64,000 nucleotides of DNA from Candidatus Ruthia sp. Plio_17_S18 (lineage in GTDB: Bacteria; Pseudomonadota; Gammaproteobacteria; PS1; Pseudothioglobaceae). The notes beneath the pieces were generated by a model. It was not told the DNA's origin. It was given only the letters and a program-made list of their open reading frames with translations, and searched no databases. The position numbers were made by a program, and so were the translations under genes. The stretch spans positions 186,001-250,000 of the forward strand of contig CP072538.1 of NCBI GenBank assembly GCA_021730105.1. The letters run 5' to 3'. Positions 1 through 64,000 of the stretch are shown in pieces (position 1 is the stretch's first letter; every line of letters starts with the position of its first letter).

Positions 1-392
1 GTGCCAATTAAACCATTTTTAATTCCAAGTTTGGTTAGTAATTGCGAGACAAAGTGGGCGACAGAAGTTTTGCCATTTGTGCCTGTAATACCTGTGATAT
101 TAACTTTTGTGGCATTGCTATAAAAAGTGCTGGCCAGTGTTTGTAAATATTGAGATAAGCTGTCAATGCAAATAGATGGGATAGCACATTCTATCTCTTT
201 TGAGTCAACTAATATAACAACGCAGCCTTTGTCAATCGCGTGGTTGATATAATCAGCGCCGTGTGCTGACTCCCCTTGAAGAGCAATAAACAAATCGCCA
301 GGTTGTGCACTTTGAGTATTAAGACACAGACCTTTTATCTCTATGTCTATTTTAGTTTGTACAATGTTAGCTAAAAGTTGGGCAATATTCAT
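1..392 (-). CDS. murE: UDP-N-acetylmuramyl-tripeptide synthetase MurE (N-terminal part)
   Basis: Partial gene cut by the window edge; its 5' end is at 392 (ATG, protein begins MNIAQLLANIV). MurE adds the third residue of the peptidoglycan stem peptide, normally meso-diaminopimelate in Gram-negatives, to UDP-MurNAc-L-Ala-D-Glu in the cytoplasm. The translation shows the N-terminal uridine-binding domain (GDLFIALQGESAHGADYI) and the ATP-binding P-loop GITGTNGKTSVAHF near residue 105. MurE fits better than MurF because of the short N-terminal domain and this P-loop context, but the DAP-binding region lies outside the window. It is divergent from soxB. Confidence 0.85.
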   Translation of the reverse strand, partial: MNIAQLLANIVQTKIDIEIKGLCLNTQSAQPGDLFIALQGESAHGADYINHAIDKGCVVILVDSKEIECAIPSICIDSLSQYLQTLASTFYSNATKVNITGITGTNGKTSVAHFVSQLLTKLGIKNGLIG

Positions 393-611
393 ATCGATAT
401 TATAAGATTTTTTACAAGTTATACAGCGACACTGTAAATATTTTTTATAAAACTATCTTTAAATTGTCCATTTTTAGTTATACTCCACACTAACTGGTGT
501 TGTTTCTTGATTTTGAGCAAAGGTGTTATTTTTTAGTACATCTTTTTGGGCGAAAAAATTCAGTTATAATTTTGGTTATTTGTTTAACAAATAGTTTTCT
601 GGGGAGAGAGT
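393..611. promoter_or_regulatory. Divergent murE/soxB intergenic region
   Basis: 219 bp, very AT-rich, with no ORF. A perfect -10 hexamer TATAAT lies at 565-570 on the soxB side; no good -35 sits at the right spacing. A short dyad ATTTGTT-T-AACAAAT lies at 578-592, downstream of that -10, and could be an operator or leader hairpin. A strong Shine-Dalgarno GGGGAGAG (601-608) precedes the soxB ATG. No regulator is assigned. Confidence 0.45.
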
Positions 612-2501
612 ATGGCGTTAACACGTAGAGATTTTATTAAAGTATTGGGTGCTGGTTCGGCAGCAGGTTTGATTAGTGGTTGTGGGAACGATGCAGATAA
701 GTTGTCTTCTCAAGACAATAGATACGAGGTGGCAAAAACAGGCAATGCCCGTATTTTGCACATCACTGATACTCATGGTAACTTACTCCCTAATTATTTT
801 CGTGAGCCAAACGTTAATCTAGGTTTTGGCCCTACTTTTGGGCAATTGCCACATGTTGTAGGCAACAAGCTGCTTAAGCAAATTGGCGTTAAGGCGGGTT
901 CGGCTGATGCTTATGCTTTTATTTACAACAACTTCGAAGATTTGGCGGCTAAATATGGCAAGACGGGCGGTTTTGGTCAAATTAAAACTGTGCTAGACTC
1001 ACTGCGTGAAAGTGCAGGTGGCATACAAAATACACTCACCTTAGATGGTGGCGACACCTGGCAAGGCTCAGGCACGTCACTTTGGACGCGTGGTGCTGAT
1101 ATGGTTGAGGCTTGTAATATTCTTGGGGTGGATGTCATGGTTGGGCATTGGGAATTTACTTATAAAGAAGAAGAAACACTAAAAAACATTGGCTTTTTTA
1201 AAGGCGACTTTTTAGGTCAAAATGTGCGCATTATAGAAGATGCATTAATGGGAGATGAATACATCACCATGACTGAAAAATATGGTGGTAACGGTCTGTT
1301 TGATGAGGATGAAGGGCTGCCATTCAAGCCTTATGTGATTAAAAATGTTGGTGGTCATCGTATTGTAGTGATTGGTCAAGCTTTTCCAAGAACATCAAAC
1401 GCCAACCCACAAAAATATTTCTTTCCAGATTGGTCGTTTGGTTTACGTGAGGATGAAATGAGCGAGTTGGTCGCTGATATTCGTAACAATGAAAAACCAG
1501 ATGCCGTTATTATAATTTCGCATAATGGCATGGATGTTGATATCAAAATGGCATCACGCATTAGCGGTATTGATGCAATTTTTGGTGGTCACACGCATGA
1601 TGGTATGCCTACGCCAGTTGAGGTTAAAAATGCAGGTGGCGTTACTGTTGTTACTAACGCAGGCTGTTCGGGTAAGTATATTGGTGTGATGGATTTGAAC
1701 ATTAAAGACCATAAGGTTATGAGTTACGAATACAAAATGCTGCCTATTTTGACTGACTTTATTAAGCCTGATGCAGTCATGGTGTCATTTTTTAATAAAA
1801 TGCGCACTACTAAATATGACAAAGGTGTGGTTGAAGCACGTAGTGCTAAGATGTCAAACAACCCTGATCGCGTTGGTAAAACCTATGATGCAATTTTGAC
1901 AGAAAAACTGTGCACGACCGAGAAAACACTTTATCGCCGTGGTAATTTTATGGGTACTTGGGATCAAGTATTGGTTAACTCATTACGTGAGGAGCACAAT
2001 GCAGACTTTGCCATGTCAGCAGGTGTGCGGTGGGGTACAAGCGTGCCAGCAGGGCACGATGTAACGATGGAAGATTTAATGACCAACACTTCAATGACTT
2101 ATGGTGAAACTTACGTGAGTGAGTTAAAAGGTTCGCAACTTAAAGAAATTTTAGAGGGTATTGCTGAAAACTTATTTGTACAAGACCCATATTTACAGTC
2201 AGGTGGCGATATGGTGCGCATGGGTGGTATGGATTATACGATTGACCCAGCTTTAGGCCTTGGTCAGCGTATTAGCAATATGAAAGATGATGAGGGTACA
2301 CCTATTGATCCGAATAAATCTTATAAAGTATCAGGTTGGGCGCAAGTAGGCAGCGTTGGCAATGGTCGTTTAATGTGGGATGTGGCAGCAGATTATTTGC
2401 GCAAACAAAAGCATCTTAACTTGACTAAAGTTAACCATCCAACCATTAAGGGCGTGAACAACAATCCTGGTATTGAAAACTATGATGGCAATCTGATTTA
2501 A
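612..2501 (+). CDS. soxB: SoxB, sulfate thiol esterase/hydrolase of the Sox pathway
   Basis: SoxB releases sulfate hydrolytically from the SoxYZ-bound cysteine S-sulfonate during periplasmic thiosulfate oxidation. The protein begins with a twin-arginine signal (TRRDFIKVLG, residues 4-13). It then has the di-manganese 5'-nucleotidase-type motifs: ITDTHGN (51-57), LDGGDTWQGSG, VGHWEFTYKEE, IISHNGMDVD and FGGHTHDGMP. The 629 aa are somewhat longer than typical SoxB. A sequence resembling a lipobox (ISGC, residues 21-24) follows the Tat segment, so the protein might be lipid-anchored. No soxYZ, soxA or soxX lies nearby; they must be elsewhere if present. ATG 612 is supported by the strong Shine-Dalgarno. 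Confidence 0.95.
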   Translation: MALTRRDFIKVLGAGSAAGLISGCGNDADKLSSQDNRYEVAKTGNARILHITDTHGNLLPNYFREPNVNLGFGPTFGQLPHVVGNKLLKQIGVKAGSADAYAFIYNNFEDLAAKYGKTGGFGQIKTVLDSLRESAGGIQNTLTLDGGDTWQGSGTSLWTRGADMVEACNILGVDVMVGHWEFTYKEEETLKNIGFFKGDFLGQNVRIIEDALMGDEYITMTEKYGGNGLFDEDEGLPFKPYVIKNVGGHRIVVIGQAFPRTSNANPQKYFFPDWSFGLREDEMSELVADIRNNEKPDAVIIISHNGMDVDIKMASRISGIDAIFGGHTHDGMPTPVEVKNAGGVTVVTNAGCSGKYIGVMDLNIKDHKVMSYEYKMLPILTDFIKPDAVMVSFFNKMRTTKYDKGVVEARSAKMSNNPDRVGKTYDAILTEKLCTTEKTLYRRGNFMGTWDQVLVNSLREEHNADFAMSAGVRWGTSVPAGHDVTMEDLMTNTSMTYGETYVSELKGSQLKEILEGIAENLFVQDPYLQSGGDMVRMGGMDYTIDPALGLGQRISNMKDDEGTPIDPNKSYKVSGWAQVGSVGNGRLMWDVAADYLRKQKHLNLTKVNHPTIKGVNNNPGIENYDGNLI

Positions 2502-2584
2502 ATTTTCAATAAATATTATTTTGGTCTTCATGTGTTATATAAACTAAAAAATACCATTAAAAATCTTTTGTTTCTCAACATAGG

Positions 2585-3126
2585 CGAGAGGACCCTATAC
2601 ATATTAATGATACTGTTGTATGTGTTAGTGCAGGTATTTTGTTGATTATCCCAATTTATATGATCTTCACTTTGCTTGAAATGCTACTAGGTATGTCAAT
2701 TATTGGCGCACGATTTCCCCACAATTTTATTGGACAGTTTGTTGATGATTGGCAGAAAGCTCGAATGGAAGCCTATCGATCCTAAGCGTTGTGTTTGGAT
2801 AATAGGGGCGAGTTTCATCTCTGTGTGTATTGTCTTTTTTAATCCAGACGCAGTTGCGCTTTGGGTTAACAATCTATTAGACACTAGTATTACTGTTGAT
2901 TAAAATTATGTACCTTCTTGGTTGGCGCTTAACTTGGTGTGGATATGTTTGTTATTTATGTGGCTAGAGAGAGGCAATTGTGGGTTTTTGTGCAGGTTGT
3001 AAAATCTACGCACTGTTAGTCAAAATAGGCATTGTCAATAGTCATTGTGAGGCTTGTGAGAACATTGATTGGGATGATATTAAGCGCAAAAAACAACAGC
3101 GCCTATATAAGAAAAATAAAAAATAA
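2585..3126 (+). pseudogene. DUF4395 membrane protein, broken by frameshifts and a stop
   Basis: No intact frame spans this region, but three segments read in order like a DUF4395 family protein. Segment 1 (frame of 2591) is RREDPIHINDTVVCVSAG followed by a hydrophobic helix. Segment 2 (frame of 2703) has RKLEWKPIDPKRCVWIIG, a second helix, a stop at 2901-2903 and then SWLALNLVWICLLFMWLE. Segment 3 (frame of 2983) is GFCAGCKIYALLVKIGIV then CEAC, the family's C-terminal Cys signature. At least two frameshifts and one nonsense codon are needed. The family is of unknown function and often lies near thioredoxin-like genes. The last codon abuts the next gene (3127). Confidence 0.7.
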
Positions 3127-4254
3127 ATGCCAAATTTGATTAATGTCATCGCCTTATTTTGGCTGTTAATCGGCGTGTCAATAGCAGATGTGGTCAAGCC
3201 TGCCTTGGTGGAAATCTCAATTTATTCTGATAAAAAAGTCAACATTGTGATTGATTTAAGTCTTGAAGCTTTAATGACTGGCATTGGCACTCAATATAAA
3301 AATACCACAGACGCACCAAACTCAGCACAATACGACACACTTCGTTCATTAACAGCATATGATTTGAGAGAGCAATTCAAGGCTTTTGAAACTGAGTTTT
3401 TGAGTTATATTTTATTAACAATTAATGGAAGACCTCAACAGCTAACACTCACTTCAGCAAAGGTTGATATTGTGGGTTATAAGAAAAGACCTAGAAAAAC
3501 CCTATTAACTTACTCAACCCAACTGAGAAAATGGCCAAGGACCCTGTCATGGCAATACAATAAAGCCTATGGAGATAGCGCATTGCGTTATCAAGTATAT
3601 AAAGAGGGTGAATATAATTGGAGTCAGTGGCGTTGGTTACGTAATGATGCGACAAGTGGTGTGATTGATATTAACCATCCAGAACCAATAACAACCATGC
3701 AAAGGATGCTACAATTTGTAAGTATTGGTTTTGACCATGTTATTCCATTAGGATGGGATCATATTCTATTTATTATTGGCATGGCATTGTCTTCATTGAT
3801 GTGGCGACGATTGTTATTATTGGTCAGCGTTTTTACGCTAGCACACACTTTAACATTGGGCCTGGCAATGCTTGGCATCGTAGCAATATCAGGGCGAATT
3901 ATTGAACCACTGATTGCCTTTTCAATTGCTTATGTGGCAATTGAAAATTTATTATCCAACCAGTCTATCAAACGAAAAAGTATTATCGTATTCTTATTTG
4001 GACTTGTGCATGGTCTAGGTTTTGCCAGTATGTTAAAAAGTTTTAAAATGTCATCAGACAATTTTTTAACCACACTAATCAGTTTTAATGTCGGCGTTGA
4101 GTTGGCACAAATTGTGATTGTAATAAGCGTGGTATCAACCTTATTTTTTATAAAATCACTCAATTTAAATTATAAAAAAATAGTCATTATCCCAACCTCA
4201 ATTGTTATTTCTTTAATTGGAATTTGGTGGGGTATAGAGCGAATTACTGTCTAA
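3127..4254 (+). CDS. HupE/UreJ-family membrane protein
   Basis: Predicted inner-membrane protein of 375 aa with an N-terminal signal or anchor (residues 5-20), a roughly 180-residue extracytoplasmic domain, and a C-terminal six-helix HupE/UreJ_2-type domain. Visible family motifs are GFDHVIPLGWDHILFIIG, FTLAHTLTLGL, IAFSIAYVAIENL, FGLVHGLGFA and FNVGVELAQ. The conserved His and Asp residues suggest metal handling, since relatives accompany Ni-dependent hydrogenase or urease or sit near metal transporters. No such enzyme is visible here, so the substrate is unknown. The frame is intact despite broken genes on both sides. Confidence 0.75.
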   Translation: MPNLINVIALFWLLIGVSIADVVKPALVEISIYSDKKVNIVIDLSLEALMTGIGTQYKNTTDAPNSAQYDTLRSLTAYDLREQFKAFETEFLSYILLTINGRPQQLTLTSAKVDIVGYKKRPRKTLLTYSTQLRKWPRTLSWQYNKAYGDSALRYQVYKEGEYNWSQWRWLRNDATSGVIDINHPEPITTMQRMLQFVSIGFDHVIPLGWDHILFIIGMALSSLMWRRLLLLVSVFTLAHTLTLGLAMLGIVAISGRIIEPLIAFSIAYVAIENLLSNQSIKRKSIIVFLFGLVHGLGFASMLKSFKMSSDNFLTTLISFNVGVELAQIVIVISVVSTLFFIKSLNLNYKKIVIIPTSIVISLIGIWWGIERITV

Positions 4255-4332
4255 TATTTCTACCACTGCTTCTATTTCTATAATTCTTTTACCATGATAA
4301 TTTTTTGTTTAGATAAAGAATTCAACTCAAAA

Positions 4333-4690
4333 TTAAAACGTTAAATCAAGGCCGTAGCGGTCGTCTTCGTTGTTATCTTTATCAATTTGATAATTCAAAC
4401 TAATACCACTATATTTTGTTTTGATGGAATTTTCATTATATACAAAGGTCAAAATATTAAATGTAGTATTATTTTCTGTTGTATACCAAGCCGTTATACC
4501 CTTTTCATTGCTTTTTGCGCTTTTGCCACCTCCAAGTGAAAACCCATAATTTTTATCAGCATATTTAACTACAAGTAATTTGTGCGTATTGTTAATATCA
4601 TCTTTCGAATTATTTGAGAAACCAATAATAATATTAAAATTATTAAATGTAGGAGTTTTATATTGTATTTGGTTGTTTTTAGAAGGGATT
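4333..4690 (-). pseudogene. Gram-negative porin, C-terminal remnant
   Basis: Reading right to left, the frame gives NNQIQYKTPTFNNFNIIIGF (porin-like 'Y-x-T/S-P-x-F-x-x-F' strand), then alternating polar/aromatic strands, and ends ...DDRYGLDLTF. A terminal Phe is the BAM recognition signal of outer-membrane barrels. About 115 codons remain of the 320-400 usual for such porins. The frame stays open to 4815, but codons above about 4690 are antisense to the phoX remnant, so the porin 5' end is missing. The pairing with phoX suggests a phosphate-related porin; that is inference. Confidence 0.6.
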
Positions 4691-4699
4691 GTGCTTGCT

Positions 4700-5673
4700 T
4701 CACTTACACTCAAAAACATTGATCCGCTAAATCCAAAATCAACGCCAAAGAAACGTACTGTTTTGGGACGTTTAAACATGAAAATGCAGAAGTGGTCATT
4801 GCTAAGCATGGGCATATCGTGGTTTATTTAGGCGATGATGAGCGTGGTTAATATTTATACAAATTTGTATCTGCAGGTAAATATAGTAAGTATGACGATA
4901 ATTCAAATTTACTTGAAGATGGGTATTTATTTGTTGCTAAGTTTAATGACAACAACACTGGTATGTGGTTGACATTAACGCCAGCAAGCACTGGATGAGT
5001 AAATCAGAAGTTTGTATTCATACACGCCGCTGGGTCTAAAGTGGGTGCAACTACAATGGATAGGCCAGAATGGGGTGGCTGCCAATCATAATAAAGTCGA
5101 AGTATATTGTGCATTGATCAATAATAAAAATAGAGGAATAAAACCAAATAAAGGTGACGATGCAACGCCAATTAATGCAGTCAATCCAATAGTGGCTAAT
5201 AAATATGGTCAAATTGTTCGATGGACGCCTAAAAATAGCGACCCCAGTGATATTAATTTTAGTTGGAATTTGTTTGCATTATCTGGCAACCCTGCAGTTC
5301 ATAAGAATAATTTAAAATCAGGCCTTGAAAATATTACCAAGCATAATATGTTTAATTCGCCAGGTGGCTTAAATTTTGACTCTAAGGGAGGTTCTTTGGA
5401 TTCAAACTGATAGTAAAGGGTGATTTGGCTGGTATGGGTAATAACCAAATGCTTTTAGGCAATCCAAAAACTGGTGAAATTAAACGTTTTTTGGTAGGCC
5501 CAAAAGAATGTGAAATTATTGGGCTTACTTGGAGCGCTGATAAAGAGACAATGTTTGTAGGTATACAACACCCTGATGAGAAAAGAGGCTCTATTTTTCC
5601 TAATAAATATAGCGGCATACCAAGATTAAGCGTTATTGCTATTTATCGTAACGATGGTGGTGTAATTGAATAG
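4700..5673 (+). pseudogene. phoX: PhoX-type alkaline phosphatase (DUF839), 5'-truncated and frameshifted
   Basis: Fragments in three frames line up in order with the C-terminal part of PhoX, the periplasmic Ca/Fe phosphatase. They are KNIDPLNPKSTPKKRTVLG (about 4711-4770), FKHENAEVVIAKHGHIVVYL and GDDERG then stop, YLYKFVSAGKYS, MDRPEW, KVEVYCALINNKNRG, AVNPIVANKYGQIVRW, KHNMFNSPGG, GDLAGMGNNQMLLGNPKTGE, RFLVGPKECEIIGLTW, and GIQHPDEKRGS ending DDGGVIE. A one-base deletion near 4764, in-frame stops and later frameshifts make it non-functional. The N-terminal half, including the Tat signal, is absent. Its 5' break coincides with that of the porin remnant. Confidence 0.85.
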
Positions 5674-5733
5674 CATTTAACTTTTAATATTTATGGTGAT
5701 TAATGATGGTATTAAGATGGTTGAACTTAAGAT

Positions 5734-6699
5734 TTAAATAATTTTTGCTTGCATGAGAGTGTGGGTATTGATAGCGCCAACGACTTGGTTGTGATTATCA
5801 ACAACAGGCAATGAGTTTAGGTTAAATTCATCCATCATTTGTACTGCCGCTATGGCAGGCTTGTCTTTTGAGATTGATTGGCAATTAGACGTCATAACCT
5901 CGCCAATGGTTAAACTTTGAATATTAGAATGTGTTTCAAGTACGCGCCTTAAATCACCATCTGTAAAAATACCTTTTAAAATGTTGTTATCGGTAATTAA
6001 TACCATGCCTAAGGCTTTTTGGCTCATTACTAATAAGGCATCTAGCAATTTAGTATCAGCACTGACGATAGGTATATCACCCCCTATTTTCATAATGGTA
6101 CTGACAAAGGTTAACAAGCGACGACCTAGTGCACCTGATGGGTGTGAGCGGGCAAAGTCACCCACACTAAAACCTTTATTGGTTAATAAGCTGATTGCTA
6201 GTGCATCGCCCATGACTAAAGCTACTGTGGTTGATGAAGTGGGGGCTAAGTTGTGTGGGCAAGCTTCTTTTTCAACGCTGACATCAAGATGCACATCGCT
6301 AATCCTGCCAATTGAGGAGTTTGCATTTTTTGTCATACCAATGATTAAGACACCAAGGCGTTTAATGATTGGTATTAAGATCATAATTTCGTCAGATTCG
6401 CCAGAGTAGGAAATAGCAATCACCACATCTTCTTGTGTAATCATTCCTAAATCGCCATGCCCTGCTTCACCAGGATGAACAGCAAAGGCAGGGGTGCCAG
6501 TAGAAGCAAGTGTTGCAGCAATCTTGCCCGCAATGTGTCCAGATTTACCCATGCCAATTAAAACGACTTTGCCAGTGCAATTTTGGATTAATTGACAAGC
6601 ATCAACAAAGTTTTGATCAAGTCCATCGGCCAGCATCATTACCGCTTGTGCTTCAGTTAAAATTACTGTTTTTGCAGAATGTAATAGTGAGTTGGACAT
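5734..6699 (-). CDS. kdsD: D-arabinose-5-phosphate isomerase KdsD
   Basis: Interconverts ribulose-5-phosphate and arabinose-5-phosphate, the first step towards KDO for LPS. An N-terminal SIS domain carries GKVVLIGMGKSGHIAGKIAA and HPGEAGHGDLGM, with ISYSGESDE; two CBS domains follow (IPIVSADTKLLDALLVM and MTSNCQSISKDKPAIAAVQM). I place the start at 6699 (MSNSLLHSAK), not at the upstream Met at 6744, because the alternative adds 15 unconserved residues and runs into the divergent gene. About 321 aa, normal for the family. Confidence 0.88.
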   Translation of the reverse strand: MSNSLLHSAKTVILTEAQAVMMLADGLDQNFVDACQLIQNCTGKVVLIGMGKSGHIAGKIAATLASTGTPAFAVHPGEAGHGDLGMITQEDVVIAISYSGESDEIMILIPIIKRLGVLIIGMTKNANSSIGRISDVHLDVSVEKEACPHNLAPTSSTTVALVMGDALAISLLTNKGFSVGDFARSHPSGALGRRLLTFVSTIMKIGGDIPIVSADTKLLDALLVMSQKALGMVLITDNNILKGIFTDGDLRRVLETHSNIQSLTIGEVMTSNCQSISKDKPAIAAVQMMDEFNLNSLPVVDNHNQVVGAINTHTLMQAKII

Positions 6700-6754
6700 G
6701 GCTAATAAACACATTGGTATAATAAGTGTTGATTTTATCAACACATTAAGACGG

Positions 6755-7234
6755 GTGAGTAAAGAAAAAATAAAAATTTTATTTGTATGTATGGGTAATA
6801 TTTGTCGCTCGCCAACGGCAGAAGGTGCTTTTAGGTCACAAGTGGAAAAACATGATGCTAAACACTTGTTTGAAATAGATTCTGCAGGTACTCATGCTTA
6901 TCATATAGGTAAGCAGCCAGATTCACGCTCGCAATTATCCGCTAATAAATGTCATGTTGATTTATCCTATCAGCGGGCAAGGCAAGTGCATGAGAGCGAC
7001 TTTTATCATTATGATTATATTTTTGCTATGGATATCTCAAACTTGAGTATTTTGAAGTCTATTTGTCCACGTGAGCACCAAACTAAACTGTCATTAATGC
7101 TGGATAATATTCCTAACAACCAAGGCAAAAGTGTACCCGACCCTTACTTTGAAGGACGCTTTGACGAGGTGTTTGAAATGCTAGATTGTGCCAGTGGTTT
7201 TTTATTGCACAGCTTGTTAAAAAAATCTCTGTAA
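6755..7234 (+). CDS. Low-molecular-weight protein-tyrosine phosphatase
   Basis: Cytoplasmic LMW-PTP fold. The P-loop CX5R reads FVCMGNICRSPTAEG close to the N terminus, and the catalytic acid loop is VPDPYFEG. I chose GTG 6755 (protein VSKEKIKILFVCMGN), which places the P-loop at the usual distance. The ORF stays open upstream to 6692 but would then overlap divergent kdsD. About 159 aa. Relatives act on tyrosine kinases of polysaccharide export (Wzb-like) or have unknown targets; nothing nearby decides this. Confidence 0.85.
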   Translation: MSKEKIKILFVCMGNICRSPTAEGAFRSQVEKHDAKHLFEIDSAGTHAYHIGKQPDSRSQLSANKCHVDLSYQRARQVHESDFYHYDYIFAMDISNLSILKSICPREHQTKLSLMLDNIPNNQGKSVPDPYFEGRFDEVFEMLDCASGFLLHSLLKKSL

Positions 7235-7240
7235 ATCTTG

Positions 7241-7270
7241 TTGACATAGGCACTCCTAACAAAGTATAAT
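7241..7270 (+). promoter_or_regulatory. Strong sigma70-type promoter of the str operon
   Basis: TTGACA at 7241-7246 and TATAAT at 7265-7270, 18 bp spacing, both perfect consensus. It lies just after the phosphatase stop codon, with a roughly 90-nt AT-rich leader before rpsL. This is the expected position for the promoter driving rpsL-rpsG-fusA-tuf. Confidence 0.85.
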
Positions 7271-7364
7271 GCCTCGCTTTATTGTCTTTAAAGAAAAACC
7301 ACAAGACGATTTAATAACTTAAATATACATTATAAACTTTAGAGAAATTGGGAGAAATTGCAAT

Positions 7365-7739
7365 ATGTCAACGATTAATCAATTGGTACGTAATCCACGT
7401 AAAAAGAAAGTCGTCAAAAGTGGTGTGCCAGCATTAGACAGCTGCCCTCAAAAACGTGGTGTTTGTACCCGTGTGTACACCACAACTCCTAAAAAGCCTA
7501 ACTCGGCACTTAGAAAAGTCGCCCGTGTTCGACTGACCAATGCTAATGAAGTAACGACCTATATTGGTGGTGAAGGCCACAACTTACAAGAACATTCAGT
7601 AATTCTTATTCGTGGCGGTCGTGTGAAGGATTTACCTGGTGTTCGTTACCATACAGTTCGTGGTGCATTGGATACAACAGGAGTTGATGGTAGAATGCAA
7701 GGCCGTTCTAAATATGGCACTAAAAAGCCAAAGAAATAA
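7365..7739 (+). CDS. rpsL: 30S ribosomal protein S12
   Basis: First gene of the str operon. S12 sits at the decoding centre and affects accuracy and streptomycin sensitivity. The decoding loops [18 protein letters not shown] and [15 protein letters not shown] are intact, including the lysines at the usual streptomycin positions, so there is no sign of a resistance substitution. 124 aa, full length. Shine-Dalgarno GGGAGAAA lies upstream of ATG. Confidence 0.98.
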
Positions 7740-7771
7740 GTAATTACAATAATTAAAACAAGAGAAATACA

Positions 7772-8239
7772 ATGAGAAGAAGATCCGCACCTAAAAGAGA
7801 AATTTTGCCAGATCCTAAGTTTGGTGATTTGGTATTGGCTAAGTTTGTTAATATTTTAATGCTTGATGGTAAAAAATCAGTGGCAGCAAAAATTGTATAC
7901 GAAGCCTTAGACACTATTGAAGCTAAGGGCAATGCACAACCAATTGAAGTATTTAAGCAAGCCTTGGATAATATTGGTCCTCAAGTTGAAATTAAATCTC
8001 GTCGTGTTGGTGGCTCTACTTATCAAGTGCCAATTGAAGTCAGATCTGAACGCAAAATTGCCTTAGCAATGCGTTGGATTATTGAAGCGTCACGCAAGCG
8101 TGGTGAAAAAGGCATGAAACTTAGACTGGCAGGTGAAGTTTTAGATGCTGTACAAAATCGTGGTAGCGCATTTAAAAAGAAAGAAGACACCCACAGAATT
8201 GCAGAAGCAAATAAAGCATTTGCTCACTTTCGCTGGTAA
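7772..8239 (+). CDS. rpsG: 30S ribosomal protein S7
   Basis: Primary 16S rRNA 3'-domain binder that nucleates the 30S head and, in Escherichia coli, represses its own operon. 155 aa, normal length. Begins [19 protein letters not shown] and contains [20 protein letters not shown]. It lies 32 nt after rpsL. Confidence 0.98.
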
Positions 8240-8262
8240 GTAACACACAGGACACAAGAAAA

Positions 8263-10365
8263 ATGGCAAGAACAACCCCACTTGATCGTTATCGTAATGT
8301 TGGCATTATGGCACACATTGATGCCGGCAAAACAACCACAACAGAGCGTATTTTATTGTATACGGGCCGTACTCACAAAATTGGTGAGGTGCATGATGGT
8401 GGCGCAACTATGGACTGGATGGAGCAAGAGCAAGAGCGTGGTATTACCATTACTTCTGCAGCAACCACTTGTTTTTGGCAGGGTATGGACAAGCAGTTTG
8501 AAGACCACCGTATTAATATTATTGATACACCGGGTCACGTTGACTTTACCATTGAGGTTGAGCGTTCATTAAAAGTATTAGATGGTGCTTGTGCTGTATT
8601 TTGCGCAGTTGGTGGGGTAGAGCCTCAGTCAGAAACGGTTTGGCGTCAAGCGAATAAATATAACGTACCAAGAATTGGTTTTGTTAATAAAATGGATCGC
8701 GCTGGCGCGGACTTTTTACGTGTTTGCGAGCAAATTAAAACACGCTTAGGTGGCAATCCAGTACCCATGCAAATTGCCATTGGTGCAGAAGAAGGTTTTG
8801 AAGGTGTTGTAGATTTAATCAGCATGAAAGCTATTTTTTGGAACGAAGATGATCAGGGTGCAACTTACGAAACAAGGGATATCCCTGCAGAATTACAAGA
8901 ATTGGCAGAGGAAAAACGTGAGTTCATGATTGAATCTGCTGCTGAGGCAAATGATGAGCTAATGAAAAAATACCTTGAAGAAGGCGAGCTTAGTCATGAT
9001 GAAATTAAAGAAGGCATTCGCTCTCAAACCATTAAAAGTGAAATTATCCCAATGTTTTGTGGCTCTGCCTTTAAAAATAAAGGTGTACAAGCTGTGTTAG
9101 ATGCCATGATTATGTATATGCCATCACCATTAGATGTAGATGCCATTACAGGTATATTGGACGACAAGGATGAGACGGTCGCTCCTAGAAAAGCGGATGA
9201 TGATGAACCATTTGCCGCACTAGCATTTAAAATTGCAACTGATCCATTTGTGGGTAATTTGACTTTTTTCCGCGTATATTCGGGCGTATTAAAAGCAGGT
9301 GATTTTGTATATAATTCATCTAAAGGTAAGAAAGAACGAATTGGTCGTATGGTGCAAATGCATGCCAATGAGCGTGAAGAAATTAAAGAAGTACGTGCAG
9401 GTGATATTGCTGCAGCAATCGGTCTTAAAGATGTCACGACAGGTGATACTTTATGCGATCTTAAACAGAAGATTGTTTTAGAAAGAATGGAATTTCCTGA
9501 GCCGGTGATTGCTTTGGCAGTGGAGCCTAAAACCAAAGCAGACCAAGAAAAAATGGGCATTGCGCTTGGCAAATTGGCGGCTGAAGATCCCTCTTTTCGT
9601 GTATCAACCGATGAAGAATCAGGTCAAACCATTATTGCAGGCATGGGCGAGCTTCACTTAGATATTATTGTTGATCGCATGGTTCGCGAATTTGATGTTG
9701 AGTGTAATGTTGGTGTGCCACAAGTTTCTTATCGTGAAGCCATTACAACTATGGTTGAGCATCAACATAAATTTGCTAAGCAATCTGGTGGCCGTGGTCA
9801 ATACGGTCATGTATATTTACGAATTGAGCCTCAAGAGCCAGGTGCTGGCTATGAATTTGTTGATGAAATTAAAGGTGGTGTCATTCCTAAAGAATATGTA
9901 CCTGCAGTAAACAAAGGTATTCAGGAGCACATGGAAAATGGCGTATTAGCTGGCTTCCCTATAGTTGATATTAAAGTAACTGTTTATGATGGTTCTTATC
10001 ATGATGTTGACTCGAATGAAATGGCATTTAAAATTGCAGCCGGTAAATGTTTGAGTGAAGGTGTTAGAATGGCCAATCCTCAATTACTTGAGCCAATGAT
10101 GGCGGTAGAAGTTTCAACACCTGAAGATTATATGGGTGATGTGATGGGTGATATTAATAGACGTCGTGGTATTGTTGGTGCGATGGAAGACACACCTGTA
10201 GGTAAGCAAGTTAAGGCAGAAGTTCCTTTAGCAGAAATGTTTGGTTATGCTAATGATTTGCGCTCAATGACACAAGGTCGAGCAAGCTATTCAATGGAAT
10301 TTGCAAAATATACAGCAGCGCCAAAAAAAGTGGCTTATGAAGTGATTGAAAAATTAAATAAGTAA
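8263..10365 (+). CDS. fusA: Elongation factor G
   Basis: Translocation GTPase of 700 aa. G-domain motifs: [15 protein letters not shown] (P-loop), [13 protein letters not shown] (switch I), [10 protein letters not shown] (switch II), NKMDRAGA. Domain IV carries [12 protein letters not shown], and the C-terminal domain carries [13 protein letters not shown]. Third gene of the str operon, 23 nt after rpsG. Confidence 0.98.
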
Positions 10366-10375
10366 GGAGCATCAA

Positions 10376-11566
10376 ATGTCAAAAGAAAAATTCGAAAGAA
10401 CCAAACCACACGTCAACGTCGGCACAATCGGTCACGTTGACCACGGCAAAACCACACTCACAGCCGCCATCACTAAAGTTATGGCAGAAGCGCGCGGTGG
10501 CGAATTCAAAGATTATGCAGATATTGATAATGCCCCTGAAGAAAGAGAACGCGGTATTACCATCTCAACAGCCCACGTCGAGTATGAAAGTGAAGCCCGC
10601 CATTATGCACACGTTGATTGCCCAGGACATGCCGACTACGTTAAGAACATGATCACAGGTGCTGCTCAAATGGACGGTGCTATTATTGTTATTGCTGCCA
10701 CAGATGGTCCAATGGCTCAAACCCGTGAGCACATTCTATTATCTAAGCAAGTAGGCGTCCCTTACATCGTTGTTTACATGAACAAAGCCGATATGGTTGA
10801 CGATGAAGAATTGGTTGAATTGGTTGAATTGGAAATCCGTGAGTTACTAGACGAATATGATTTCCCAGGTGATGACACGCCAGTCATCTTCGGTTCAGCA
10901 CTTAAAGCTTTAGAAGGCGACATATCAGACATGGGCGTACCTTCAATCATTAAGTTAGTAGAAGCACTAGACACTTACATCCCAACTCCTAAGCGTGACA
11001 CAGACAAGTCATTCTTAATGCCAATTGAGGATGTATTCTCAATCTCAGGTCGTGGCACTGTAGTGACAGGCCGTATTGAAGCAGGCATTGTTAATGTTGG
11101 TGACGAATTAGAAATCGTTGGTATTAAAGACACACAAACCACTACTTGTACCGGTGTTGAAATGTTTAGAAAGTTACTTGATTCAGGCGAAGCAGGCGAT
11201 AACGTGGGTGTTTTACTTCGTGGTACCAAGCGTGAAGAAGTTGAACGTGGTCAAGTATTGGCCAAGCCAGGCTCAATCAATCCACATTCAAAATTTGAAG
11301 CAGAAGTTTATATTTTAAGCAAAGATGAGGGCGGCCGTCATACCCCATTCTTTAACAACTACCGTCCACAGTTCTATTTTAGAACAACGGACGTGACAGG
11401 CGCTTGTCAGCTACCTGATGGTGTAGAGATGGTAATGCCAGGTGATAATGTGAAAATGCAAGTAGCGCTATTGTCACCAATCGCTATGGAAGATGGCTTA
11501 AGGTTTGCTATTAGAGAAGGTGGTCGCACGGTGGGTGCGGGTGTGGTTTCTAAGGTGACGGATTAA
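10376..11566 (+). CDS. tuf: Elongation factor Tu
   Basis: Delivers aminoacyl-tRNA to the ribosome. 396 aa with [51 protein letters not shown] and the C-terminal [13 protein letters not shown]. Ten nucleotides follow fusA. By eye the first 800 bp use far more C-ending codons than fusA or the ribosomal genes, as expected for extreme expression or for homogenisation with a second tuf copy; only one copy is in the window. Confidence 0.98.
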
Positions 11567-11579
11567 ATTAGTTAATTAA

Positions 11580-11616
11580 GGTGCAAGGTTTATTGTATAA
11601 TCTTGCGTTTTTCGTT
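11580..11616 (+). terminator. Hairpin between tuf and rpsJ overlapping a -10 element
   Basis: GCAAG (11583-11587) pairs with CTTGC (11601-11605) and is followed by GTTTTT, a weak Rho-independent terminator shape for the str operon. The loop holds a perfect TATAAT (11596-11601), a possible -10 for the S10 operon, though the -35 region is poor. The 90-nt rpsJ leader is shorter than the Escherichia coli S10 leader and I see no L4-type autoregulatory structure. Confidence 0.45.
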
Positions 11617-11656
11617 TGAGAAATTTACAACGCAAATAGACAGGATATAAAGGCAC

Positions 11657-11968
11657 ATGAGCAATCAAAATATTAGAATTAAATTAAAAGCATTTGATCA
11701 TCGTTTAATCGACAAGTCAGCGCTTGAAATTGTAGAAACAGCTAAGCGCACAGGTGCCAGTGTTAGAGGTCCAATTCCTCTACCTACTAAGAAGGAGCGT
11801 TTCACTGTATTGACCTCTCCTCACGTTAATAAGAAGGCAAGAGACCAATACGAATTAAGAACTTACGTTAGGTTAATGGATGTTATTAGTCCAACAGACA
11901 AAACAGTAGATGCACTCATGAAGCTAGATTTAGCAGCCGGTGTTGATGTTGCAATTAAGCTGAATTAA
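11657..11968 (+). CDS. rpsJ: 30S ribosomal protein S10
   Basis: First gene of the S10 operon; 30S head protein that also serves as NusE in antitermination. 103 aa, full length. Conserved core: [51 protein letters not shown]. Confidence 0.98.
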
Positions 11969-11995
11969 GCAAGTAAATAATTTAGGAATAAGATC

Positions 11996-12721
11996 ATGGC
12001 AATGGGTTTAGTGGGACAAAAAATAGGAATGACGCGCCTGATAAGCGATGACGGTTCTATTACACCAGTGAGTGTAATTAAAATTGAGCCCAATCGTATT
12101 GTTCAAACAAGAACAATTGATATAGACGGCTATAGTGCTGTCCAAGTAACAACAGGGGTGAAAGTAAATAAAAAAAGCGAAGCCAAAGTACGTCGCGTAC
12201 CTGCTGCCATTAAAGGTCATTACGCTAAAGCCTCTCAAGAAATTGGCTTGGGGCTTTGGGAGTTTAGAGTAGAAGCTGATGACATAACCGATGTAACAAG
12301 TGTTGATATTTCATTATTTAGTGCTGGTCATTATGTTGATGTTATTGGCAAATCTAAAGGTAAGGGTTTTCAAGGTGGTGTAAAGCGTCATAATTTCCAA
12401 ATGCAAGACGCCACTCATGGTAACTCAATTTCTCACCGTGCTATTGGTTCTACAGGGCAATGTCAAGAGCCTGGTCGTGTCTTTAAAGGTAAGAAAATGG
12501 CTGGTCATATGGGTGATGAGCAAGTAACCCAAGAGTGTCTAAAAGTTGTTAAAGTGGACAATGAAAGAAATATCATTCTTGTTAAGGGTTCAATTCCTGG
12601 TGCAACTAAAGGCTTTGTTAAAGTTTCTTTATCACCTAAGAAAAACAAGATTAATCAAGAAGTTAGCAAAAATATTCAAAATCAAGTAACTGATGAAGTG
12701 GCCCAAACTGAACAAGCGTAA
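11996..12721 (+). CDS. rplC: 50S ribosomal protein L3 with a C-terminal extension
   Basis: Early 50S assembly protein near the peptidyl-transferase centre. Core motifs GLVGQKIGMTRL, GKGFQGGVKRHNF, MAGHMGDEQVTQ and VKGSIPGATKGFVKV are intact. 241 aa against about 210 usual: roughly 30 residues (KKNKINQEVSKN...TEQA), rich in N, Q and K, follow the normal end and look disordered. Confidence 0.97.
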   Translation: MAMGLVGQKIGMTRLISDDGSITPVSVIKIEPNRIVQTRTIDIDGYSAVQVTTGVKVNKKSEAKVRRVPAAIKGHYAKASQEIGLGLWEFRVEADDITDVTSVDISLFSAGHYVDVIGKSKGKGFQGGVKRHNFQMQDATHGNSISHRAIGSTGQCQEPGRVFKGKKMAGHMGDEQVTQECLKVVKVDNERNIILVKGSIPGATKGFVKVSLSPKKNKINQEVSKNIQNQVTDEVAQTEQA

Positions 12722-12730
12722 GAGTTTAAG

Positions 12731-13345
12731 ATGAAATTAAAAGTATTAAATATAAGCACAAACAAGTCAAGCACCATTGAGGTGGCTGATGCTGTTTTTG
12801 CAAGAGATTTTAACCAATCACTGGTTCACCAAGTGACCACAGCTTATATGTCTGGCGGTCGTCAAGGTTCCAAAGCACAAAAAAATCGTTCTGCTGTTAG
12901 TGGTGGCGGCAAGAGACCTTGGGCGCAAAAAGGCACAGGTCGTGCCCGTGCTGGCACTACTCGTGGCCCTATTTGGCGTTCAGGTGGTGTGACATTTGCA
13001 GCTGCGCCAAAAAGTTATGCGCAAAAGGTTAATAAGAAAATGTATAAGGGTGCAATCAGTGTTATTTTTTCTGAACTCGCTCGCTCTGAACGTTTAAAAG
13101 TGGTGTCAGAGTTTGACATTAAAGAGATTAAAACTAAGAATGTCATCGCATTACTCAAGACACTTAATGTGAAATATGCCTTATTAATGACTGATGAGTT
13201 AAATGAGAATTTATATTTATCTTCTCGTAATTTATATCATGTTGGTGTTTGTGATACACAAAGTATTGACCCGGTTAGCTTGATTGGTTATGACAATGTT
13301 GTGGTAACCGAGGCAGCATTGAAAAAAATTGAGGCAATGTTATGA
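12731..13345 (+). CDS. rplD: 50S ribosomal protein L4
   Basis: Binds 23S rRNA and lines the exit tunnel; in Escherichia coli it also regulates the S10 operon. 204 aa. The tunnel-loop region is readable as [18 protein letters not shown] followed by [12 protein letters not shown]. Its last codon overlaps the rplW start by 4 nt (ATGA), which implies translational coupling. Confidence 0.98.
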
Positions 13346-13632
13346 ATCAAGAAAAAGTATTAAAAACCTTATTGGCGCCAATCGTTTCTGAAAAAACGAA
13401 CATGCTGTCAGCACACAATCAATACGCGTTTAAAGTTCGTGTTGATAGTTCTAAAAGAGAGATTAAAGCTGCAGTTGAAATGTTGTTGAGCGTTAATGTT
13501 GAAAAGGTGACAACCTCAATTGTTAAAGGTAAGAAAAAAATATTTAAAGGTAAGGTTGGATCGCGTGCAAATTGGAAAAAAGCAATGGTAAAAGTGTCTG
13601 AAGGCCAAATGATTGATGTGAGCAACACTTAA
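13342..13632 (+). CDS. rplW: 50S ribosomal protein L23
   Basis: L23 lies at the tunnel exit and docks trigger factor and SRP. 96 aa, beginning [18 protein letters not shown]; the [20 protein letters not shown] helix and [14 protein letters not shown] are family-typical. It overlaps rplD by 4 nt. Its docking partner trigger factor is encoded at 37977. Confidence 0.97.
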
Positions 13633-13642
13633 AGAGATTATT

Positions 13643-14473
13643 ATGGCACAAGTAATTAAAAGAAAACCAACCTCACCAGGTAGAAGATTTGTTGTTAGTA
13701 TTGTAGACAAAGAGTTACATAAAGGTGCACCTTACGCACCATTAACACAAAGCAAAAATAGAATCAGCGGTCGTAATAACGCAGGCCGTATTACCACACG
13801 TCATAAGGGTGGTGGGCATAAACGTCGTTATCGTATTATTGATTTTAAACGTAATAAAGATGATATTACTGCACGTGTTGAACGTTTGGAATATGATCCA
13901 AACCGTAGCGCTAATATTGCCTTAGTTTTATATGCTGACGGTGAGCGTCGCTATATTATTGCGCCTCGTGGTTTGAGTGCTGGTGATACCATTGTGTCAG
14001 GCAATTCTGTTGCCATTCAAGCAGGCAATGTAATGCCATTAAGCAACATCCCATTAGGTAGTGTGGTTCATTGTATTGAATTAAAACCCATGAAAGGCGC
14101 ACAAATTGCCCGTAGTGCTGGCACCTCTGCACAGTTGATTGCTAAAGAAGGCAATTATGTTACTTTAAGGCTTCGCTCTGGTGAGGTACGCAAAATTTTG
14201 GCAGATTGTCGCGCAACGATTGGTGAAGTTTCTAGGTCTGAACATAGTTTAAGAAAATTAGGTAAAGCAGGTGCCACTCGTTGGCGAGGTGTTCGTCCAA
14301 CTGTCCGTGGTGTTGTTATGAACCCGGTTGACCATCCACATGGTGGTGGTGAGGGTAAAACCAGCGGTGGTAGACACCCGGTTTCTCCTTGGGGTACACC
14401 GACAAAGGGTTATAAAACACGTAGTAATAAACGCACAGATAAGCTCATCGTGCGTCATAGGAATAAGGGTTAA
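13643..14473 (+). CDS. rplB: 50S ribosomal protein L2
   Basis: L2 is required for subunit association and peptidyl transfer. 276 aa. The C-terminal signature [20 protein letters not shown], with its conserved His, and [13 protein letters not shown] are complete. Confidence 0.98.
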
Positions 14474-14475
14474 TC

Positions 14476-14745
14476 ATGGCTAGATCATTAAGAAAAGGAC
14501 CGTTTGTAGACGAGCACTTAATCAAAAAAGTATTAGTGGCTCAAGAAAAAAATGACAGAAAACCAATTAAAACATGGTCGCGTCGCAGTGTTGTCGTGCC
14601 TGAAATGATTGGTCTTACGATTGCAGTTCATAACGGTAGGGCGCATGTTCCTGTGTCTATCAATGAAAACATGATTGGTCATAAATTGGGCGAATTTGCC
14701 ATTACTAGAACTTTCAAAGGTCACTCTGGTGATCGCAAAGCTTAA
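14476..14745 (+). CDS. rpsS: 30S ribosomal protein S19
   Basis: 30S head protein forming a complex with S13. 89 aa, starting [19 protein letters not shown], with [19 protein letters not shown] near the end. Two nucleotides separate it from rplB. Confidence 0.98.
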
Positions 14746-14753
14746 ATAGGTAG

Positions 14754-15092
14754 ATGACAATGAAAGAAGTTAAAGCAGTACACAAATATGCAAAAACATC
14801 CGCTTTTAAAGCAAGACTGGTGGCGGATCAGATTCGTCTTAAATCGGTAGAGGAGGCCTTAAATATTTTATCATTCAGTAATAAAAAAGCAGCAATTTTA
14901 GTTAAAAAAGTGTTGAACTCAGCCATTTCTAATGCTGAGCATAATGATGGACTAGACATTGATGAATTATGCGTTACCAGTATTTATATTGACGAAGGTT
15001 CAACCATGAAAAGAATTCGTCCAAGAGCAAAAGGTAGGGCGAATAGAATTTTAAAAAGAACAAGCCACATTACAGTTGGCGTAAGCAAGTAG
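14754..15092 (+). CDS. rplV: 50S ribosomal protein L22
   Basis: Tunnel protein of 112 aa. Conserved core: [32 protein letters not shown] and the extended loop around [18 protein letters not shown]. Two ATGs in frame compete (14754 and 14760); the second gives a protein closer to the family's usual N terminus, but both have similar ribosome-binding context. Confidence 0.97.
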
Positions 15093-15099
15093 GTTTAAT

Positions 15100-15804
15100 A
15101 TGGGTCAAAAAGTCAATCCAAAAGGTATTAGATTAGGTATTGTCAAAGATTGGGATTCTAAATGGTATGCCAATAGTCAAGATTATTCTAGGTATTTATT
15201 ATCTGATATTGAAGTTAGAGATTATATGTTCGATAAATTAACGAATGCTTCTGTTAGTCGCATTCAGATTGAACGTTTGGCAAATAGTGCTAAGGTTGCT
15301 ATTCATACGGCACGTCCAGGTATTGTTATTGGCAAAAAAGGTGCTGATATTGAGCAGTTAAAGTCAACTGTTTCAAAAATGATGGGTATTCCTGTTCATA
15401 TTAACATTGAAGAAATTAAAAAACCTGAGCTTGATGCTCGTTTGGTGGCTGAAAATATTGCTCAACAATTGGAAAAACGTGTGATGTATCGTCGTGCTGT
15501 TAAGCGTGTGCTAGGCAATGCAATTCGTTTGGGCGCTCAAGGTATTAAAGTGATGGTCAGTGGTCGTTTAAATGGTGCAGAAATTGCTCGTTCCGAGTGG
15601 TATCGTGAAGGTCGAGTACCATTACATACTTTTAGAGCTGATGTTGATTATTCCTCTTATGGTGCAAACACACAGTACGGTGTTATTGGTATTAAGGTTT
15701 GGATTTTCAAAGGTGAGATTCTAGATCACAAAAAAGGCACACTAGATGAGGTTGCTCGCCGTGGTGCAACGAATAAATTGCCAAAAAATAAAGCGAAGGA
15801 TTGA
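15100..15804 (+). CDS. rpsC: 30S ribosomal protein S3
   Basis: mRNA-entry-site protein of 234 aa with an N-terminal KH domain ([15 protein letters not shown]) and the C-terminal domain beginning [20 protein letters not shown]. Starts [15 protein letters not shown]. Complete. Confidence 0.98.
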
Positions 15805-15807
15805 TCA

Positions 15808-16218
15808 ATGTTACAACCTAAGAGAACAAAATTTAGAAAAATGATGAAAGGTCGTAATCGCGGTCTTGCAACGGGTCATAAGGTTAGTTTTGGTGAAATC
15901 GGACTTCAAGCTGTGGGCAGATGTCGCATGACCGCCAGACAAATTGAATCTGCACGTCGTGCAATGACACGTCATGTTAAGCGTCAAGGAAAAATTTGGA
16001 TTCGTGTGTTTCCAGACAAGCCTATTACTAAAAAACCATTAGAAGTTAGAATGGGTAAAGGTAAGGGTAGTGTTGAATATTGGGTTGCACAAATTAAACC
16101 TGGTCAGATGTTATTTGAAATGCAAGGTGTTGATGAAACAATTGCTAGAGAAGCATTTGCATTAGCGGCAGCAAAGTTGCCAGTCAAAACTACAGTTATT
16201 AAACGGATGGTAATGTAA
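15808..16218 (+). CDS. rplP: 50S ribosomal protein L16
   Basis: Helps form the A-site of the 50S subunit. 136 aa with [35 protein letters not shown] and [12 protein letters not shown]. The stop codon shares one base with the rpmC start (TAATG). Confidence 0.98.
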
Positions 16219-16406
16219 TGGATGTTAAAGAGTTAAGAAATCAAGACGTTTCAGCACTTAATGAAACGTTGATTAAACTTCTAAAGAAGCATTTTGAGTT
16301 GCGCATGCAGCATAAAAGCGCACAATTGGATGATGCTTCAAAGTTGGGAAAAACTAAAAGGTCTATTGCACAAGTTAAAACTATTATTAGGCAGAAACAA
16401 GCATGA
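16218..16406 (+). CDS. rpmC: 50S ribosomal protein L29
   Basis: Small two-helix tunnel-exit protein, 62 aa: [20 protein letters not shown] ending with a family-typical basic helix ([17 protein letters not shown]). Overlaps rplP by 1 nt and rpsQ by 4 nt. Confidence 0.96.
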
Positions 16407-16669
16407 GTGACACAAAAGTAGAACGCGTATTAACAGGCACGGTTGTGAGTAGCAATCGTAACAAGACCATTGCTGTTTTAATTGAACGCAAAGTAAGACA
16501 TCCTATTTACAAAAAATACATCAAACGTAGCACCAAAGTGCATGCACACGATGAAAAGAATGAATGCACACGTGGTGATTTAGTTCGAGTGGTTGAATCA
16601 AAGCCATTTTCAAAAACTAAACATTGGGCATTACTGGAAGTGGTTGAAAAATCAGTTTCTGTTGATTAA
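16403..16669 (+). CDS. rpsQ: 30S ribosomal protein S17
   Basis: Primary 16S rRNA binder, 88 aa: [39 protein letters not shown] and [19 protein letters not shown]. Last gene of the S10 operon by gene order, coupled to rpmC by ATGA. Confidence 0.97.
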
Positions 16670-16697
16670 TATTAAGTTTATTTAAAAAGAGTAATTC

Positions 16698-17066
16698 ATG
16701 ATTCAAATGCAAACAAAACTTAAGGTCACAGATAATAGTGGTGGCGTTAAAGCAATGTGTATTAAAGTACTGGGTGGTTCTAAGCGTCGTTATGCTAACA
16801 TCGGCGATGTCATTAAGGTCAGTATTAAAGAAGCCGCACCGCGTGGCAAAGTTAAAAAAGGCGATGTGTATGATGCAGTTGTTGTACGTACTGCTCATGG
16901 TGTTCGTCGTAGCGATGGGTCTCGTATTCGTTTTGATAATAATGCAATTGTACTTCTAAGTACAAAACTTGAGCCAATCGGTACTCGTATTTTTGGCCCA
17001 GTGACTCGCGAATTACGCAATGCACAATTTATGAAAATTGTCTCACTTGCACCAGAGGTTTTATAA
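16698..17066 (+). CDS. rplN: 50S ribosomal protein L14
   Basis: First gene of the spc group, 122 aa: [53 protein letters not shown]. Only 28 nt follow rpsQ with no terminator, so S10 and spc genes are probably one transcript. Overlaps rplX by 1 nt. Confidence 0.98.
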
Positions 17067-17377
17067 TGCAAAAGATTAAATTAAACGACGAAGTTATTAT
17101 TATTGCCGGCAAAGACAAAGGCTCTACAGGTACAGTAACCAAGGTATTAGATTCTAAGGTGCTGGTTGAGGGTTTAAATCTTGCCAAAAAACATGTAAGA
17201 CCCAACCCAAATGCAGGTGTTACGGGTGGTATTACAGAGATAGAAATGCCTCTAGCAGTTTCTAATGTTGCTATTTATAATCCAGCAACTAAAAAAGCTG
17301 ATAGGGTTGGTGTCCGCACTAATAAAGACGGCATTAAAGAAAGATTTTTTAAATCAAATGATGAAGCAATCGTTTGA
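17066..17377 (+). CDS. rplX: 50S ribosomal protein L24
   Basis: 50S assembly initiator, 103 aa, with the KOW motif [17 protein letters not shown] and [12 protein letters not shown]. Complete. Confidence 0.97.
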
Positions 17378-17399
17378 TTAAGTATAAGGAAATATAAGC

Positions 17400-17939
17400 G
17401 TGTCTAGATTACAAGAACAATACATAAACGAAATTTTACCAGCTTTACAAAAAGAGCTAGGTATGTCTAATCCTATGCAAGTGCCTAAGATTGAAAAAAT
17501 TACAATCAATATGGGATTGGGTAGTGCATTGGGTGATAAAAAGGTACTGCAAAGTGCATTGGAAGAAATTAGCCTTATTTCTGGTCAGAAACCATTAACT
17601 TGTAATGCGCGTAAATCAGTGGCAAGTTTTAAGTTAAGAGAAGGAAGCCCAATTGGTTGTAAGGTTACTTTACGCAAGGAAAGAATGTATGAATTTCTTG
17701 ATCGCTTGGTTAATATTGCCATTCCTCGTATTCGTGATTTTCGTGGCTTAAAGGCCACTGCATTTGACGGTCGTGGTAATTACAACATGGGTATTACTGA
17801 GCAGATTACATTTGCTGAGATTGATTTTGAAAAAGTAACAAGAGTGCGTGGGATGGATATTGCCATTACCACCACTGCAAAAAGTGATGAAGACGCTAAG
17901 AAACTATTGGCAATGTTTAAATTTCCATTTAAAGGATAA
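17400..17939 (+). CDS. rplE: 50S ribosomal protein L5 (GTG start)
   Basis: Binds 5S rRNA. 179 aa; starts at GTG 17400 ([16 protein letters not shown]) after the ribosome site AAGGAA. Family motifs: [57 protein letters not shown]. Confidence 0.97.
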
Positions 17940-17944
17940 GAAAA

Positions 17945-18250
17945 ATGGCTAAAAAGTCTATGATAAATAGAGACATCAAGCGCACAAAGCTGGTTGAAAA
18001 ATACAAAGTAAAACGCCTTGAGCTTAAGAAAATTATTAAGAGTATTAACACATCTGATGAAGAGCGTTTTCAAGCAACCATTAAGTTACAGGCTCTGCCA
18101 CGTGATGCTTCGCCAACACGTCAGCGTAGTCGTTGCGCTTTGACAGGTCGCCCACATGGTTTTTACCGTAAGTTTGGCCTTGCTAGAACCAAACTTAGAG
18201 AGCGCACTATGAATGGTGAAGTTCCAGGTTTATCTAAAGCAAGCTGGTAA
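17945..18250 (+). CDS. rpsN: 30S ribosomal protein S14 (zinc-free type)
   Basis: 101 aa, the long C-minus form without the CxxC zinc ribbon: [40 protein letters not shown] and [20 protein letters not shown]. Complete. Confidence 0.97.
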
Positions 18251-18261
18251 GGAGAAATAAT

Positions 18262-18657
18262 ATGAGTATGTCTGATCCTATTGCTGATATGTTAACGCGC
18301 ATTCGCAACGCACAAATGGTTGAGAGAAAAAAAGTTAATGTTACAGCGTCAAATTTAAAATCTGCCATTGCAAGTGTGATGCAACAAGAAGGCTATATTG
18401 AATCTTTTAGTGTTGATGGTGTTTCTGCTAGTAAAACATTAAACATTAAATTAAAATATTATGACAACAAGCCAGTTATTGAAAAATTACAGCGTATATC
18501 AAAGCCAAGTTTAAGAGTTTATGTGGGCAGTTCACAAATGCCAAGTGTTATGAATGGCTTAGGTATTGTTATTGTTTCTACGCCTAAAGGCGTGATGACT
18601 GGACAAGCAGCACATGAGCACAATGTAGGCGGCGAAGTTTTGTGTAGCGTTTACTAA
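18262..18657 (+). CDS. rpsH: 30S ribosomal protein S8
   Basis: 16S central-domain binder that in Escherichia coli represses the spc operon. 131 aa: [20 protein letters not shown] and [19 protein letters not shown], ending GGEVLCSVY. Complete. Confidence 0.97.
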
Positions 18658-18672
18658 TATTGGAGAGTTAGA

Positions 18673-19218
18673 ATGTCTAGAGTTGCAAAATCACCCATTA
18701 CCATACCAACTGGTGTTGAAGTTACCATTACTGATCATTTAATGTATGCCAAGGGTAAGTTGGGTAAGTTGAATATGAATGTTCATCCTTGCGTTGTAAT
18801 TACAAATACTGATGATAAACTTAGTTTTGATATTACTATTGCTGAAAAGAAAGAGCAAAAGAAAGCTTGGGCTCAAGCTGGCACAGCAAGAGCCAATACT
18901 GCAAATCTTATTCAGGGTGTAACAGAAGGCTGGGAAAAGAAGTTAACCTTAATTGGTGTTGGTTATCGTGCCAAAGCAATGGAAAAAGTACTGGATCTTA
19001 CATTAGGTTTTTCGCACCCAATTAATTACAAACTCCCAGAAGGCGTTACAGTTGAAACACCTTCTCAAACTGAAATTGTCATTAAAGGTATGGACAAGCA
19101 AAAAGTAGGTCAGGTGGCCGCTGAAATTAGAGCTTATCGTCCACCAGAGCCTTACAAAGGTAAGGGCGTTCGTTACACTGATGAACAAGTTGTTCGTAAA
19201 GAAGCTAAGAAGAAATAA
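18673..19218 (+). CDS. rplF: 50S ribosomal protein L6
   Basis: 181 aa, two related RNA-binding domains: [39 protein letters not shown], and the C-terminal signature [20 protein letters not shown]. Complete. Confidence 0.98.
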
Positions 19219-19235
19219 TTGACCAAGGTATTAAT

Positions 19236-19583
19236 ATGAAACTTTCTAAAAAACAAGCTCGTTTAAGAAGAGCAACCAAATTTAGAGCCAAGCACGCACA
19301 AAGAAGTGTTGAGCGCTTATGCGTTCACAAAACTGCACAGCATATTTATGCTCAGATTATTAGTCCTTGTGGTACTAAAGTGTTGGCTTCTGCTTCGACA
19401 TTAGTAGCCAAACTTAAAAATGGTGGTAATGTAGATGCAGCAACTAAAGTTGGTGAAGCAATCGCTAAAGCTGCTACTAGTGCAAAAGTAACAAAAGTCG
19501 CTTTTGACCGCTCTGGATTTAAATATCATGGTCGTATTAAAGCGTTGGCTGATGCGGCAAGAGAAGGTGGTTTGGACTTCTAA
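19236..19583 (+). CDS. rplR: 50S ribosomal protein L18
   Basis: 5S rRNA-binding protein, 115 aa: [20 protein letters not shown], and the C-terminal [19 protein letters not shown] with REGGLDF. Complete. Confidence 0.97.
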
Positions 19584-19627
19584 GTTATTAATAAGATTAA
19601 TTAAAAAAAATTAAAAAGGCGTAAATA

Positions 19628-20143
19628 ATGGCTGAATACAAGAAAAATAACAACGATGATAACGATTATATTGAAAAATTGGTTAATATCCGTCGTGTTG
19701 TAAAAGTAGTGAAAGGTGGTCGTATTTTTGGTTTTTCAGCACTGGTTGTTGTTGGCGATGGTAACGGTAAAGTGGGTTATGGTACAGGAAAAGCGCGTGA
19801 AGTACCTGCCGCTATTCAAAAAGCAATGGATAAAGCGCGTAAGGCAATGAAGTCTGTGCCATTGGTAAACGGCACGCTTCATTATCCAATTACCTCAAGT
19901 GTTGGCGCGGCTAAAGTTTATATGCAGCCAGCTTCAGAAGGCACGGGTGTTATTGCTGGTGGTCCAATGCGTAGCGTATTAGAGGCGGTTGGTGTGCATA
20001 ATATTTTGGCGAAATGCAACGGTACTCGTAATCCAATTAGTGTGGTGCGTGCAACGGTTGAAGGTTTAACTTCTATGTCGCCTCCACAATTGGTTGCTTC
20101 CAAGCGTGGTAAGACTGTTGATCAAATTACTGGGGAAGGATAA
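19628..20143 (+). CDS. rpsE: 30S ribosomal protein S5
   Basis: Decoding-fidelity protein (ram site), 171 aa: [40 protein letters not shown] and [19 protein letters not shown]. Shares one base with the rpmD start (TAATG). Confidence 0.98.
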
Positions 20144-20469
20144 TGGCTGAAGAGAACAAAGTAGTTAAAAAAGTAACAGCAACTAAAAAAGCACCTGCCA
20201 AAAAAGCACAAACGCCAGTTAAGGTTGCGCTTAAAAAAGTGTCAGTGGCTAAAAATCCTACAGCAATTAAAACAACACAAACATCTAGTAAGCACAACAC
20301 AGTTAGTGTTATCCTGATTAAAAGTTTCAATGGTCGTTTACCATCTCACCGTGCAACCATTGCAGGGCTAGGTTTAAAGCGTATTAACCATACAAAAGAG
20401 CTTAAAGATACGCCTGAAATCAGGGGTATGATTAATAAAGTGGCTTACTTACTAAAAGTAGAGGATTAA
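20143..20469 (+). CDS. rpmD: 50S ribosomal protein L30 with a long Lys/Ala-rich N-terminal extension
   Basis: The L30 core (about 60 aa) begins near residue 49: [53 protein letters not shown]. Ahead of it are about 48 extra residues rich in Lys, Ala, Thr and Val ([20 protein letters not shown]), reminiscent of histone-H1-like tails. ATG 20143 overlaps the rpsE stop (TAATG) as other pairs in this operon do, and there is no Met just before the core. The extension therefore looks translated. Confidence 0.93.
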
Positions 20470-20473
20470 GAAA

Positions 20474-20917
20474 ATGAATGTTATGCAATTAAATACGTTG
20501 TCACCCGCCGAAGGCGAGAAGCAATCAAGAAAACGTGTGGGCCGTGGTATTGGTAGTGGCTTTGGGAAGACTTGTGGTCGTGGCCATAAGGGTCAAAAAG
20601 CACGCTCTGGCGGTTTCAGCAAGATTGGTTTTGAAGGTGGTCAAATGCCTTTGCAACGTCGTCTTCCAAAGGTTGGATTTTCATCAAGAGTGTCCATTAT
20701 TACCTCACAAGTAACATTATCTGAAATTGATAAACTGACTGAGACCGATATGACCATCGATGTTTTAAAGGTACACAATTTAGTGACTAAAAATATCAAG
20801 CGTGTTAAAGTCATTCTTTCTGGTGAAATTACCAGAGCAGTTACATTGACTGGCATCAAAGCAACTAAAGGAGCAAAGTTGGCGATTGAAGCTGTTAAAG
20901 GCTCAGTGAACGAGTAA
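20474..20917 (+). CDS. rplO: 50S ribosomal protein L15
   Basis: Late 50S assembly protein, 147 aa, with the Gly/Arg-rich N terminus ([40 protein letters not shown]). Complete; 3 nt before secY. Confidence 0.97.
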
Positions 20918-20920
20918 GTT

Positions 20921-22219
20921 ATGAACCAACCCTTAGGCCGCTCTCAGGATTTATCAAAGCGCATCCTTTTTTTATTGGGTGCGTTAATAGTTTTTAGGCT
21001 GGGTACGCATATTACCATTCCATTCATCTCAAGTGTAGCACTTGCCTCACTCGTACAAGATCAACAAGGCACGATTTTGGATATGTTTAATATGTTTTCA
21101 GGTGGTGCATTAGAAAGATTATCTATTTTTACTTTGGGCATTATGCCTTATATTTCGGCATCAATTATTATTCAGTTGATGACCTCTGTTGTACCAAAGT
21201 TAGAGCAATTGAAGAAAGAGGGTGAAACAGGCAAACGTAAAATTACACAATATACACGTATAGGTACAGTGGTATTAGCAGTATTTCAATCTTATGGTAT
21301 TTCTATTGCCTTGCAATCACAAAGTGCTGGTGGTGTTGCTTTGGTCACTCAAGGTGGCTTTACTTTTAGTATGGTGACTGTCGTGACATTAACCACAGGT
21401 ACTTTATTTTTAATGTGGTTAGGTGAGCAAATTACAGAAAAAGGCATTGGCAATGGTATTTCAATGATTATTTTTGCTGGTATCGTTTCAGGCTTGCCTT
21501 CGGCGTTGGGCTCAACTTTATCCTTGGTATCCACAGGCGAGTTAACCATTATTTTGGTGGCAATTTTATTAATTATGACACTGCTAGTGACAGCTTTTGT
21601 GGTCTTTATTGAACGAGGGCAACGTCGTATCACGGTTAATTATGCCAAGCGTCAACAGGGTCGTAAAATGGTTGGTGGTCAAAGTTCATATTTACCATTA
21701 AAAATCAATATGGCAGGTGTCATTCCACCAATTTTTGCCTCATCAATTATTTTATTTCCGGCAACTTTAGGAGGTTGGTTTTCGCAAAGCGAGGGCATGA
21801 GCTGGTTGGCAGATTTAACTGCTAGCATTTCTCCAGGACAGCCTTTATATGTGTTGTTTTATGGGCTGGCCATTGTATTTTTTACCTTCTTCTATACAGC
21901 ACTAACATTTGATTCAAAAGACACAGCTGATAATTTACGTAAGTCAGGTGGTTTTATTCCAGGTATTCGACCAGGAAAGCACTCGGCAGATTATATTGAT
22001 TCGGTTATGTTGAGGTTAACAGCATCTGGCGCGATTTATATTACTGCTGTTTGTTTACTGCCAGAGTTTTTAATTTTATATTGGAATGTGCCATTTTACT
22101 TTGGTGGTACTAGTTTGTTAATCATCGTTGTTGTGGTGATGGATTTTATTGCACAAGCCCAATCTCACTTAATGTCTAATCAGTATGAGTCATTAATGAA
22201 GAAGGCAGGTTTAAACTAA
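20921..22219 (+). CDS. secY: Protein translocase subunit SecY
   Basis: Central channel of the Sec translocon, 432 aa with ten predicted transmembrane helices. Signature stretches: [72 protein letters not shown] and the C-terminal [14 protein letters not shown]. Standard position at the end of the spc operon. Confidence 0.98.
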
Positions 22220-22233
22220 AAAAGGTCATTTTT

Positions 22234-22347
22234 ATGAAAGTAAGAGCATCGGTTAAGAAAATTTGTAACAATTGTAAAATTATCAAGCGCCATGGAGTGG
22301 TTCGTGTTATTTGTAAAGAGCCTCGTCATAAGCAAAGACAAGGTTAA
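22234..22347 (+). CDS. rpmJ: 50S ribosomal protein L36
   Basis: 37 aa, short enough to be missed. Starts [20 protein letters not shown] and ends [11 protein letters not shown]. The zinc-ribbon residues C-x2-C, C and H are all present, so this is the zinc-binding form. It follows secY by 14 nt with AAAAGG upstream. Confidence 0.95.
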
Positions 22348-22353
22348 TTAGGA

Positions 22354-22382
22354 TTGACATTGTAAAGCTGTAAGAGTAAAAT
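22354..22382 (+). promoter_or_regulatory. Promoter for the rpsM-rpsK-rpsD-rpoA-rplQ (alpha) group
   Basis: TTGACA (22354-22359), 17-bp spacer, TAAAAT (22377-22382), directly after rpmJ. A leader of roughly 120 nt follows before rpsM. The alpha operon can thus be transcribed on its own as well as by read-through. Confidence 0.7.
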
Positions 22383-22511
22383 TACGGGTTTTTAAAATTT
22401 AGTATTGCACGCTTTTTGTTAAGCTAAAAGTTGCGTAATGATAGAGAGAAGCAGAAAGAATATAAGGAAAATAAGGCTATGAAACAGAGACACGTTAGAG
22501 GTATAAGATAA

Positions 22512-22871
22512 ATGGCTAGAATAGCAGGCATAAACATCCCGACACATAAACATATTGTGATTGGCTTACAGTCAATTTTTGGTATTGGTGATACAAGAGC
22601 AAAAGCGATTTGCACAACGCTTAAATTAAACCAAGCTACCAAAGTTGTTGATATTTCTGAAGATCAGTTGGAATTAATTCGTGTTGAAGTTGCTAAGTAT
22701 GAAGTTGAAGGTGATCTTCGTCGTCAAGCTGCTATGGACATTAAACGCCTTAAAGACTTAGGTTGTTACCGTGGTGTTCGTCATAGAAAAGCACTACCAC
22801 TACGTGGTCAAAGAACAAAAACAAACGCAAGAACTCGTAAGGGTCCTCGTCGTTTAATTAAATCATCATAG
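22512..22871 (+). CDS. rpsM: 30S ribosomal protein S13
   Basis: 30S head protein contacting the P-site tRNA and 50S. 119 aa: [53 protein letters not shown]. Complete. Confidence 0.98.
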
Positions 22872-22880
22872 GTAGATATT

Positions 22881-23264
22881 ATGGCTAAAACACCCACAAA
22901 AAAGAAGTCCAAAAAAGTAATTACTGATGGCATTGCACACATTCATGCAACGTTTAATAATACCATTGTTATGATTACAGATCGTCATGGTAATGCAGTT
23001 TGTTGGGCGACATCAGGCGGTTCTGGTTTTAGAGGCTCAAGAAAATCCACACCGTTTGCTGCACAAGTAGCTGCAGGTAGTTGTGGTGAGAAAGCATTGG
23101 CTTTTGGCATGAAAAACTTAGAAGTTCGTGTTAAAGGTCCAGGCCCTGGTAGAGACTCAGCAATTCGTGGTCTTAATGCACAAGGTTTAAAAATTCAATC
23201 AATCACAGATGTGACACCAATCCCTCATAATGGTTGTCGTCCTTCTAAGAAACGTAGAGTATAA
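22881..23264 (+). CDS. rpsK: 30S ribosomal protein S11
   Basis: Platform protein near the mRNA exit, 127 aa: [37 protein letters not shown] and the C-terminal [18 protein letters not shown]. Complete. Confidence 0.98.
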
Positions 23265-23273
23265 GGATAAATT

Positions 23274-23900
23274 ATGGCTAGATATACTGGACCTACTTGT
23301 AAATTAGCACGTCGCGAAGGCACGGACTTATTTCTTAAAAGTGGTATTAGATCACTGGATTCTAAATGTCAGGTGAGTCAACTTCCTGGCATGCACGGCG
23401 CTAATGCACGTCGTCAAAAGGGCACAGAGTATGGTTTACAACTACGTGAAAAGCAAAAAGTAAGGCGTATTTATGGCATTTTAGAAAAACAATTTCGCCT
23501 ATATTATAAAAAGGCGTCGCAAAAGAAAGGTTCTACAGGTGAAAATTTATTATCACTGCTTGAGTGTCGTTTGGATAATGTCGTTTATCGCATGGGTTTT
23601 GGTTCCACGCGTGCCGAGGCGAGACAACTGGTTTCGCATAAGTCTATTTTGGTGAATGGCTTGGTTGTTAATATTTCTTCTTACCAAGTGAGTGTTAATG
23701 ATGAAATCTCAATTAGAGAAAAAGCTAAAAAGCAAAGCCGTATTCAATTAGCACTTGAGTTGGCTGAGCAATCAACTCAACCACAGTGGCTTGATATTGA
23801 TAACAAGGCATTGAAAGGTGTGTTTAAAAATGCTCCTGCTCGTGATGAGTTACCATCAGACATTCAAGAACATTTAATTGTTGAACTGTACTCTAAATAA
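23274..23900 (+). CDS. rpsD: 30S ribosomal protein S4
   Basis: Primary 16S 5'-domain binder; in Escherichia coli the translational repressor of the alpha operon. 208 aa: [39 protein letters not shown], and the S4 RNA-binding domain [20 protein letters not shown] with SHKSILVNG. Complete. Confidence 0.98.
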
Positions 23901-23910
23901 GGAATTAATT

Positions 23911-24891
23911 ATGCAAGGTAGTGCAAGAGATTTTTTAAAGCCAAAACTAGTTGAGTCTTCTCAAACTGGTGTTAATGAATTCAAGGTCATCCTTGAGCCT
24001 CTTGAGCGAGGTTTTGGTCATACTTTGGGCAACGCCCTAAGAAGAACGCTGTTATCTTCTATGACAGGCTCTGCTGTGACTGAAGTGGCCATTGATGGGG
24101 TTATGCATGAGTTTTCTACAATTGACGGTGTTCAAGAAGATGTATTAGATATATTACTTAATCTTAAAGAAGTGTCAGTTGCATTAAATACAGCTGAAAC
24201 TGCACAAGTCGTTATTGACAAGAAAGGCCCGTGTGAAATCACAGTGGCTGATATTGAAGCTAATGGTGTTGATATTACGGCATTTAATTCTGATAAGGTG
24301 ATTGCAACAATTAATGATGAAGGTCATATGCGTATGACACTTAAGATTAGTACTGGTATTGGCTATGATACTGCTACGTCACGTACTGGCGAAGCATCAA
24401 GTATCGGCGGTATGCAGTTAGATGCCAGTTTTTCGCCCATTAGGCGTGTTAGTTTCACAGTGGATGCAGCGCGCGTTAAGCAAAAAGTTAATCTTGACAA
24501 GTTAAACATTACGATTGAGACTAATGGCTCGGTTAATGCAGAAGTTGCCATTAAACGTGCAGCAACAATCCTACAAGACCAATTATCTTCATTTGTTGAA
24601 TTAGAGTTGGTAGAAGAAGAGGCGGCATTGCCAACATCAGAAGATTTTGATCCGCAGTTGTTGGCAGCAGTGGATGAGTTGGAATTAACTGTACGTAGTG
24701 CAAACTGTTTAAAGGCAGAGCAAATTTACTATATTGGTGATTTGATTCAAAAATCTGAGCAAGATTTACTAAGAACGCCTAATTTAGGCCGTAAATCACT
24801 CAATGAAATTAAAGAAGTGTTAACTGATAAAGAGCTTGACTTAGGTACAAGTATTGAAAATTGGCCGCCAGTTGATTTAATGAGTGAATAA
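23911..24891 (+). CDS. rpoA: RNA polymerase alpha subunit
   Basis: 326 aa from ATG 23911 ([18 protein letters not shown]), behind the ribosome site AAGGAA; the longer frame from 23878 overlaps rpsD and is not used. N-terminal domain: [41 protein letters not shown]-terminal UP-element-binding domain: [39 protein letters not shown]. Confidence 0.98.
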
Positions 24892-24901
24892 GGAATAAGA
24901 C

Positions 24902-25297
24902 ATGAGACATAGAAAGTCAGGTAGACAATTAAATCGTAACTCATCTAACCGTAAGGCGATGTTTAAAAATATGGCAAACTCATTATTTTTACATGGGGCC
25001 ATTCGAACAATCTTGCCTAAAGCAAAAGAACTTAGACGTGTGGTTGAGCCATTAATTACTAAAGCCAAAGTTGACAGTGTTGCTAATCGTCGTAATGCAT
25101 TTTCAAAATTACGTGATGACGCAATGGTTGCCAAATTATTCACTGAATTAGCGCCATTTTATAAAGATCGTCCTGGTGGTTACATTCGTATTTTAAAGGC
25201 TGGTTTTCGTACTGGCGATAAAGCCCCAATGGCAATTGTCCAATTAGTTGGCTTTGAAACAACGACAGATATAGTTGCTGAAACTGCTGCTTCATAA
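24902..25297 (+). CDS. rplQ: 50S ribosomal protein L17
   Basis: 131 aa: [59 protein letters not shown]. Normally the last gene of the alpha operon; here rpsU follows after 11 nt. Confidence 0.98.
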
Positions 25298-25308
25298 AGG
25301 AAAAATAT

Positions 25309-25524
25309 ATGCCTTCAATTAAAGTAAGAGAAAACGAGCCTTTTGATATTGCACTTAGACGCTTTCGTCGTACCTGTGACAGAGCTGGTGTTATCACTGA
25401 TGTAAGAAAGAAAGAATTCTATGAAAAGCCAACTTGGGTTAACAAGCGCATGAAAGCAGCCGCTGTTAAAAGAACACACAAAGAAAGGGCTAAAAATCGC
25501 GTTCATCGTAAACGCATGTACTAG
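25309..25524 (+). CDS. rpsU: 30S ribosomal protein S21
   Basis: Small basic protein needed for initiation on natural mRNAs, 71 aa: [39 protein letters not shown], ending [12 protein letters not shown]. In many gammaproteobacteria rpsU heads the rpsU-dnaG-rpoD operon. Here it follows rplQ by 11 nt behind AAAGGA, so it is probably co-transcribed with the alpha operon. Confidence 0.97.
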
Positions 25525-25553
25525 ATACATTCTAAGTATTATAATTCACTATT

Positions 25554-26000
25554 ATGTCTGAGTTAAAGGCGCGCATGACTGATGATATGAAATCAGCTAT
25601 GAAAGCCAAAGACAAACCCACCCTTAAAGCGATACGCATGATTTTAGGGGCAATCAAACAAAGAGAAGTTGACGAACGTATTGAACTGGATGATATGCAG
25701 GTGCTTAGTGTTGTGCAAAAAATGGTTAAGCAACGTAAAGATTCAATTTCACAATTTAAAGAAGCAAACCGTATTGATTTAGTTGATGTTGAAGAGGCAG
25801 AATTGGTTGTTATTAACAATTATATGCCAGAGCAATTATCAGATGCTGAAGTAAGCACTGCTATTGACAAAGCGATTGCTGATACTGGTGCGTTTTCTAT
25901 GCAAGACATGGGCAAACTCATGGGTTTGCTAAAAAGTAAATTAGATGGCAAAACTGATATGGGCGTTGTATCTGGTCTGATTCGATCTAAATTCTCTTAA
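25554..26000 (+). CDS. yqeY: GatB/YqeY domain protein
   Basis: 148 aa, resembling the tRNA-binding tail of GatB: LKARMTDDMKSAMKAKDKPT, LKAIRMILGAIKQREVDERI, NYMPEQLSDAEVSTAIDKAI, MGKLMGLLKSKLDGK. The precise role is uncertain; YqeY commonly neighbours rpsU. A TATAAT lies in the 29-nt gap upstream, so it may also have its own near-leaderless promoter. Confidence 0.9.
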   Translation: MSELKARMTDDMKSAMKAKDKPTLKAIRMILGAIKQREVDERIELDDMQVLSVVQKMVKQRKDSISQFKEANRIDLVDVEEAELVVINNYMPEQLSDAEVSTAIDKAIADTGAFSMQDMGKLMGLLKSKLDGKTDMGVVSGLIRSKFS

Positions 26001-26384
26001 AATAAATTCTCGCCACATATTTTGTGTGGTTGAAATATCTAATTGATACAAATTGGTAATAATTTGTATCAATGCGCCTTATAATTCTTTGCGGGTGTAT
26101 TAGAACATAATAAAATTATTTTTATTTTAAATAAATAAGTAATACCTCTATATCGACAGGTGCATATCGTCATTATAATTCATCACTGTTCAACACTAGA
26201 ATTGCTAATATGGCAAAGGGTTTGATCTTAATCTCCATATTTAACCAAGCTTTCATTATTCTCAAAATTGCTGTAGTGTTGGCATTTATATAATTAATAA
26301 TACGATATTGTCAATATTCTTTAAGTATTATTTTTTCTGAGTTTAATTATTTTGGGGGCAAGGCGGAACTGACTAGTTCGGTTA
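26001..26384. other. Gene-free AT-rich stretch with one large inverted repeat
   Basis: No ORF or RNA gene recognised in 384 bp. The only clear structure is the 13-bp inverted repeat at 26042-26073. Composition resembles the eroded spacers elsewhere in the window, so this is probably an old pseudogene no longer readable. Confidence 0.5.
26042..26073. repeat. Perfect 13-bp inverted repeat, 6-nt loop
   Basis: ATTGATACAAATT (26042-26054), loop GGTAAT, AATTTGTATCAAT (26061-26073). It lies about 40 bp past the yqeY stop. No T-run follows on the + strand (next bases GCGCCT), so it is not a classical terminator. It could be an RNA stem protecting the 3' end, or an operator. Confidence 0.7.
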
Positions 26385-26965
26385 TTTGTAAAACAATCTT
26401 TGTGGTTGTTGAAGATAAACAAGACCAAGAATTTATATTTTCTTTATTTACTTCTAAGAAATTTTCCGTTAAATTTTTTTCTTCATGTGAGGACTACATT
26501 AGCCAAGTTGATGACACTCAAGACTGTTTGACTGTAGATATTGCAATGCCCGACATTGATGATCCTACTATTTGAAATAGGCTTAACAAAATAGAACACT
26601 TTATTCCAGTTGTATTTATTGCCAATATCAGCCCAATTGCCATTATGGTTGATGCAATTAAATTAGGAGCACTTGATTTTATTGAAAAGCCATTAGTATA
26701 ATAGGCGCTTTTACAAAAAATGGTTGGTGCCATGAATGAGTTTCAAAAGAGTATTGATGTTATTACTCGTTATAAATTATTAACCGATAAAGAAAAGCAA
26801 ATATTTGCCTGTATTGTACTTGGTGCTACTAATCAGCAGATGAAAGATATATATTTCACGATTAACCGTTGAAAAACACAGAGCTTCAGTGATGAAAAAG
26901 ATGGAAGCTGGCACCTTGCCATGTTTGGTTAAAATGCTGCCAATGTTAAACCCTTTAAGTATTGA
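26385..26965 (+). pseudogene. FixJ/LuxR-type response regulator, broken
   Basis: The receiver-domain frame reads TIFVVVEDKQDQEFIFSLF, then CLTVDIAMPDIDDP (phospho-acceptor Asp region) followed by a TGA stop at about 26573. It goes on with FIPVVFIANISPIAIMVDAI and LGALDFIEKPLV (conserved Lys), then TAATAG. The HTH part is LTDKEKQIFACIVLGATNQQ followed, after a one-base frameshift near 26860, by LTVEKHRASVMKKMEAGTLP. Three stops and a frameshift inactivate it. FixJ-type regulators pair with PAS histidine kinases; no kinase is nearby. Confidence 0.8.
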
Positions 26966-27247
26966 CTTTCATCCATTATGGTGTGATTTATATATCAATT
27001 ACCAAATTTGTCAATAAGTACGGAATGCCACTATATTAATCAATTGTTAAATTTAATATAATGCGTCGTCCTGCATTCATTATATTTTCTTCCCAAGATA
27101 ATATTCTAATGTCATTGCACTTGTTGTAACATTTTTCAAATGTTGTGATAAGTGTACATCAATCACGTTTTATAACTGCTTACTTATTCTTAAAAGCATT
27201 ACTGTGATTTTTTGCTTTATAATAGCAAGCATATTTGAGTAGGGTTT
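26966..27247. other. Spacer without a recognisable gene
   Basis: 282 bp, about three quarters A+T. A short dyad AACATTT-TTC-AAATGTT lies near 27127-27143. A possible -10 (TATAAT) lies at about 27221, ahead of the DUF3530 remnant. No coding similarity seen on either strand. Confidence 0.4.
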
Positions 27248-27848
27248 ATGAAATTATTATTGATACTATCTATTGTGATTGTTCAGGTTGCATTTGCACA
27301 AACGACACCTGATTACGCTAAAGAAACATGCTGGGCAGTACAAGTTGAAGACGTGTTCATGGATGACTATTCGGTTTGGTTAAGTGATAATAATCATGAG
27401 TTTATATCAATCTTTACACCGAGTGCCTGTGTTGGTAAATGGGGTTGATGCCGATTAATATAAGCCTGTATTTAATAAAGCTGATCATCGTATCACTACT
27501 ACCACTAATTATTTAAAAGCACAAGGCTTTGAGGCAAATACATTAATTGCACCTAGTTTAGGTAGTGTCATGAGTGCGCATTATTTGATCAACAATCAAC
27601 ATCCATTTAAAAAATTTGCTGCCATAGGCATGCCAGGTTTAGCAGTTGAATATTTGACAAAGATTGATATTCACATGCTTGATTTGTATGGTATGGATGA
27701 TATTGAGCCAGTATTAAGTCCTGTAAAGGCGCGCGCTAAAGCATCAAGTAAGAATAAAAACTACCATCAAAAAATGGTGAATGCAGATCACTTTTTTAAT
27801 GAAAAAGATGACTTGTTAATTGATACGGTTAGTGTTTGGTTGAATTAG
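27248..27848 (+). pseudogene. DUF3530-like alpha/beta-hydrolase, broken
   Basis: It starts with a good signal peptide (MKLLLILSIVIVQVAFA) followed by KETCWAVQVEDVFMDDYSVW and NNHEFISIFTPS, which resemble the DUF3530 N terminus. It stops at 27448. The rest is in another frame: TNYLKAQGFEANTLIAPSLG (the nucleophile-elbow region where GHSxG would sit), then FAAIGMPGLAVEY and a normal-looking C terminus ending SVWLN at 27848. A middle stretch is missing, with a stop and a frameshift, so it is non-functional. Confidence 0.65.
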
Positions 27849-28619
27849 TTCAACTATTATTACTTGGGGTATTTTCTGGTTTTGTAGCGGGATTGCTAGG
27901 TGTTGGTGGTGGTTTAATTATCGTGCCAGCTCTACTATATGTATTAGCAGCTGAAGTTCATGATGTGATTTTGATGCAAACAGCAATTGGCACTGCACTT
28001 TTTGTGATTGTTTTTACTTCTATTTCCAGTGTTTGGGCACACCATCAAAATGGGTCAGTCCATTGGCATAACTTTATAAAACTCACGCCCACTATTTTAC
28101 TAGGGGCATTCTGTGGTGCGATTATCACTCAATACTTGAGTTTTGATTTTTTGAGAATTTTCTTCGCATTTTTTGAAATAACGGTTGCACTGATTATGTG
28201 GTTTCGCATCAGCACCTCTGGACATGCGGATAATTTAAGTAGATGGGTTTGGAATTGGTAACGAGCTATATTATTGGCTTGGTTTCAGCCATTGTTGGTA
28301 TTGTTGACATTGGTGGCGGTACGATGACAACCCCATTTTTAGTTTATAACAATATTAATATCAAAAACGCCATTGCTACTTCAGCTACAGTGGGCATGCC
28401 AATTGCAATTGCAGGTAGTGTGGGTTTTATAATAACAGGTATTGGGGCTGAAGATGTTACTAGTGGTTTAGGTTTTATCCATACTAAAGCGCTACTAAGT
28501 ATTGTTATTACCAGTGTCCTATTTGCACCACTTGGTGCCAAGGTTGCACATAGTGTTGATGGTAGAAAACTTAAAAAAAGCTTTGCTTTGTTTTTGGCTT
28601 TTTAGTGATTGCTTTGTAA
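27836..28619 (+). pseudogene. TauE/SafE (TSUP) sulfite/sulfonate permease, split by frameshifts
   Basis: The first half (TTG 27836) gives LLLGVFSGFVAGLLGVGGGL, IIVPALLYVLAAE and further helices, and stops at 28261. The second half in another frame gives ELVTSYIIGLVSAIVGIVDI then GGGTMTTPFLVYNN. The two TSUP repeats, each with a GGG motif, are thus out of frame by one base near 28245. A second single-T loss near 28603 breaks the last residues (natural end ...FLVIAL at 28619). The family exports sulfite, sulfoacetate or related anions, relevant to a sulfur oxidiser. Probably recently lost, unless either frameshift is a sequencing error. Confidence 0.75.
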
Positions 28620-28651
28620 TCTTTAGGATTTTTTTGTAATCTTATTGTTAA

Positions 28652-29251
28652 CTAATCTTGCCATGGCGGTGCTAGATTATGCGTTACTGCTAAATGATCA
28701 AGTATTCTAGCCACAACAAAATTTACCAAATCTTGAATTGAGTTAGGATGTTGATAAAACGCAGGATTGGCATCCATAATCACCACACCAAGGCGTGAAA
28801 GTTTAAGCATATTTTCCAAATGGATGGCGGAATAAGGCGTTTCCCTAGGCACTAAAATAAGTTTTTTCTGCTCTTTAATCACCACATCAGCAGCGCGGTG
28901 CATTAGATTATCTGCATAACCATTAGCAATAGCACTCAGCGTGCTCATGGTGCATGGGCAAATGATCATAGCGCGTGGTGGGTTAGAGCCTGAGGCAACT
29001 GGCGTGGTCCATTGGTTTTTTGAAAAAACCTTAATTTGACCATTTTTTGCATTTAAATATTCAGTTAGGTTTTTTTCCATTGCACCAGTACCAGCACCCA
29101 AATTAAGATCAGTTTCCATGGAAATGACGGTATTGGCAGCACGAGAAACCATGACATAAATTAATGATTGGGTTTTGACCAATTCTTTAAGTAAGGTGAT
29201 GGCATATGGCATGCCTGAAGCACCTGTTAATGCAATGGAAATAGGTTTCAT
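28652..29251 (-). CDS. ubiX: Flavin prenyltransferase UbiX
   Basis: Makes prenylated FMN, the cofactor of the ubiquinone decarboxylase UbiD. 199 aa: ISIALTGASGMPYAITLLKE (FMN site), VMVSRAANTVISMETDL, CPCTMSTLSAIANGYADNLM, LILVPRETPYSAIHLENMLK. Its start overlaps the end of mpl by 4 nt, so the two are translationally coupled. Confidence 0.93.
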   Translation of the reverse strand: MKPISIALTGASGMPYAITLLKELVKTQSLIYVMVSRAANTVISMETDLNLGAGTGAMEKNLTEYLNAKNGQIKVFSKNQWTTPVASGSNPPRAMIICPCTMSTLSAIANGYADNLMHRAADVVIKEQKKLILVPRETPYSAIHLENMLKLSRLGVVIMDANPAFYQHPNSIQDLVNFVVARILDHLAVTHNLAPPWQD

Positions 29252-30555
29252 AAATTAGGTATTATTTTGTTAAAAATATCATCAAAACCACCATTTGATA
29301 TCACCACAAAGTGGCCATGATTAATAGCACTAAGGTGATTTACAATGTCTTCAACAGAGTCAAACAAATATGCTGAGTGATTGTTTTTAAACAAAGTATC
29401 AATGCCCCAATTACAATGCTTGGGTCGTAGTATTAAGGATTGATTGGCGTTTTTAAGCGCATCCACTAAAGTTTGTTGGTGTACGCCAGATTGCATGGTA
29501 TTAGATCTTAGTTCCAAAATAGCAATAATAGGCTCATCAGCCACCTTTGCACGCAAACCCTCAATTGTTGTTTTAATGGCGCTAGGATGATGAGCAAAGT
29601 CATCATACAAAGTAATGGACTCAGTTTGATGCTTGACTTCTAAGCGACGCTTCACCCCTTTAAAATTACTTAATGCTTTGCAAGCAACATCAAATGGCAC
29701 GCCAACGTGGTGCGCACTATAAATAGCGCATAGCCCATTTTCCATGTTATGCTCACCTAATAAATGCCACGATACCTGACTGTTCTCAACATTAAATTTT
29801 GTACCCATTTTTGTATTTATCAGAGTTTGAGTTGGTAAAGCTTGCTCCTCAGACCAAATGCCCTGTTTAAGTAGCGCATTAATATTTGCATTATTTTTTG
29901 GGTAAATAACCAAGCCATTACTAGGTATGGTGCGAATTAAATGATGGAATTGTTTTTGAATGTCTTTGAGTGAGTCAAAAATATCCGCGTGATCAAACTC
30001 TAAATTATTAATCACTAATGTTCTGGGGTGGTAATGAACAAACTTAGAGCGTTTGTCAAAAAAAGCCGTATCGTACTCATCAGCCTCAATCACAAAAAAG
30101 TTAGCATCAGTTAAACGTGACGATACCCCAAAATTTTGTGCAACCCCACCAATTAAAAAACTGGGATTGTAGCCAGAAAACTCCAGTATCCAAGTTAGCA
30201 TACTGGCTGTGGTGGTTTTGCCATGAGTACCTGACACGCCAAGCACCCATTTATCATGCAATATGTTTTCGCTTAGCCATTGTGCACCTGAGGTATACGG
30301 ATATTGCTGTGTGAGGACTTCCTCCACGCACGCATTACCACGAGACAGAGTATTGCCAATAATAAATAAATCAGCCTTGGGTAAATCTTTAGCTTTGTAG
30401 TTTTGCGTATAACTAATATTTTGCTCGTCAAGCTGGGTGCTCATTGGCGGATATACACCTTGATCCATTCCAGTAATTTGATGCCCCATTTGTTTAGCAA
30501 TCAAGGCAAGTGAGCCCATAAACGTACCAGCAATACCAAGAATATGAATGTGCAT
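29248..30555 (-). CDS. mpl: Murein peptide ligase Mpl
   Basis: Reattaches recycled L-Ala-D-Glu-mDAP tripeptide to UDP-MurNAc. 435 aa of the Mur ligase fold: MHIHILGIAGTFMGSLALIA, P-loop GVSGTHGKTTTASMLTW, VIEADEYDTAFFDKRSKFVH, NLEFDHADIF, LYDDFAHHPSAIKTTIEGLR. The DEYDTAFFD stretch separates Mpl from MurC. Operon order is msrB-mpl-ubiX. Confidence 0.94.
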   Translation of the reverse strand: MHIHILGIAGTFMGSLALIAKQMGHQITGMDQGVYPPMSTQLDEQNISYTQNYKAKDLPKADLFIIGNTLSRGNACVEEVLTQQYPYTSGAQWLSENILHDKWVLGVSGTHGKTTTASMLTWILEFSGYNPSFLIGGVAQNFGVSSRLTDANFFVIEADEYDTAFFDKRSKFVHYHPRTLVINNLEFDHADIFDSLKDIQKQFHHLIRTIPSNGLVIYPKNNANINALLKQGIWSEEQALPTQTLINTKMGTKFNVENSQVSWHLLGEHNMENGLCAIYSAHHVGVPFDVACKALSNFKGVKRRLEVKHQTESITLYDDFAHHPSAIKTTIEGLRAKVADEPIIAILELRSNTMQSGVHQQTLVDALKNANQSLILRPKHCNWGIDTLFKNNHSAYLFDSVEDIVNHLSAINHGHFVVISNGGFDDIFNKIIPNL

Positions 30556-30920
30556 TATGAGGGTTTAAAATCAAGTGAAGCAGAATTAATGCAATAGCGA
30601 TTGCCACTTGAGGTATGATCATCAGGAAAAACATGCCCAAGGTGGGCATTGCAATTAGCACACCTTGCTTCAACTCGGCTCATGCCGTGTGAATTATCAG
30701 TGATTAATTTAACATGATCAGCATTTGAAACATCAGAAAAACTAGGCCATCCCGTGCCTGAGTCAAATTTAGTATTAGATGAAAATAAAGCCTGATTGCA
30801 ACACACACAAAGATAATATCCTTGTTTATGATGGTTGTAATATTTGCCAGTAAACGGTGTTTCAGTACCTGCTTGTTGCGTGATTCTAAACTGCTCTGGG
30901 GTTAGTTTATTTAAATCCAT
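30555..30920 (-). CDS. msrB: Methionine-R-sulfoxide reductase MsrB
   Basis: 121 aa with both zinc CxxC pairs (CVCCNQALF and CANCNAHLGH) and the catalytic Cys in RYCINSASLDF; substrate motif FDSGTGWPSF. No N-terminal signal, so cytoplasmic. Shares one base with mpl. Confidence 0.96.
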   Translation of the reverse strand: MDLNKLTPEQFRITQQAGTETPFTGKYYNHHKQGYYLCVCCNQALFSSNTKFDSGTGWPSFSDVSNADHVKLITDNSHGMSRVEARCANCNAHLGHVFPDDHTSSGNRYCINSASLDFKPS

Positions 30921-30962
30921 TCGTGTATTATATGAGAATTAATAAAATTTTCCCCATTAAGT

Positions 30963-32051
30963 ATGAAAGTTTATTTAGTTGGTGGTGCAGTACGTGACCG
31001 TTTGTTGGGCGTTGCAGATGACAACACTGAAAAAGATTGGGTTGTGGTTGGTTCATCCAGTGCTGAAATGTTGGATTTAGGTTATCGACAAGTTGGTAAA
31101 TATTTTCCTGTTTTTCTACACCCAGGCACACAAGAAGAGTACGCCCTGGCAAGGTTAGAGCGCAAAATAAGTGTTGGATATAAAGGGTTTGAGTTTGACA
31201 CATCAAGCCAAGTTACGTTAGAGCAAGACTTATCACGCCGTGACTTAACCATCAATGCAATAGCACAAAAAGCGGATGAATTATTTGACCCATTTAATGG
31301 CCAAGAAGACCTAAACAATGGCATTTTACGCCACGTATCTGATGCCTTTAGCGAAGACCCAGTGCGTGTATTACGTGTGGCTAGATTTGCAGCACGCTTT
31401 AAAAAGTTTGGCTTTAAAGTAGCACGCCAAACCCACGAACTAATGAGCCAAATGGTTACCTCAGGCGAGGTAGATGCCCTCACTCCTGAACGTGTATTTA
31501 AAGAACTCAACAAGGCTTTATCGTATGAAACACCATCAGCTTTTTTTAAAGTATTAACCGCTTGTGGCGCCTATCAAAAAGATTTCCCCAGTCTTGATAA
31601 TCAAGCACACCAAAATCATAGCAATTCATTTGAGTTTTTGGATAATCTTAATACTGATAAGGCGTATATTAAATTCTCCATTTGGCTTAAAGATGAGCAT
31701 AGACACAATATTAAAGCCTTATGCAACACTATTAAATGCCCTAAACAATATCAGCAATTATCCGAACTGGTTAGTCAGTTTTACCAATTTGCACAGAATT
31801 TCACCGATCAATCAAGCAATGAAATATTTGATTTTTTTACCAAAATTGATGCGCTTAGACGCAAAGATAGATTTGAAGATTTGCTCACTACATTTCAACT
31901 ACTAGAGATTGATATTACGCCTATTGAACACCTAAGAGATTTACTTAAAGATATTGATATATCTCAACTGGATAAGTCAGATATTGGCAAAGCCATTCAA
32001 ATAGAAAAAAAGTTAATCATTAACTTGTTTCTTAAAACAATAAAGAAGTAA
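30963..32051 (+). CDS. cca: CCA-adding tRNA nucleotidyltransferase with degenerate HD region
   Basis: Adds or repairs the 3' CCA of tRNAs. The class II catalytic core is intact: MKVYLVGGAVRDRLLG, the DxD-equivalent EKDWVVVG, SRRDLTINAIAQ, ILRHVSDAFSEDPVRVLRVA. 362 aa against about 410 in Escherichia coli. Where gammaproteobacterial Cca carries an HD phosphohydrolase domain, the sequence reads NHSNSFEFLDNLNTDKAYIK and WLKDEHRHN. The family's HD pair is not evident, so the repair-associated phosphatase activities are probably lost. Confidence 0.93.
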   Translation: MKVYLVGGAVRDRLLGVADDNTEKDWVVVGSSSAEMLDLGYRQVGKYFPVFLHPGTQEEYALARLERKISVGYKGFEFDTSSQVTLEQDLSRRDLTINAIAQKADELFDPFNGQEDLNNGILRHVSDAFSEDPVRVLRVARFAARFKKFGFKVARQTHELMSQMVTSGEVDALTPERVFKELNKALSYETPSAFFKVLTACGAYQKDFPSLDNQAHQNHSNSFEFLDNLNTDKAYIKFSIWLKDEHRHNIKALCNTIKCPKQYQQLSELVSQFYQFAQNFTDQSSNEIFDFFTKIDALRRKDRFEDLLTTFQLLEIDITPIEHLRDLLKDIDISQLDKSDIGKAIQIEKKLIINLFLKTIKK

Positions 32052-32068
32052 TATCAAGAGAACTAAAT

Positions 32069-32960
32069 TCATTTTGAATGAGTTACAATAGCCATGCGAT
32101 TATCAAAAAAATAAAAATTGATCAATGTTATAGGCAACAAATAGCCGTTCTTTTTTTTAGGCATACGATAGAAAATAGCTTGTAATATTCTTGGCTCTAT
32201 TAAAGTGTAACCAAGTTCTTTAATAACAGATTTAATGGTTTCTAATGTTTTTCCATTATCATGGGTTAATAGTCCTCGTACATTTTCACCTAAAAATACT
32301 TTAGGCTCTATTTCTTTAACTGCTCTTGCAAATTCAAAAAACAAAGTTCCTCTTGTATCTTCAAAACCTAATTTATTTCCTACATAAGAGAATGCTTGGC
32401 ATTGAAATCTACCAGATAAAAATCTATATTCTTATATACGGTGAAATCTACATTGCTTATATCTCCTTCAATGACATTTCAAACAGGACGATTTTTTCTT
32501 AGTGTTGCATAAGCATTCTGATCTATTTTATTCAATGCTATAGCATTGAAACCAGATTTTTATAAACCAATTGCTAATCCACCTGTACCCGCAAATAATT
32601 CAATAGAGTGATAGTTTCGGATAGGTTTTATTTTTTGCTCTTCTTCCCAGCTAGATTCAAGCATTGCCTTTACTTGAGGGAATACATCTAAATCAGATAA
32701 AGAGTAACGTCCATTTTTTAGCGGCTTTACTTTTCCATTTTACATCCAACTGCTATTTTAGATATAGACATAATATCTGCCCAATAATGATTCAGAAACA
32801 GTTTCTCTAGATATTAAAATCACTGAACCCTTAATATTTTTCAAAAGACAATAAATATAGGCTTTTAAGTAAATTAGATGATTTTTTTCTAATTCTATCA
32901 AAACAGTATTAGTTTCAGCATCTAATTCATAACTGTTGGTGATTTTTCACTTTCAATCAC
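32069..32960 (-). pseudogene. DNA (cytosine-5) methyltransferase, broken and truncated
   Basis: Read on the minus strand from about 32960: GKVKPLKNGRYSLSDLDVFP, then SIELFAGTGGLAIGL (SAM-binding motif I) ending in a stop. KSGFNAIALNKIDQNAYATL, then RKNRPV and another stop. NVIEGDISNVDF, then out-of-frame traces of the PCQ catalytic loop with AFSYVGNKLGFEDTRGTL. Finally the open part FFEFARAVKEIEPKVFLGEN (motif VI, ENV) to VIKELGYTLIEPRIL. The target-recognition half after about residue 250 is absent. At least three stops and two frameshifts are needed. No partner restriction endonuclease was recognised. Confidence 0.85.
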
Positions 32961-33014
32961 ATTCTGTATATTTTTCAACTGTAACTTTGGTATGTTTATA
33001 CAAATTTTAATTAA

Positions 33015-33242
33015 TTACCATTTATGATTTTAAGGTTAACGATTAAAGGCATAAAAACACCCAAATTCAGGCAAAGAATTAACGAACGACTTGGTTTAAT
33101 TAGCAAAATCAAAACGCCTGTTATTTGGGTGCCTAATAAAGCTAAGACAGTAGTTTCTCAAAATTTACTCCTATCTGATTTTTCACACATAACATTATTA
33201 TTTCAGTACATATTTCCTTATACTGCAATATTAAGCATATAA
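33015..33242 (+). pseudogene. Possible KdtA/WaaA (KDO transferase) N-terminal remnant
   Basis: A 72-codon frame contains IKGIKTPKFRQRINERLGLI followed shortly by TPVIWV. This resembles the KdtA N terminus, where a basic 'R-G-x-K-x-P-x-Y-R-x-R-x-x-E-R-L-G' stretch precedes IWxHAVSVGE. The expected HAVSVGE continuation is missing and the rest of the frame is unlike the family. A short remnant is likelier than a gene. Similarity is judged by eye on about 30 residues only. Confidence 0.4.
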
Positions 33243-33336
33243 GACATATTTATGCACAACCCAATTTAAACTTTACATATTTTAACAGATGGAATCTTGT
33301 TATTTAGTGAGTGCATGATTTTAAGAGATTGAGTGA

Positions 33337-35811
33337 TTATTTTTCAACACGACAAAGCAAATCAAATTCACAATAATCACAGGCACTTTTGTTAGGCAAG
33401 ACAGTGGCGATGCCATGTTGAAAATCAAGACTAGCGGTATTTAAAGTTTTCTGCCAGATTTGAAGCTGTTCGTCCCATTCTTGGCATTTGCCTTTGTATT
33501 TGGATTGTTTGGGTAGAGAGTTTGGGTCTTTTGATAGTCCTTTGAAGTTGGTTTTGTTTGAGACCAGTTCAATAAGAGCCGCGCCTTGAACGTTGTTGGT
33601 GATGGCGTAAATGGGGAGTTGTGGCTCACTGATAGCGCTACCACACCAGCTGGAGATTGAGGTAGTGCCTGTTTTGTAATCAAAGATTATTTTGTCGCCA
33701 TTATTCATTTGGTCGAGTCTATCTAGTCGGGTTTCAAATTCTAAATTGGCAATATTAGCGGTGATGTTTTGTTCGATTGCCAGTATGCAAAAATATTCTC
33801 TAAGTTTGTCAGCTTCAATGAAAATGTGAATAAGACGAGAGAGCCTGAGTTTTTCTATTTTTTTAAAACCAGAGTTTGGGTGGTATTTGAGAGCGGCGTT
33901 TATTTTATTAAGAATAAGGCTGTCAAGTTCTTTGATGCTAAGGGCTAGGAGTTGTTCTTTTGAGGTAATTTCTTGATAAATATATTGCAAGGCGTTGTGG
34001 ATAATGCTGCCTTGTTCTAATCGGTTGATGCCAATATGTGGCGCATCAAAACTTGGGGTATTGAGTCGATGTGCAAAGCCTTTAAAAGCGCAAGCCATTT
34101 GGTCTTTTAAAATGCGAACACCTGATTTTATTTTGGGTTTTTCTAAATGGGTTGTGTGAGTGTCAACAATAGACTCTAGCGTAATGGGCGATATTTTTTG
34201 AATATGGCTTGTGTTAATGGCTGGGTCAAACTCTACCAGTGGTGAAGGTAATTGCTCATTTTCAAGGTGTGTTAGTGCATAGGAAAACACGACTTTGTCG
34301 GCAAGTGAGCTTAAATTTTCCAGTGTGTTTGTAGCGTCAGTTGCAATCAGCCCGTAATCTGTGTGTGGGATTCGGTGTGTTACGCTGATATCATGTGTAA
34401 TAAAACGAGTTGAGTTGAGTCGCGCGGGTAAGAATTGGTTAGTCATGCCTAGTACCCAAGCCTCGTCAAAATATAAGCCTTGTGCTTCTAAAGCGCCTAG
34501 AATGTGGATATTGGTTTTACTTGCTTGCGCCTGGAAAATAACTTGAGTGGTTAAATTGTCTAACTGTTTGATGGCAGATTGGGCGCTAACTTTAGTATGA
34601 TAAAGTGAAAGTCGATTAAGCTCTAAACTGGTTTTTAAGTATTTGTTAAATAGTTGATATTCGGTGCTGCTTAGGCTCCTATCAGTAGCAAACCCCCAAA
34701 TTTTAAGCGTGTCATTAAAGGTTAAAAGGTGGGATTCAAGTGTGTTATTGGTTGATTTTTCACGCTTAATATTTTTGATAATGGCCTCTAGTATTGGGCA
34801 TTTTGACAAAGCTTTGTCAATTTTATCCAAACTAAATTCATCAACAGATAAGGACAAAACTTGGTTTATTAATAGGCTTCTGGATGATCTTTCTTGTTGG
34901 TAGCCAGAGACATAAACGCAAGTGGCAATTTGGTTGAATAATACACTTTGGATTTTGTTGCATTGTAATTGGGTGGATAATGTCAAAATTGATAATAAAC
35001 CTTGAATCAGTGGGTATTGATTTAAGCGTAAGCCTAAGGATATATTATAGGATTTTTGCCCAATTTCAGTAAGCAAATTATCAAACACTTGGTCAAAAAT
35101 AGAGCTTAACTGATGTTGTATATCATGAAGTTGTGGGATAACAATAACGACTGATTTATCAGGATTATTATCAAAGTGTGCTTTTGCCCATTGAGCGGCT
35201 TTGAGGATTTCGCTTGTGGTGGTATCAAAAGTGAGGGCTGATATATAGTGAGTTTTGTTAGCGTTAATTTGTTGATATCCGATTGTATCGAACAAAAGTT
35301 GTTGTTGAGGCGTTAGGGTTTTAAAACCGTATATATGAGGTTTGGTGACTGATACATTGGCTTTAATAATTAAACTTGGCAGGTCGTGTAAATCAACCAA
35401 ACCTAGGGTTAATTTGGTGTTTTTATAGGCGTTAATCCAAGTACTAAACAATTCTGATGAGCGTATTTTTGAGCAAGCTAACTCGTTCAAATCAATTAAA
35501 TGATTGGCGCAATAATCATTATTTTTAACCACTTCATCCAATAGGCGTTGGTCTGTGCTTTGCCTTAGTTTTTGCATGGATTGTTTGATAAGGTGTCTTG
35601 ATTCAATTTGGTCAATAAAACGTAAGTTTGAATTAGGGTTGATTTGGCGCCAAGTATGGCGCAAATATTGCCCCCAAGATAAGGCCTTTGGTAGTTGGGT
35701 ATTGCTATGTTGAATGGCGAAGGTTTTTTTAAAAGCCAGTACTTGTCGATTATTGGCTAAAACAATGGTGTCTTTAGCGTTAAGATTGGTTAGTTCAGCA
35801 TTAATCAACAT
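33337..35811 (-). CDS. AddB-like PD-(D/E)XK nuclease / probable DNA repair protein
   Basis: About 824 aa. The N-terminal two thirds look like an inactivated helicase-type scaffold ([27 protein letters not shown]). The C-terminal nuclease domain has [32 protein letters not shown] (D-x-K catalytic core), and EPQLPIYAI. Cysteines at DQMACAFKG and [14 protein letters not shown] fit an AddB-type iron-sulfur staple. It resembles the proteobacterial 'probable DNA repair protein' family related to AddB/RecB. The partner helicase is not in the window. Its 5' end overlaps engB by 11-17 nt (ATG 35811 or 35817). Confidence 0.8.
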
Positions 35812-36400
35812 AGTCAAAAAAGGTATCTAATCGAGCCCACAATGTTTCTAAACCCTGTTTTTTTAGGCTGGAAAATAACTGCACATCAACATAAGGGTGC
35901 TTTTTAATTTGATTACGAACTTTAAGGTAGGTATTGCTGGCGACACCTTTTTTAAGTTTATCAGATTTGGTGAGTATGATTTGTGTGGGTAAATTAATAC
36001 TATGACACCAGTTAAGCATCATTTGGTCAAAAGGTTTGAGTGGATGGCGAACATCCATAACCAGCACTGCACCGCGAAGGCAATCGCGTTTGTTAAAGTA
36101 TTCATTCATGTCTTCGTTCCATTTGGCTTTGACACGTTCTGGTACTTTGGCATAGCCATAGCCAGGTAAATCAACTAGACGACGGTTTTTATCAAGCTCA
36201 AAAAAAACCAAATGTTGAGTTCTACCAGGCGTGCGCGATACTTTGGCAAGTTTGTTTTGTAGCGTGAGTGTATTAATGGCACTTGACTTGCCCGCATTTG
36301 ACCGACCAGCAAAAATAACCTCATACCCCTCGTCTGACGGACAGCCTTTTAAAGAGGGGCAAGATAGCAGAAATTTGGCTTGGTGGTAGTGTTTGCGCAT
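35801..36400 (-). CDS. engB: Ribosome biogenesis GTPase EngB (YihA/YsxC)
   Basis: 199 aa. G1 [20 protein letters not shown]2 region [11 protein letters not shown]3 [14 protein letters not shown]4 LTKSDKL, typical of EngB, which supports 50S assembly and is usually essential. Its start codon lies beside the divergent cytochrome promoter. Confidence 0.95.
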
Positions 36401-36448
36401 TGTTAAAAACGGTGTATAATCGAAGACTCGTGGTCATTTATTGACCAC
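36392..36448 (+). promoter_or_regulatory. Cytochrome c promoter and leader hairpin
   Basis: TTTGCG (36392-36397), 17-bp spacer, TATAAT (36415-36420). The -35 overlaps the engB start on the other strand. In the presumed 5' leader, GTGGTCA (36430-36436) pairs with TGACCAC (36442-36448) across a 5-nt loop. A strong AAGGAGAGA Shine-Dalgarno then precedes ATG 36476. The stem could stabilise the mRNA or be an operator. Confidence 0.6.
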
Positions 36449-36475
36449 TAATTTTAATGATAAGGAGAGAGCGTA

Positions 36476-36766
36476 ATGAAGAGAATTTTATTAGTAGCAA
36501 CTGTCGCTACATTTACAATGGGTTTTGCTCAAGCAGATGGCGCAGCAGATTATGCTGGCGGTGGTTGTGCTAGTTGTCATGGTGCTACAGGTGTATCAGC
36601 CATTCCAATTTATCCTAACCTTGCTGGACAAAAGGCGGATTATACTGTTAAGCAACTAAAAGATTTTCAAACAGGCGCACGTAAAGACCCAACTATGAAT
36701 GCAATGGCGGCAATAATTGCTGGTAAAGAACAATCAATTGCTGATTTCTTGGCAGCACAAAAATAG
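36476..36766 (+). CDS. Monohaem class I cytochrome c, periplasmic
   Basis: 96 aa. Signal peptide MKRILLVATVATFTMGFAQA, then haem site GGGCASCHGATG and the distal Met region around MNAMAAIIAGKEQSIADFL. The LAGQKADYTVKQLKDFQTGA segment is typical of cytochrome c553/c4-type domains. First of three tandem cytochromes; likely a soluble electron carrier between sulfur oxidation or the bc1 complex and the terminal oxidase (inference). Confidence 0.9.
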   Translation: MKRILLVATVATFTMGFAQADGAADYAGGGCASCHGATGVSAIPIYPNLAGQKADYTVKQLKDFQTGARKDPTMNAMAAIIAGKEQSIADFLAAQK

Positions 36767-36785
36767 TCCTTGTTTTTGTGCTGAC

Positions 36786-36813
36786 AAATCCCTAATTTAT
36801 TAGGGATTTTTTT
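36786..36813 (+). terminator. Rho-independent terminator after the first cytochrome
   Basis: AAATCCCTAA (36786-36795), 4-nt loop, TTAGGGATTT (36800-36809), running into a T-tract. Perfect 10-bp stem. It separates the first cytochrome from the mutated second copy, which therefore may be poorly transcribed. Confidence 0.85.
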
Positions 36814-36825
36814 AACAACATAATA

Positions 36826-37119
36826 ATGAAAAAAATACTACACTACATATTAGCCATGATGACACTAAGCACTACTTTTGGTGTGCAAGCCTCTGGTAAA
36901 TCTGTGGATGATTTATTAGGCTGTTCGTCTTTTCATGGTATTGATGTTAAACCCGCCACATCTGCCTATCCTGCTTTGGCTGGCAAAGGTGCTATGTGGC
37001 TTGTTAAGCAATTAAAAGATTTTCAATCTGGCGTGCGTAAAGACCCAGCTATGAATGCAATGGCACCAATAGTTGCTGGCCATGAGCAAGCAATTACTGA
37101 TTATTTATCCAAGCAATAA
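36826..37119 (+). CDS. Cytochrome c paralogue with mutated haem motif (CSSFH)
   Basis: 97 aa, paralogue of the preceding gene: MWLVKQLKDFQSGVRKDPAM and NAMAPIVAGHEQAITDYL match it closely. The signal peptide is present (MKKILHYILAMMTLSTTFGV). The haem site reads LLGCSSFHGIDV: the second Cys of CxxCH is replaced by Phe (TTT instead of TGT or TGC). Only one thioether bond could form. It sits behind a terminator without a clear promoter or Shine-Dalgarno. Either a decaying duplicate or an unusual single-Cys haem protein; the first is likelier. Confidence 0.8.
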   Translation: MKKILHYILAMMTLSTTFGVQASGKSVDDLLGCSSFHGIDVKPATSAYPALAGKGAMWLVKQLKDFQSGVRKDPAMNAMAPIVAGHEQAITDYLSKQ

Positions 37120-37205
37120 AAAAACCATCCTTCATTTCACTATTTTAGTAGACCAAGGCTAATGTATAATGTTGACTTATTTTTTTTCAAAAAAACGCAT
37201 ATCTT

Positions 37206-37853
37206 ATGAATAAATTAGCCTCAATTTTTATTATTGCAATCGCTTTTACTTCAATTAATGTTTCTGCATCTGGTGATGTTGCCAAAGGTAAGGTTACTTC
37301 AGCAACTTGTGTCGCTTGTCATGGTGTTCAGGGTAATTCAGTGGTGACTACCTTTCCTAAATTAGCCGGGCAGGGCGAAGGTTATTTACTAAAGCAGTTA
37401 CAAGATTTTAAATCAAATGCCCGTCAAGATGCGATTATGAAAGGCACTGTTGCACCATTAACTAAGGACGATATGGCGAATTTAGCCGCTTATTTTTCCA
37501 AGCAAACCATCACCCAAAGTGTTGCCAGTACAAGTACAAGTGCCAATATTGCTTTGGGTGAACAACTTTATAGAGGCGGTAATAAGGACAAAGGCGTAAC
37601 GGCTTGTATTGCTTGTCATGGTCCTACAGGAGCGGGCATTCCTTCTGCTAAGTTTCCAGCTTTGGCCTCTCAGCATGCGACTTATATAATCAAACAACTC
37701 ATCGCTTTCCGTCAAGATGCGCATAATGTACAAATGGGTGCCAATGCACCTGAGCGTAATAATGATTATGAAGGCATGATGAGAAACATCACCAAACATT
37801 TAAGCAATAAAGAGATTGAAGCGGTTTCTCAATATATTTCTGGTTTGCATTAA
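37206..37853 (+). CDS. Dihaem cytochrome c4
   Basis: 215 aa with a signal peptide (to about residue 22), first domain haem site TCVACHGVQGNS and second domain haem site ACIACHGPTGAG. Each is followed by LAGQ/LASQ-type helices and Met ligand regions (AIMKGTVAPLT, EGMMRNITKHLS). Periplasmic c4 donates electrons to terminal oxidases. A -10 element TATAAT lies at 37165-37170, so it is probably transcribed separately. Confidence 0.93.
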   Translation: MNKLASIFIIAIAFTSINVSASGDVAKGKVTSATCVACHGVQGNSVVTTFPKLAGQGEGYLLKQLQDFKSNARQDAIMKGTVAPLTKDDMANLAAYFSKQTITQSVASTSTSANIALGEQLYRGGNKDKGVTACIACHGPTGAGIPSAKFPALASQHATYIIKQLIAFRQDAHNVQMGANAPERNNDYEGMMRNITKHLSNKEIEAVSQYISGLH

Positions 37854-37887
37854 ATTAAAAGATGAGTCAAAGCTAAAAGTCTCAATT

Positions 37888-37919
37888 AATAAAAGAGGCG
37901 GTTATGCTGCCTTTTTATT
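37888..37919 (+). terminator. Terminator after cytochrome c4
   Basis: AATAAAAGAGGC pairs with GCCTTTTTATT around the loop GGTTATGCT, with the T-run inside the descending arm. It lies 35 bp past the c4 stop and just before the tig promoter region (TATAAT at 37934-37939). Confidence 0.65.
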
Positions 37920-37976
37920 ACCTGTATTTTAGGTATAATTGGCTTTTTTTTCAAGTATAACAACGGATTGAACGCA

Positions 37977-39266
37977 ATGAAAACTTCATTAGAAACATTA
38001 AAAGGTTTAACCAGATCATTAAAAGTAGACCTGCCTATTGATACTTTTAACCAAAAAACTGATAAAATTTTACAAAAAATGGCATCGCAAGTGAATATTG
38101 ACGGTTTTAGAAAAGGCAAAGTCCCTGTTTCTGTTGTGCGTAAGCGCTTTGGTGGTAATGCCAAGTCAGATGCTATTAATGAAATTGTGAACGAAACCTT
38201 GACTGATGCATTAGCGCAAGTCAAAATAACACCTGTTAAACAACCAGTTATTAGCAAAGTTGACTCAGAAGATGAGAAGAATTTTTCTTATATGGTGACG
38301 TTTGAAGTGTTTCCTGAGATTAAAGTGGCTGATTTTTCAAAGCTTACTATTGGGCAGACCAAGGTAGAGATTACTAAAGCTGATGAGCAAAAAACACTGG
38401 ACGGATTAAAAGAACAATTGACCGAATATAAAGTTGTTAAACGCAAATCTGAAATAGGCGATAGATTGTCGATTGATTTTAAAGGTTTGATTGACGGAGA
38501 AACCTTTGATGGCGGTGAAGCCAAAGACTTCAAAATAGTGCTTGGCAAAGGCTCAATGATTAAAGGTTTTGAACAAGGTTTAATGGACACAACTGCTAAC
38601 AGTGTGCTGGCATTAGATTTGACATTCCATAAAGACTATCACATGGACAAATTAGCAGGTAAAGCCGTTACTTTTGAGATTAATATTAATGAAGTGGCCT
38701 CACCCAAAGAGCCAAAATTAGATGAAGCATTTGCTAAGAAGTTTGGCGAAAAAGATATGGATGCTTTAAAAGTCAGTATGAAGGCACAAATGAAGGTTGA
38801 AATTGATGGACGTATTAGCCGTTTAAATAAAAATGCTATTTTTGATGCACTTTCTGAAGCCAATCAATTTGACGTTCCACAATCTAGCATCGACAATGAA
38901 GCGCACAATTTACTTAAAGAGATGAAAGAGCGTATGCAACAGCAAGGCTTGCCAGCACAAGGCGAAATGCCTGCTTCTGCCTTTAATGATGAAGCACAAC
39001 GTCGTGTTAAATTAGGTTTGTTGGTTAATCAAATTTCTAGTGATAGCAAATTAAGTGCCAGCATGGCACAAATTGATGCAAAACTACAAGAAATGTCTCA
39101 AGCGTATGGTGAAGATGCCCAGAAAATGATTGATTTTTACAATCAAGACCCTGCGAGAAAATCAAGTATTGAGTTATTGGTAGTAGAAAAAATGGTTCAA
39201 GATTTAATTTTAGACAAAGCCAAAGTGTCTTTCAAGCAGAAACAATTTCAAGAAATTACACAGTAG
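37977..39266 (+). CDS. tig: Trigger factor
   Basis: Ribosome-bound chaperone and peptidyl-prolyl isomerase, 429 aa. The ribosome-binding domain carries GFRKGKVPVSVVRKRFG. The FKBP-like domain follows (GDRLSIDFKGLIDGETFDGG, GSMIKGFEQGLMDT). I chose ATG 37977 (MKTSLETLKGLTRSL), which matches the usual TF start, over the TTG nine bases upstream. It heads the tig-clpP-clpX-lon series; its dock L23 is rplW. Confidence 0.96.
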   Translation: MKTSLETLKGLTRSLKVDLPIDTFNQKTDKILQKMASQVNIDGFRKGKVPVSVVRKRFGGNAKSDAINEIVNETLTDALAQVKITPVKQPVISKVDSEDEKNFSYMVTFEVFPEIKVADFSKLTIGQTKVEITKADEQKTLDGLKEQLTEYKVVKRKSEIGDRLSIDFKGLIDGETFDGGEAKDFKIVLGKGSMIKGFEQGLMDTTANSVLALDLTFHKDYHMDKLAGKAVTFEININEVASPKEPKLDEAFAKKFGEKDMDALKVSMKAQMKVEIDGRISRLNKNAIFDALSEANQFDVPQSSIDNEAHNLLKEMKERMQQQGLPAQGEMPASAFNDEAQRRVKLGLLVNQISSDSKLSASMAQIDAKLQEMSQAYGEDAQKMIDFYNQDPARKSSIELLVVEKMVQDLILDKAKVSFKQKQFQEITQ

Positions 39267-39270
39267 CTAA

Positions 39271-39867
39271 ATGGACATCGAAAATTTAAATCAAATCCCG
39301 ATGGTGGTGGAGCAATCTGCCCGAGGTGAAAGAGCTTATGATATTTATTCTCGTCTTTTAAAAGAACGTATTATTTTTTTAGTGGGCCCCGTTGAAGACT
39401 ACATGGCAAATGTGGTTGTGGCACAATTACTTTTTTTAGAATCTGAAAATCCTAATAAAGACATTCACCTATATATTAACTCTCCTGGTGGATCGGTTTC
39501 TGCTGGTTTGGCGATTTATGACACCATGCAATTTATCAAGCCTGATGTGTCTACCTTGTGTATTGGTCAATCGGCAAGTATGGGCGCTTTATTATTAACA
39601 GCAGGAGCTAAAGACAAACGTTTTGCACTGCCTAATGTTCGGTGTATGATTCATCAGCCTTTAGGTGGGTTTTCTGGTCAGGCGAGTGATATTGATATCC
39701 ACGCACAAGAAATTTTAAAAGTGAGAGAAAAACTCAATCAAATTTTAAAACTGCATACAGGTCAAACAATTAAAACCATCCAAAAGGATACCGATAGAGA
39801 TAATTTTATGTCAGCAGAGGAAGCCGCTAAATACGGCTTAATTGACAAAGTATTGGCAAAACGTTAA
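39271..39867 (+). CDS. clpP: ATP-dependent Clp protease proteolytic subunit
   Basis: 198 aa serine protease. Catalytic Ser in [13 protein letters not shown], His in [10 protein letters not shown], Asp in [28 protein letters not shown] forms the oxyanion region. It lies 4 nt after tig; clpX follows after 4 nt. Confidence 0.98.
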
Positions 39868-39871
39868 ATTT

Positions 39872-41137
39872 ATGAAAGATGATAATCAAGAATTGGTTTG
39901 TTCATTTTGTGGCAAGGGTAAATCTGAGATTGAACGTTTAATTAAAGGCCCTGGTGTTTATATTTGCAACGAATGTATTGAATCGTGCCATGATTTAATT
40001 GAAGCGCAGGCTTCACAAGAAGAGTCTAATGAGTTTGAGGATTGGAATTATACACCCAAACAATTAAACAACTTTTTAAACGATTATGTGATTGGTCAAG
40101 ACCATGCTAAGAAAGTATTGTCTGTTGCAGTTTACAACCATTACAAACGTCTTCAAAGTGACTATGTATCTAATAAAGTAGAGCTAGATAAGTCTAATAT
40201 TTTAATGATTGGTCCTACAGGCTCAGGCAAAACATTATTGGCACAAACATTAGCACGTATTTTAGATGTTCCTTTCACAGTGGCCGATGCAACGACATTA
40301 ACTGAGGCAGGTTATGTGGGCGATGATGTTGAAAATGTGATTAAAAATTTATTATCAAAATGTAATTTTGATCCAAAACGTGCTCAACGCGGTATTATTT
40401 TTATTGATGAAATTGATAAAATTTCTCGTCGTTCTGACTCACCTTCTATTACTCGTGACGTCTCGGGCGAGGGTGTACAGCAAGCCATGCTTAAACTGAT
40501 TGAAGGCACGGTGGCAAGTGTGCCACCTCAAGGTGGGCGTAAGCATCCTAATCAAGAAACCATTGATGTGGACACTTCAAAGATTTTATTTATTTGTGGT
40601 GGGGCTTTTGATGGTTTGGATAAAATTATCAACAGGCGTGTTGAAAAAGTAACAGGCATTGGTTTTGCTGCGAATGTAAAAGACCAAAAAGAAGAAAAAA
40701 CATTGAGCGATTTATTTGCACTAATCCAACCAGAAGATTTAATTAAATTTGGCTTAATTCCAGAGCTCGTCGGGCGCTTGCCAGTACAAACAGCACTGAG
40801 TGAGTTAGACGAAACTGCTTTGGTGAAAATTTTAACGCAGCCTAAAAATTCAGTCATAAAACAGTTTCAAGAAATATTTTCTATGGAAGGTGTTAAACTT
40901 ATTTTTAGAAATCCATCTTTGCTGGCAATTGCAAAATTGGCCATTAAACGCAAAACAGGCGCTAGGGGTTTGCGTTCTATTTTAGAAGATTTGTTATTAG
41001 ATACGATGTTTGAATTGCCATCACTCTCTGATGTGACCGAGGTGGTTATTGACAAAGCAGTTGTGGACAAGAAAAAAGTACCACTGATTGTTTGTCAATC
41101 CCAAAAACACCCCAACAAGTCTAAAAAAGTTGGCTAA
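39872..41137 (+). CDS. clpX: ATP-dependent Clp protease ATP-binding subunit ClpX
   Basis: 421 aa from ATG 39872 ([16 protein letters not shown]); the longer frame from 39842 overlaps clpP and is not used. The N-terminal zinc domain has [14 protein letters not shown] and ICNECIESC. The AAA+ module has Walker [14 protein letters not shown], Walker [11 protein letters not shown], sensor region [13 protein letters not shown] and the [10 protein letters not shown] arginine. Unfolds substrates for ClpP. Confidence 0.98.
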
Positions 41138-41138
41138 C

Positions 41139-42469
41139 ATGAAGGCTTTAATTGGCATTATTTGAACAACAAAAAGACGCTGTTGGCAAAGGCGAAAGAA
41201 CGCTTTTGATGTATGTTGAGTTGCCAAGTAATAGACAATCGCACAATGCCCAAGCTTGAAGGCTGGGCCATCAGGTCTGGATATCGTTAGAACCATTAAA
41301 GTGAATCGCAACTCGGCCTTATCTCGGTTTTTTATTGGCACAGGTAAGGTTGAAGAAATTGCAATAATGGTAGATGGTTTAGTATTGGATTTGGTGATTT
41401 TTTTCCTGAATTATCATCCTCGCAAGAACGCAATTTATAAAAATCTCTAAAGTGTTAATTGATGGATAGAACGGGGCTAATTTGAGATATTTTTGCCTTG
41501 AGTGCCAGCTATTTTGAAGGTAAGTTGCAAGTAGAGTTGGCGCAACTTAGGCATTTATCAACACGCTTGGTTCGTGGTTGGACGCATCTTGAGCGTTAAA
41601 AAGGCGGCATCGGTCTTACCATGGCCCTGGTGAAACTCAGTTAGAAACCGATAAGCGACTGATTGCTGTGCGCATTAAAATATTACCAAGCGATTGGACA
41701 AAGTGCACAAACAGCGTGATTTGGGCATAAAATCACGTACTAAAAATGAATTGCCTATAATTGCTTTAGCGGGTTATACCAATGCAGGCAAATCAACTTT
41801 GTTTAACACCTTAACCAATGCACAAGTCTTTGCTAATGATCAACTTTCTGCAACCCTTGATTCAACCATTAGACGTGTGATACTGCCTGCGTCTGGAGAG
41901 GCGGTAATTGCTGACACCGTGGGTTTTATTCAAGATTTACCTCCATGTACCTTGTTGATGCGTTTAAATCCACATTAGAGGCAACTAAGAGCGCTAATGT
42001 TTTATTGCATATTGTTGATGCAGCTGATGAGTACAATATTGAAAAAATTGCTCAAGTTGAATATATTATTTTTGAGATTGGTGTAAGTAACATCCCAAGT
42101 ATATTGGTTATGAACAAAATTGATTGTTTGGATAATTTTACGCCACGTATGGATCGTGATGAAAATAGGCATATTTATCGAGTTTGGCTTTCAGCGCAAA
42201 CAGGAAAAAGCATTGATTTTCTTCATCAAGCTTTAGCAGAGCAGCTGAGTGGTATGATGACTCGTGCAAAGATTCGCCTAGACGTTAATAGTATCTATAT
42301 GCGTAGTAATATTCATGATATTGGGCATATCCATCATGAAAAAGTGGATGATTTTGGGTCTTGGGTACTTGAAATCTTTGTTACTAAGCACTATCTATCT
42401 AAATTACTAAACTTCAAAGGCGTTACATTGCTATGGGAACAGAGCTCACCAACGAACAAATTGATTTAA
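41139..42469 (+). pseudogene. hflX: HflX GTPase, broken by many frameshifts and stops
   Basis: Pieces in order: FIGTGKVEEIAIMVDGLVLD, the [20 protein letters not shown] stretch with RGWTHLER and a stop, GPGETQLETDKRLIAVRIK (the HflX signature), RTKNELPIIALAGYTNAGKS (P-loop) with TLDSTIRRVILPASGEAVIA and DTVGFIQDLP. Then a frameshift near 41945, LVMNKIDCLDNFTPRMDRDE (NKxD), and a readable C-terminal domain to 42469. At least four lesions. HflX rescues stalled or heat-damaged ribosomes. The tail overlaps the start of lon by 37 nt. Confidence 0.9.
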
Positions 42470-44769
42470 GTAAGGGTAATATTCCACTATTGCCTTTAAG
42501 AGATGTAGTGGTTTTTCCACATACCGTTATGCCATTATTTGTTGGTAGAAAGACTTCTGTTAATGCAATAACGCAAGCAATGGGTACCAATAAATACATT
42601 TTTTTGGTGACTCAAAAAAATGATAAGGTAGAAGATCCTTTAGGCGATGATTTACATCAAGTGGGTACGTTAGCTACTATTTTGCAAATGTTAAAATTAC
42701 CAGATGGCACTATCAAAGTTTTAGTGGAAGGGGTCAGGCGCGCTAAGATTGAACAAATTGTACAAGTTGATGGCTTTTATGAGGTGAGTTTAAGTTCATT
42801 TAGCTTAAAGTCAAATGATGACGCTGAAACAAAAGCAATGATGCGCTTGGCGTTAGATGGTTTTGAGAATTATATTAAGTTAAATAAAAGAGTGCCAGAA
42901 GAGGTACTCAAAGTGTTACAAGAAGTGAGCGATGTTGAACGTTTTAGTGATGTGATTATTGCCAATCTAAACCTCAAGGTATCTGAGAAACAAGCCTTGT
43001 TAGGGGGTGATAATGCCCAAGATAGGCTTAATAAAATCTTATCGGTCATTCAAGGTGAGATTGATGTATTAGGTACTGAGAAGAAAATTCAATCACGCGT
43101 GCGCAAGCAAATGGAGTCTAATCAGCGTGATTATTATTTGAACGAACAAATGAAGTCCATTCAAAAAGAGCTGGGTCAAGCTGAAGATGAAAATGAAATT
43201 GAAGAATTACAAGCCAGTATTAATAAGGCTAAGATGCCAAAAGAGGCTAAGGAAAAAGCACAAAGTGAGCTAAAAAAACTTTCGCGTATGTCATCACACT
43301 CATCTGATGCCTCTATTATTCGCACTTATATTGAAAACTTGTGCGATACGCCATGGAAAAAGAAAACCGTTATTAACAAGGATCTTAATAAGGCGCAAAA
43401 AATTCTTGATGATGATCACTATGGCTTGGATAAAGTTAAAGAGCGTATCTTGGAGCATTTAGCAGTGCAAACACGTGTGACTCATAACAAAGCTAATATT
43501 TTGTGCTTGGTGGGCCCTCCGGGTGTGGGTAAAACTTCTTTAGGCGAATCCATTGCTAAAGCGGTTAATCGTAAATACGTTCGCATGGCACTTGGTGGTG
43601 TTCGAGATGAGGCAGAAATTCGTGGCCATAGGCGTACCTATATTGGCGCTATGCCAGGTTCAATCATACAAAAAATGCAAAAAGTGAAGGTTAAAAACCC
43701 ACTTTTCTTGTTAGATGAGATTGAAAAAATGGCAAGTGACTATCGTGGCGACCCTTCTTCGGCGATGTTAGAGGTACTAGACCCAGAACAAAACCACACT
43801 TTTAATGATCATTATTTAGAAGTCGATTATGACTTATCACAAGTGATGTTTGTAGCAACTGCCAACTCACTTGATTTGCCACAGCCGCTTTTAGACAGAA
43901 TGGAAATTATTGAATTGGCTGGCTATACCGAAGATGAAAAAGTTGAAATTGCCAAGCGTCATTTAATTAAAAAAGCAATGAATGGCAATGGCATTAAGGG
44001 CAGTGAAATTAAGTTCCAAGATGACGCTATTTTAGACATGATTCGCTATTACACGCGTGAAGCAGGTGTGCGCGGTTTGAGTAGGACTATTAGCACTATT
44101 TGTAGAAAGGTGGTTAAAGAAGTAGTGTTAAAAAAACGCAAAACCAAAGCCAATATTGATGTTAAAAGCTTGAAAAAATATTTAGGCGTGAGGAAGTTTC
44201 GTTTTGGATTGGCTGAGCAAAATAATCAAGTGGGTGAAGTAACAGGGCTTGCTTGGACCTCGGTGGGCGGAGATTTATTAACCATTGAGGCGGCGGCTTA
44301 TAAAGGCAAAGGCAAACTCAACTACACAGGTCAATTAGGTGATGTCATGCAAGAATCAATTCAGGCAGCAAAATCTGTGGTTAGAAGCAGAGCCAAGAAA
44401 TTTGGTATTTATGAGAATTTTGATGAGAAACTAGATATTCATATCCATGTGCCTGATGGCGCAACGCCAAAGGATGGACCTAGTGCAGGTGCGGCGATGA
44501 CAACAGCATTGGTATCAGTGCTTACAGGTAGAAAGGTCAAAGCCGATGTTGCCATGACAGGAGAAATCACACTTCGAGGCGAAGTTACCCCAATTGGTGG
44601 GTTAAAGGAGAAAATGTTAGCCGCATTGCGTGGTGGTATTAAAACAGTTATTATCCCTGATGATAACGAGCGTGAATTGTCTGAAGTGCCTGAGAAAATC
44701 AAAGGTAAACTGAAGATTATTCAAGTGAAGTGGATTGATGAAGTGTTGGATATTGCTTTAGAAAAATAA
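42433..44769 (+). CDS. lon: ATP-dependent protease Lon
   Basis: 778 aa. N-terminal substrate domain (IPLLPLRDVVVFPHTVMPLF), Walker A LVGPPGVGKTSLGESI (about residue 356), PLFLLDEIEKM (Walker B), and the Ser-Lys protease domain with KDGPSAGAAMTTAL (catalytic Ser near residue 680) and GLKEKMLAALRGGIKTVI (catalytic Lys). Full length. The first 12 codons overlap the hflX relic. Confidence 0.98.
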   Translation: MGTELTNEQIDLSKGNIPLLPLRDVVVFPHTVMPLFVGRKTSVNAITQAMGTNKYIFLVTQKNDKVEDPLGDDLHQVGTLATILQMLKLPDGTIKVLVEGVRRAKIEQIVQVDGFYEVSLSSFSLKSNDDAETKAMMRLALDGFENYIKLNKRVPEEVLKVLQEVSDVERFSDVIIANLNLKVSEKQALLGGDNAQDRLNKILSVIQGEIDVLGTEKKIQSRVRKQMESNQRDYYLNEQMKSIQKELGQAEDENEIEELQASINKAKMPKEAKEKAQSELKKLSRMSSHSSDASIIRTYIENLCDTPWKKKTVINKDLNKAQKILDDDHYGLDKVKERILEHLAVQTRVTHNKANILCLVGPPGVGKTSLGESIAKAVNRKYVRMALGGVRDEAEIRGHRRTYIGAMPGSIIQKMQKVKVKNPLFLLDEIEKMASDYRGDPSSAMLEVLDPEQNHTFNDHYLEVDYDLSQVMFVATANSLDLPQPLLDRMEIIELAGYTEDEKVEIAKRHLIKKAMNGNGIKGSEIKFQDDAILDMIRYYTREAGVRGLSRTISTICRKVVKEVVLKKRKTKANIDVKSLKKYLGVRKFRFGLAEQNNQVGEVTGLAWTSVGGDLLTIEAAAYKGKGKLNYTGQLGDVMQESIQAAKSVVRSRAKKFGIYENFDEKLDIHIHVPDGATPKDGPSAGAAMTTALVSVLTGRKVKADVAMTGEITLRGEVTPIGGLKEKMLAALRGGIKTVIIPDDNERELSEVPEKIKGKLKIIQVKWIDEVLDIALEK

Positions 44770-44781
44770 TAGTTAATCTAT

Positions 44782-44808
44782 AAAAAAGTACTCAATGAGT
44801 ACTTTTTT
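44782..44808. terminator. Bidirectional terminator between convergent lon and dsrE-like gene
   Basis: AAAAAAGTACTCA (44782-44794) and TGAGTACTTTTTT (44796-44808) form a perfect 13-bp inverted repeat with A and T tracts at the ends, so it can work for both the + strand lon transcript and the - strand neighbour. Confidence 0.9.
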
Positions 44809-44813
44809 AAAAT

Positions 44814-45227
44814 TTAAGGGCGAATGTAAGAGTAGCCTTGTTGTTGCAATTCCCCAATACGAACCAAACCAGAAGACACGATGTTAACCCCATCTGTTAG
44901 GGTTGTAAATTTGCCTGTTTTGCGCTTAACGGCTTTCATAGTATTGTGACAAGCGCTAAAGATAATGTTATTCATTGCCATAGATTCAACGCGATCAGCA
45001 TTTTTATTGATTTGGGTTAACAGGCTTAAACCAGGACCGTAAGCCACAATTTCAACATCAACATTGTCAATACCGTAGTGTTTTTGTAAATTAGTGGCGT
45101 TATTTAAAACAATGTTTTGTGTTCTATCATCATCTGTGCTAATTTGAATCACATATTTCTGATTTGCTGCTTGGGCGTTTAGTGTTAATAGCATAAGTGT
45201 TACAACGCTGAGTAATATTTTTTTCAT
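44814..45227 (-). CDS. Exported DsrE-family protein
   Basis: 137 aa with a signal peptide (MKKILLSVVTLMLLTLNAQA) and a DsrE/DsrF-like fold: KYVIQISTDDDRTQNIVLNN, VDVEIVAYGPGLSLL, NIIFSACHNTMKAVKRKTGK, VRIGELQQQGYSYI. The Cys in SACHNT sits where sulfur-carrying DsrE-type proteins often have one. Unlike cytoplasmic DsrE it is exported, so a role in periplasmic sulfur handling is inference. Confidence 0.82.
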   Translation of the reverse strand: MKKILLSVVTLMLLTLNAQAANQKYVIQISTDDDRTQNIVLNNATNLQKHYGIDNVDVEIVAYGPGLSLLTQINKNADRVESMAMNNIIFSACHNTMKAVKRKTGKFTTLTDGVNIVSSGLVRIGELQQQGYSYIRP

Positions 45228-45337
45228 TTTTCCTTCACTATGGTAAAAATTAAGTATATTTTACTTGAATTTACATTATAAGTAAAATACAGCTGTAGCT
45301 GTCAGAAATAATATCCTATTTTTATTAATGACAATCC

Positions 45338-45405
45338 TTGCCAAACCCAACACAAATCAGTATAATCCGCCACTAGTTTTAAAAACACTTTCAATCAAAG
45401 GAGCA
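45338..45405 (+). promoter_or_regulatory. Near-consensus promoter and Shine-Dalgarno of the invasin-like gene
   Basis: TTGCCA (45338-45343), 17-bp spacer, TATAAT (45361-45366), then AAGGAG (45397-45402) eight bases before ATG 45410. All expression signals are preserved although the ORF downstream is out of frame. Confidence 0.8.
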
Positions 45406-45409
45406 CCCA

Positions 45410-46755
45410 ATGCCACAAAATCTAGCAACAATCACATTCAAAAACACCCACCCCAGTTCTTTATTTGCTAAACCGCTTTTAAGCACCCCCCCGAGTTTTC
45501 TCTAAGTTTTAAACCCCTCAAACCCAGCGCCTTTGCACTTGCTCTTTTTAGTCTTTCATTCGCCATTGGCGCACAAGCCATTGATACTTTTGATAAAACT
45601 ACCTACCTTAATCTTAATCAAGAATACAATTGGAACAACCCCCAAGGCTATTACAAAAAAGACAGCAAAACAACCACTTTACTCAAAGAGGTCAGCAGCA
45701 CACTACGCAACGCCCTAGTCTCTACAAACTCAGACAATACTAGTGAGTTAAGCCATAAAATCACCTCAGGCCTAAAAACCCAAGCCATTAATAAAGCCGA
45801 AGGCTTAATTAATGACAAAGCCAATCAGTTTTTTAATCAGTTTGTCTCTGGTCGTACTGAAATAAGCATTCATGGCTTTAACTCAAAAGAGCTAGATTAC
45901 AGCATTAAAACCATTCAACCCATCTCTGAGCTAAACGACCACAGCAAAGACCTAAGCTTCTTCCAAGCTCAAATCACCTCTGGTGACAACCAAGGCAATC
46001 GTCGTGAGACTATTAACTTAGGTATAGGACAACGTTACTTAATCCAAGACGACATGGCAATCGCAGGCATTAACCTATTCACCGACTATGAAACCAAATC
46101 TGCACACAAGCGCCTAAGCCTTGGCTTAGAATACCGGCGTACAAACTTTGGCATTAGTGCAAATGCCTATCACCCACTCTCAGACAAAAAGACAATTGCT
46201 GGTACTACTGAAGAAGCCTTATCAGGTTATGACATTCAACTCACTGGACAAGCCCCTTACTTACCTTGGGCAACCATCAAAGGTACCCATTACTTTTGGG
46301 ATGCTAAAGTCGTTGATAACATCAAAGGCAATGTTCTTGGTATAGAAGTTAAACTCACCCCCTCAATCAGTTTTGAGTTTGGACAAGAGGACAACACCAC
46401 CACAAGCAGTAAAAGCTATGGCAAATTAAGCTTTAAGTTGCCATTTGATGATAACGAGCAACTTACTAATTTTGCCATTGCTGATACCCCTTTTAAAGCT
46501 AGTAGTAAGATGGACTTAGGTGCATTTAATTGGGTAGAACGTAGCAACAAAATCCGCACTGAAAAGGTAGATAACAGTGGCAATGTTGTTGATACTATGG
46601 TTGCAGGTGGCATTACCTACAGTACCGTCACCATTGGCAGTCAAACTTGGACTGCTGAAAACATGAAACATGCAGTCACTACTGGCAATGCTTGGAGTTA
46701 TGACAATGATGTTTTTTTATTAAGCCCTATCGAACTTATGTTGATAAAAGAGTGA
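45410..46755 (+). pseudogene. Inverse autotransporter (invasin/intimin-like) with FISUMP-type tail; out of frame by one at a C7 tract, truncated
   Basis: ATG 45410 gives MPQNLATITFKNTHPSSLFA and stops after 31 codons. A seven-C run at 45486-45492 shifts the frame. With one more C the reading joins a frame open to 46755: signal peptide FKPLKPSAFALALFSLSFAI ending AQA, coiled region, then an inverse-autotransporter barrel. Barrel landmarks: RRETINLGIGQRYLIQDD, INLFTDYETKSAHKRLSLGL, YRRTNFGISANAYHPLSD, ATIKGTHYFWDAK, LTPSISFEFGQED, and the barrel-end WVERSNKIRTEK. Then GGITYSTVTIGSQTWTAENM and AWSYDND, the start of a FISUMP-type domain, cut off near 46710. Codon choice (many C-ending codons) differs from the neighbours. 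The intact barrel reading frame suggests either recent loss or phase variation. Confidence 0.8.
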
Positions 46756-46895
46756 AGCAGAGTTTTTATAAAGCCATTAAAACAGAGTACAATTCGTTAG
46801 ATGAGTTTATATCAGTCATAAATTCTTATTTGGGATATGTGGAACATTACGACAGTTTTAAACTTAGAAAGAAGATACTTATTTTCTACACCTAA
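46713..46895 (+). pseudogene. C-terminal remnant of a reverse transcriptase, probably of a diversity-generating retroelement
   Basis: In a frame different from the preceding surface protein: FFIKPYRTYVDKRVKQSFYK, AIKTEYNSLDEFISVIN, SYLGYVEHYDSFKLRKKIL, IFYT, stop at 46893-46895 (about 60 codons). The 'IKPYRTY...R...FY' stretch and the terminal 'VNSYLGxxxHYxSxKLR' pattern are what I recall from the C termini of DGR-type retron reverse transcriptases. The catalytic YxDD region is absent, so it is inactive. The fusion point to the FISUMP fragment lies near the T7 run at 46712-46718. Identification is by eye and needs a profile search. Confidence 0.6.
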
Positions 46896-46935
46896 AATGA
46901 AAACGCGAGTAAATAGCGTGATGATTGACTTTTCT

Positions 46936-48243
46936 TTATGTTAGTTTTATGATTTTTGCGTAATAAAAACCATCAAAATTATAAGCGGGTAGTTGTTGCC
47001 TTCCTATTGTGGCATCAATCCCCCAATCTAGTTTTATTTTTACTTCTTTGGCATCATAACGAGCGTTTAAAAAATGGCTGATTTGTTGTTCATTTTCAAT
47101 CTTTAAAATTGAACAAGTGGCATATAGCAGTATGCCACCTGGTTTTAGCATTTGCCATAAATTTTCAAGGATATTTTTTTGTAAAGCAACTAAAGCAGTA
47201 ATGTCTTTAGGCTTGCGCAGAAGTTTAATATCAGGATGGCGGCGGATAACGCCTGTGGCTGAGCAAGGTGCATCAAGTAAAATTTTGTCAAACAGTTGAC
47301 CATTCCACCAATCTTGGTTCTGCGCATTGCCCAGTTTTGTTTGGATGTTCGTTATTTTAAGGCGTTGTGCATTTTGGCTGACTTTTTCGAGCCGCTTATC
47401 ATCATTATCAAGTGCAATAACTTTGCATTGTGGTGCTAGCTCGCACAGGTGTGTGACTTTACCACCTGGCGCACTGCAAGCATCTAAAATTAAGTCAGTA
47501 TTTTTTGGATTTAATAGTGATACAGATAATTGGGCTGAGGCATCTTGGACGTAACAAGCCCCTTGTTCAAACTTTGTTAGGTTGAATACTGCAGTAGCTT
47601 TATCCAGTACTAAAGCTTGTGGCGCTATGGTGAGTTTTTGAGACGAGATGCCTTCTTCCTGTAGTTGTTGTTGATAATGGTCTAAATTAAGCGAGGCGTG
47701 CACGCGAATGGCCATAGGTGCTTGAGTGTTGTTGTGTTTAAAAATTGTTTTAAAGTCATTTGGATAATCGTGCTTAACCTTTTTAACCAACCAGCTTGGG
47801 TGCGAGTAATGCACCTGTTGTTGCAGTATTTTCTTGTCTCGCTCAATTTGCCTGAGTATGGCGTTCACTAAAGCTTTTGCCCAAGGTTTATTGAGTGTAT
47901 TAACAACATTAACAGTTTCAAAAACACTGGCATGTGTGGTAATCTTTGAATAAAGCAATTGGTAAGCGCCTAAGAGCATTAGGCAGTGAATATCAAGGTC
48001 TTCTTTTTTGAGTGAGTGTTTCAGTTGTTTGGAGACAATATCGTTCAGTTGATGATAAAAGCGAATTGTGCCAAAAACTAAAGATTTGATTAAGGCTGTG
48101 TTGCTGTCTTCTGGATAGTTAAAAGCACTGAGCGATTTTTTGTTGATAATGACCGAATAAATCGCCTCTAGTGCAACAGTTCTAGTGGTGTTATTTGCCA
48201 ATCGTTGCTTTAATTGTTTGTAACAAAATAGCAGGTGTAACAT
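46936..48243 (-). CDS. rsmB: 16S rRNA m5C967 methyltransferase RsmB
   Basis: About 435 aa. N-terminal NusB-like RNA-binding domain (TRTVALEAIYSVIINKKSLS, LMLLGAYQLLYSKITTHASV) and Rossmann methyltransferase domain: ILDACSAPGGKVTHLCEL (SAM site), KILLDAPCSATGVIRRHPDI (catalytic Cys), LLYATCSILKIENEQQISHF (second Cys). The start is uncertain: ATG 48243 overlaps the end of dsbC by 53 nt; a later TTG (LANNTTRTVAL) is also plausible. Confidence 0.93.
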   Translation of the reverse strand: MLHLLFCYKQLKQRLANNTTRTVALEAIYSVIINKKSLSAFNYPEDSNTALIKSLVFGTIRFYHQLNDIVSKQLKHSLKKEDLDIHCLMLLGAYQLLYSKITTHASVFETVNVVNTLNKPWAKALVNAILRQIERDKKILQQQVHYSHPSWLVKKVKHDYPNDFKTIFKHNNTQAPMAIRVHASLNLDHYQQQLQEEGISSQKLTIAPQALVLDKATAVFNLTKFEQGACYVQDASAQLSVSLLNPKNTDLILDACSAPGGKVTHLCELAPQCKVIALDNDDKRLEKVSQNAQRLKITNIQTKLGNAQNQDWWNGQLFDKILLDAPCSATGVIRRHPDIKLLRKPKDITALVALQKNILENLWQMLKPGGILLYATCSILKIENEQQISHFLNARYDAKEVKIKLDWGIDATIGRQQLPAYNFDGFYYAKIIKLT

Positions 48244-48910
48244 AACCAGGTAAGTGCGTACCATCACTCAAGAAGATAGCAGGTGTGCCATTCACACCAA
48301 GTTTTTTAGACATTGTTAATTGGTCAGTCACTGGATTATTGCAAGTTTTTGAGTTGGGCACAATGTTATTTTTCTTATAATCGTCCATCGTTTTAGCTGG
48401 ATCATCAGCACACCAAATTTTTTCCATTTTTACTTGCGCTGTTGGATGCAAGGATGCAAGTGGTGAAGCGAGGTATTTAACGGTAATACCCAAATCATTC
48501 ATCTGCTTCATGCCATAATGAAGTTTTTTACAAAATGGACAGTCAACATCGGTAAATACATGAATGATGTATTTTTCATTTTTTGCTGGGTAAATGATTT
48601 TATCAATATCCTTAATTGTATTAATTAAGGTTTGTTTAATCAATTTAACCTTACCACTCATTGGCATAAGCTGTCTAGTGCTTAAATCAACAACATCGCC
48701 TTGGATTAAATAACGGCCATCTTCAGATACTAAAAGAGAATCAATAGGATCGTGGACAATGATTTCAAAAATACCATTTAATGGTGTTTGGGCAATATCT
48801 TGTTTATCAATTGTTCCAAAAAATGGATACAGACTGTTAATAATTGCGTCCTTGTCTGCAAAAGCACTACTAGAAAGTAAGGCAGTTGTGATGAATAGTA
48901 ATTTAAGCAT
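48191..48910 (-). CDS. dsbC: Thiol:disulfide isomerase DsbC
   Basis: About 239 aa from ATG 48910, which puts a signal peptide (MLKLLFITTALLSSSAFA) at the N terminus; the upstream Met at 48970 does not. N-terminal dimerisation domain, then thioredoxin domain with active site FTDVDCPFCKKLHYGM, a second Cys pair (KIWCADD, SKTCNNPV) and the cis-Pro loop GVNGTPAIFLSDG. Shuffles wrong disulfides in the periplasm. CPFC replaces the CGYC of Escherichia coli. Confidence 0.93.
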   Translation of the reverse strand: MLKLLFITTALLSSSAFADKDAIINSLYPFFGTIDKQDIAQTPLNGIFEIIVHDPIDSLLVSEDGRYLIQGDVVDLSTRQLMPMSGKVKLIKQTLINTIKDIDKIIYPAKNEKYIIHVFTDVDCPFCKKLHYGMKQMNDLGITVKYLASPLASLHPTAQVKMEKIWCADDPAKTMDDYKKNNIVPNSKTCNNPVTDQLTMSKKLGVNGTPAIFLSDGTHLPGYVTPAILLQTIKATIGK

Positions 48911-48993
48911 GATGAATAACTGACTGAATAAAACTCCATGATTATACCTTTTTGGGTAGAATACTGGCATTATATTTTTTATGAGGTTTTAAG

Positions 48994-50421
48994 ATGGAAT
49001 TTTCACTGATTAATGAAACCATTCAACACTTTGAGGGTGATAGTGTGATAGTGTTTTGTAATTCTAATACGGTTTTTGATGATAAAAATATTCAAACATT
49101 AATTGAGCTTAATCACTTTGAGTCTAAATCTGGAAAGGTGTTATCATTAAGTTTGGTTGCTGGTTTTAAATCTAGGCAGGTGATTGTTGCTGGGCTTGGT
49201 GACGCACCTGTAAATGCCAAGGACTATGTTAAAGCGTTGAACTCTGTGAGTGTTGTGCTTGCTGAAATTAAGGCTAAAAATTTAATGATTCAAAGTGTTG
49301 AAATTAAAGGTTTTGATGAATCGTGGGTGCATAAAACAACTGCTAAAGTAATGCATAATGCAACTTATGAAGTTCAAAAAATAGGTGACGATAAAAAGAA
49401 TAGTAGTATTGAGCACATTACCATCCAGTCTACTATGGATCATACACAGGCCTTAATACAAGGACAAGCAATTGCTGATGGTATGTCTTTAACACGTCAT
49501 TTAGGAGATTTACCGCCTAATGTCTGTACACCCAGCTATTTAGCAGATGCGGCTATGTCCTTAGCTGAAGAGTTTAACCTGGAATGTGAAGTTTTAGAAG
49601 AAGCAGATATGGATAAACTTGGCATGGGGTCGTTATTATCAGTTTCTAAAGGCTCGATTGAGTTGCCAAAGCTCATTAGTTTGAGTTACCAAGGCAATGG
49701 TAATGAAAAGCCGATTGTACTCGTGGGTAAAGGTGTTACTTTTGATAGTGGCGGTATCTCGCTTAAACCTGGTGCAGGCATGGATGAGATGAAATATGAC
49801 ATGTGTGGTGCAGCTTGCGTATTAGGCACAATGCGTGCTATTGCACAAATTAAGCCAAACATTAATTTAGTTGTTGTGGTGCCAGCGGTTGAGAATATGC
49901 CAGCACACAATGCCTCTAAGCCTGGCGATGTTGTTAAGTCTATGTCAGGGCAAACAATTGAAATTTTGAATACAGATGCAGAAGGGCGCTTGATTTTGTG
50001 CGATGCACTGACTTATGTTAAGAAGTTTAACCCAAAAGTGGTGATTGACGTTGCCACGCTCACAGGTGCGGTGATTATTGCACTAGGTAAGCATAATTCT
50101 GGGCTTATGAGTAATGACCAAGATTTGGCTGATGATATCATCAACGCTTCTAAAACTGCGCTTGATGGCGTGTGGCAATTACCCATTGAAGATGAGTATG
50201 ATGAATTGCTGAAATCAAATTTTGCCGATATGGCAAATATTGGCGGGCGTGAAGCAGGTTCTATTACTGCCGGGTGTTTTTTATCCAGATTTACCCAAGA
50301 TTATCGCTGGGCACATTTAGACATTGCAGGTACAGCGTGGCTAAGTGGTGATAAAAAAGGTGCAACAGGTCGTCCAGTATCGCTATTAACGCAATTTATT
50401 TTGGATAAAATCAGTGTTTAA
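48994..50421 (+). CDS. pepA: Cytosol (leucyl) aminopeptidase PepA
   Basis: 475 aa M17 family. Metal and catalytic motifs: LVGKGVTFDSGGISLKPG, MKYDMCGAACVLGTM, VKSMSGQTIEILNTDAEGRL (family signature) and VIDVATLTGAVIIALG. A less conserved N-terminal domain precedes. In Escherichia coli PepA also acts in recombination and transcription. Complete. Confidence 0.96.
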   Translation: MEFSLINETIQHFEGDSVIVFCNSNTVFDDKNIQTLIELNHFESKSGKVLSLSLVAGFKSRQVIVAGLGDAPVNAKDYVKALNSVSVVLAEIKAKNLMIQSVEIKGFDESWVHKTTAKVMHNATYEVQKIGDDKKNSSIEHITIQSTMDHTQALIQGQAIADGMSLTRHLGDLPPNVCTPSYLADAAMSLAEEFNLECEVLEEADMDKLGMGSLLSVSKGSIELPKLISLSYQGNGNEKPIVLVGKGVTFDSGGISLKPGAGMDEMKYDMCGAACVLGTMRAIAQIKPNINLVVVVPAVENMPAHNASKPGDVVKSMSGQTIEILNTDAEGRLILCDALTYVKKFNPKVVIDVATLTGAVIIALGKHNSGLMSNDQDLADDIINASKTALDGVWQLPIEDEYDELLKSNFADMANIGGREAGSITAGCFLSRFTQDYRWAHLDIAGTAWLSGDKKGATGRPVSLLTQFILDKISV

Positions 50422-50464
50422 TGCTTACATTTTCACAAATGGTTGCTTATTGTAAGTGCTTTTT

Positions 50465-50741
50465 TTAGTGTGTTTGTGTAAATATTTCTGGTTTTTGTTC
50501 GGCAATTCTGAGTAAGGATTTTGCGACCTTGTTGGGTTTCTTTTTCCTCGCTCACAATCTTGTATGGTACGAACACTAACACCGATTACATTAGCAAAAT
50601 TAAATTGAGGTAGGTTTAGCTTTTTCGAATAATATGCACAGGTGGCACTTCTTTAAATTCGCTGGTTTGAAGCGTCTTTTTTCCTTGGTTGAAATCTTTA
50701 ATACCTTGCAAAATTTCTAAACCTATATCACGATTTTTCAT
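50465..50741 (-). pseudogene. HigA-type antitoxin (XRE family), frameshifted
   Basis: From ATG 50741: MKNRDIGLEILQGIKDFNQG, then a break after VHIIRKS. The HTH continues in other frames as LPQFNFANVIGVSVRTIQDC, ERGKRNPT, and finally SLLRIAEQKPEIFTQTH with a stop at 50465. These match the order of HigA-like antitoxins that follow HigB. At least two frameshifts are needed, so no functional antitoxin is made. Confidence 0.75.
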
Positions 50742-51047
50742 TGTTTATCTCCTGTTTGATTTTTTTGAGCACATTGGTACTAATACTCGCTTGTCTATTT
50801 TTAGCATACACTGTCAAAAGCCAAATTTGATCATGAGTATATTTAAAATAATAAATAACCCGAGCACCGCTACTTTTACCTTTGTTACTCCAACCCCCAG
50901 CGCAATTTTTGCACCACCACCACTGCCAACTATTATTTTCCCATCTTTGAGGTTTAGCATTAGATGTTTTTGTAATAGTTGAGACTCATCATCATTTAGA
51001 TGTTCTCCCAATAGTTTGCTAAATATTGTTGTTTCTATCAAAACCAT
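50728..51047 (-). pseudogene. HigB/RelE-type toxin, frameshifted
   Basis: From 51047: MVLIETTIFSKLLGEHLNDD, ESQLLQKHLMLNLKDGKIIV, GSGG and then loss of frame. The rest reads SNKGKSSGARVIYYFKYTHD, QIWLLTVYAKNRQAS, NVLKKIKQEINNEKS with a stop at 50728, overlapping the antitoxin start by 14 nt. The frame is lost where the family has GGLRKIRW. Both toxin and antitoxin are dead, so loss without post-segregational killing was possible. Confidence 0.8.
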
Positions 51048-51082
51048 TGGATATATTATACGGAAAAATTATTTTTTCTAAT

Positions 51083-52021
51083 TTAGTTTTGACGCTCAAG
51101 CCAAACATTAAGACCTTGGGAGCAAATTTCTAAATCACCCTTAAAGAGTTTGATTTGTTGTTTATCAAGCGTTACACCCTGTTTTCTAAGTGCTAATAGA
51201 TAATTAAGAAGGGCTTTTTTAATAGCTTTAACACGATTAGGTTGTGTTTTTAAGGTGTTGGCAATATTAACAAATCCATTAATATGTTCAATGAGCATAT
51301 TGGCTGAATTTTGGTTAAAATCAATGCGGTTAAAGTGTGTTAAATAAGCGTATTTTGGCTTAAGACTCATGAGTTGATTGATGGTTTTTTTCCACACTTC
51401 TGGGTCAAATTGTATGGGAGTAGTGGGTGGAAAAATGAGCTTACCTTGACTGGTGTCAAGTTCTCGATAACTCACACCAAGTGTATCACCAGAAAAAATG
51501 CCACGTGATTTTTCATCCCAAATACAGACGTGGTGGCGCGCATGTCCTGGTGTGTCGATAAATCTTAATATTCGTTTGCCTAGCGTTATTTCATCACTAT
51601 CTTTGGCAATGATGATGCGTTGTTTTGATATGGGGATTAAATCGCCTAAAAATTGCTTAAAAAATAATTCTCCATAAACCTGTACAACGCCTGCGCGTAA
51701 TTTTGACGGGTCAATTAAATGCTTGTAGCCATATTCGTGCACATAAACCATGGCATTAGGTAAGTGCTTGATAAGTTCACCTGCACCACCTGCATGGTCT
51801 AGGTGAATGTGAGTTAATAGAATATAGTCGACACTTTCACGGCTAATATTTTTTGCATCTAGTGTGGCCAAAAGGCTTGGCACTGAAAGGTAACAGCCTG
51901 TATCAATAAAAGCAGCTCGTCCATTGTCTTCGATTAAATAACTAGCAACAAAGTCTTTGCGTATGTGCTGTGTGTCAATGCAAGTGGTATTAAAATCTAA
52001 TTCGTGATAAATGGAGTTCAT
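51083..52021 (-). CDS. Metallo-beta-lactamase-fold hydrolase
   Basis: 312 aa. Zinc motif LTHIHLDHAGGAGELIKHLP, with further ligands in DTPGHARHHVCIWDEKSRGI, FSGDTLGVSYRE and YLTHFNRIDF. The N-terminal strand pattern (SYLIEDNGRAAFIDTG) is typical of glyoxalase-II-like MBL enzymes. Substrate unknown; cytoplasmic, no signal peptide. A roughly 90-residue helical C-terminal tail is beyond the minimal fold. Confidence 0.85.
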   Translation of the reverse strand: MNSIYHELDFNTTCIDTQHIRKDFVASYLIEDNGRAAFIDTGCYLSVPSLLATLDAKNISRESVDYILLTHIHLDHAGGAGELIKHLPNAMVYVHEYGYKHLIDPSKLRAGVVQVYGELFFKQFLGDLIPISKQRIIIAKDSDEITLGKRILRFIDTPGHARHHVCIWDEKSRGIFSGDTLGVSYRELDTSQGKLIFPPTTPIQFDPEVWKKTINQLMSLKPKYAYLTHFNRIDFNQNSANMLIEHINGFVNIANTLKTQPNRVKAIKKALLNYLLALRKQGVTLDKQQIKLFKGDLEICSQGLNVWLERQN

Positions 52022-52030
52022 TTTTTATAT

Positions 52031-52066
52031 GTTTAAGTCAGTTTAAGTTTTTATTCTGACTTAAAC
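52031..52066. repeat. 11-bp inverted repeat ahead of the MBL gene
   Basis: GTTTAAGTCAG (52031-52041), 14-nt loop, CTGACTTAAAC (52056-52066), perfect. It lies between the MBL gene start (-) and the DUF302 gene end (-), directly beside a second hairpin. Could be an operator for the MBL gene. Confidence 0.6.
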
Positions 52067-52090
52067 AAACCGTCTAAAAGACGGTTTTTT
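52067..52090. terminator. Hairpin with T-tract after the DUF302 gene
   Basis: AAACCGTC (52067-52074), loop TAAAA, GACGGTTT (52080-52087) plus T to 52090. GC-containing 8-bp stem. On the minus strand it lies just past the DUF302 stop and probably ends that cluster's transcript, although the better T-run is on the + strand. Confidence 0.65.
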
Positions 52091-52107
52091 AAGTATTGCA
52101 ATAGTTT

Positions 52108-52761
52108 TTAAAAATCTCCCTCTGCACCGCCATTTTGAATAGCACTCATAGTTTCTTGAACTGCTAGTGCTTTTTCAAGTAAGTGCTCTGGTAATGGCGC
52201 ACCACCATAAATCATGGCATTCATGTTTAGCGTATAGAGCCATTTTTGTCCAGATTTGTCTTCAATAAGTGCGATACGACAAGGTAGATAGGCTGAAAAT
52301 GCATCTGAGTGATCAACCATAGTCATGGCTGTGCGCGGTGAACAATATTGGTAAATTTTTAAGAAACGTTGTCTTTTAAAATCTGGATGACCTTTGGTGA
52401 CGCCTTCTGAATTGGTTTGAATTTCAACCATTTCTGATAGTGGCAACATGCCAACAGAGCGAATACTTTCAGCAGTTGCAATACTTTCCATTGCCTCTTC
52501 TACATCCTCATTTGAAACGTCATCAGCCACTTTAACACGCACAACAGATGCCATGGTAATATCACCTGTATCTAATAAAGTATTTGCCATTGGCATATAG
52601 ACTTTAGCCATCGAATCGGGGTGTAGTTTTGGTGAAATCATTTCACTAATAATCTTTCCAGTCACGCCATCATATTTGATTTGCAGTGACACAGCATAAT
52701 AAGTTGCAATAGCGCCGATGATAATTAATAGCCATTTGACTAGATTGACAATTCCACTCAT
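52108..52761 (-). CDS. DUF302-domain membrane-anchored protein
   Basis: 217 aa. One N-terminal transmembrane segment (VKWLLIIIGAIATYYAVSLQ), then a soluble region with a DUF302 core (YCSPRTAMTMVDHSDAFSAY, LPCRIALIEDKSGQKWLYTL, NMNAMIYGG). DUF302 proteins are common in sulfur oxidisers, with unproven function; the fold may bind small ligands. It follows the CBS gene by about 100 nt on the same strand, so it may be the last member of the cluster or a separate unit. Confidence 0.8.
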   Translation of the reverse strand: MSGIVNLVKWLLIIIGAIATYYAVSLQIKYDGVTGKIISEMISPKLHPDSMAKVYMPMANTLLDTGDITMASVVRVKVADDVSNEDVEEAMESIATAESIRSVGMLPLSEMVEIQTNSEGVTKGHPDFKRQRFLKIYQYCSPRTAMTMVDHSDAFSAYLPCRIALIEDKSGQKWLYTLNMNAMIYGGAPLPEHLLEKALAVQETMSAIQNGGAEGDF

Positions 52762-52864
52762 TTCTATTTCCTTTTGTTAAAATTAAAATAATTCAGTATT
52801 TTAGCAGGTTGAAATAAAATAGTGAATATATCACTATATGCTAATTTGCTAATATTTTTTTGTA

Positions 52865-53269
52865 CTATACAATCCGTAAACCATTAAAGACAATACTGGT
52901 TAAACTAACCACGCCAACAATTTTACCATTATCTAAAACTGGGCAACGAGACAAGCCAAAATTTGTCAATAGTTTTGCGCAATAACGCATGTCCATATCG
53001 GGTCGAACTGAGATGGCAGGTTTGTTCATAATTTCATACACATTTACTCGGTCAAGAGCTCGGTCTTTGGCAATGACTTTAGAGGCAATGTCAGCAATCA
53101 GCACTACACCGTATTCGTCATGTTCATGAGATTTATCAACCAAAAGCATTTTAGTTTTCTTGTGTTGCATGTCATTAAGTGCATTTTGCACGGTGCATTT
53201 TGAATCAACAATATCGACCTGTGTCCACATAACATCTTTTACTAGGGTTGGTGTTGTATTATTCGTCAT
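52865..53269 (-). CDS. Stand-alone CBS-domain protein
   Basis: 134 aa made of a CBS pair: VDIVDSKCTVQNALNDMQHK, MLLVDKSHEHDEYGVVLIAD, then MNKPAISVRPDMDMRYCAKL, LTNFGLSRCPVLDNGKIVGV. Such modules sense adenine nucleotides and often gate transporters. Shares one base with the upstream PII-like gene, hence translational coupling. Confidence 0.85.
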   Translation of the reverse strand: MTNNTTPTLVKDVMWTQVDIVDSKCTVQNALNDMQHKKTKMLLVDKSHEHDEYGVVLIADIASKVIAKDRALDRVNVYEIMNKPAISVRPDMDMRYCAKLLTNFGLSRCPVLDNGKIVGVVSLTSIVFNGLRIV

Positions 53270-53619
53270 TATATTTTCTCCTCTATAGTGTGTTCTAGTG
53301 CATGAATTTGATGCATGATGCCAACAGCATCTTCGACATCGATTTGAAACGCAATCCCTTCTTGTGGGTTGGATTCAAAGTGTCCTGTATCAGCAATTGT
53401 TTCTAGTATATCTCTAGAAAGGTGTTGCTCTACGAGTAATAACAAGACATCTCTAGGTGTTTCAATGTTGAGCCCTAGAAATGTTTTGTGGTGCTTAAGG
53501 CCTTCCCCTCGTGCTTGAGAAATAATGGTTGAACCTGTGGCACCTTTTGTTCTGGCTGCCTCAAGTATTTTGTTAGTTTTGTCAGAATCAACAAAAGCGA
53601 TAATTAGTTTAAAGTGCAT
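53269..53619 (-). CDS. PII-like signalling protein
   Basis: 116 aa, ferredoxin-like PII fold by pattern: FKLIIAFVDSDKTNKILEAA, KGATGSTIISQARGEGLKHH in the T-loop position, KTFLGLNIETPRDVLLLLVE, and a C-terminal strand with GIAFQIDVEDAVGI. It lacks the GlnB T-loop Tyr51 signature, so it is a divergent PII-like type (as in SbtB or PII-NG groups that regulate neighbouring transporters), not GlnB/GlnK. Nine nucleotides follow the DUF1538 gene. Confidence 0.8.
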   Translation of the reverse strand: MHFKLIIAFVDSDKTNKILEAARTKGATGSTIISQARGEGLKHHKTFLGLNIETPRDVLLLLVEQHLSRDILETIADTGHFESNPQEGIAFQIDVEDAVGIMHQIHALEHTIEEKI

Positions 53620-53627
53620 AACGTCTC

Positions 53628-54368
53628 CTATTTTTTACCTTGTTTTAAAAATTCCATAATTTGTACGTAAGCCATCACGCTCATAATCGGAAACAGCGAG
53701 GCAAAGGAGATTAAACCAAAACCATCAATAAGTGTAGAACGCCCATCAATTGTACTCGCAAGTCCAAGTCCAAGGGCTGCAACCAGTGGTACAGTTACGG
53801 TAGATGTGGTGACACCGCCAGAATCATAGGCAAGTGCAATAATATTTTTAGGTGCAAAATAGGTTTGTATGAGTACAACAACGTAGCCAGTAATAATAAA
53901 ATAGTGTAGTGGCAATCCAGCCACAATGCGAAAACTCCCTATGGCAATACCCATAGCCACACCAATGGCAACTGCAATTCGTAAAGGCCATACTTTGATA
54001 AAACCACCAGAGACTTGGTTAGACTTAATAGCAACCGCTAATAAGGATGGTTCAGCAATGGTTGTAGCAAAGCCAATACTGGCTGCAAAGATATAAACCC
54101 AGTAATAATCACCCCAACCAAGTGTGCCACTACCGATAAAACTACTTGATGTAAGTTGATTTGCCATTAATTTTCCTAAAGGAAATAGTGCTTTTTCTAA
54201 GCCAACAATAAATAAAGTCAGCCCAATCCACACTAAAATAAAACCTGTGATAATTTTCTTTAAGTGTGGTATTTTTTCTTTCAGGATGATGGTTTGAAAA
54301 CCAAACAACACTATTGCAATAGGAGCTACATCCCAAAACATGCTGATAAAGTTACCCACTAGACTCAT
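53628..54368 (-). CDS. DUF1538 integral membrane protein, copy 2
   Basis: 246 aa with about seven hydrophobic helices. Family motifs [20 protein letters not shown] and [20 protein letters not shown], then [20 protein letters not shown]. The start overlaps the end of copy 1 by 4 nt (ATGA), so the two subunits are probably made in equal amounts. The repeated polar 'AEPxL' and 'YDSGGVTTS' motifs within membrane helices look like a substrate or ion path. Function unknown. Confidence 0.85.
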
Positions 54369-55096
54369 AGCAATATTCCAAATAACATCACTGCAATAAT
54401 GGGTAGCAGTGCGGTGATGGCAATCATGCCAAAGCCATCGGTTAATGGGTTTCTGCCACTAATTGAACTTGCCAAGCCAACACCAAGTGCGGTGAGTAGT
54501 GGTACAGTAATAGTGCTGGTAGTCACACCACCCGAATCATAAGCGATGCCAATGATAAAGTCTGGTGCGAAAAAAGTGGTGGTAATTACCAGAAGATAAC
54601 CACCAATAATTAAGTATTGTATTGGCCAGCCTTTTAAAATTCTAAGCACGCCGATCACCACAGCTAAACCTGCAGAAATAGCCACAGTAAAACGCAATGT
54701 TTGTGCGTAATTATTGAGTTCTATTTGTGTATTGACAAGGCCACCCAGTTGAGCAACTTTAGCCGCTTCATTGGCCACTGCTATAAGAGCAGGTTCTGCC
54801 ATTGTGGTGCCAAACCCCAAGGCAAAGGCGAATAACAGCAACCAAAAAATTGAACCCTTTTTGACAAAGCCATAAGCCAATGTTTCACCAATGGGAAACA
54901 GCCCTAATTTGAGTCCGTAGATGAATAAAGTCAAGCCTAATACAACAAACCCTGTTCCAATTATAATATCCATTAAGTTAGGAATGTTTTGTTGAAGCAC
55001 AACGATTTGGAAAAAAGCAATCACGCCTATAATGGGAGCTAAATCTTTAGCGCTATCAGTTAGATTGTTAATAAACTGTCGAGCAGTTTTTTTCAT
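54365..55096 (-). CDS. DUF1538 integral membrane protein, copy 1
   Basis: 243 aa, paralogue of the next gene: [40 protein letters not shown] and [20 protein letters not shown]. About seven transmembrane helices. First gene of the cluster DUF1538-DUF1538-PII-CBS. Two adjacent homologues suggest a heterodimeric membrane unit; that is inference. Confidence 0.85.
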
Positions 55097-55176
55097 GAAG
55101 ACCTTGAGATTGCGTTATTTTTTTTGATGAGAAGATTGAGATATCAATCTCATACATTGAATTATAATGTTATCTT

Positions 55177-56148
55177 ATGGATAGCATCTTATTAATTAAC
55201 GGGAAAAAACAAACCAAGATCAGTGTGCTTAATCGTCTTGTACAATTCGGTGATGGCTTGTTTGAAACTTGTTTAATTGAAGATGTTAGAGTGTTGTTTT
55301 GGTCCAAGCACTTTTCAAGGCTGAAAAAAGGTTGCGATAAGTTAAAAATTCATCCAGTGAGTGAGGCCATCTGGCTTAAGGAAATTGCTAAAGCGTTCGC
55401 TATTTCTAAGTTAGACCGAGCCGTGGTTAAAATTATACTTTCTCGTGGCGAGAGTGCAAGAGGCTATGGCTATGAGAAAAACATCAAGACAACCCGTATT
55501 GTCATTATTTCTCCTATGCCTGATTTGCCATGGCAATATGAGTTGGGTGTGTGTTCTAGTGGCTACGTAAGTAATCAATTGTTGTCTGAGATTAAGCATT
55601 GTAATCGCTTGGAGCAAATTCTTGCAAGGTCAGAATTGCAAGAGCAAGAGTGCATTATGTTGGATGAAAATGCTCAGGTTATTTCAGTGACTCAAGGTAA
55701 TATTTTTTCCATTCGCAATCAGGTGATTTTTACACCTAGTTTGACTGATTGTGGTATTGATGGCACTCGAAGATCCGTGGTTTTTGATTTGGTACAAGTA
55801 CTAGGATTGCAACTTGAGATTTGTTCTTTGTCATTGACTAAACTACTTGAAGCAGATGAAGTGTTTATCACTAATAGTGTGATAGGTATTAAGCCCGTGG
55901 CTAAAATTAATCAAACATTATTTAACCATCATCAAATCACAAATCAATTAATCAGTGCCTTTGCTCGTTCTAAAAATAACCACCCATCATCAGTTTTGCT
56001 TAAATCAAAACAGTCTTATTTGAAATTTATTGTTGTATTTTTAGCGATTTTTTTGCTATTTTGGATGTATTGGGTAAATACTATCAAAGCAAATAATTCA
56101 GTTGTGTATCAAATATCTCAAGGAGCCAGCCTTAGCGCTAAAATCTAG
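55177..56148 (+). CDS. pabC: Aminodeoxychorismate lyase PabC fused to the N-terminal anchor of MltG
   Basis: Residues 1-265 are a PLP fold-type IV lyase that makes p-aminobenzoate for folate: VLNRLVQFGDGLFETCLIED, VVKIILSRGESARGYGYEK, IKHCNRLEQILARSELQEQE (conserved near the PLP Lys of the family), and VISVTQGNIFSIRN. Residues 275-323 are unlike PabC: LLKSKQSYLKFIVVFLAIFL, one membrane helix, then VYQISQGASLSAKI, the start of MltG, and a stop. pabC and mltG are adjacent in many proteobacteria, so the stop between them has been lost. A -10 (TATAAT, 55163-55168) sits only 8 nt before ATG, so the transcript may be leaderless. Confidence 0.85.
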   Translation: MDSILLINGKKQTKISVLNRLVQFGDGLFETCLIEDVRVLFWSKHFSRLKKGCDKLKIHPVSEAIWLKEIAKAFAISKLDRAVVKIILSRGESARGYGYEKNIKTTRIVIISPMPDLPWQYELGVCSSGYVSNQLLSEIKHCNRLEQILARSELQEQECIMLDENAQVISVTQGNIFSIRNQVIFTPSLTDCGIDGTRRSVVFDLVQVLGLQLEICSLSLTKLLEADEVFITNSVIGIKPVAKINQTLFNHHQITNQLISAFARSKNNHPSSVLLKSKQSYLKFIVVFLAIFLLFWMYWVNTIKANNSVVYQISQGASLSAKI

Positions 56149-56722
56149 CTAAACTTTAGCAGCAATTATGACTGAAATTAAGCAAAGCCGTCCGTATGAT
56201 GGCTATTTTGGGCCAGATACTTATCAAATTAATTATGGTGATAGTGTGTTTAAAAGAGCCCATCACATTATGGGTCAAAAACTTGCACTTGCTTGGCGTA
56301 ATAGGGCTGACGCTCTTCCCTTGGAAAACGCTGAACAAGCATTAGTACTTGCCTCTTTAATTGAAAAAGAAACGGCCAATGCACAAGAAAAACCCAAAAT
56401 TGCAGGTGTGTTCATTCGTCGCTTGCAAAAAAGCATGCGCCTACAAACCGACCCAAGTGTGGTTTATGCACTGGGTGAACATTACCAAACACCACTCAAA
56501 AAACAAGATTTAAAATTTAAAAGTCCTGACAATACCTATAGAAATAAAGGGCTGCCACCAGGGCCCATCTCCTCAGTAGGTGCAGATTCGTTATATGCAG
56601 CTATGCATCCACACATGAGTGATGCGCTTTATTTTGTTGTTAAAAAGGACGGCACTCACGCTTTTGCAAATACCTATCAACAGTATAAAGATAATATCAA
56701 CAAGTACCTAAAAAATCAATAA
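56080..56722 (+). pseudogene. mltG: MltG endolytic transglycosylase, internally deleted
   Basis: Upstream part: membrane helix and ISQGASLSAKI at the end of the PabC frame (stop at 56146-56148). Downstream part from ATG 56168: MTEIKQSRPYDGYFGPDTYQ, LASLIEKETANAQEKPKIAG (catalytic Glu), VFIRRLQKSMRLQTDPSVVY, NKGLPPGPISSVGADSLYAA and a normal C terminus at 56722. The LysM-like domain between them (roughly 150 residues) is missing and the frames differ. The catalytic domain is intact and could be made from ATG 56168, but without a membrane anchor or export signal it would stay in the cytoplasm. Confidence 0.8.
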
Positions 56723-56754
56723 ATATCCATATAAAATATTATAAAATATTTGAC

Positions 56755-57372
56755 ATGCAAAGAGGAAAATTTATCACCATTGATGGCGTTGAGGGTGCTG
56801 GGAAAAGCACACAAATTGATTTTATTTGTGACTATTTAGCCAAAAAAAACATAAATGTTATTTTAACGCGCGAGCCAGGCGGCACTGAGTTAGGTGAAAA
56901 AATCAGGACATTATTACTAAGCACTGAAACCCAATCAATACATGCTGATACTGAATTATTATTAATGTTTGCTGCTAGAAATGAGCATATGAAGACTAAA
57001 ATTATTCCAGCGCTTGAAAAAGGCGACTGGGTGTTGAGCGATCGTTTTACGGACGCTTCGTATGCTTATCAAGGTGGCGGTAGAGGTTTGAGTATTGAAC
57101 GCATCACACAGTTGGAAAAATGGGTGTTACAAGATTTTACCCCTGACGTTACTTTATTATTAGATGTGCCAGTTGCGCTAGGCATGTCACGGGTTGAATC
57201 TAGAGGCTGTAAGGATAGAATTGAACTTGAAACAAATGACTTTTTTAATCGTGTGAGAAATGGCTATATTGAGAGGTCTAAGCAATTTCCTAAGCGAATT
57301 AAGCTTATTGATGCTTCAAAAACATTTAAGCAGATCACCCAACAAATCAAAACCATTTTACAAACATTATGA
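56755..57372 (+). CDS. tmk: Thymidylate kinase
   Basis: dTMP to dTDP. 205 aa: P-loop ITIDGVEGAGKSTQIDFI, LTREPGGTELGEKIRTLLLS, DRFTDASYAYQGGGRGLS (DRx motif) and the LID region RVESRGCKDRIELE. Overlaps holB by 4 nt. Confidence 0.97.
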   Translation: MQRGKFITIDGVEGAGKSTQIDFICDYLAKKNINVILTREPGGTELGEKIRTLLLSTETQSIHADTELLLMFAARNEHMKTKIIPALEKGDWVLSDRFTDASYAYQGGGRGLSIERITQLEKWVLQDFTPDVTLLLDVPVALGMSRVESRGCKDRIELETNDFFNRVRNGYIERSKQFPKRIKLIDASKTFKQITQQIKTILQTL

Positions 57373-58382
57373 ATCTTCCTTGGCACGCAAATGCATGGTC
57401 TAAACTACAAAAGATGATTGATCAAGATCATCTGCCTCATGCATTATTAATGACGGGTGCTGAAAAAATTGGCAAATTTGAACTCATGCAGCAATTAGTA
57501 GGTGTGTTATTAAAAGATGACGTTATTATTAGAAAAGACAACATCAGAGAGGATTTGGATTACCCTGTATTAATCAGGCGTTCAAATTATCCTAATATGG
57601 TCTATTGTCGCTCAGGAGAGATGGTTGAAAAAAGCAAAAACAGGTCTAAAGATATCCGTATTGACCAAGTGCGTGTTTTTTGTGATGCTTTGAACAAAAC
57701 CGCTGATCAATTGCAGATTGGGGTTATTTTTTATGGCGACCAAATGAACATGAACGCCGCCAATGGTTTGTTAAAAAACCTTGAAGAGCCTAGAAAAAAT
57801 ACGCTTATTATTATCTTGGCACACCACATTGAAAATTTGCCATCCACGATTGTATCAAGATGTCAAAATATACACATTGCACCAGCGTATAGCCAACAAA
57901 CTTGCCAGTGGTTAATTGAACATATTGGCAAAACTCAAAATGCAGATTTTGATATTCCACAGTTATTAGAAAATACACACGGCGTTCCATTTAAGGTGTT
58001 GTCTGAGTTGTCTGATGGTAGTTTTATCCATTATCAAAATTACCAAAACCAGTTGCTTAATATTGCCATCAATCCATTAATGGTGACACAAATTAAAGAA
58101 TTTGAGTGTAATGAGCTGGTGGTTTTAAATTGTTTGCAAAATATTGTTATTGAAGGTATTAGGTTAAAGGCCACTCATCAAGAGAGTGGGTTGATTGAGC
58201 TTAATCAAGTTATCAAAACAGTAAAATTTGAGTTTTTATTTAAACTACTTGATGATATTTATCATGCCATTAAACTGTCACAAACCACCGTTAATATTAA
58301 GCTATTATTGGATAATATTTTAATTGTATGGTCGCATATCGATCATTTAAAACAATATCCACAAATTATCCAAAACGTATAA
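57369..58382 (+). CDS. holB: DNA polymerase III delta' subunit
   Basis: 337 aa clamp-loader subunit. P-loop-like HALLMTGAEKIGKFELMQQL, IRIDQVRVFCDALNKT, MNMNAANGLLKNLEEPRKNT (delta' Walker-B region) and TIVSRCQNIHI (SRC motif). The N-terminal zinc module of typical delta' (four Cys and HPD) is not recognisable: the corresponding stretch reads YPVLIRRSNYPNMVYCRSGE with one Cys. Position after tmk is conserved. Confidence 0.9.
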   Translation: MNLPWHANAWSKLQKMIDQDHLPHALLMTGAEKIGKFELMQQLVGVLLKDDVIIRKDNIREDLDYPVLIRRSNYPNMVYCRSGEMVEKSKNRSKDIRIDQVRVFCDALNKTADQLQIGVIFYGDQMNMNAANGLLKNLEEPRKNTLIIILAHHIENLPSTIVSRCQNIHIAPAYSQQTCQWLIEHIGKTQNADFDIPQLLENTHGVPFKVLSELSDGSFIHYQNYQNQLLNIAINPLMVTQIKEFECNELVVLNCLQNIVIEGIRLKATHQESGLIELNQVIKTVKFEFLFKLLDDIYHAIKLSQTTVNIKLLLDNILIVWSHIDHLKQYPQIIQNV

Positions 58383-58411
58383 GGCTCGTTTATTAACAAA
58401 CAGGAGAAGAC

Positions 58412-59698
58412 ATGAATCAATCAGAAGCGTTATTTGCACAAGCAAAAACTGTAATTCCTGGTGGGGTAAACTCGCCAGTTAGGGCGTTTAATGGTGTGGG
58501 TGGCAGTCCTATTTTTTTTGCTCGCGGAAAGGGCGCTTATCTTTTTGATGCGGATGGTAAAAAATATATCGACTATGTTTCCTCTTGGGGATCGATGATT
58601 TTAGGTCACGCCAATCAAGCGGTTATTGACGCTGTTAAAGCTACTTTGGAAAATGGTCTTGGTTTTGGCGCACCTACTCAAATTGAAACAATACTGGCAG
58701 AAAAAGTATGCGAGCTAATGCCTTCAATTGAGCTGGTTCGTATGGTTAGTTCAGGTACAGAAGCAACCATGAGCGCCATTCGTTTGGCGCGTGGTCATAC
58801 GGGCAGAGATAAAATCATTAAATTTGAGGGTTGTTATCATGGCCATTCTGACTCATTACTGGTTAAAGCAGGTTCTGGCGCTTTGACATTGGGCGTACCA
58901 ACTTCACCTGGCGTACCTAAAGATTTTGCAAAGCACACACTGACTTTAGAATACAACAATATCGACCGAGTACGTGAAGTACTAAGTAAAACTGGTACTG
59001 AAGTGGCTTGTATTATTGTTGAACCTGTGGCAGGTAATATGAACTGCATTCCACCCACTGACGGTTTTTTGCAAGGATTACGCAAATTGTGTGACGAGTA
59101 CGGGGTTATTTTAATTTTTGACGAAGTAATGACAGGCTTTCGCGTCGCACTTGGCGGCGCACAAGCACTTTATAACGTAACACCTGATTTAACAACATTG
59201 GGCAAGGTGATTGGCGGTGGTTTGCCAGTGGGCGCATTTGGTGGCAAGCGCGACATTATGCAATCAATCGCGCCATTAGGACCTGTTTATCAAGCAGGAA
59301 CGCTTTCAGGCAATCCAATATCAATATCAGCAGGCTTGGTAATATTAAACGCATTATCAAAAGATGAGAACTTGTATACTGCCTTAAATGTCAAAGTTCA
59401 GAAATTAACAAAGGGTATTTTGGCTAAAGCTAAGGAAAACAATATCGGCATGACTGCTAATGTTGTGGGCGGTATGTTTGGCCTATTTTTTACCGATTCT
59501 CAATCAGTGACTAACTTTAAAGAGACTTCACAATGTGATGTTGAATTGTTTAAAAAATTCTACCACATAATGTTGGCAGATGGTGTGTATATGGCACCTT
59601 CTGCTTATGAGGCGGGTTTTGTTTCCAATGCTCATAGCGATGCAGACATTCAAAATACCATTGATGCAGCTGGGCGTGCATTTACAAAACTAGCATAA
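58412..59698 (+). CDS. hemL: Glutamate-1-semialdehyde 2,1-aminomutase
   Basis: Makes 5-aminolevulinate for haem by the C5 route. 428 aa: [68 protein letters not shown], and PLP Lys in [16 protein letters not shown] (about residue 265), GTLSGNPI. Shine-Dalgarno AGGAGA. Supplies haem for the cytochromes in this window. Confidence 0.97.
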
Positions 59699-59704
59699 AT
59701 TTTT

Positions 59705-60172
59705 ATGAAGGATGATGTGGTTAAATCAGAGCTGATTAATGCTGCTAAGTTGTTGGATAATTTTAGCAAAAATATCACTATTTTTGGCTCTGCAAGAATT
59801 AACCAAGAGCATGATTTAGCAAAAAAAGCATATCAATTGGGTAAATTATTATCTGATAGTGGGTTGAATATACTAACTGGTGCTGGTCTTGGCATTATGC
59901 AAGCTGCAAATCAAGGCGCATTTGATGGCAAATCAAGCAGTATCGGGCTTAATATTAAACTACCCAAGGAGCAGATGGAAATATTAACTTTGTTACAAAC
60001 TAGAAAAGGCAAGCGCATTAAAATCTTCTTGCTTTGTGTGTCATTTTGGTCACCTATCATTATTTGGTTTGAAACACTTGCACAGCAAGGTTATATTAGT
60101 CAACAAGATTTAAATTTATTTTGCATTGTTGATGAGATAGAGCAAATACTAGCCAGTATTAAGGGTGCGTAA
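59705..60172 (+). pseudogene. LOG-family (Rossmann) protein with in-frame deletion of its active site
   Basis: 155 aa open frame. The N terminus is good: NITIFGSARINQEHDLAKKA, LTGAGLGIMQAANQGAFDGK, SIGLNIKLPKEQ. It jumps directly to EILTLLQTRKGKRIKIFLLC and a normal C terminus. In LOG proteins 50-60 residues lie between these, including the PGGxGTxxE motif needed for nucleotide 5'-monophosphate phosphoribohydrolase activity. That block is absent, so the protein cannot be catalytic even though no stop interrupts it. Shares one base with the HAD gene. Confidence 0.75.
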
Positions 60173-60825
60173 TGGCACTTGCAATTTTTGATTTAGACAA
60201 AACACTTATTAAAGGAGACAGTGATTTTCTTTGGGGAGAATTTTTAAGTGAAATTGGTGCTGTTGATGCGGGCACTTATCAAAGCAAAAATCAGTATTTT
60301 TTTGACCAATACGCACTTGGAAAGTTAGACATTAATGAGTATTTAGAATTTTGTCTAATGCCTTTGTCTCAACATTCTATACAGACATTAAATCAATGGC
60401 ATCAGCAGTTTATGAGCCAGAAGATTGAGCAAATCTTATTGCCTAAAGCCCAAGCAGTGGTTAACGCGCATAAATCAAAAGGTGATATTGTAATAGTGAT
60501 TACTTCTACCAATCGCTTTGTCACTGCACCAATTGTAGCTAGATATGGGATTGAGCATTTATTAGCCACTAATCCTGAGATTAAAGAAGGTCAATATACA
60601 GGTAAAGTTGAGGGTGAGCCATGCTTTCAATCCGGCAAAATTAATCATCTTAATAAATGGCTGAAAGAGACTGGCGAAAACATCAAAGGCGCAAGTTTTT
60701 ATTCAGATTCGCATAATGATTTACCCATGTTAGAATTGATAGATTATCCAGTTGTTGTTCATGGCAATGACAAGCTAAATGCCCTTGCAATTGAGCTAGG
60801 TTGGAAATGCCTAGATTGGAGATAA
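60172..60825 (+). CDS. HAD-IB family phosphatase
   Basis: 217 aa: catalytic AIFDLDKTLIKGDSDFLWGE (DxDxT), motif II VIVITSTNRFVTAPIVARYG, motif III FYSDSHNDLPMLELIDYPVV. Resembles SerB/phosphoserine-phosphatase-like HAD-IB hydrolases found in gammaproteobacteria; the substrate is not predictable. Cytoplasmic. Confidence 0.88.
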   Translation: MALAIFDLDKTLIKGDSDFLWGEFLSEIGAVDAGTYQSKNQYFFDQYALGKLDINEYLEFCLMPLSQHSIQTLNQWHQQFMSQKIEQILLPKAQAVVNAHKSKGDIVIVITSTNRFVTAPIVARYGIEHLLATNPEIKEGQYTGKVEGEPCFQSGKINHLNKWLKETGENIKGASFYSDSHNDLPMLELIDYPVVVHGNDKLNALAIELGWKCLDWR

Positions 60826-60852
60826 TACCGTTTATTTTTTTTCAAATGGTAT

Positions 60853-60880
60853 AAAACACCTCTCCCTATGGAGGTGTTTT
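60853..60880. terminator. Terminator between convergent HAD and dsrE2 genes
   Basis: AAAACACCTC (60853-60862), 8-nt loop, GAGGTGTTTT (60871-60880), perfect 10-bp stem with A/T ends; usable in both directions. Confidence 0.8.
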
Positions 60881-60902
60881 ATTGATAGATAATAAAAACT
60901 TA

Positions 60903-61418
60903 TTACATATAAAGGTTATGATTTGAGCCATCACATTCTTCAAAGTAAGTTGCTGCCCCTGCAAATTCAACACCATCAATGAAGTCGTCTTTACTATAGC
61001 CAAATAAAGCAACGGTCATTTCACAAGCGATAAATTTAACATCAAATTCCTGACACATAGAACGTAATTCATCAAGCGTTGCAACACCATTTTTCTTCAT
61101 GGTTTTTTTCATTAAAAAAGTAGCCAAGTATTCTGTGAATGGCAAAGACCAAAATATATTGGGAATTTTTGGACCGAAATCAATTTTTTGTAGCCATTCA
61201 GGACCAAAAGGTAATTTCATTGGCATGCCAGAATTTCCAAGGGGAGAAACACGCAATTTAGAAGTGTCTTTTAATAAAAGGTTAAGTCCGTAAAAGGTAA
61301 AAAAGATGGTGACTTCTTTATCCATTGCAACGCCAGTAGAGGCAATAATGAAAGGCGGAAAAGCCCAATCAAAAGTTCCTTTAGTGGCAATAATAGTCAT
61401 TTTTTTATTGTCTGACAT
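60903..61418 (-). CDS. DsrE2-like sulfur-trafficking protein
   Basis: 171 aa DsrE/F/H-like: MTIIATKGTFDWAFPPFIIA, VAMDKEVTIFFTFYGLNLLL, ELRSMCQEFDVKFIACEMTV (conserved Cys), ALFGYSKDDFIDGVEFAGAA. In sulfur oxidisers DsrE2 is encoded with tusA and rhodanese and passes persulfide sulfur to the Dsr or sHdr machinery. It lies 28 nt after tusA on the same strand, so one operon tusA-dsrE2; no rhodanese gene is adjacent. Confidence 0.9.
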   Translation of the reverse strand: MSDNKKMTIIATKGTFDWAFPPFIIASTGVAMDKEVTIFFTFYGLNLLLKDTSKLRVSPLGNSGMPMKLPFGPEWLQKIDFGPKIPNIFWSLPFTEYLATFLMKKTMKKNGVATLDELRSMCQEFDVKFIACEMTVALFGYSKDDFIDGVEFAGAATYFEECDGSNHNLYM

Positions 61419-61446
61419 AATGATTCTCCTATGAAATAATTAGTAC

Positions 61447-61671
61447 TTAAGCCTTTTCAATGGTAAAGATGTATTTACCACTTTCTTCAACAGTGGATAT
61501 CAGTTTGTTACCTGTTTGATTACAAAAAGCCTCAACGTCTTTTATTGAACCAGCATCAGTTGAAATGACCTCTAAGATTTTACCAGTATCCATTTTGGAT
61601 AATGCTTTCTTAGTTTTTAAAATTGGTAATGGGCAGTTTAAGCCTGATGCGTCTAAAGTTTCGTCAGCCAT
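61447..61671 (-). CDS. tusA: Sulfur carrier TusA
   Basis: 74 aa: LDASGLNCPLPILKTKKALS with the persulfide-carrying Cys in the CPxP motif, and EVISTDAGSIKDVEAFCNQT. Complete. Delivers sulfane sulfur in the cytoplasm, here most likely for energy-yielding sulfur oxidation given dsrE2. Shine-Dalgarno AAGGAG upstream on the minus strand. Confidence 0.95.
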   Translation of the reverse strand: MADETLDASGLNCPLPILKTKKALSKMDTGKILEVISTDAGSIKDVEAFCNQTGNKLISTVEESGKYIFTIEKA

Positions 61672-61788
61672 TTGTGGACTCCTTATATTTTTTTAAAGTT
61701 TAAATAATAAACATATTAGAAATAACTAATAAGTTTAAGTTCAACTATTTTAGTCTACCATTGGTAAAGAGTCAAATATAATAAGTAC

Positions 61789-63111
61789 ATGATTAAACTT
61801 TTAGTAATGTGGATATTGATTGTTTTACCTACGTTTGCATTAGAGGTGCCTGAGCTGGTCTTGTCCGAGTCGTTACAGGAGCAAAAACAAGGTAATGAAT
61901 TTTTACAAATTATTTGGGAGTCCAGTTCTGTGGTAGCAGATATTGAAACCCAAGTTTATTTAAAAAAATTAGGCCAAGAATTGTCTGTTTATAGTGAAAA
62001 TCCATCTAAGCATTTTGATTTTTTTATGCTGAATGATGATAGTATTAATGCTTTTGCAGGTCCATATGGTTATATTGGTGTGCATACTGGCATGTTGCTC
62101 AGTTCTGACTCTGAAGCTGAACTTGCAGGCGTTCTTTCTCATGAAATATCGCATGTTACTCAAAACCATCTGGTTCGTTTTAGTGAGAAAACAGGCAAAC
62201 AAACTTATATAATGCTGGCCAGTATGTTAGCTGCAGTATTGGCGAATAATTCCACCATTGCAGTTTCTGGCGTTGCAGCAATTGCGCAACAAAGTATTAA
62301 TTTCACCCGTGCACATGAATGGGAGGCGGATCGGATAGGGACTAAAATGCTATTAAAATCTGGCTTTAACCCCAAAGGCATGACGGACTTTTTAAAAAAA
62401 CTTAAAGATAATCCAGGTGCAAATGAATTTTTACGCACTCATCCGTTTAGTATCAATAGAATTTCTGATTCTATACAGCGCTCTGCTAGAGAGCATGGTG
62501 ATTATCGAGTTGATTCATTTGAGTATTTAACCATTAAGGCTAAGTTGTATTACCATCAACATAAGCGCATTAAATTGGAAACAAACAAAGCGCTCAATTT
62601 GTATATGTATGCTTACGATGCTTTAGATAGCCAAAAGTATCGACAAGCTAAAACTCACATTAATCAACTTTTGAAGTTGAATCATGACAACCCAACTTAT
62701 ATTCTTGCAGGTAAAATTTATTCAAAACTTGCGAAAATAGATAAGGCACAAGCATATTTCTCCAAAGTGAATGACAGCGAAACTAGCGTATATTATGCAG
62801 CTAAAGCCTATACAGATAACAATAAAATCAATAAGGGTGTTAGTATATTAAGACGTTATTTAAAACTTAATGTGGGCACTTATCGTTCTCACAAGCTTCT
62901 TTCATCCTTATATGTAAGTGCTGGTAAGTTAGATCGCGCACATATGCACAACGCCAAGGCATTGGTATTGCAAGGTAAGTTAAGTGAAAGTGTTACTCGT
63001 TACCAGCGAGCAAAATCTATCACTCAGTCGCGAGATTTATTTGATGTCTTAACAGTCAGAATTGAGCGCTTAGAGCAGCTGATAGATTTGTACCAGAATT
63101 TACCCAATTAG
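61789..63111 (+). CDS. Periplasmic M48 metalloprotease with TPR repeats (BepA-like)
   Basis: 440 aa. Signal peptide ([17 protein letters not shown]). M48 domain with [20 protein letters not shown], zinc motif [18 protein letters not shown] (HExxH) and third ligand in [19 protein letters not shown]-terminal helical repeats (about 260-440) look like TPRs. BepA checks LptD and BAM assembly in the outer membrane; the assignment rests on domain order. Confidence 0.9.
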
Positions 63112-63770
63112 ACAGTTACGACTTTCACGCCATTAGGTGTGCCTAATAACAAAACATCTGCGCCACGATTGGCAAAAAGCCCATTGGTTACTACGCCAGT
63201 AATGCTGTTTAGTACTGTTTCCATTGCTTTGGGGTTGTTGATTTTTAAATTTTTAATATCAAGGATTAAATTGCCATTGTCAGTGATAAAGTTTTCTCTA
63301 ACTGTAGGTGTTCCACCAATTCTTTGGCTGATTTGCTGTTTGACATAGTTAGATGCCATGGGGATAACCTCAACAGGCAGTGGAAAGTCACCCATCATTG
63401 TTACTAGCTTTGATTCATCAGCAATACAAATAAATTGATCAGCCACTGCTGCCACAATTTTTTCGCGCGTGAGCGCACCACCACCACCTTTGATAAGATG
63501 TAGACCATCGTCTGATTCATCTGCACCATCAATATAAACCGAAATAGCTTCTACCTCATTAAGGTCAAATACTTTAATACCATGACTCTCTAGTCGTTGT
63601 GCAGTTGCTTTAGAGCTTGCAACAGCGCCCTTGATGTCGTTTTTAATTTTTGCCAATGCATCAATGAAAAAATTAGCAGTAGAACCCGTGCCTACGCCTA
63701 TAATAGTATCTTTTACTACGTACTTGAGTGCGGCTTGTGCAACAGCAAATTTCATCTCGCCTTGAGTCAT
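63108..63770 (-). CDS. rpiA: Ribose-5-phosphate isomerase A
   Basis: About 220 aa: [38 protein letters not shown] (active-site loop), [29 protein letters not shown] 63770 ([18 protein letters not shown]) fits the family start; the frame extends to 63782. Pentose phosphate and Calvin cycle step. Convergent overlap of 4 nt with the protease gene. Confidence 0.95.
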
Positions 63771-63813
63771 AATCAGTTCCATACAATCTAGATATTAGGC
63801 TAAATTATACACG

Positions 63814-64000
63814 ATGAAAAAAATCATTCTTGCCAGCAATAATCAAGGCAAAATCAAAGAGTTTAACGCCATGTTAAGCGGTATTTACCAAGTTGTATCT
63901 ATGCAAGATATGCAAATTGAAGAAGCACCAGAAATAGGGTTAACCTTTGTTGAAAATGCATTGATTAAAGCCAGAAACGCATCCATGGTATCAGGCTTGC
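63814..64000 (+). CDS. rdgB: XTP/dITP pyrophosphatase RdgB (5' part)
   Basis: Cut by the window end after 62 codons. MKKIILASNNQGKIKEFNAM (SxNxxKxxE substrate motif), EEAPEIGLTFVENALIKARN with the family 'T-F-x-E-N-A-x-x-K-A' signature. Removes deaminated purine nucleotides. Divergent from rpiA with a 31-43 bp gap. Confidence 0.9.
   Translation, partial: MKKIILASNNQGKIKEFNAMLSGIYQVVSMQDMQIEEAPEIGLTFVENALIKARNASMVSGL

Follow-up and report, generated by a model that had tools for sequence, protein, structure and literature searches.

The window, a stretch of DNA of 64,000 nucleotides, is part of a complete genome of 1231801 bases (G000), a single contig rated 99.98% complete. The named relatives that share its genus, Candidatus Ruthturnera, Ruthia and Vesicomyosocius, are symbionts of vesicomyid clams. 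According to the open reading frame list, the PabC frame extends from 55177 to 56148 (323 aa), continues through a hydrophobic helix and then ends at a TAG. Nineteen nucleotides beyond this stop, an ATG at 56168 opens a frame of 184 aa which runs to 56722, matches YceG/MltG and contains the motif LIEKETANA with the catalytic Glu. The original prediction had described this layout, including the identity of both genes, the PabC frame running into the MltG helix before its stop and the catalytic frame without an export signal, and was correct in these points. It had missed the TAA at 56150-56152, the 9-nt deletion near 56242, the Trp to Gly replacement at 56210-56212 and the His to Tyr replacement at H587. 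The features are as follows.

55177..55962, + strand: pabC domain (aminodeoxychorismate lyase), intact and constrained (TIGR03461, Aminotran_4, dN/dS)
55963..56016, + strand: linker from PabC to the helix (aligned with nine fused proteins, G004 among them)
56017..56079, + strand: MltG-derived transmembrane helix, codons 281-301, now the C-terminal tail of PabC (G004 protein model; hydrophobicity 2.35)
56101..56115, + strand: remnant of the first strand of a LysM-like unit, codons 309-313 (G004 protein model, pLDDT about 83 there)
56133..56134, + strand: junction of a 242-nt deletion, codons 320-400 of G004 (codon alignment)
56146..56148, + strand: TAG closing the PabC frame after the frameshift (sequence, open reading frame list)
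56150..56152, + strand: TAA in the MltG frame, codon 406, the same in G011 (codon alignment)
56168..56722, + strand: what is left open of the MltG catalytic half (184 codons), most likely a pseudogene (Pfam YceG; 2r1f match)
56210..56212, + strand: Trp to Gly, codon 426, a mostly aromatic position (W10 F8 Y4 L3 in 27 proteins)
56240..56246, + strand: site of a 9-nt in-frame deletion, codons 436-439 (codon alignment against G004)
56363..56365, + strand: retained catalytic Glu of LIEKETANA, which we take to be Glu218 of E. coli MltG (column E480, near-invariant in 27 MltG proteins)
56755..57372, + strand: tmk, intact downstream neighbor (Pfam Thymidylate_kin 4.5e-50; present in 12/12 genus genomes)

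The upstream half was identified as PabC by the equivalog model TIGR03461 (233 bits, cut-off 176.85) and by Pfam Aminotran_4 (6.6e-45), while NF004761 scored 232.2 bits, below its cut-off of 260. Presumably the PLP lysine is the one in the stretch IKHCNRLEQ (K140), which is invariant across nine fused relatives and is kept in the window copy. Codons 1-262 of PabC form an open frame in each of the 12 genus genomes. The dN/dS of the window PabC is 0.27 to G004 and 0.29 to G007, and dN/dS to G004 is 0.17-0.27 in all 11 other genus members. Judged by these ratios, the PabC half is still under selection in all 12 genus genomes.

The downstream frame scored 184.9 bits against Pfam YceG (cut-off 32.4), matching only profile positions 104-275 of 275, and 190.2 bits against TIGR00247. 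By sequence match it corresponds to positions 82-262 of the 270-residue 2r1f chain. The likeness to the MltG (YceG) structures 2r1f, 8yq7 and 4iiw is thus confined to the catalytic half, with the Glu kept; unlike these proteins, the window remnant has no in-frame helix and no LysM-like unit, and the first 81 positions of 2r1f are unmatched.

The pabC/mltG locus is homologous and adjoins tmk in all 12 genus genomes, which is more than chance. Only one of them, G004 (Ruthturnera sp. Tsphm01, CP125320.1), has an intact copy, in which a single frame of 598 codons spans both domains. The order, linker, helix, domains and tmk neighbor are the same as in the window, but the window copy is split into 323 and 184 aa, lacks codons 320-400, carries further lesions and has its MltG half closed. 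Codon alignment to G004 places the main loss at 242 nt, out of frame, which corresponds to 81 residues and not to the roughly 150 originally proposed. Additional lesions are the TAA at codon 406, the 9-nt deletion and two replacements at conserved MltG positions, W426G and, at an invariant position, H587Y. The membrane helix is no longer in the MltG frame; it sits in the PabC frame and is cut off by the stops at 56146 and 56150.

The position of the deletion was related to a structure model of the G004 protein (mean pLDDT 63.7; about 80 over the LysM-like unit; poor over 456-585 and most of the catalytic part), from which only the helix and the LysM-like stretch were used. In it, residues 281-301 form a helix and residues 309-358 a strand-helix-helix-strand unit that we take to be a LysM-like fold. 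In this moderately confident model, the deletion spares the strand 309-313, takes both helices and the second strand and runs about 40 codons beyond the unit. The LysM-like unit is therefore not kept in the window. The predicted excision of this domain was right as to the region, but since the deletion begins inside the unit and ends well past it, it is not a clean domain excision.

The fusion itself is not particular to the window. In a set of 58 genomes, 18 of the 36 relatives from the genus and family have a single frame of 598-611 codons that covers both PabC and MltG, and nine of these were translated and aligned; one further genome (G028) has both in 539 codons, with the MltG match ending early. 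Within the family, which we take to be Thioglobaceae, an MltG match was obtained in 73 of 83 genomes. Frames of 598-611 codons occur in 35 of these 73 and frames of single-gene length (317-341 codons) in 29, mostly in genus g2, which also has three fused-size frames; the other 9 are partial or broken. Outside the family, no PabC-MltG fusion was seen in 127 genomes of the class and 115 of the phylum, some of which are common to both samples (129 of 140 class genomes matched, less G000 and G007; 116 of 120 phylum genomes matched, less G000). No frame above 540 codons occurred in the 127 class genomes. Two phylum genomes have MltG frames of fused size, 605 and 593 codons (G225, G275), which were rejected as PabC fusions, since each is an MltG extended at its C-terminus that follows a fabF-like gene. 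The 540-codon frame of G128 was likewise rejected, as it is a long frame free of stops whose neighbor is a PabC of its own (all gene names by eye). As frame length was the sole test for the remaining genomes, a short fusion outside the family could be missed. In the open-access papers searched, neither a PabC-MltG fusion nor the name "Ruthturnera" was found.

From this distribution in sequenced relatives, we conclude that the fusion is ancestral to the genus and was not created in the window genome. The original prediction had read it as a new read-through event that may have newly tethered PabC to the membrane; with the fusion ancestral, the tether is old as well. Of the two aspects of the locus, the family-specific fusion is of more interest, and the decay of mltG is ordinary genome reduction.

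The reading that we consider highly likely is that the window holds a working PabC with a leftover membrane tail next to a young mltG pseudogene, both descended from a single PabC-MltG polypeptide. In the genus ancestor, this polypeptide would have had PabC in the cytosol, a helix in the inner membrane and MltG in the periplasm, a topology suggested by the domain order. The MltG half would then have become a young pseudogene via the 242-nt out-of-frame deletion, the nonsense codon, the 9-nt deletion and the replacements at conserved sites, and the PabC half would have stayed under selection, carrying the old helix as its C-terminal tail. The 184-codon frame downstream would be a remnant that has not yet been hit by a stop.

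That the lesions might instead be a sequencing or assembly error masking an intact fused gene had been considered for 56100-56170 in the original prediction, and we considered it for 56100-56250. Such an error is extremely unlikely. The lesions differ in kind (one deletion of 242 nt, another of 9 nt, a nonsense base and replacements), they lie in a single nearly complete contig, the adjoining PabC and tmk are clean, and the same locus is broken in ten other genomes of the genus.

Eleven of the 12 genus members have a broken locus, and the breaks are of at least six kinds. G002 and G010 share a single inserted base at codon 271, upstream of the helix, by which the gene was split into two overlapping frames: PabC has 275 aa, and MltG, which includes the helix, has 339 aa in G002 and 337 aa in G010. 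Both halves are intact. Near its beginning, this MltG frame (L033, L041) has only GTG or TTG starts, one of which in G002 is a TTG just before the PabC stop that would suit coupled translation. G007, the sister of G000 (support 100 in a tree of four genes, 3528 columns), carries a one-base insertion at codon 313, past the helix, so that its MltG frame of 290 aa has no helix. Because this is a separate event, G000 and G007 were broken independently. G011 has stops at codons 312, 315 and 406 and a frame of 187 aa from an ATG matching that of the window. Eroded copies are found in G008, G003, G001, G005, G006 and G009; every one of them has lost between 310 and 575 nt in a deletion and carries other lesions as well.

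An identical change from AAA to TAA at codon 406 is seen in G000 (56150-56152) and G011 (L042), which may be a chance repeat or the result of recombination. Inheritance from a common ancestor was rejected, as the two are not sisters and the intervening genomes do not have the TAA.

Private changes, seen in one genome only and therefore reflecting its later history, were compared between lineages in which the MltG half is intact (G002, G010 and G004, a pool dominated by G004) and lineages in which it is broken (G000, G007 and G011). Over MltG codons 313-598, replacement to silent changes numbered 24:36 in the intact pool versus 42:17 in the broken pool (Fisher p 0.0009), whereas for PabC the same pools gave 24:28 versus 14:17 (p 1.0). 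Codons 411-598 alone gave 17:20 versus 29:12 (p 0.038). The contrast has power only with the broken lineages pooled because G000 itself has few changes: 9:4 over codons 313-598, 7:3 over codons 411-598 and 8:4 in PabC. In G011, MltG has 15 replacement to 4 silent private changes. The pseudogene assignment in G000 thus draws on lesions absent from the intact G004 together with the pooled relaxation (p 0.0009).

We also defined 51 near-invariant MltG positions over 27 proteins from outside the genus (30 loci less three of the same genus). The departures from these residues number 6 in G000, 2 in G007, 4 in G011, 2 in G004 and none in G002 and G010. The 6 in G000 consist of five lost by deletion and H587Y, so that 45 of the 51 are kept in the window remnant, the catalytic Glu among them. 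Over the remaining MltG codons, dN/dS between G000 and G007 is 0.27 (95% 0.14-0.53), no higher than the 0.29 of PabC. Most of the time since the split was thus spent under constraint, and the decay is either recent or weak. The ratio favors a recent loss, and by itself it would also be compatible with retained function.

The absence of stops in the catalytic frame had been pointed out in the original prediction. A stop arises from about 4.7% of single changes in the remnant, and 10 private changes are seen in the open frame of G000; the probability of no stop after 10 changes without selection is 0.61. The open frame of 184 codons is therefore no sign of function.

It is very unlikely that the locus makes two proteins that both function, PabC tethered to the membrane and, apart from it, a catalytic fragment of MltG that has taken on a new role in the cytoplasm. 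Both frames are open and the Glu is kept, H587 is the only one changed among the 45 near-invariant positions after codon 410, and the pairwise dN/dS of MltG is low, all of which would agree with two products. The relative with the same arrangement that the original prediction had named as a refutation exists in part, as G011 has its similar frame from the matching ATG, but that frame is decaying too, given its excess of replacements and its 4 altered residues. Without a signal or export helix, the fragment would not come into contact with peptidoglycan. Codons 320-400 are deleted and codons 401-411 lie outside any open MltG frame, W426G and the 9-nt deletion affect the fragment itself, and by eye no Shine-Dalgarno-like stretch was found upstream of 56168. 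The pooled relaxation in the broken lineages, as well as the loss or shredding of the MltG half in six relatives, also argues against a second product.

The stops of the PabC and MltG frames lie close together, which could suggest recoding, where a ribosomal frame shift would yield a PabC-helix-MltG protein whose periplasmic part is shortened. However, PabC is closed at 56148 and MltG by its own TAA at 56150-56152. A single shift upstream of 56148 could therefore not reach the MltG remnant, and the probability of recoding is close to negligible.

The tail that a working PabC would carry beside the mltG pseudogene is hydrophobic, with a best 19-residue Kyte-Doolittle mean of 2.35 starting at residue 282, and the window product is probably a membrane-tethered PabC. 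A hydrophobic stretch behind PabC (19-residue mean of 1.8 or more, sought in 12 genomes) is present in nine; it is absent from the PabC frames of G002, G010 and G003. In the four 1.0-Mb genomes, the helix codons have few changes, mostly replacements, and selection on the helix was rejected on this ground. As the helix carries no sign of selection in this clade, the tether may be a functionless leftover.

The loss of MltG had been linked to peptidoglycan, and a search of the genome for other lytic transglycosylases, as had been suggested, did find candidates. G000 keeps two SLT frames (524 and 205 aa) and two SLT_2 frames (410 and 349 aa), so the loss need not be drastic, and these enzymes could cover for MltG. 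Decay as a consequence of wall loss was rejected: six Mur-ligase-type and two RodA/FtsW-type frames remain in G000, and wall synthesis looks present from its gene content. A PF00912 transglycosylase is broken by stops in G000 (C1:734853-735074, outside the window) and is broken also in G002 and G010; no match to PF00912 was found in G001, G005, G006, G008 and G009.

Loss of peptidoglycan genes in the vesicomyid-clam symbiont group is described in passages of PMC2642828 and PMC7826175. The present case resembles the decay treated there and in PMC7473567 in the stepwise loss of envelope and peptidoglycan genes along the clade; it differs in that the passages concerned make no mention of the pabC-mltG locus. 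The term mltG is absent from PMC7826175 and the term pabC from PMC2642828. In Pseudomonas aeruginosa, pabC and mltG are the same neighbors (PA2964 and PA2963, as given in the relevant part of PMC11898565), but they encode two proteins where the ancestor of the window copy had one. A link between folate and the cell wall has been proposed from gene neighborhoods in Pseudomonas, again in that part of PMC11898565.

Should the intact fusion work as one protein, folate and cell wall synthesis would be physically linked by it. As a tentative and somewhat doubtful extension, we propose that the intact Thioglobaceae fusion may be one transmembrane protein coupling the two pathways, which vesicomyid symbionts would be dismantling in many independent ways, in G002 and G010 by one inserted base that gives two intact overlapping genes and in most others by loss of MltG with PabC left anchored. 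The opposite fates of the two halves in 12 related genomes imply that PabC needs no MltG, and they reveal which half is seen by selection.

Other changes were observed near the locus. Between mltG and tmk, a 10-bp stretch (TATAAAATAT-like) occurs twice in the window genome (56729-56750) and once in 11 aligned relatives. Downstream of tmk lies a frame that we take to be holB-like from the usual gene order, and in G010 (L072) one inserted G where the tmk stop overlaps the start of this next gene joins the two into a frame of 542 codons. Further downstream, at 59705-60172, the window has a frame of 155 aa, and its sister G007 has about 40 residues more in mid-frame, in a stretch with PGGFGTADE, presumably a motif of LOG/lysine-decarboxylase-like proteins. 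With this in-frame internal deletion relative to G007, the frame is another likely decaying gene.
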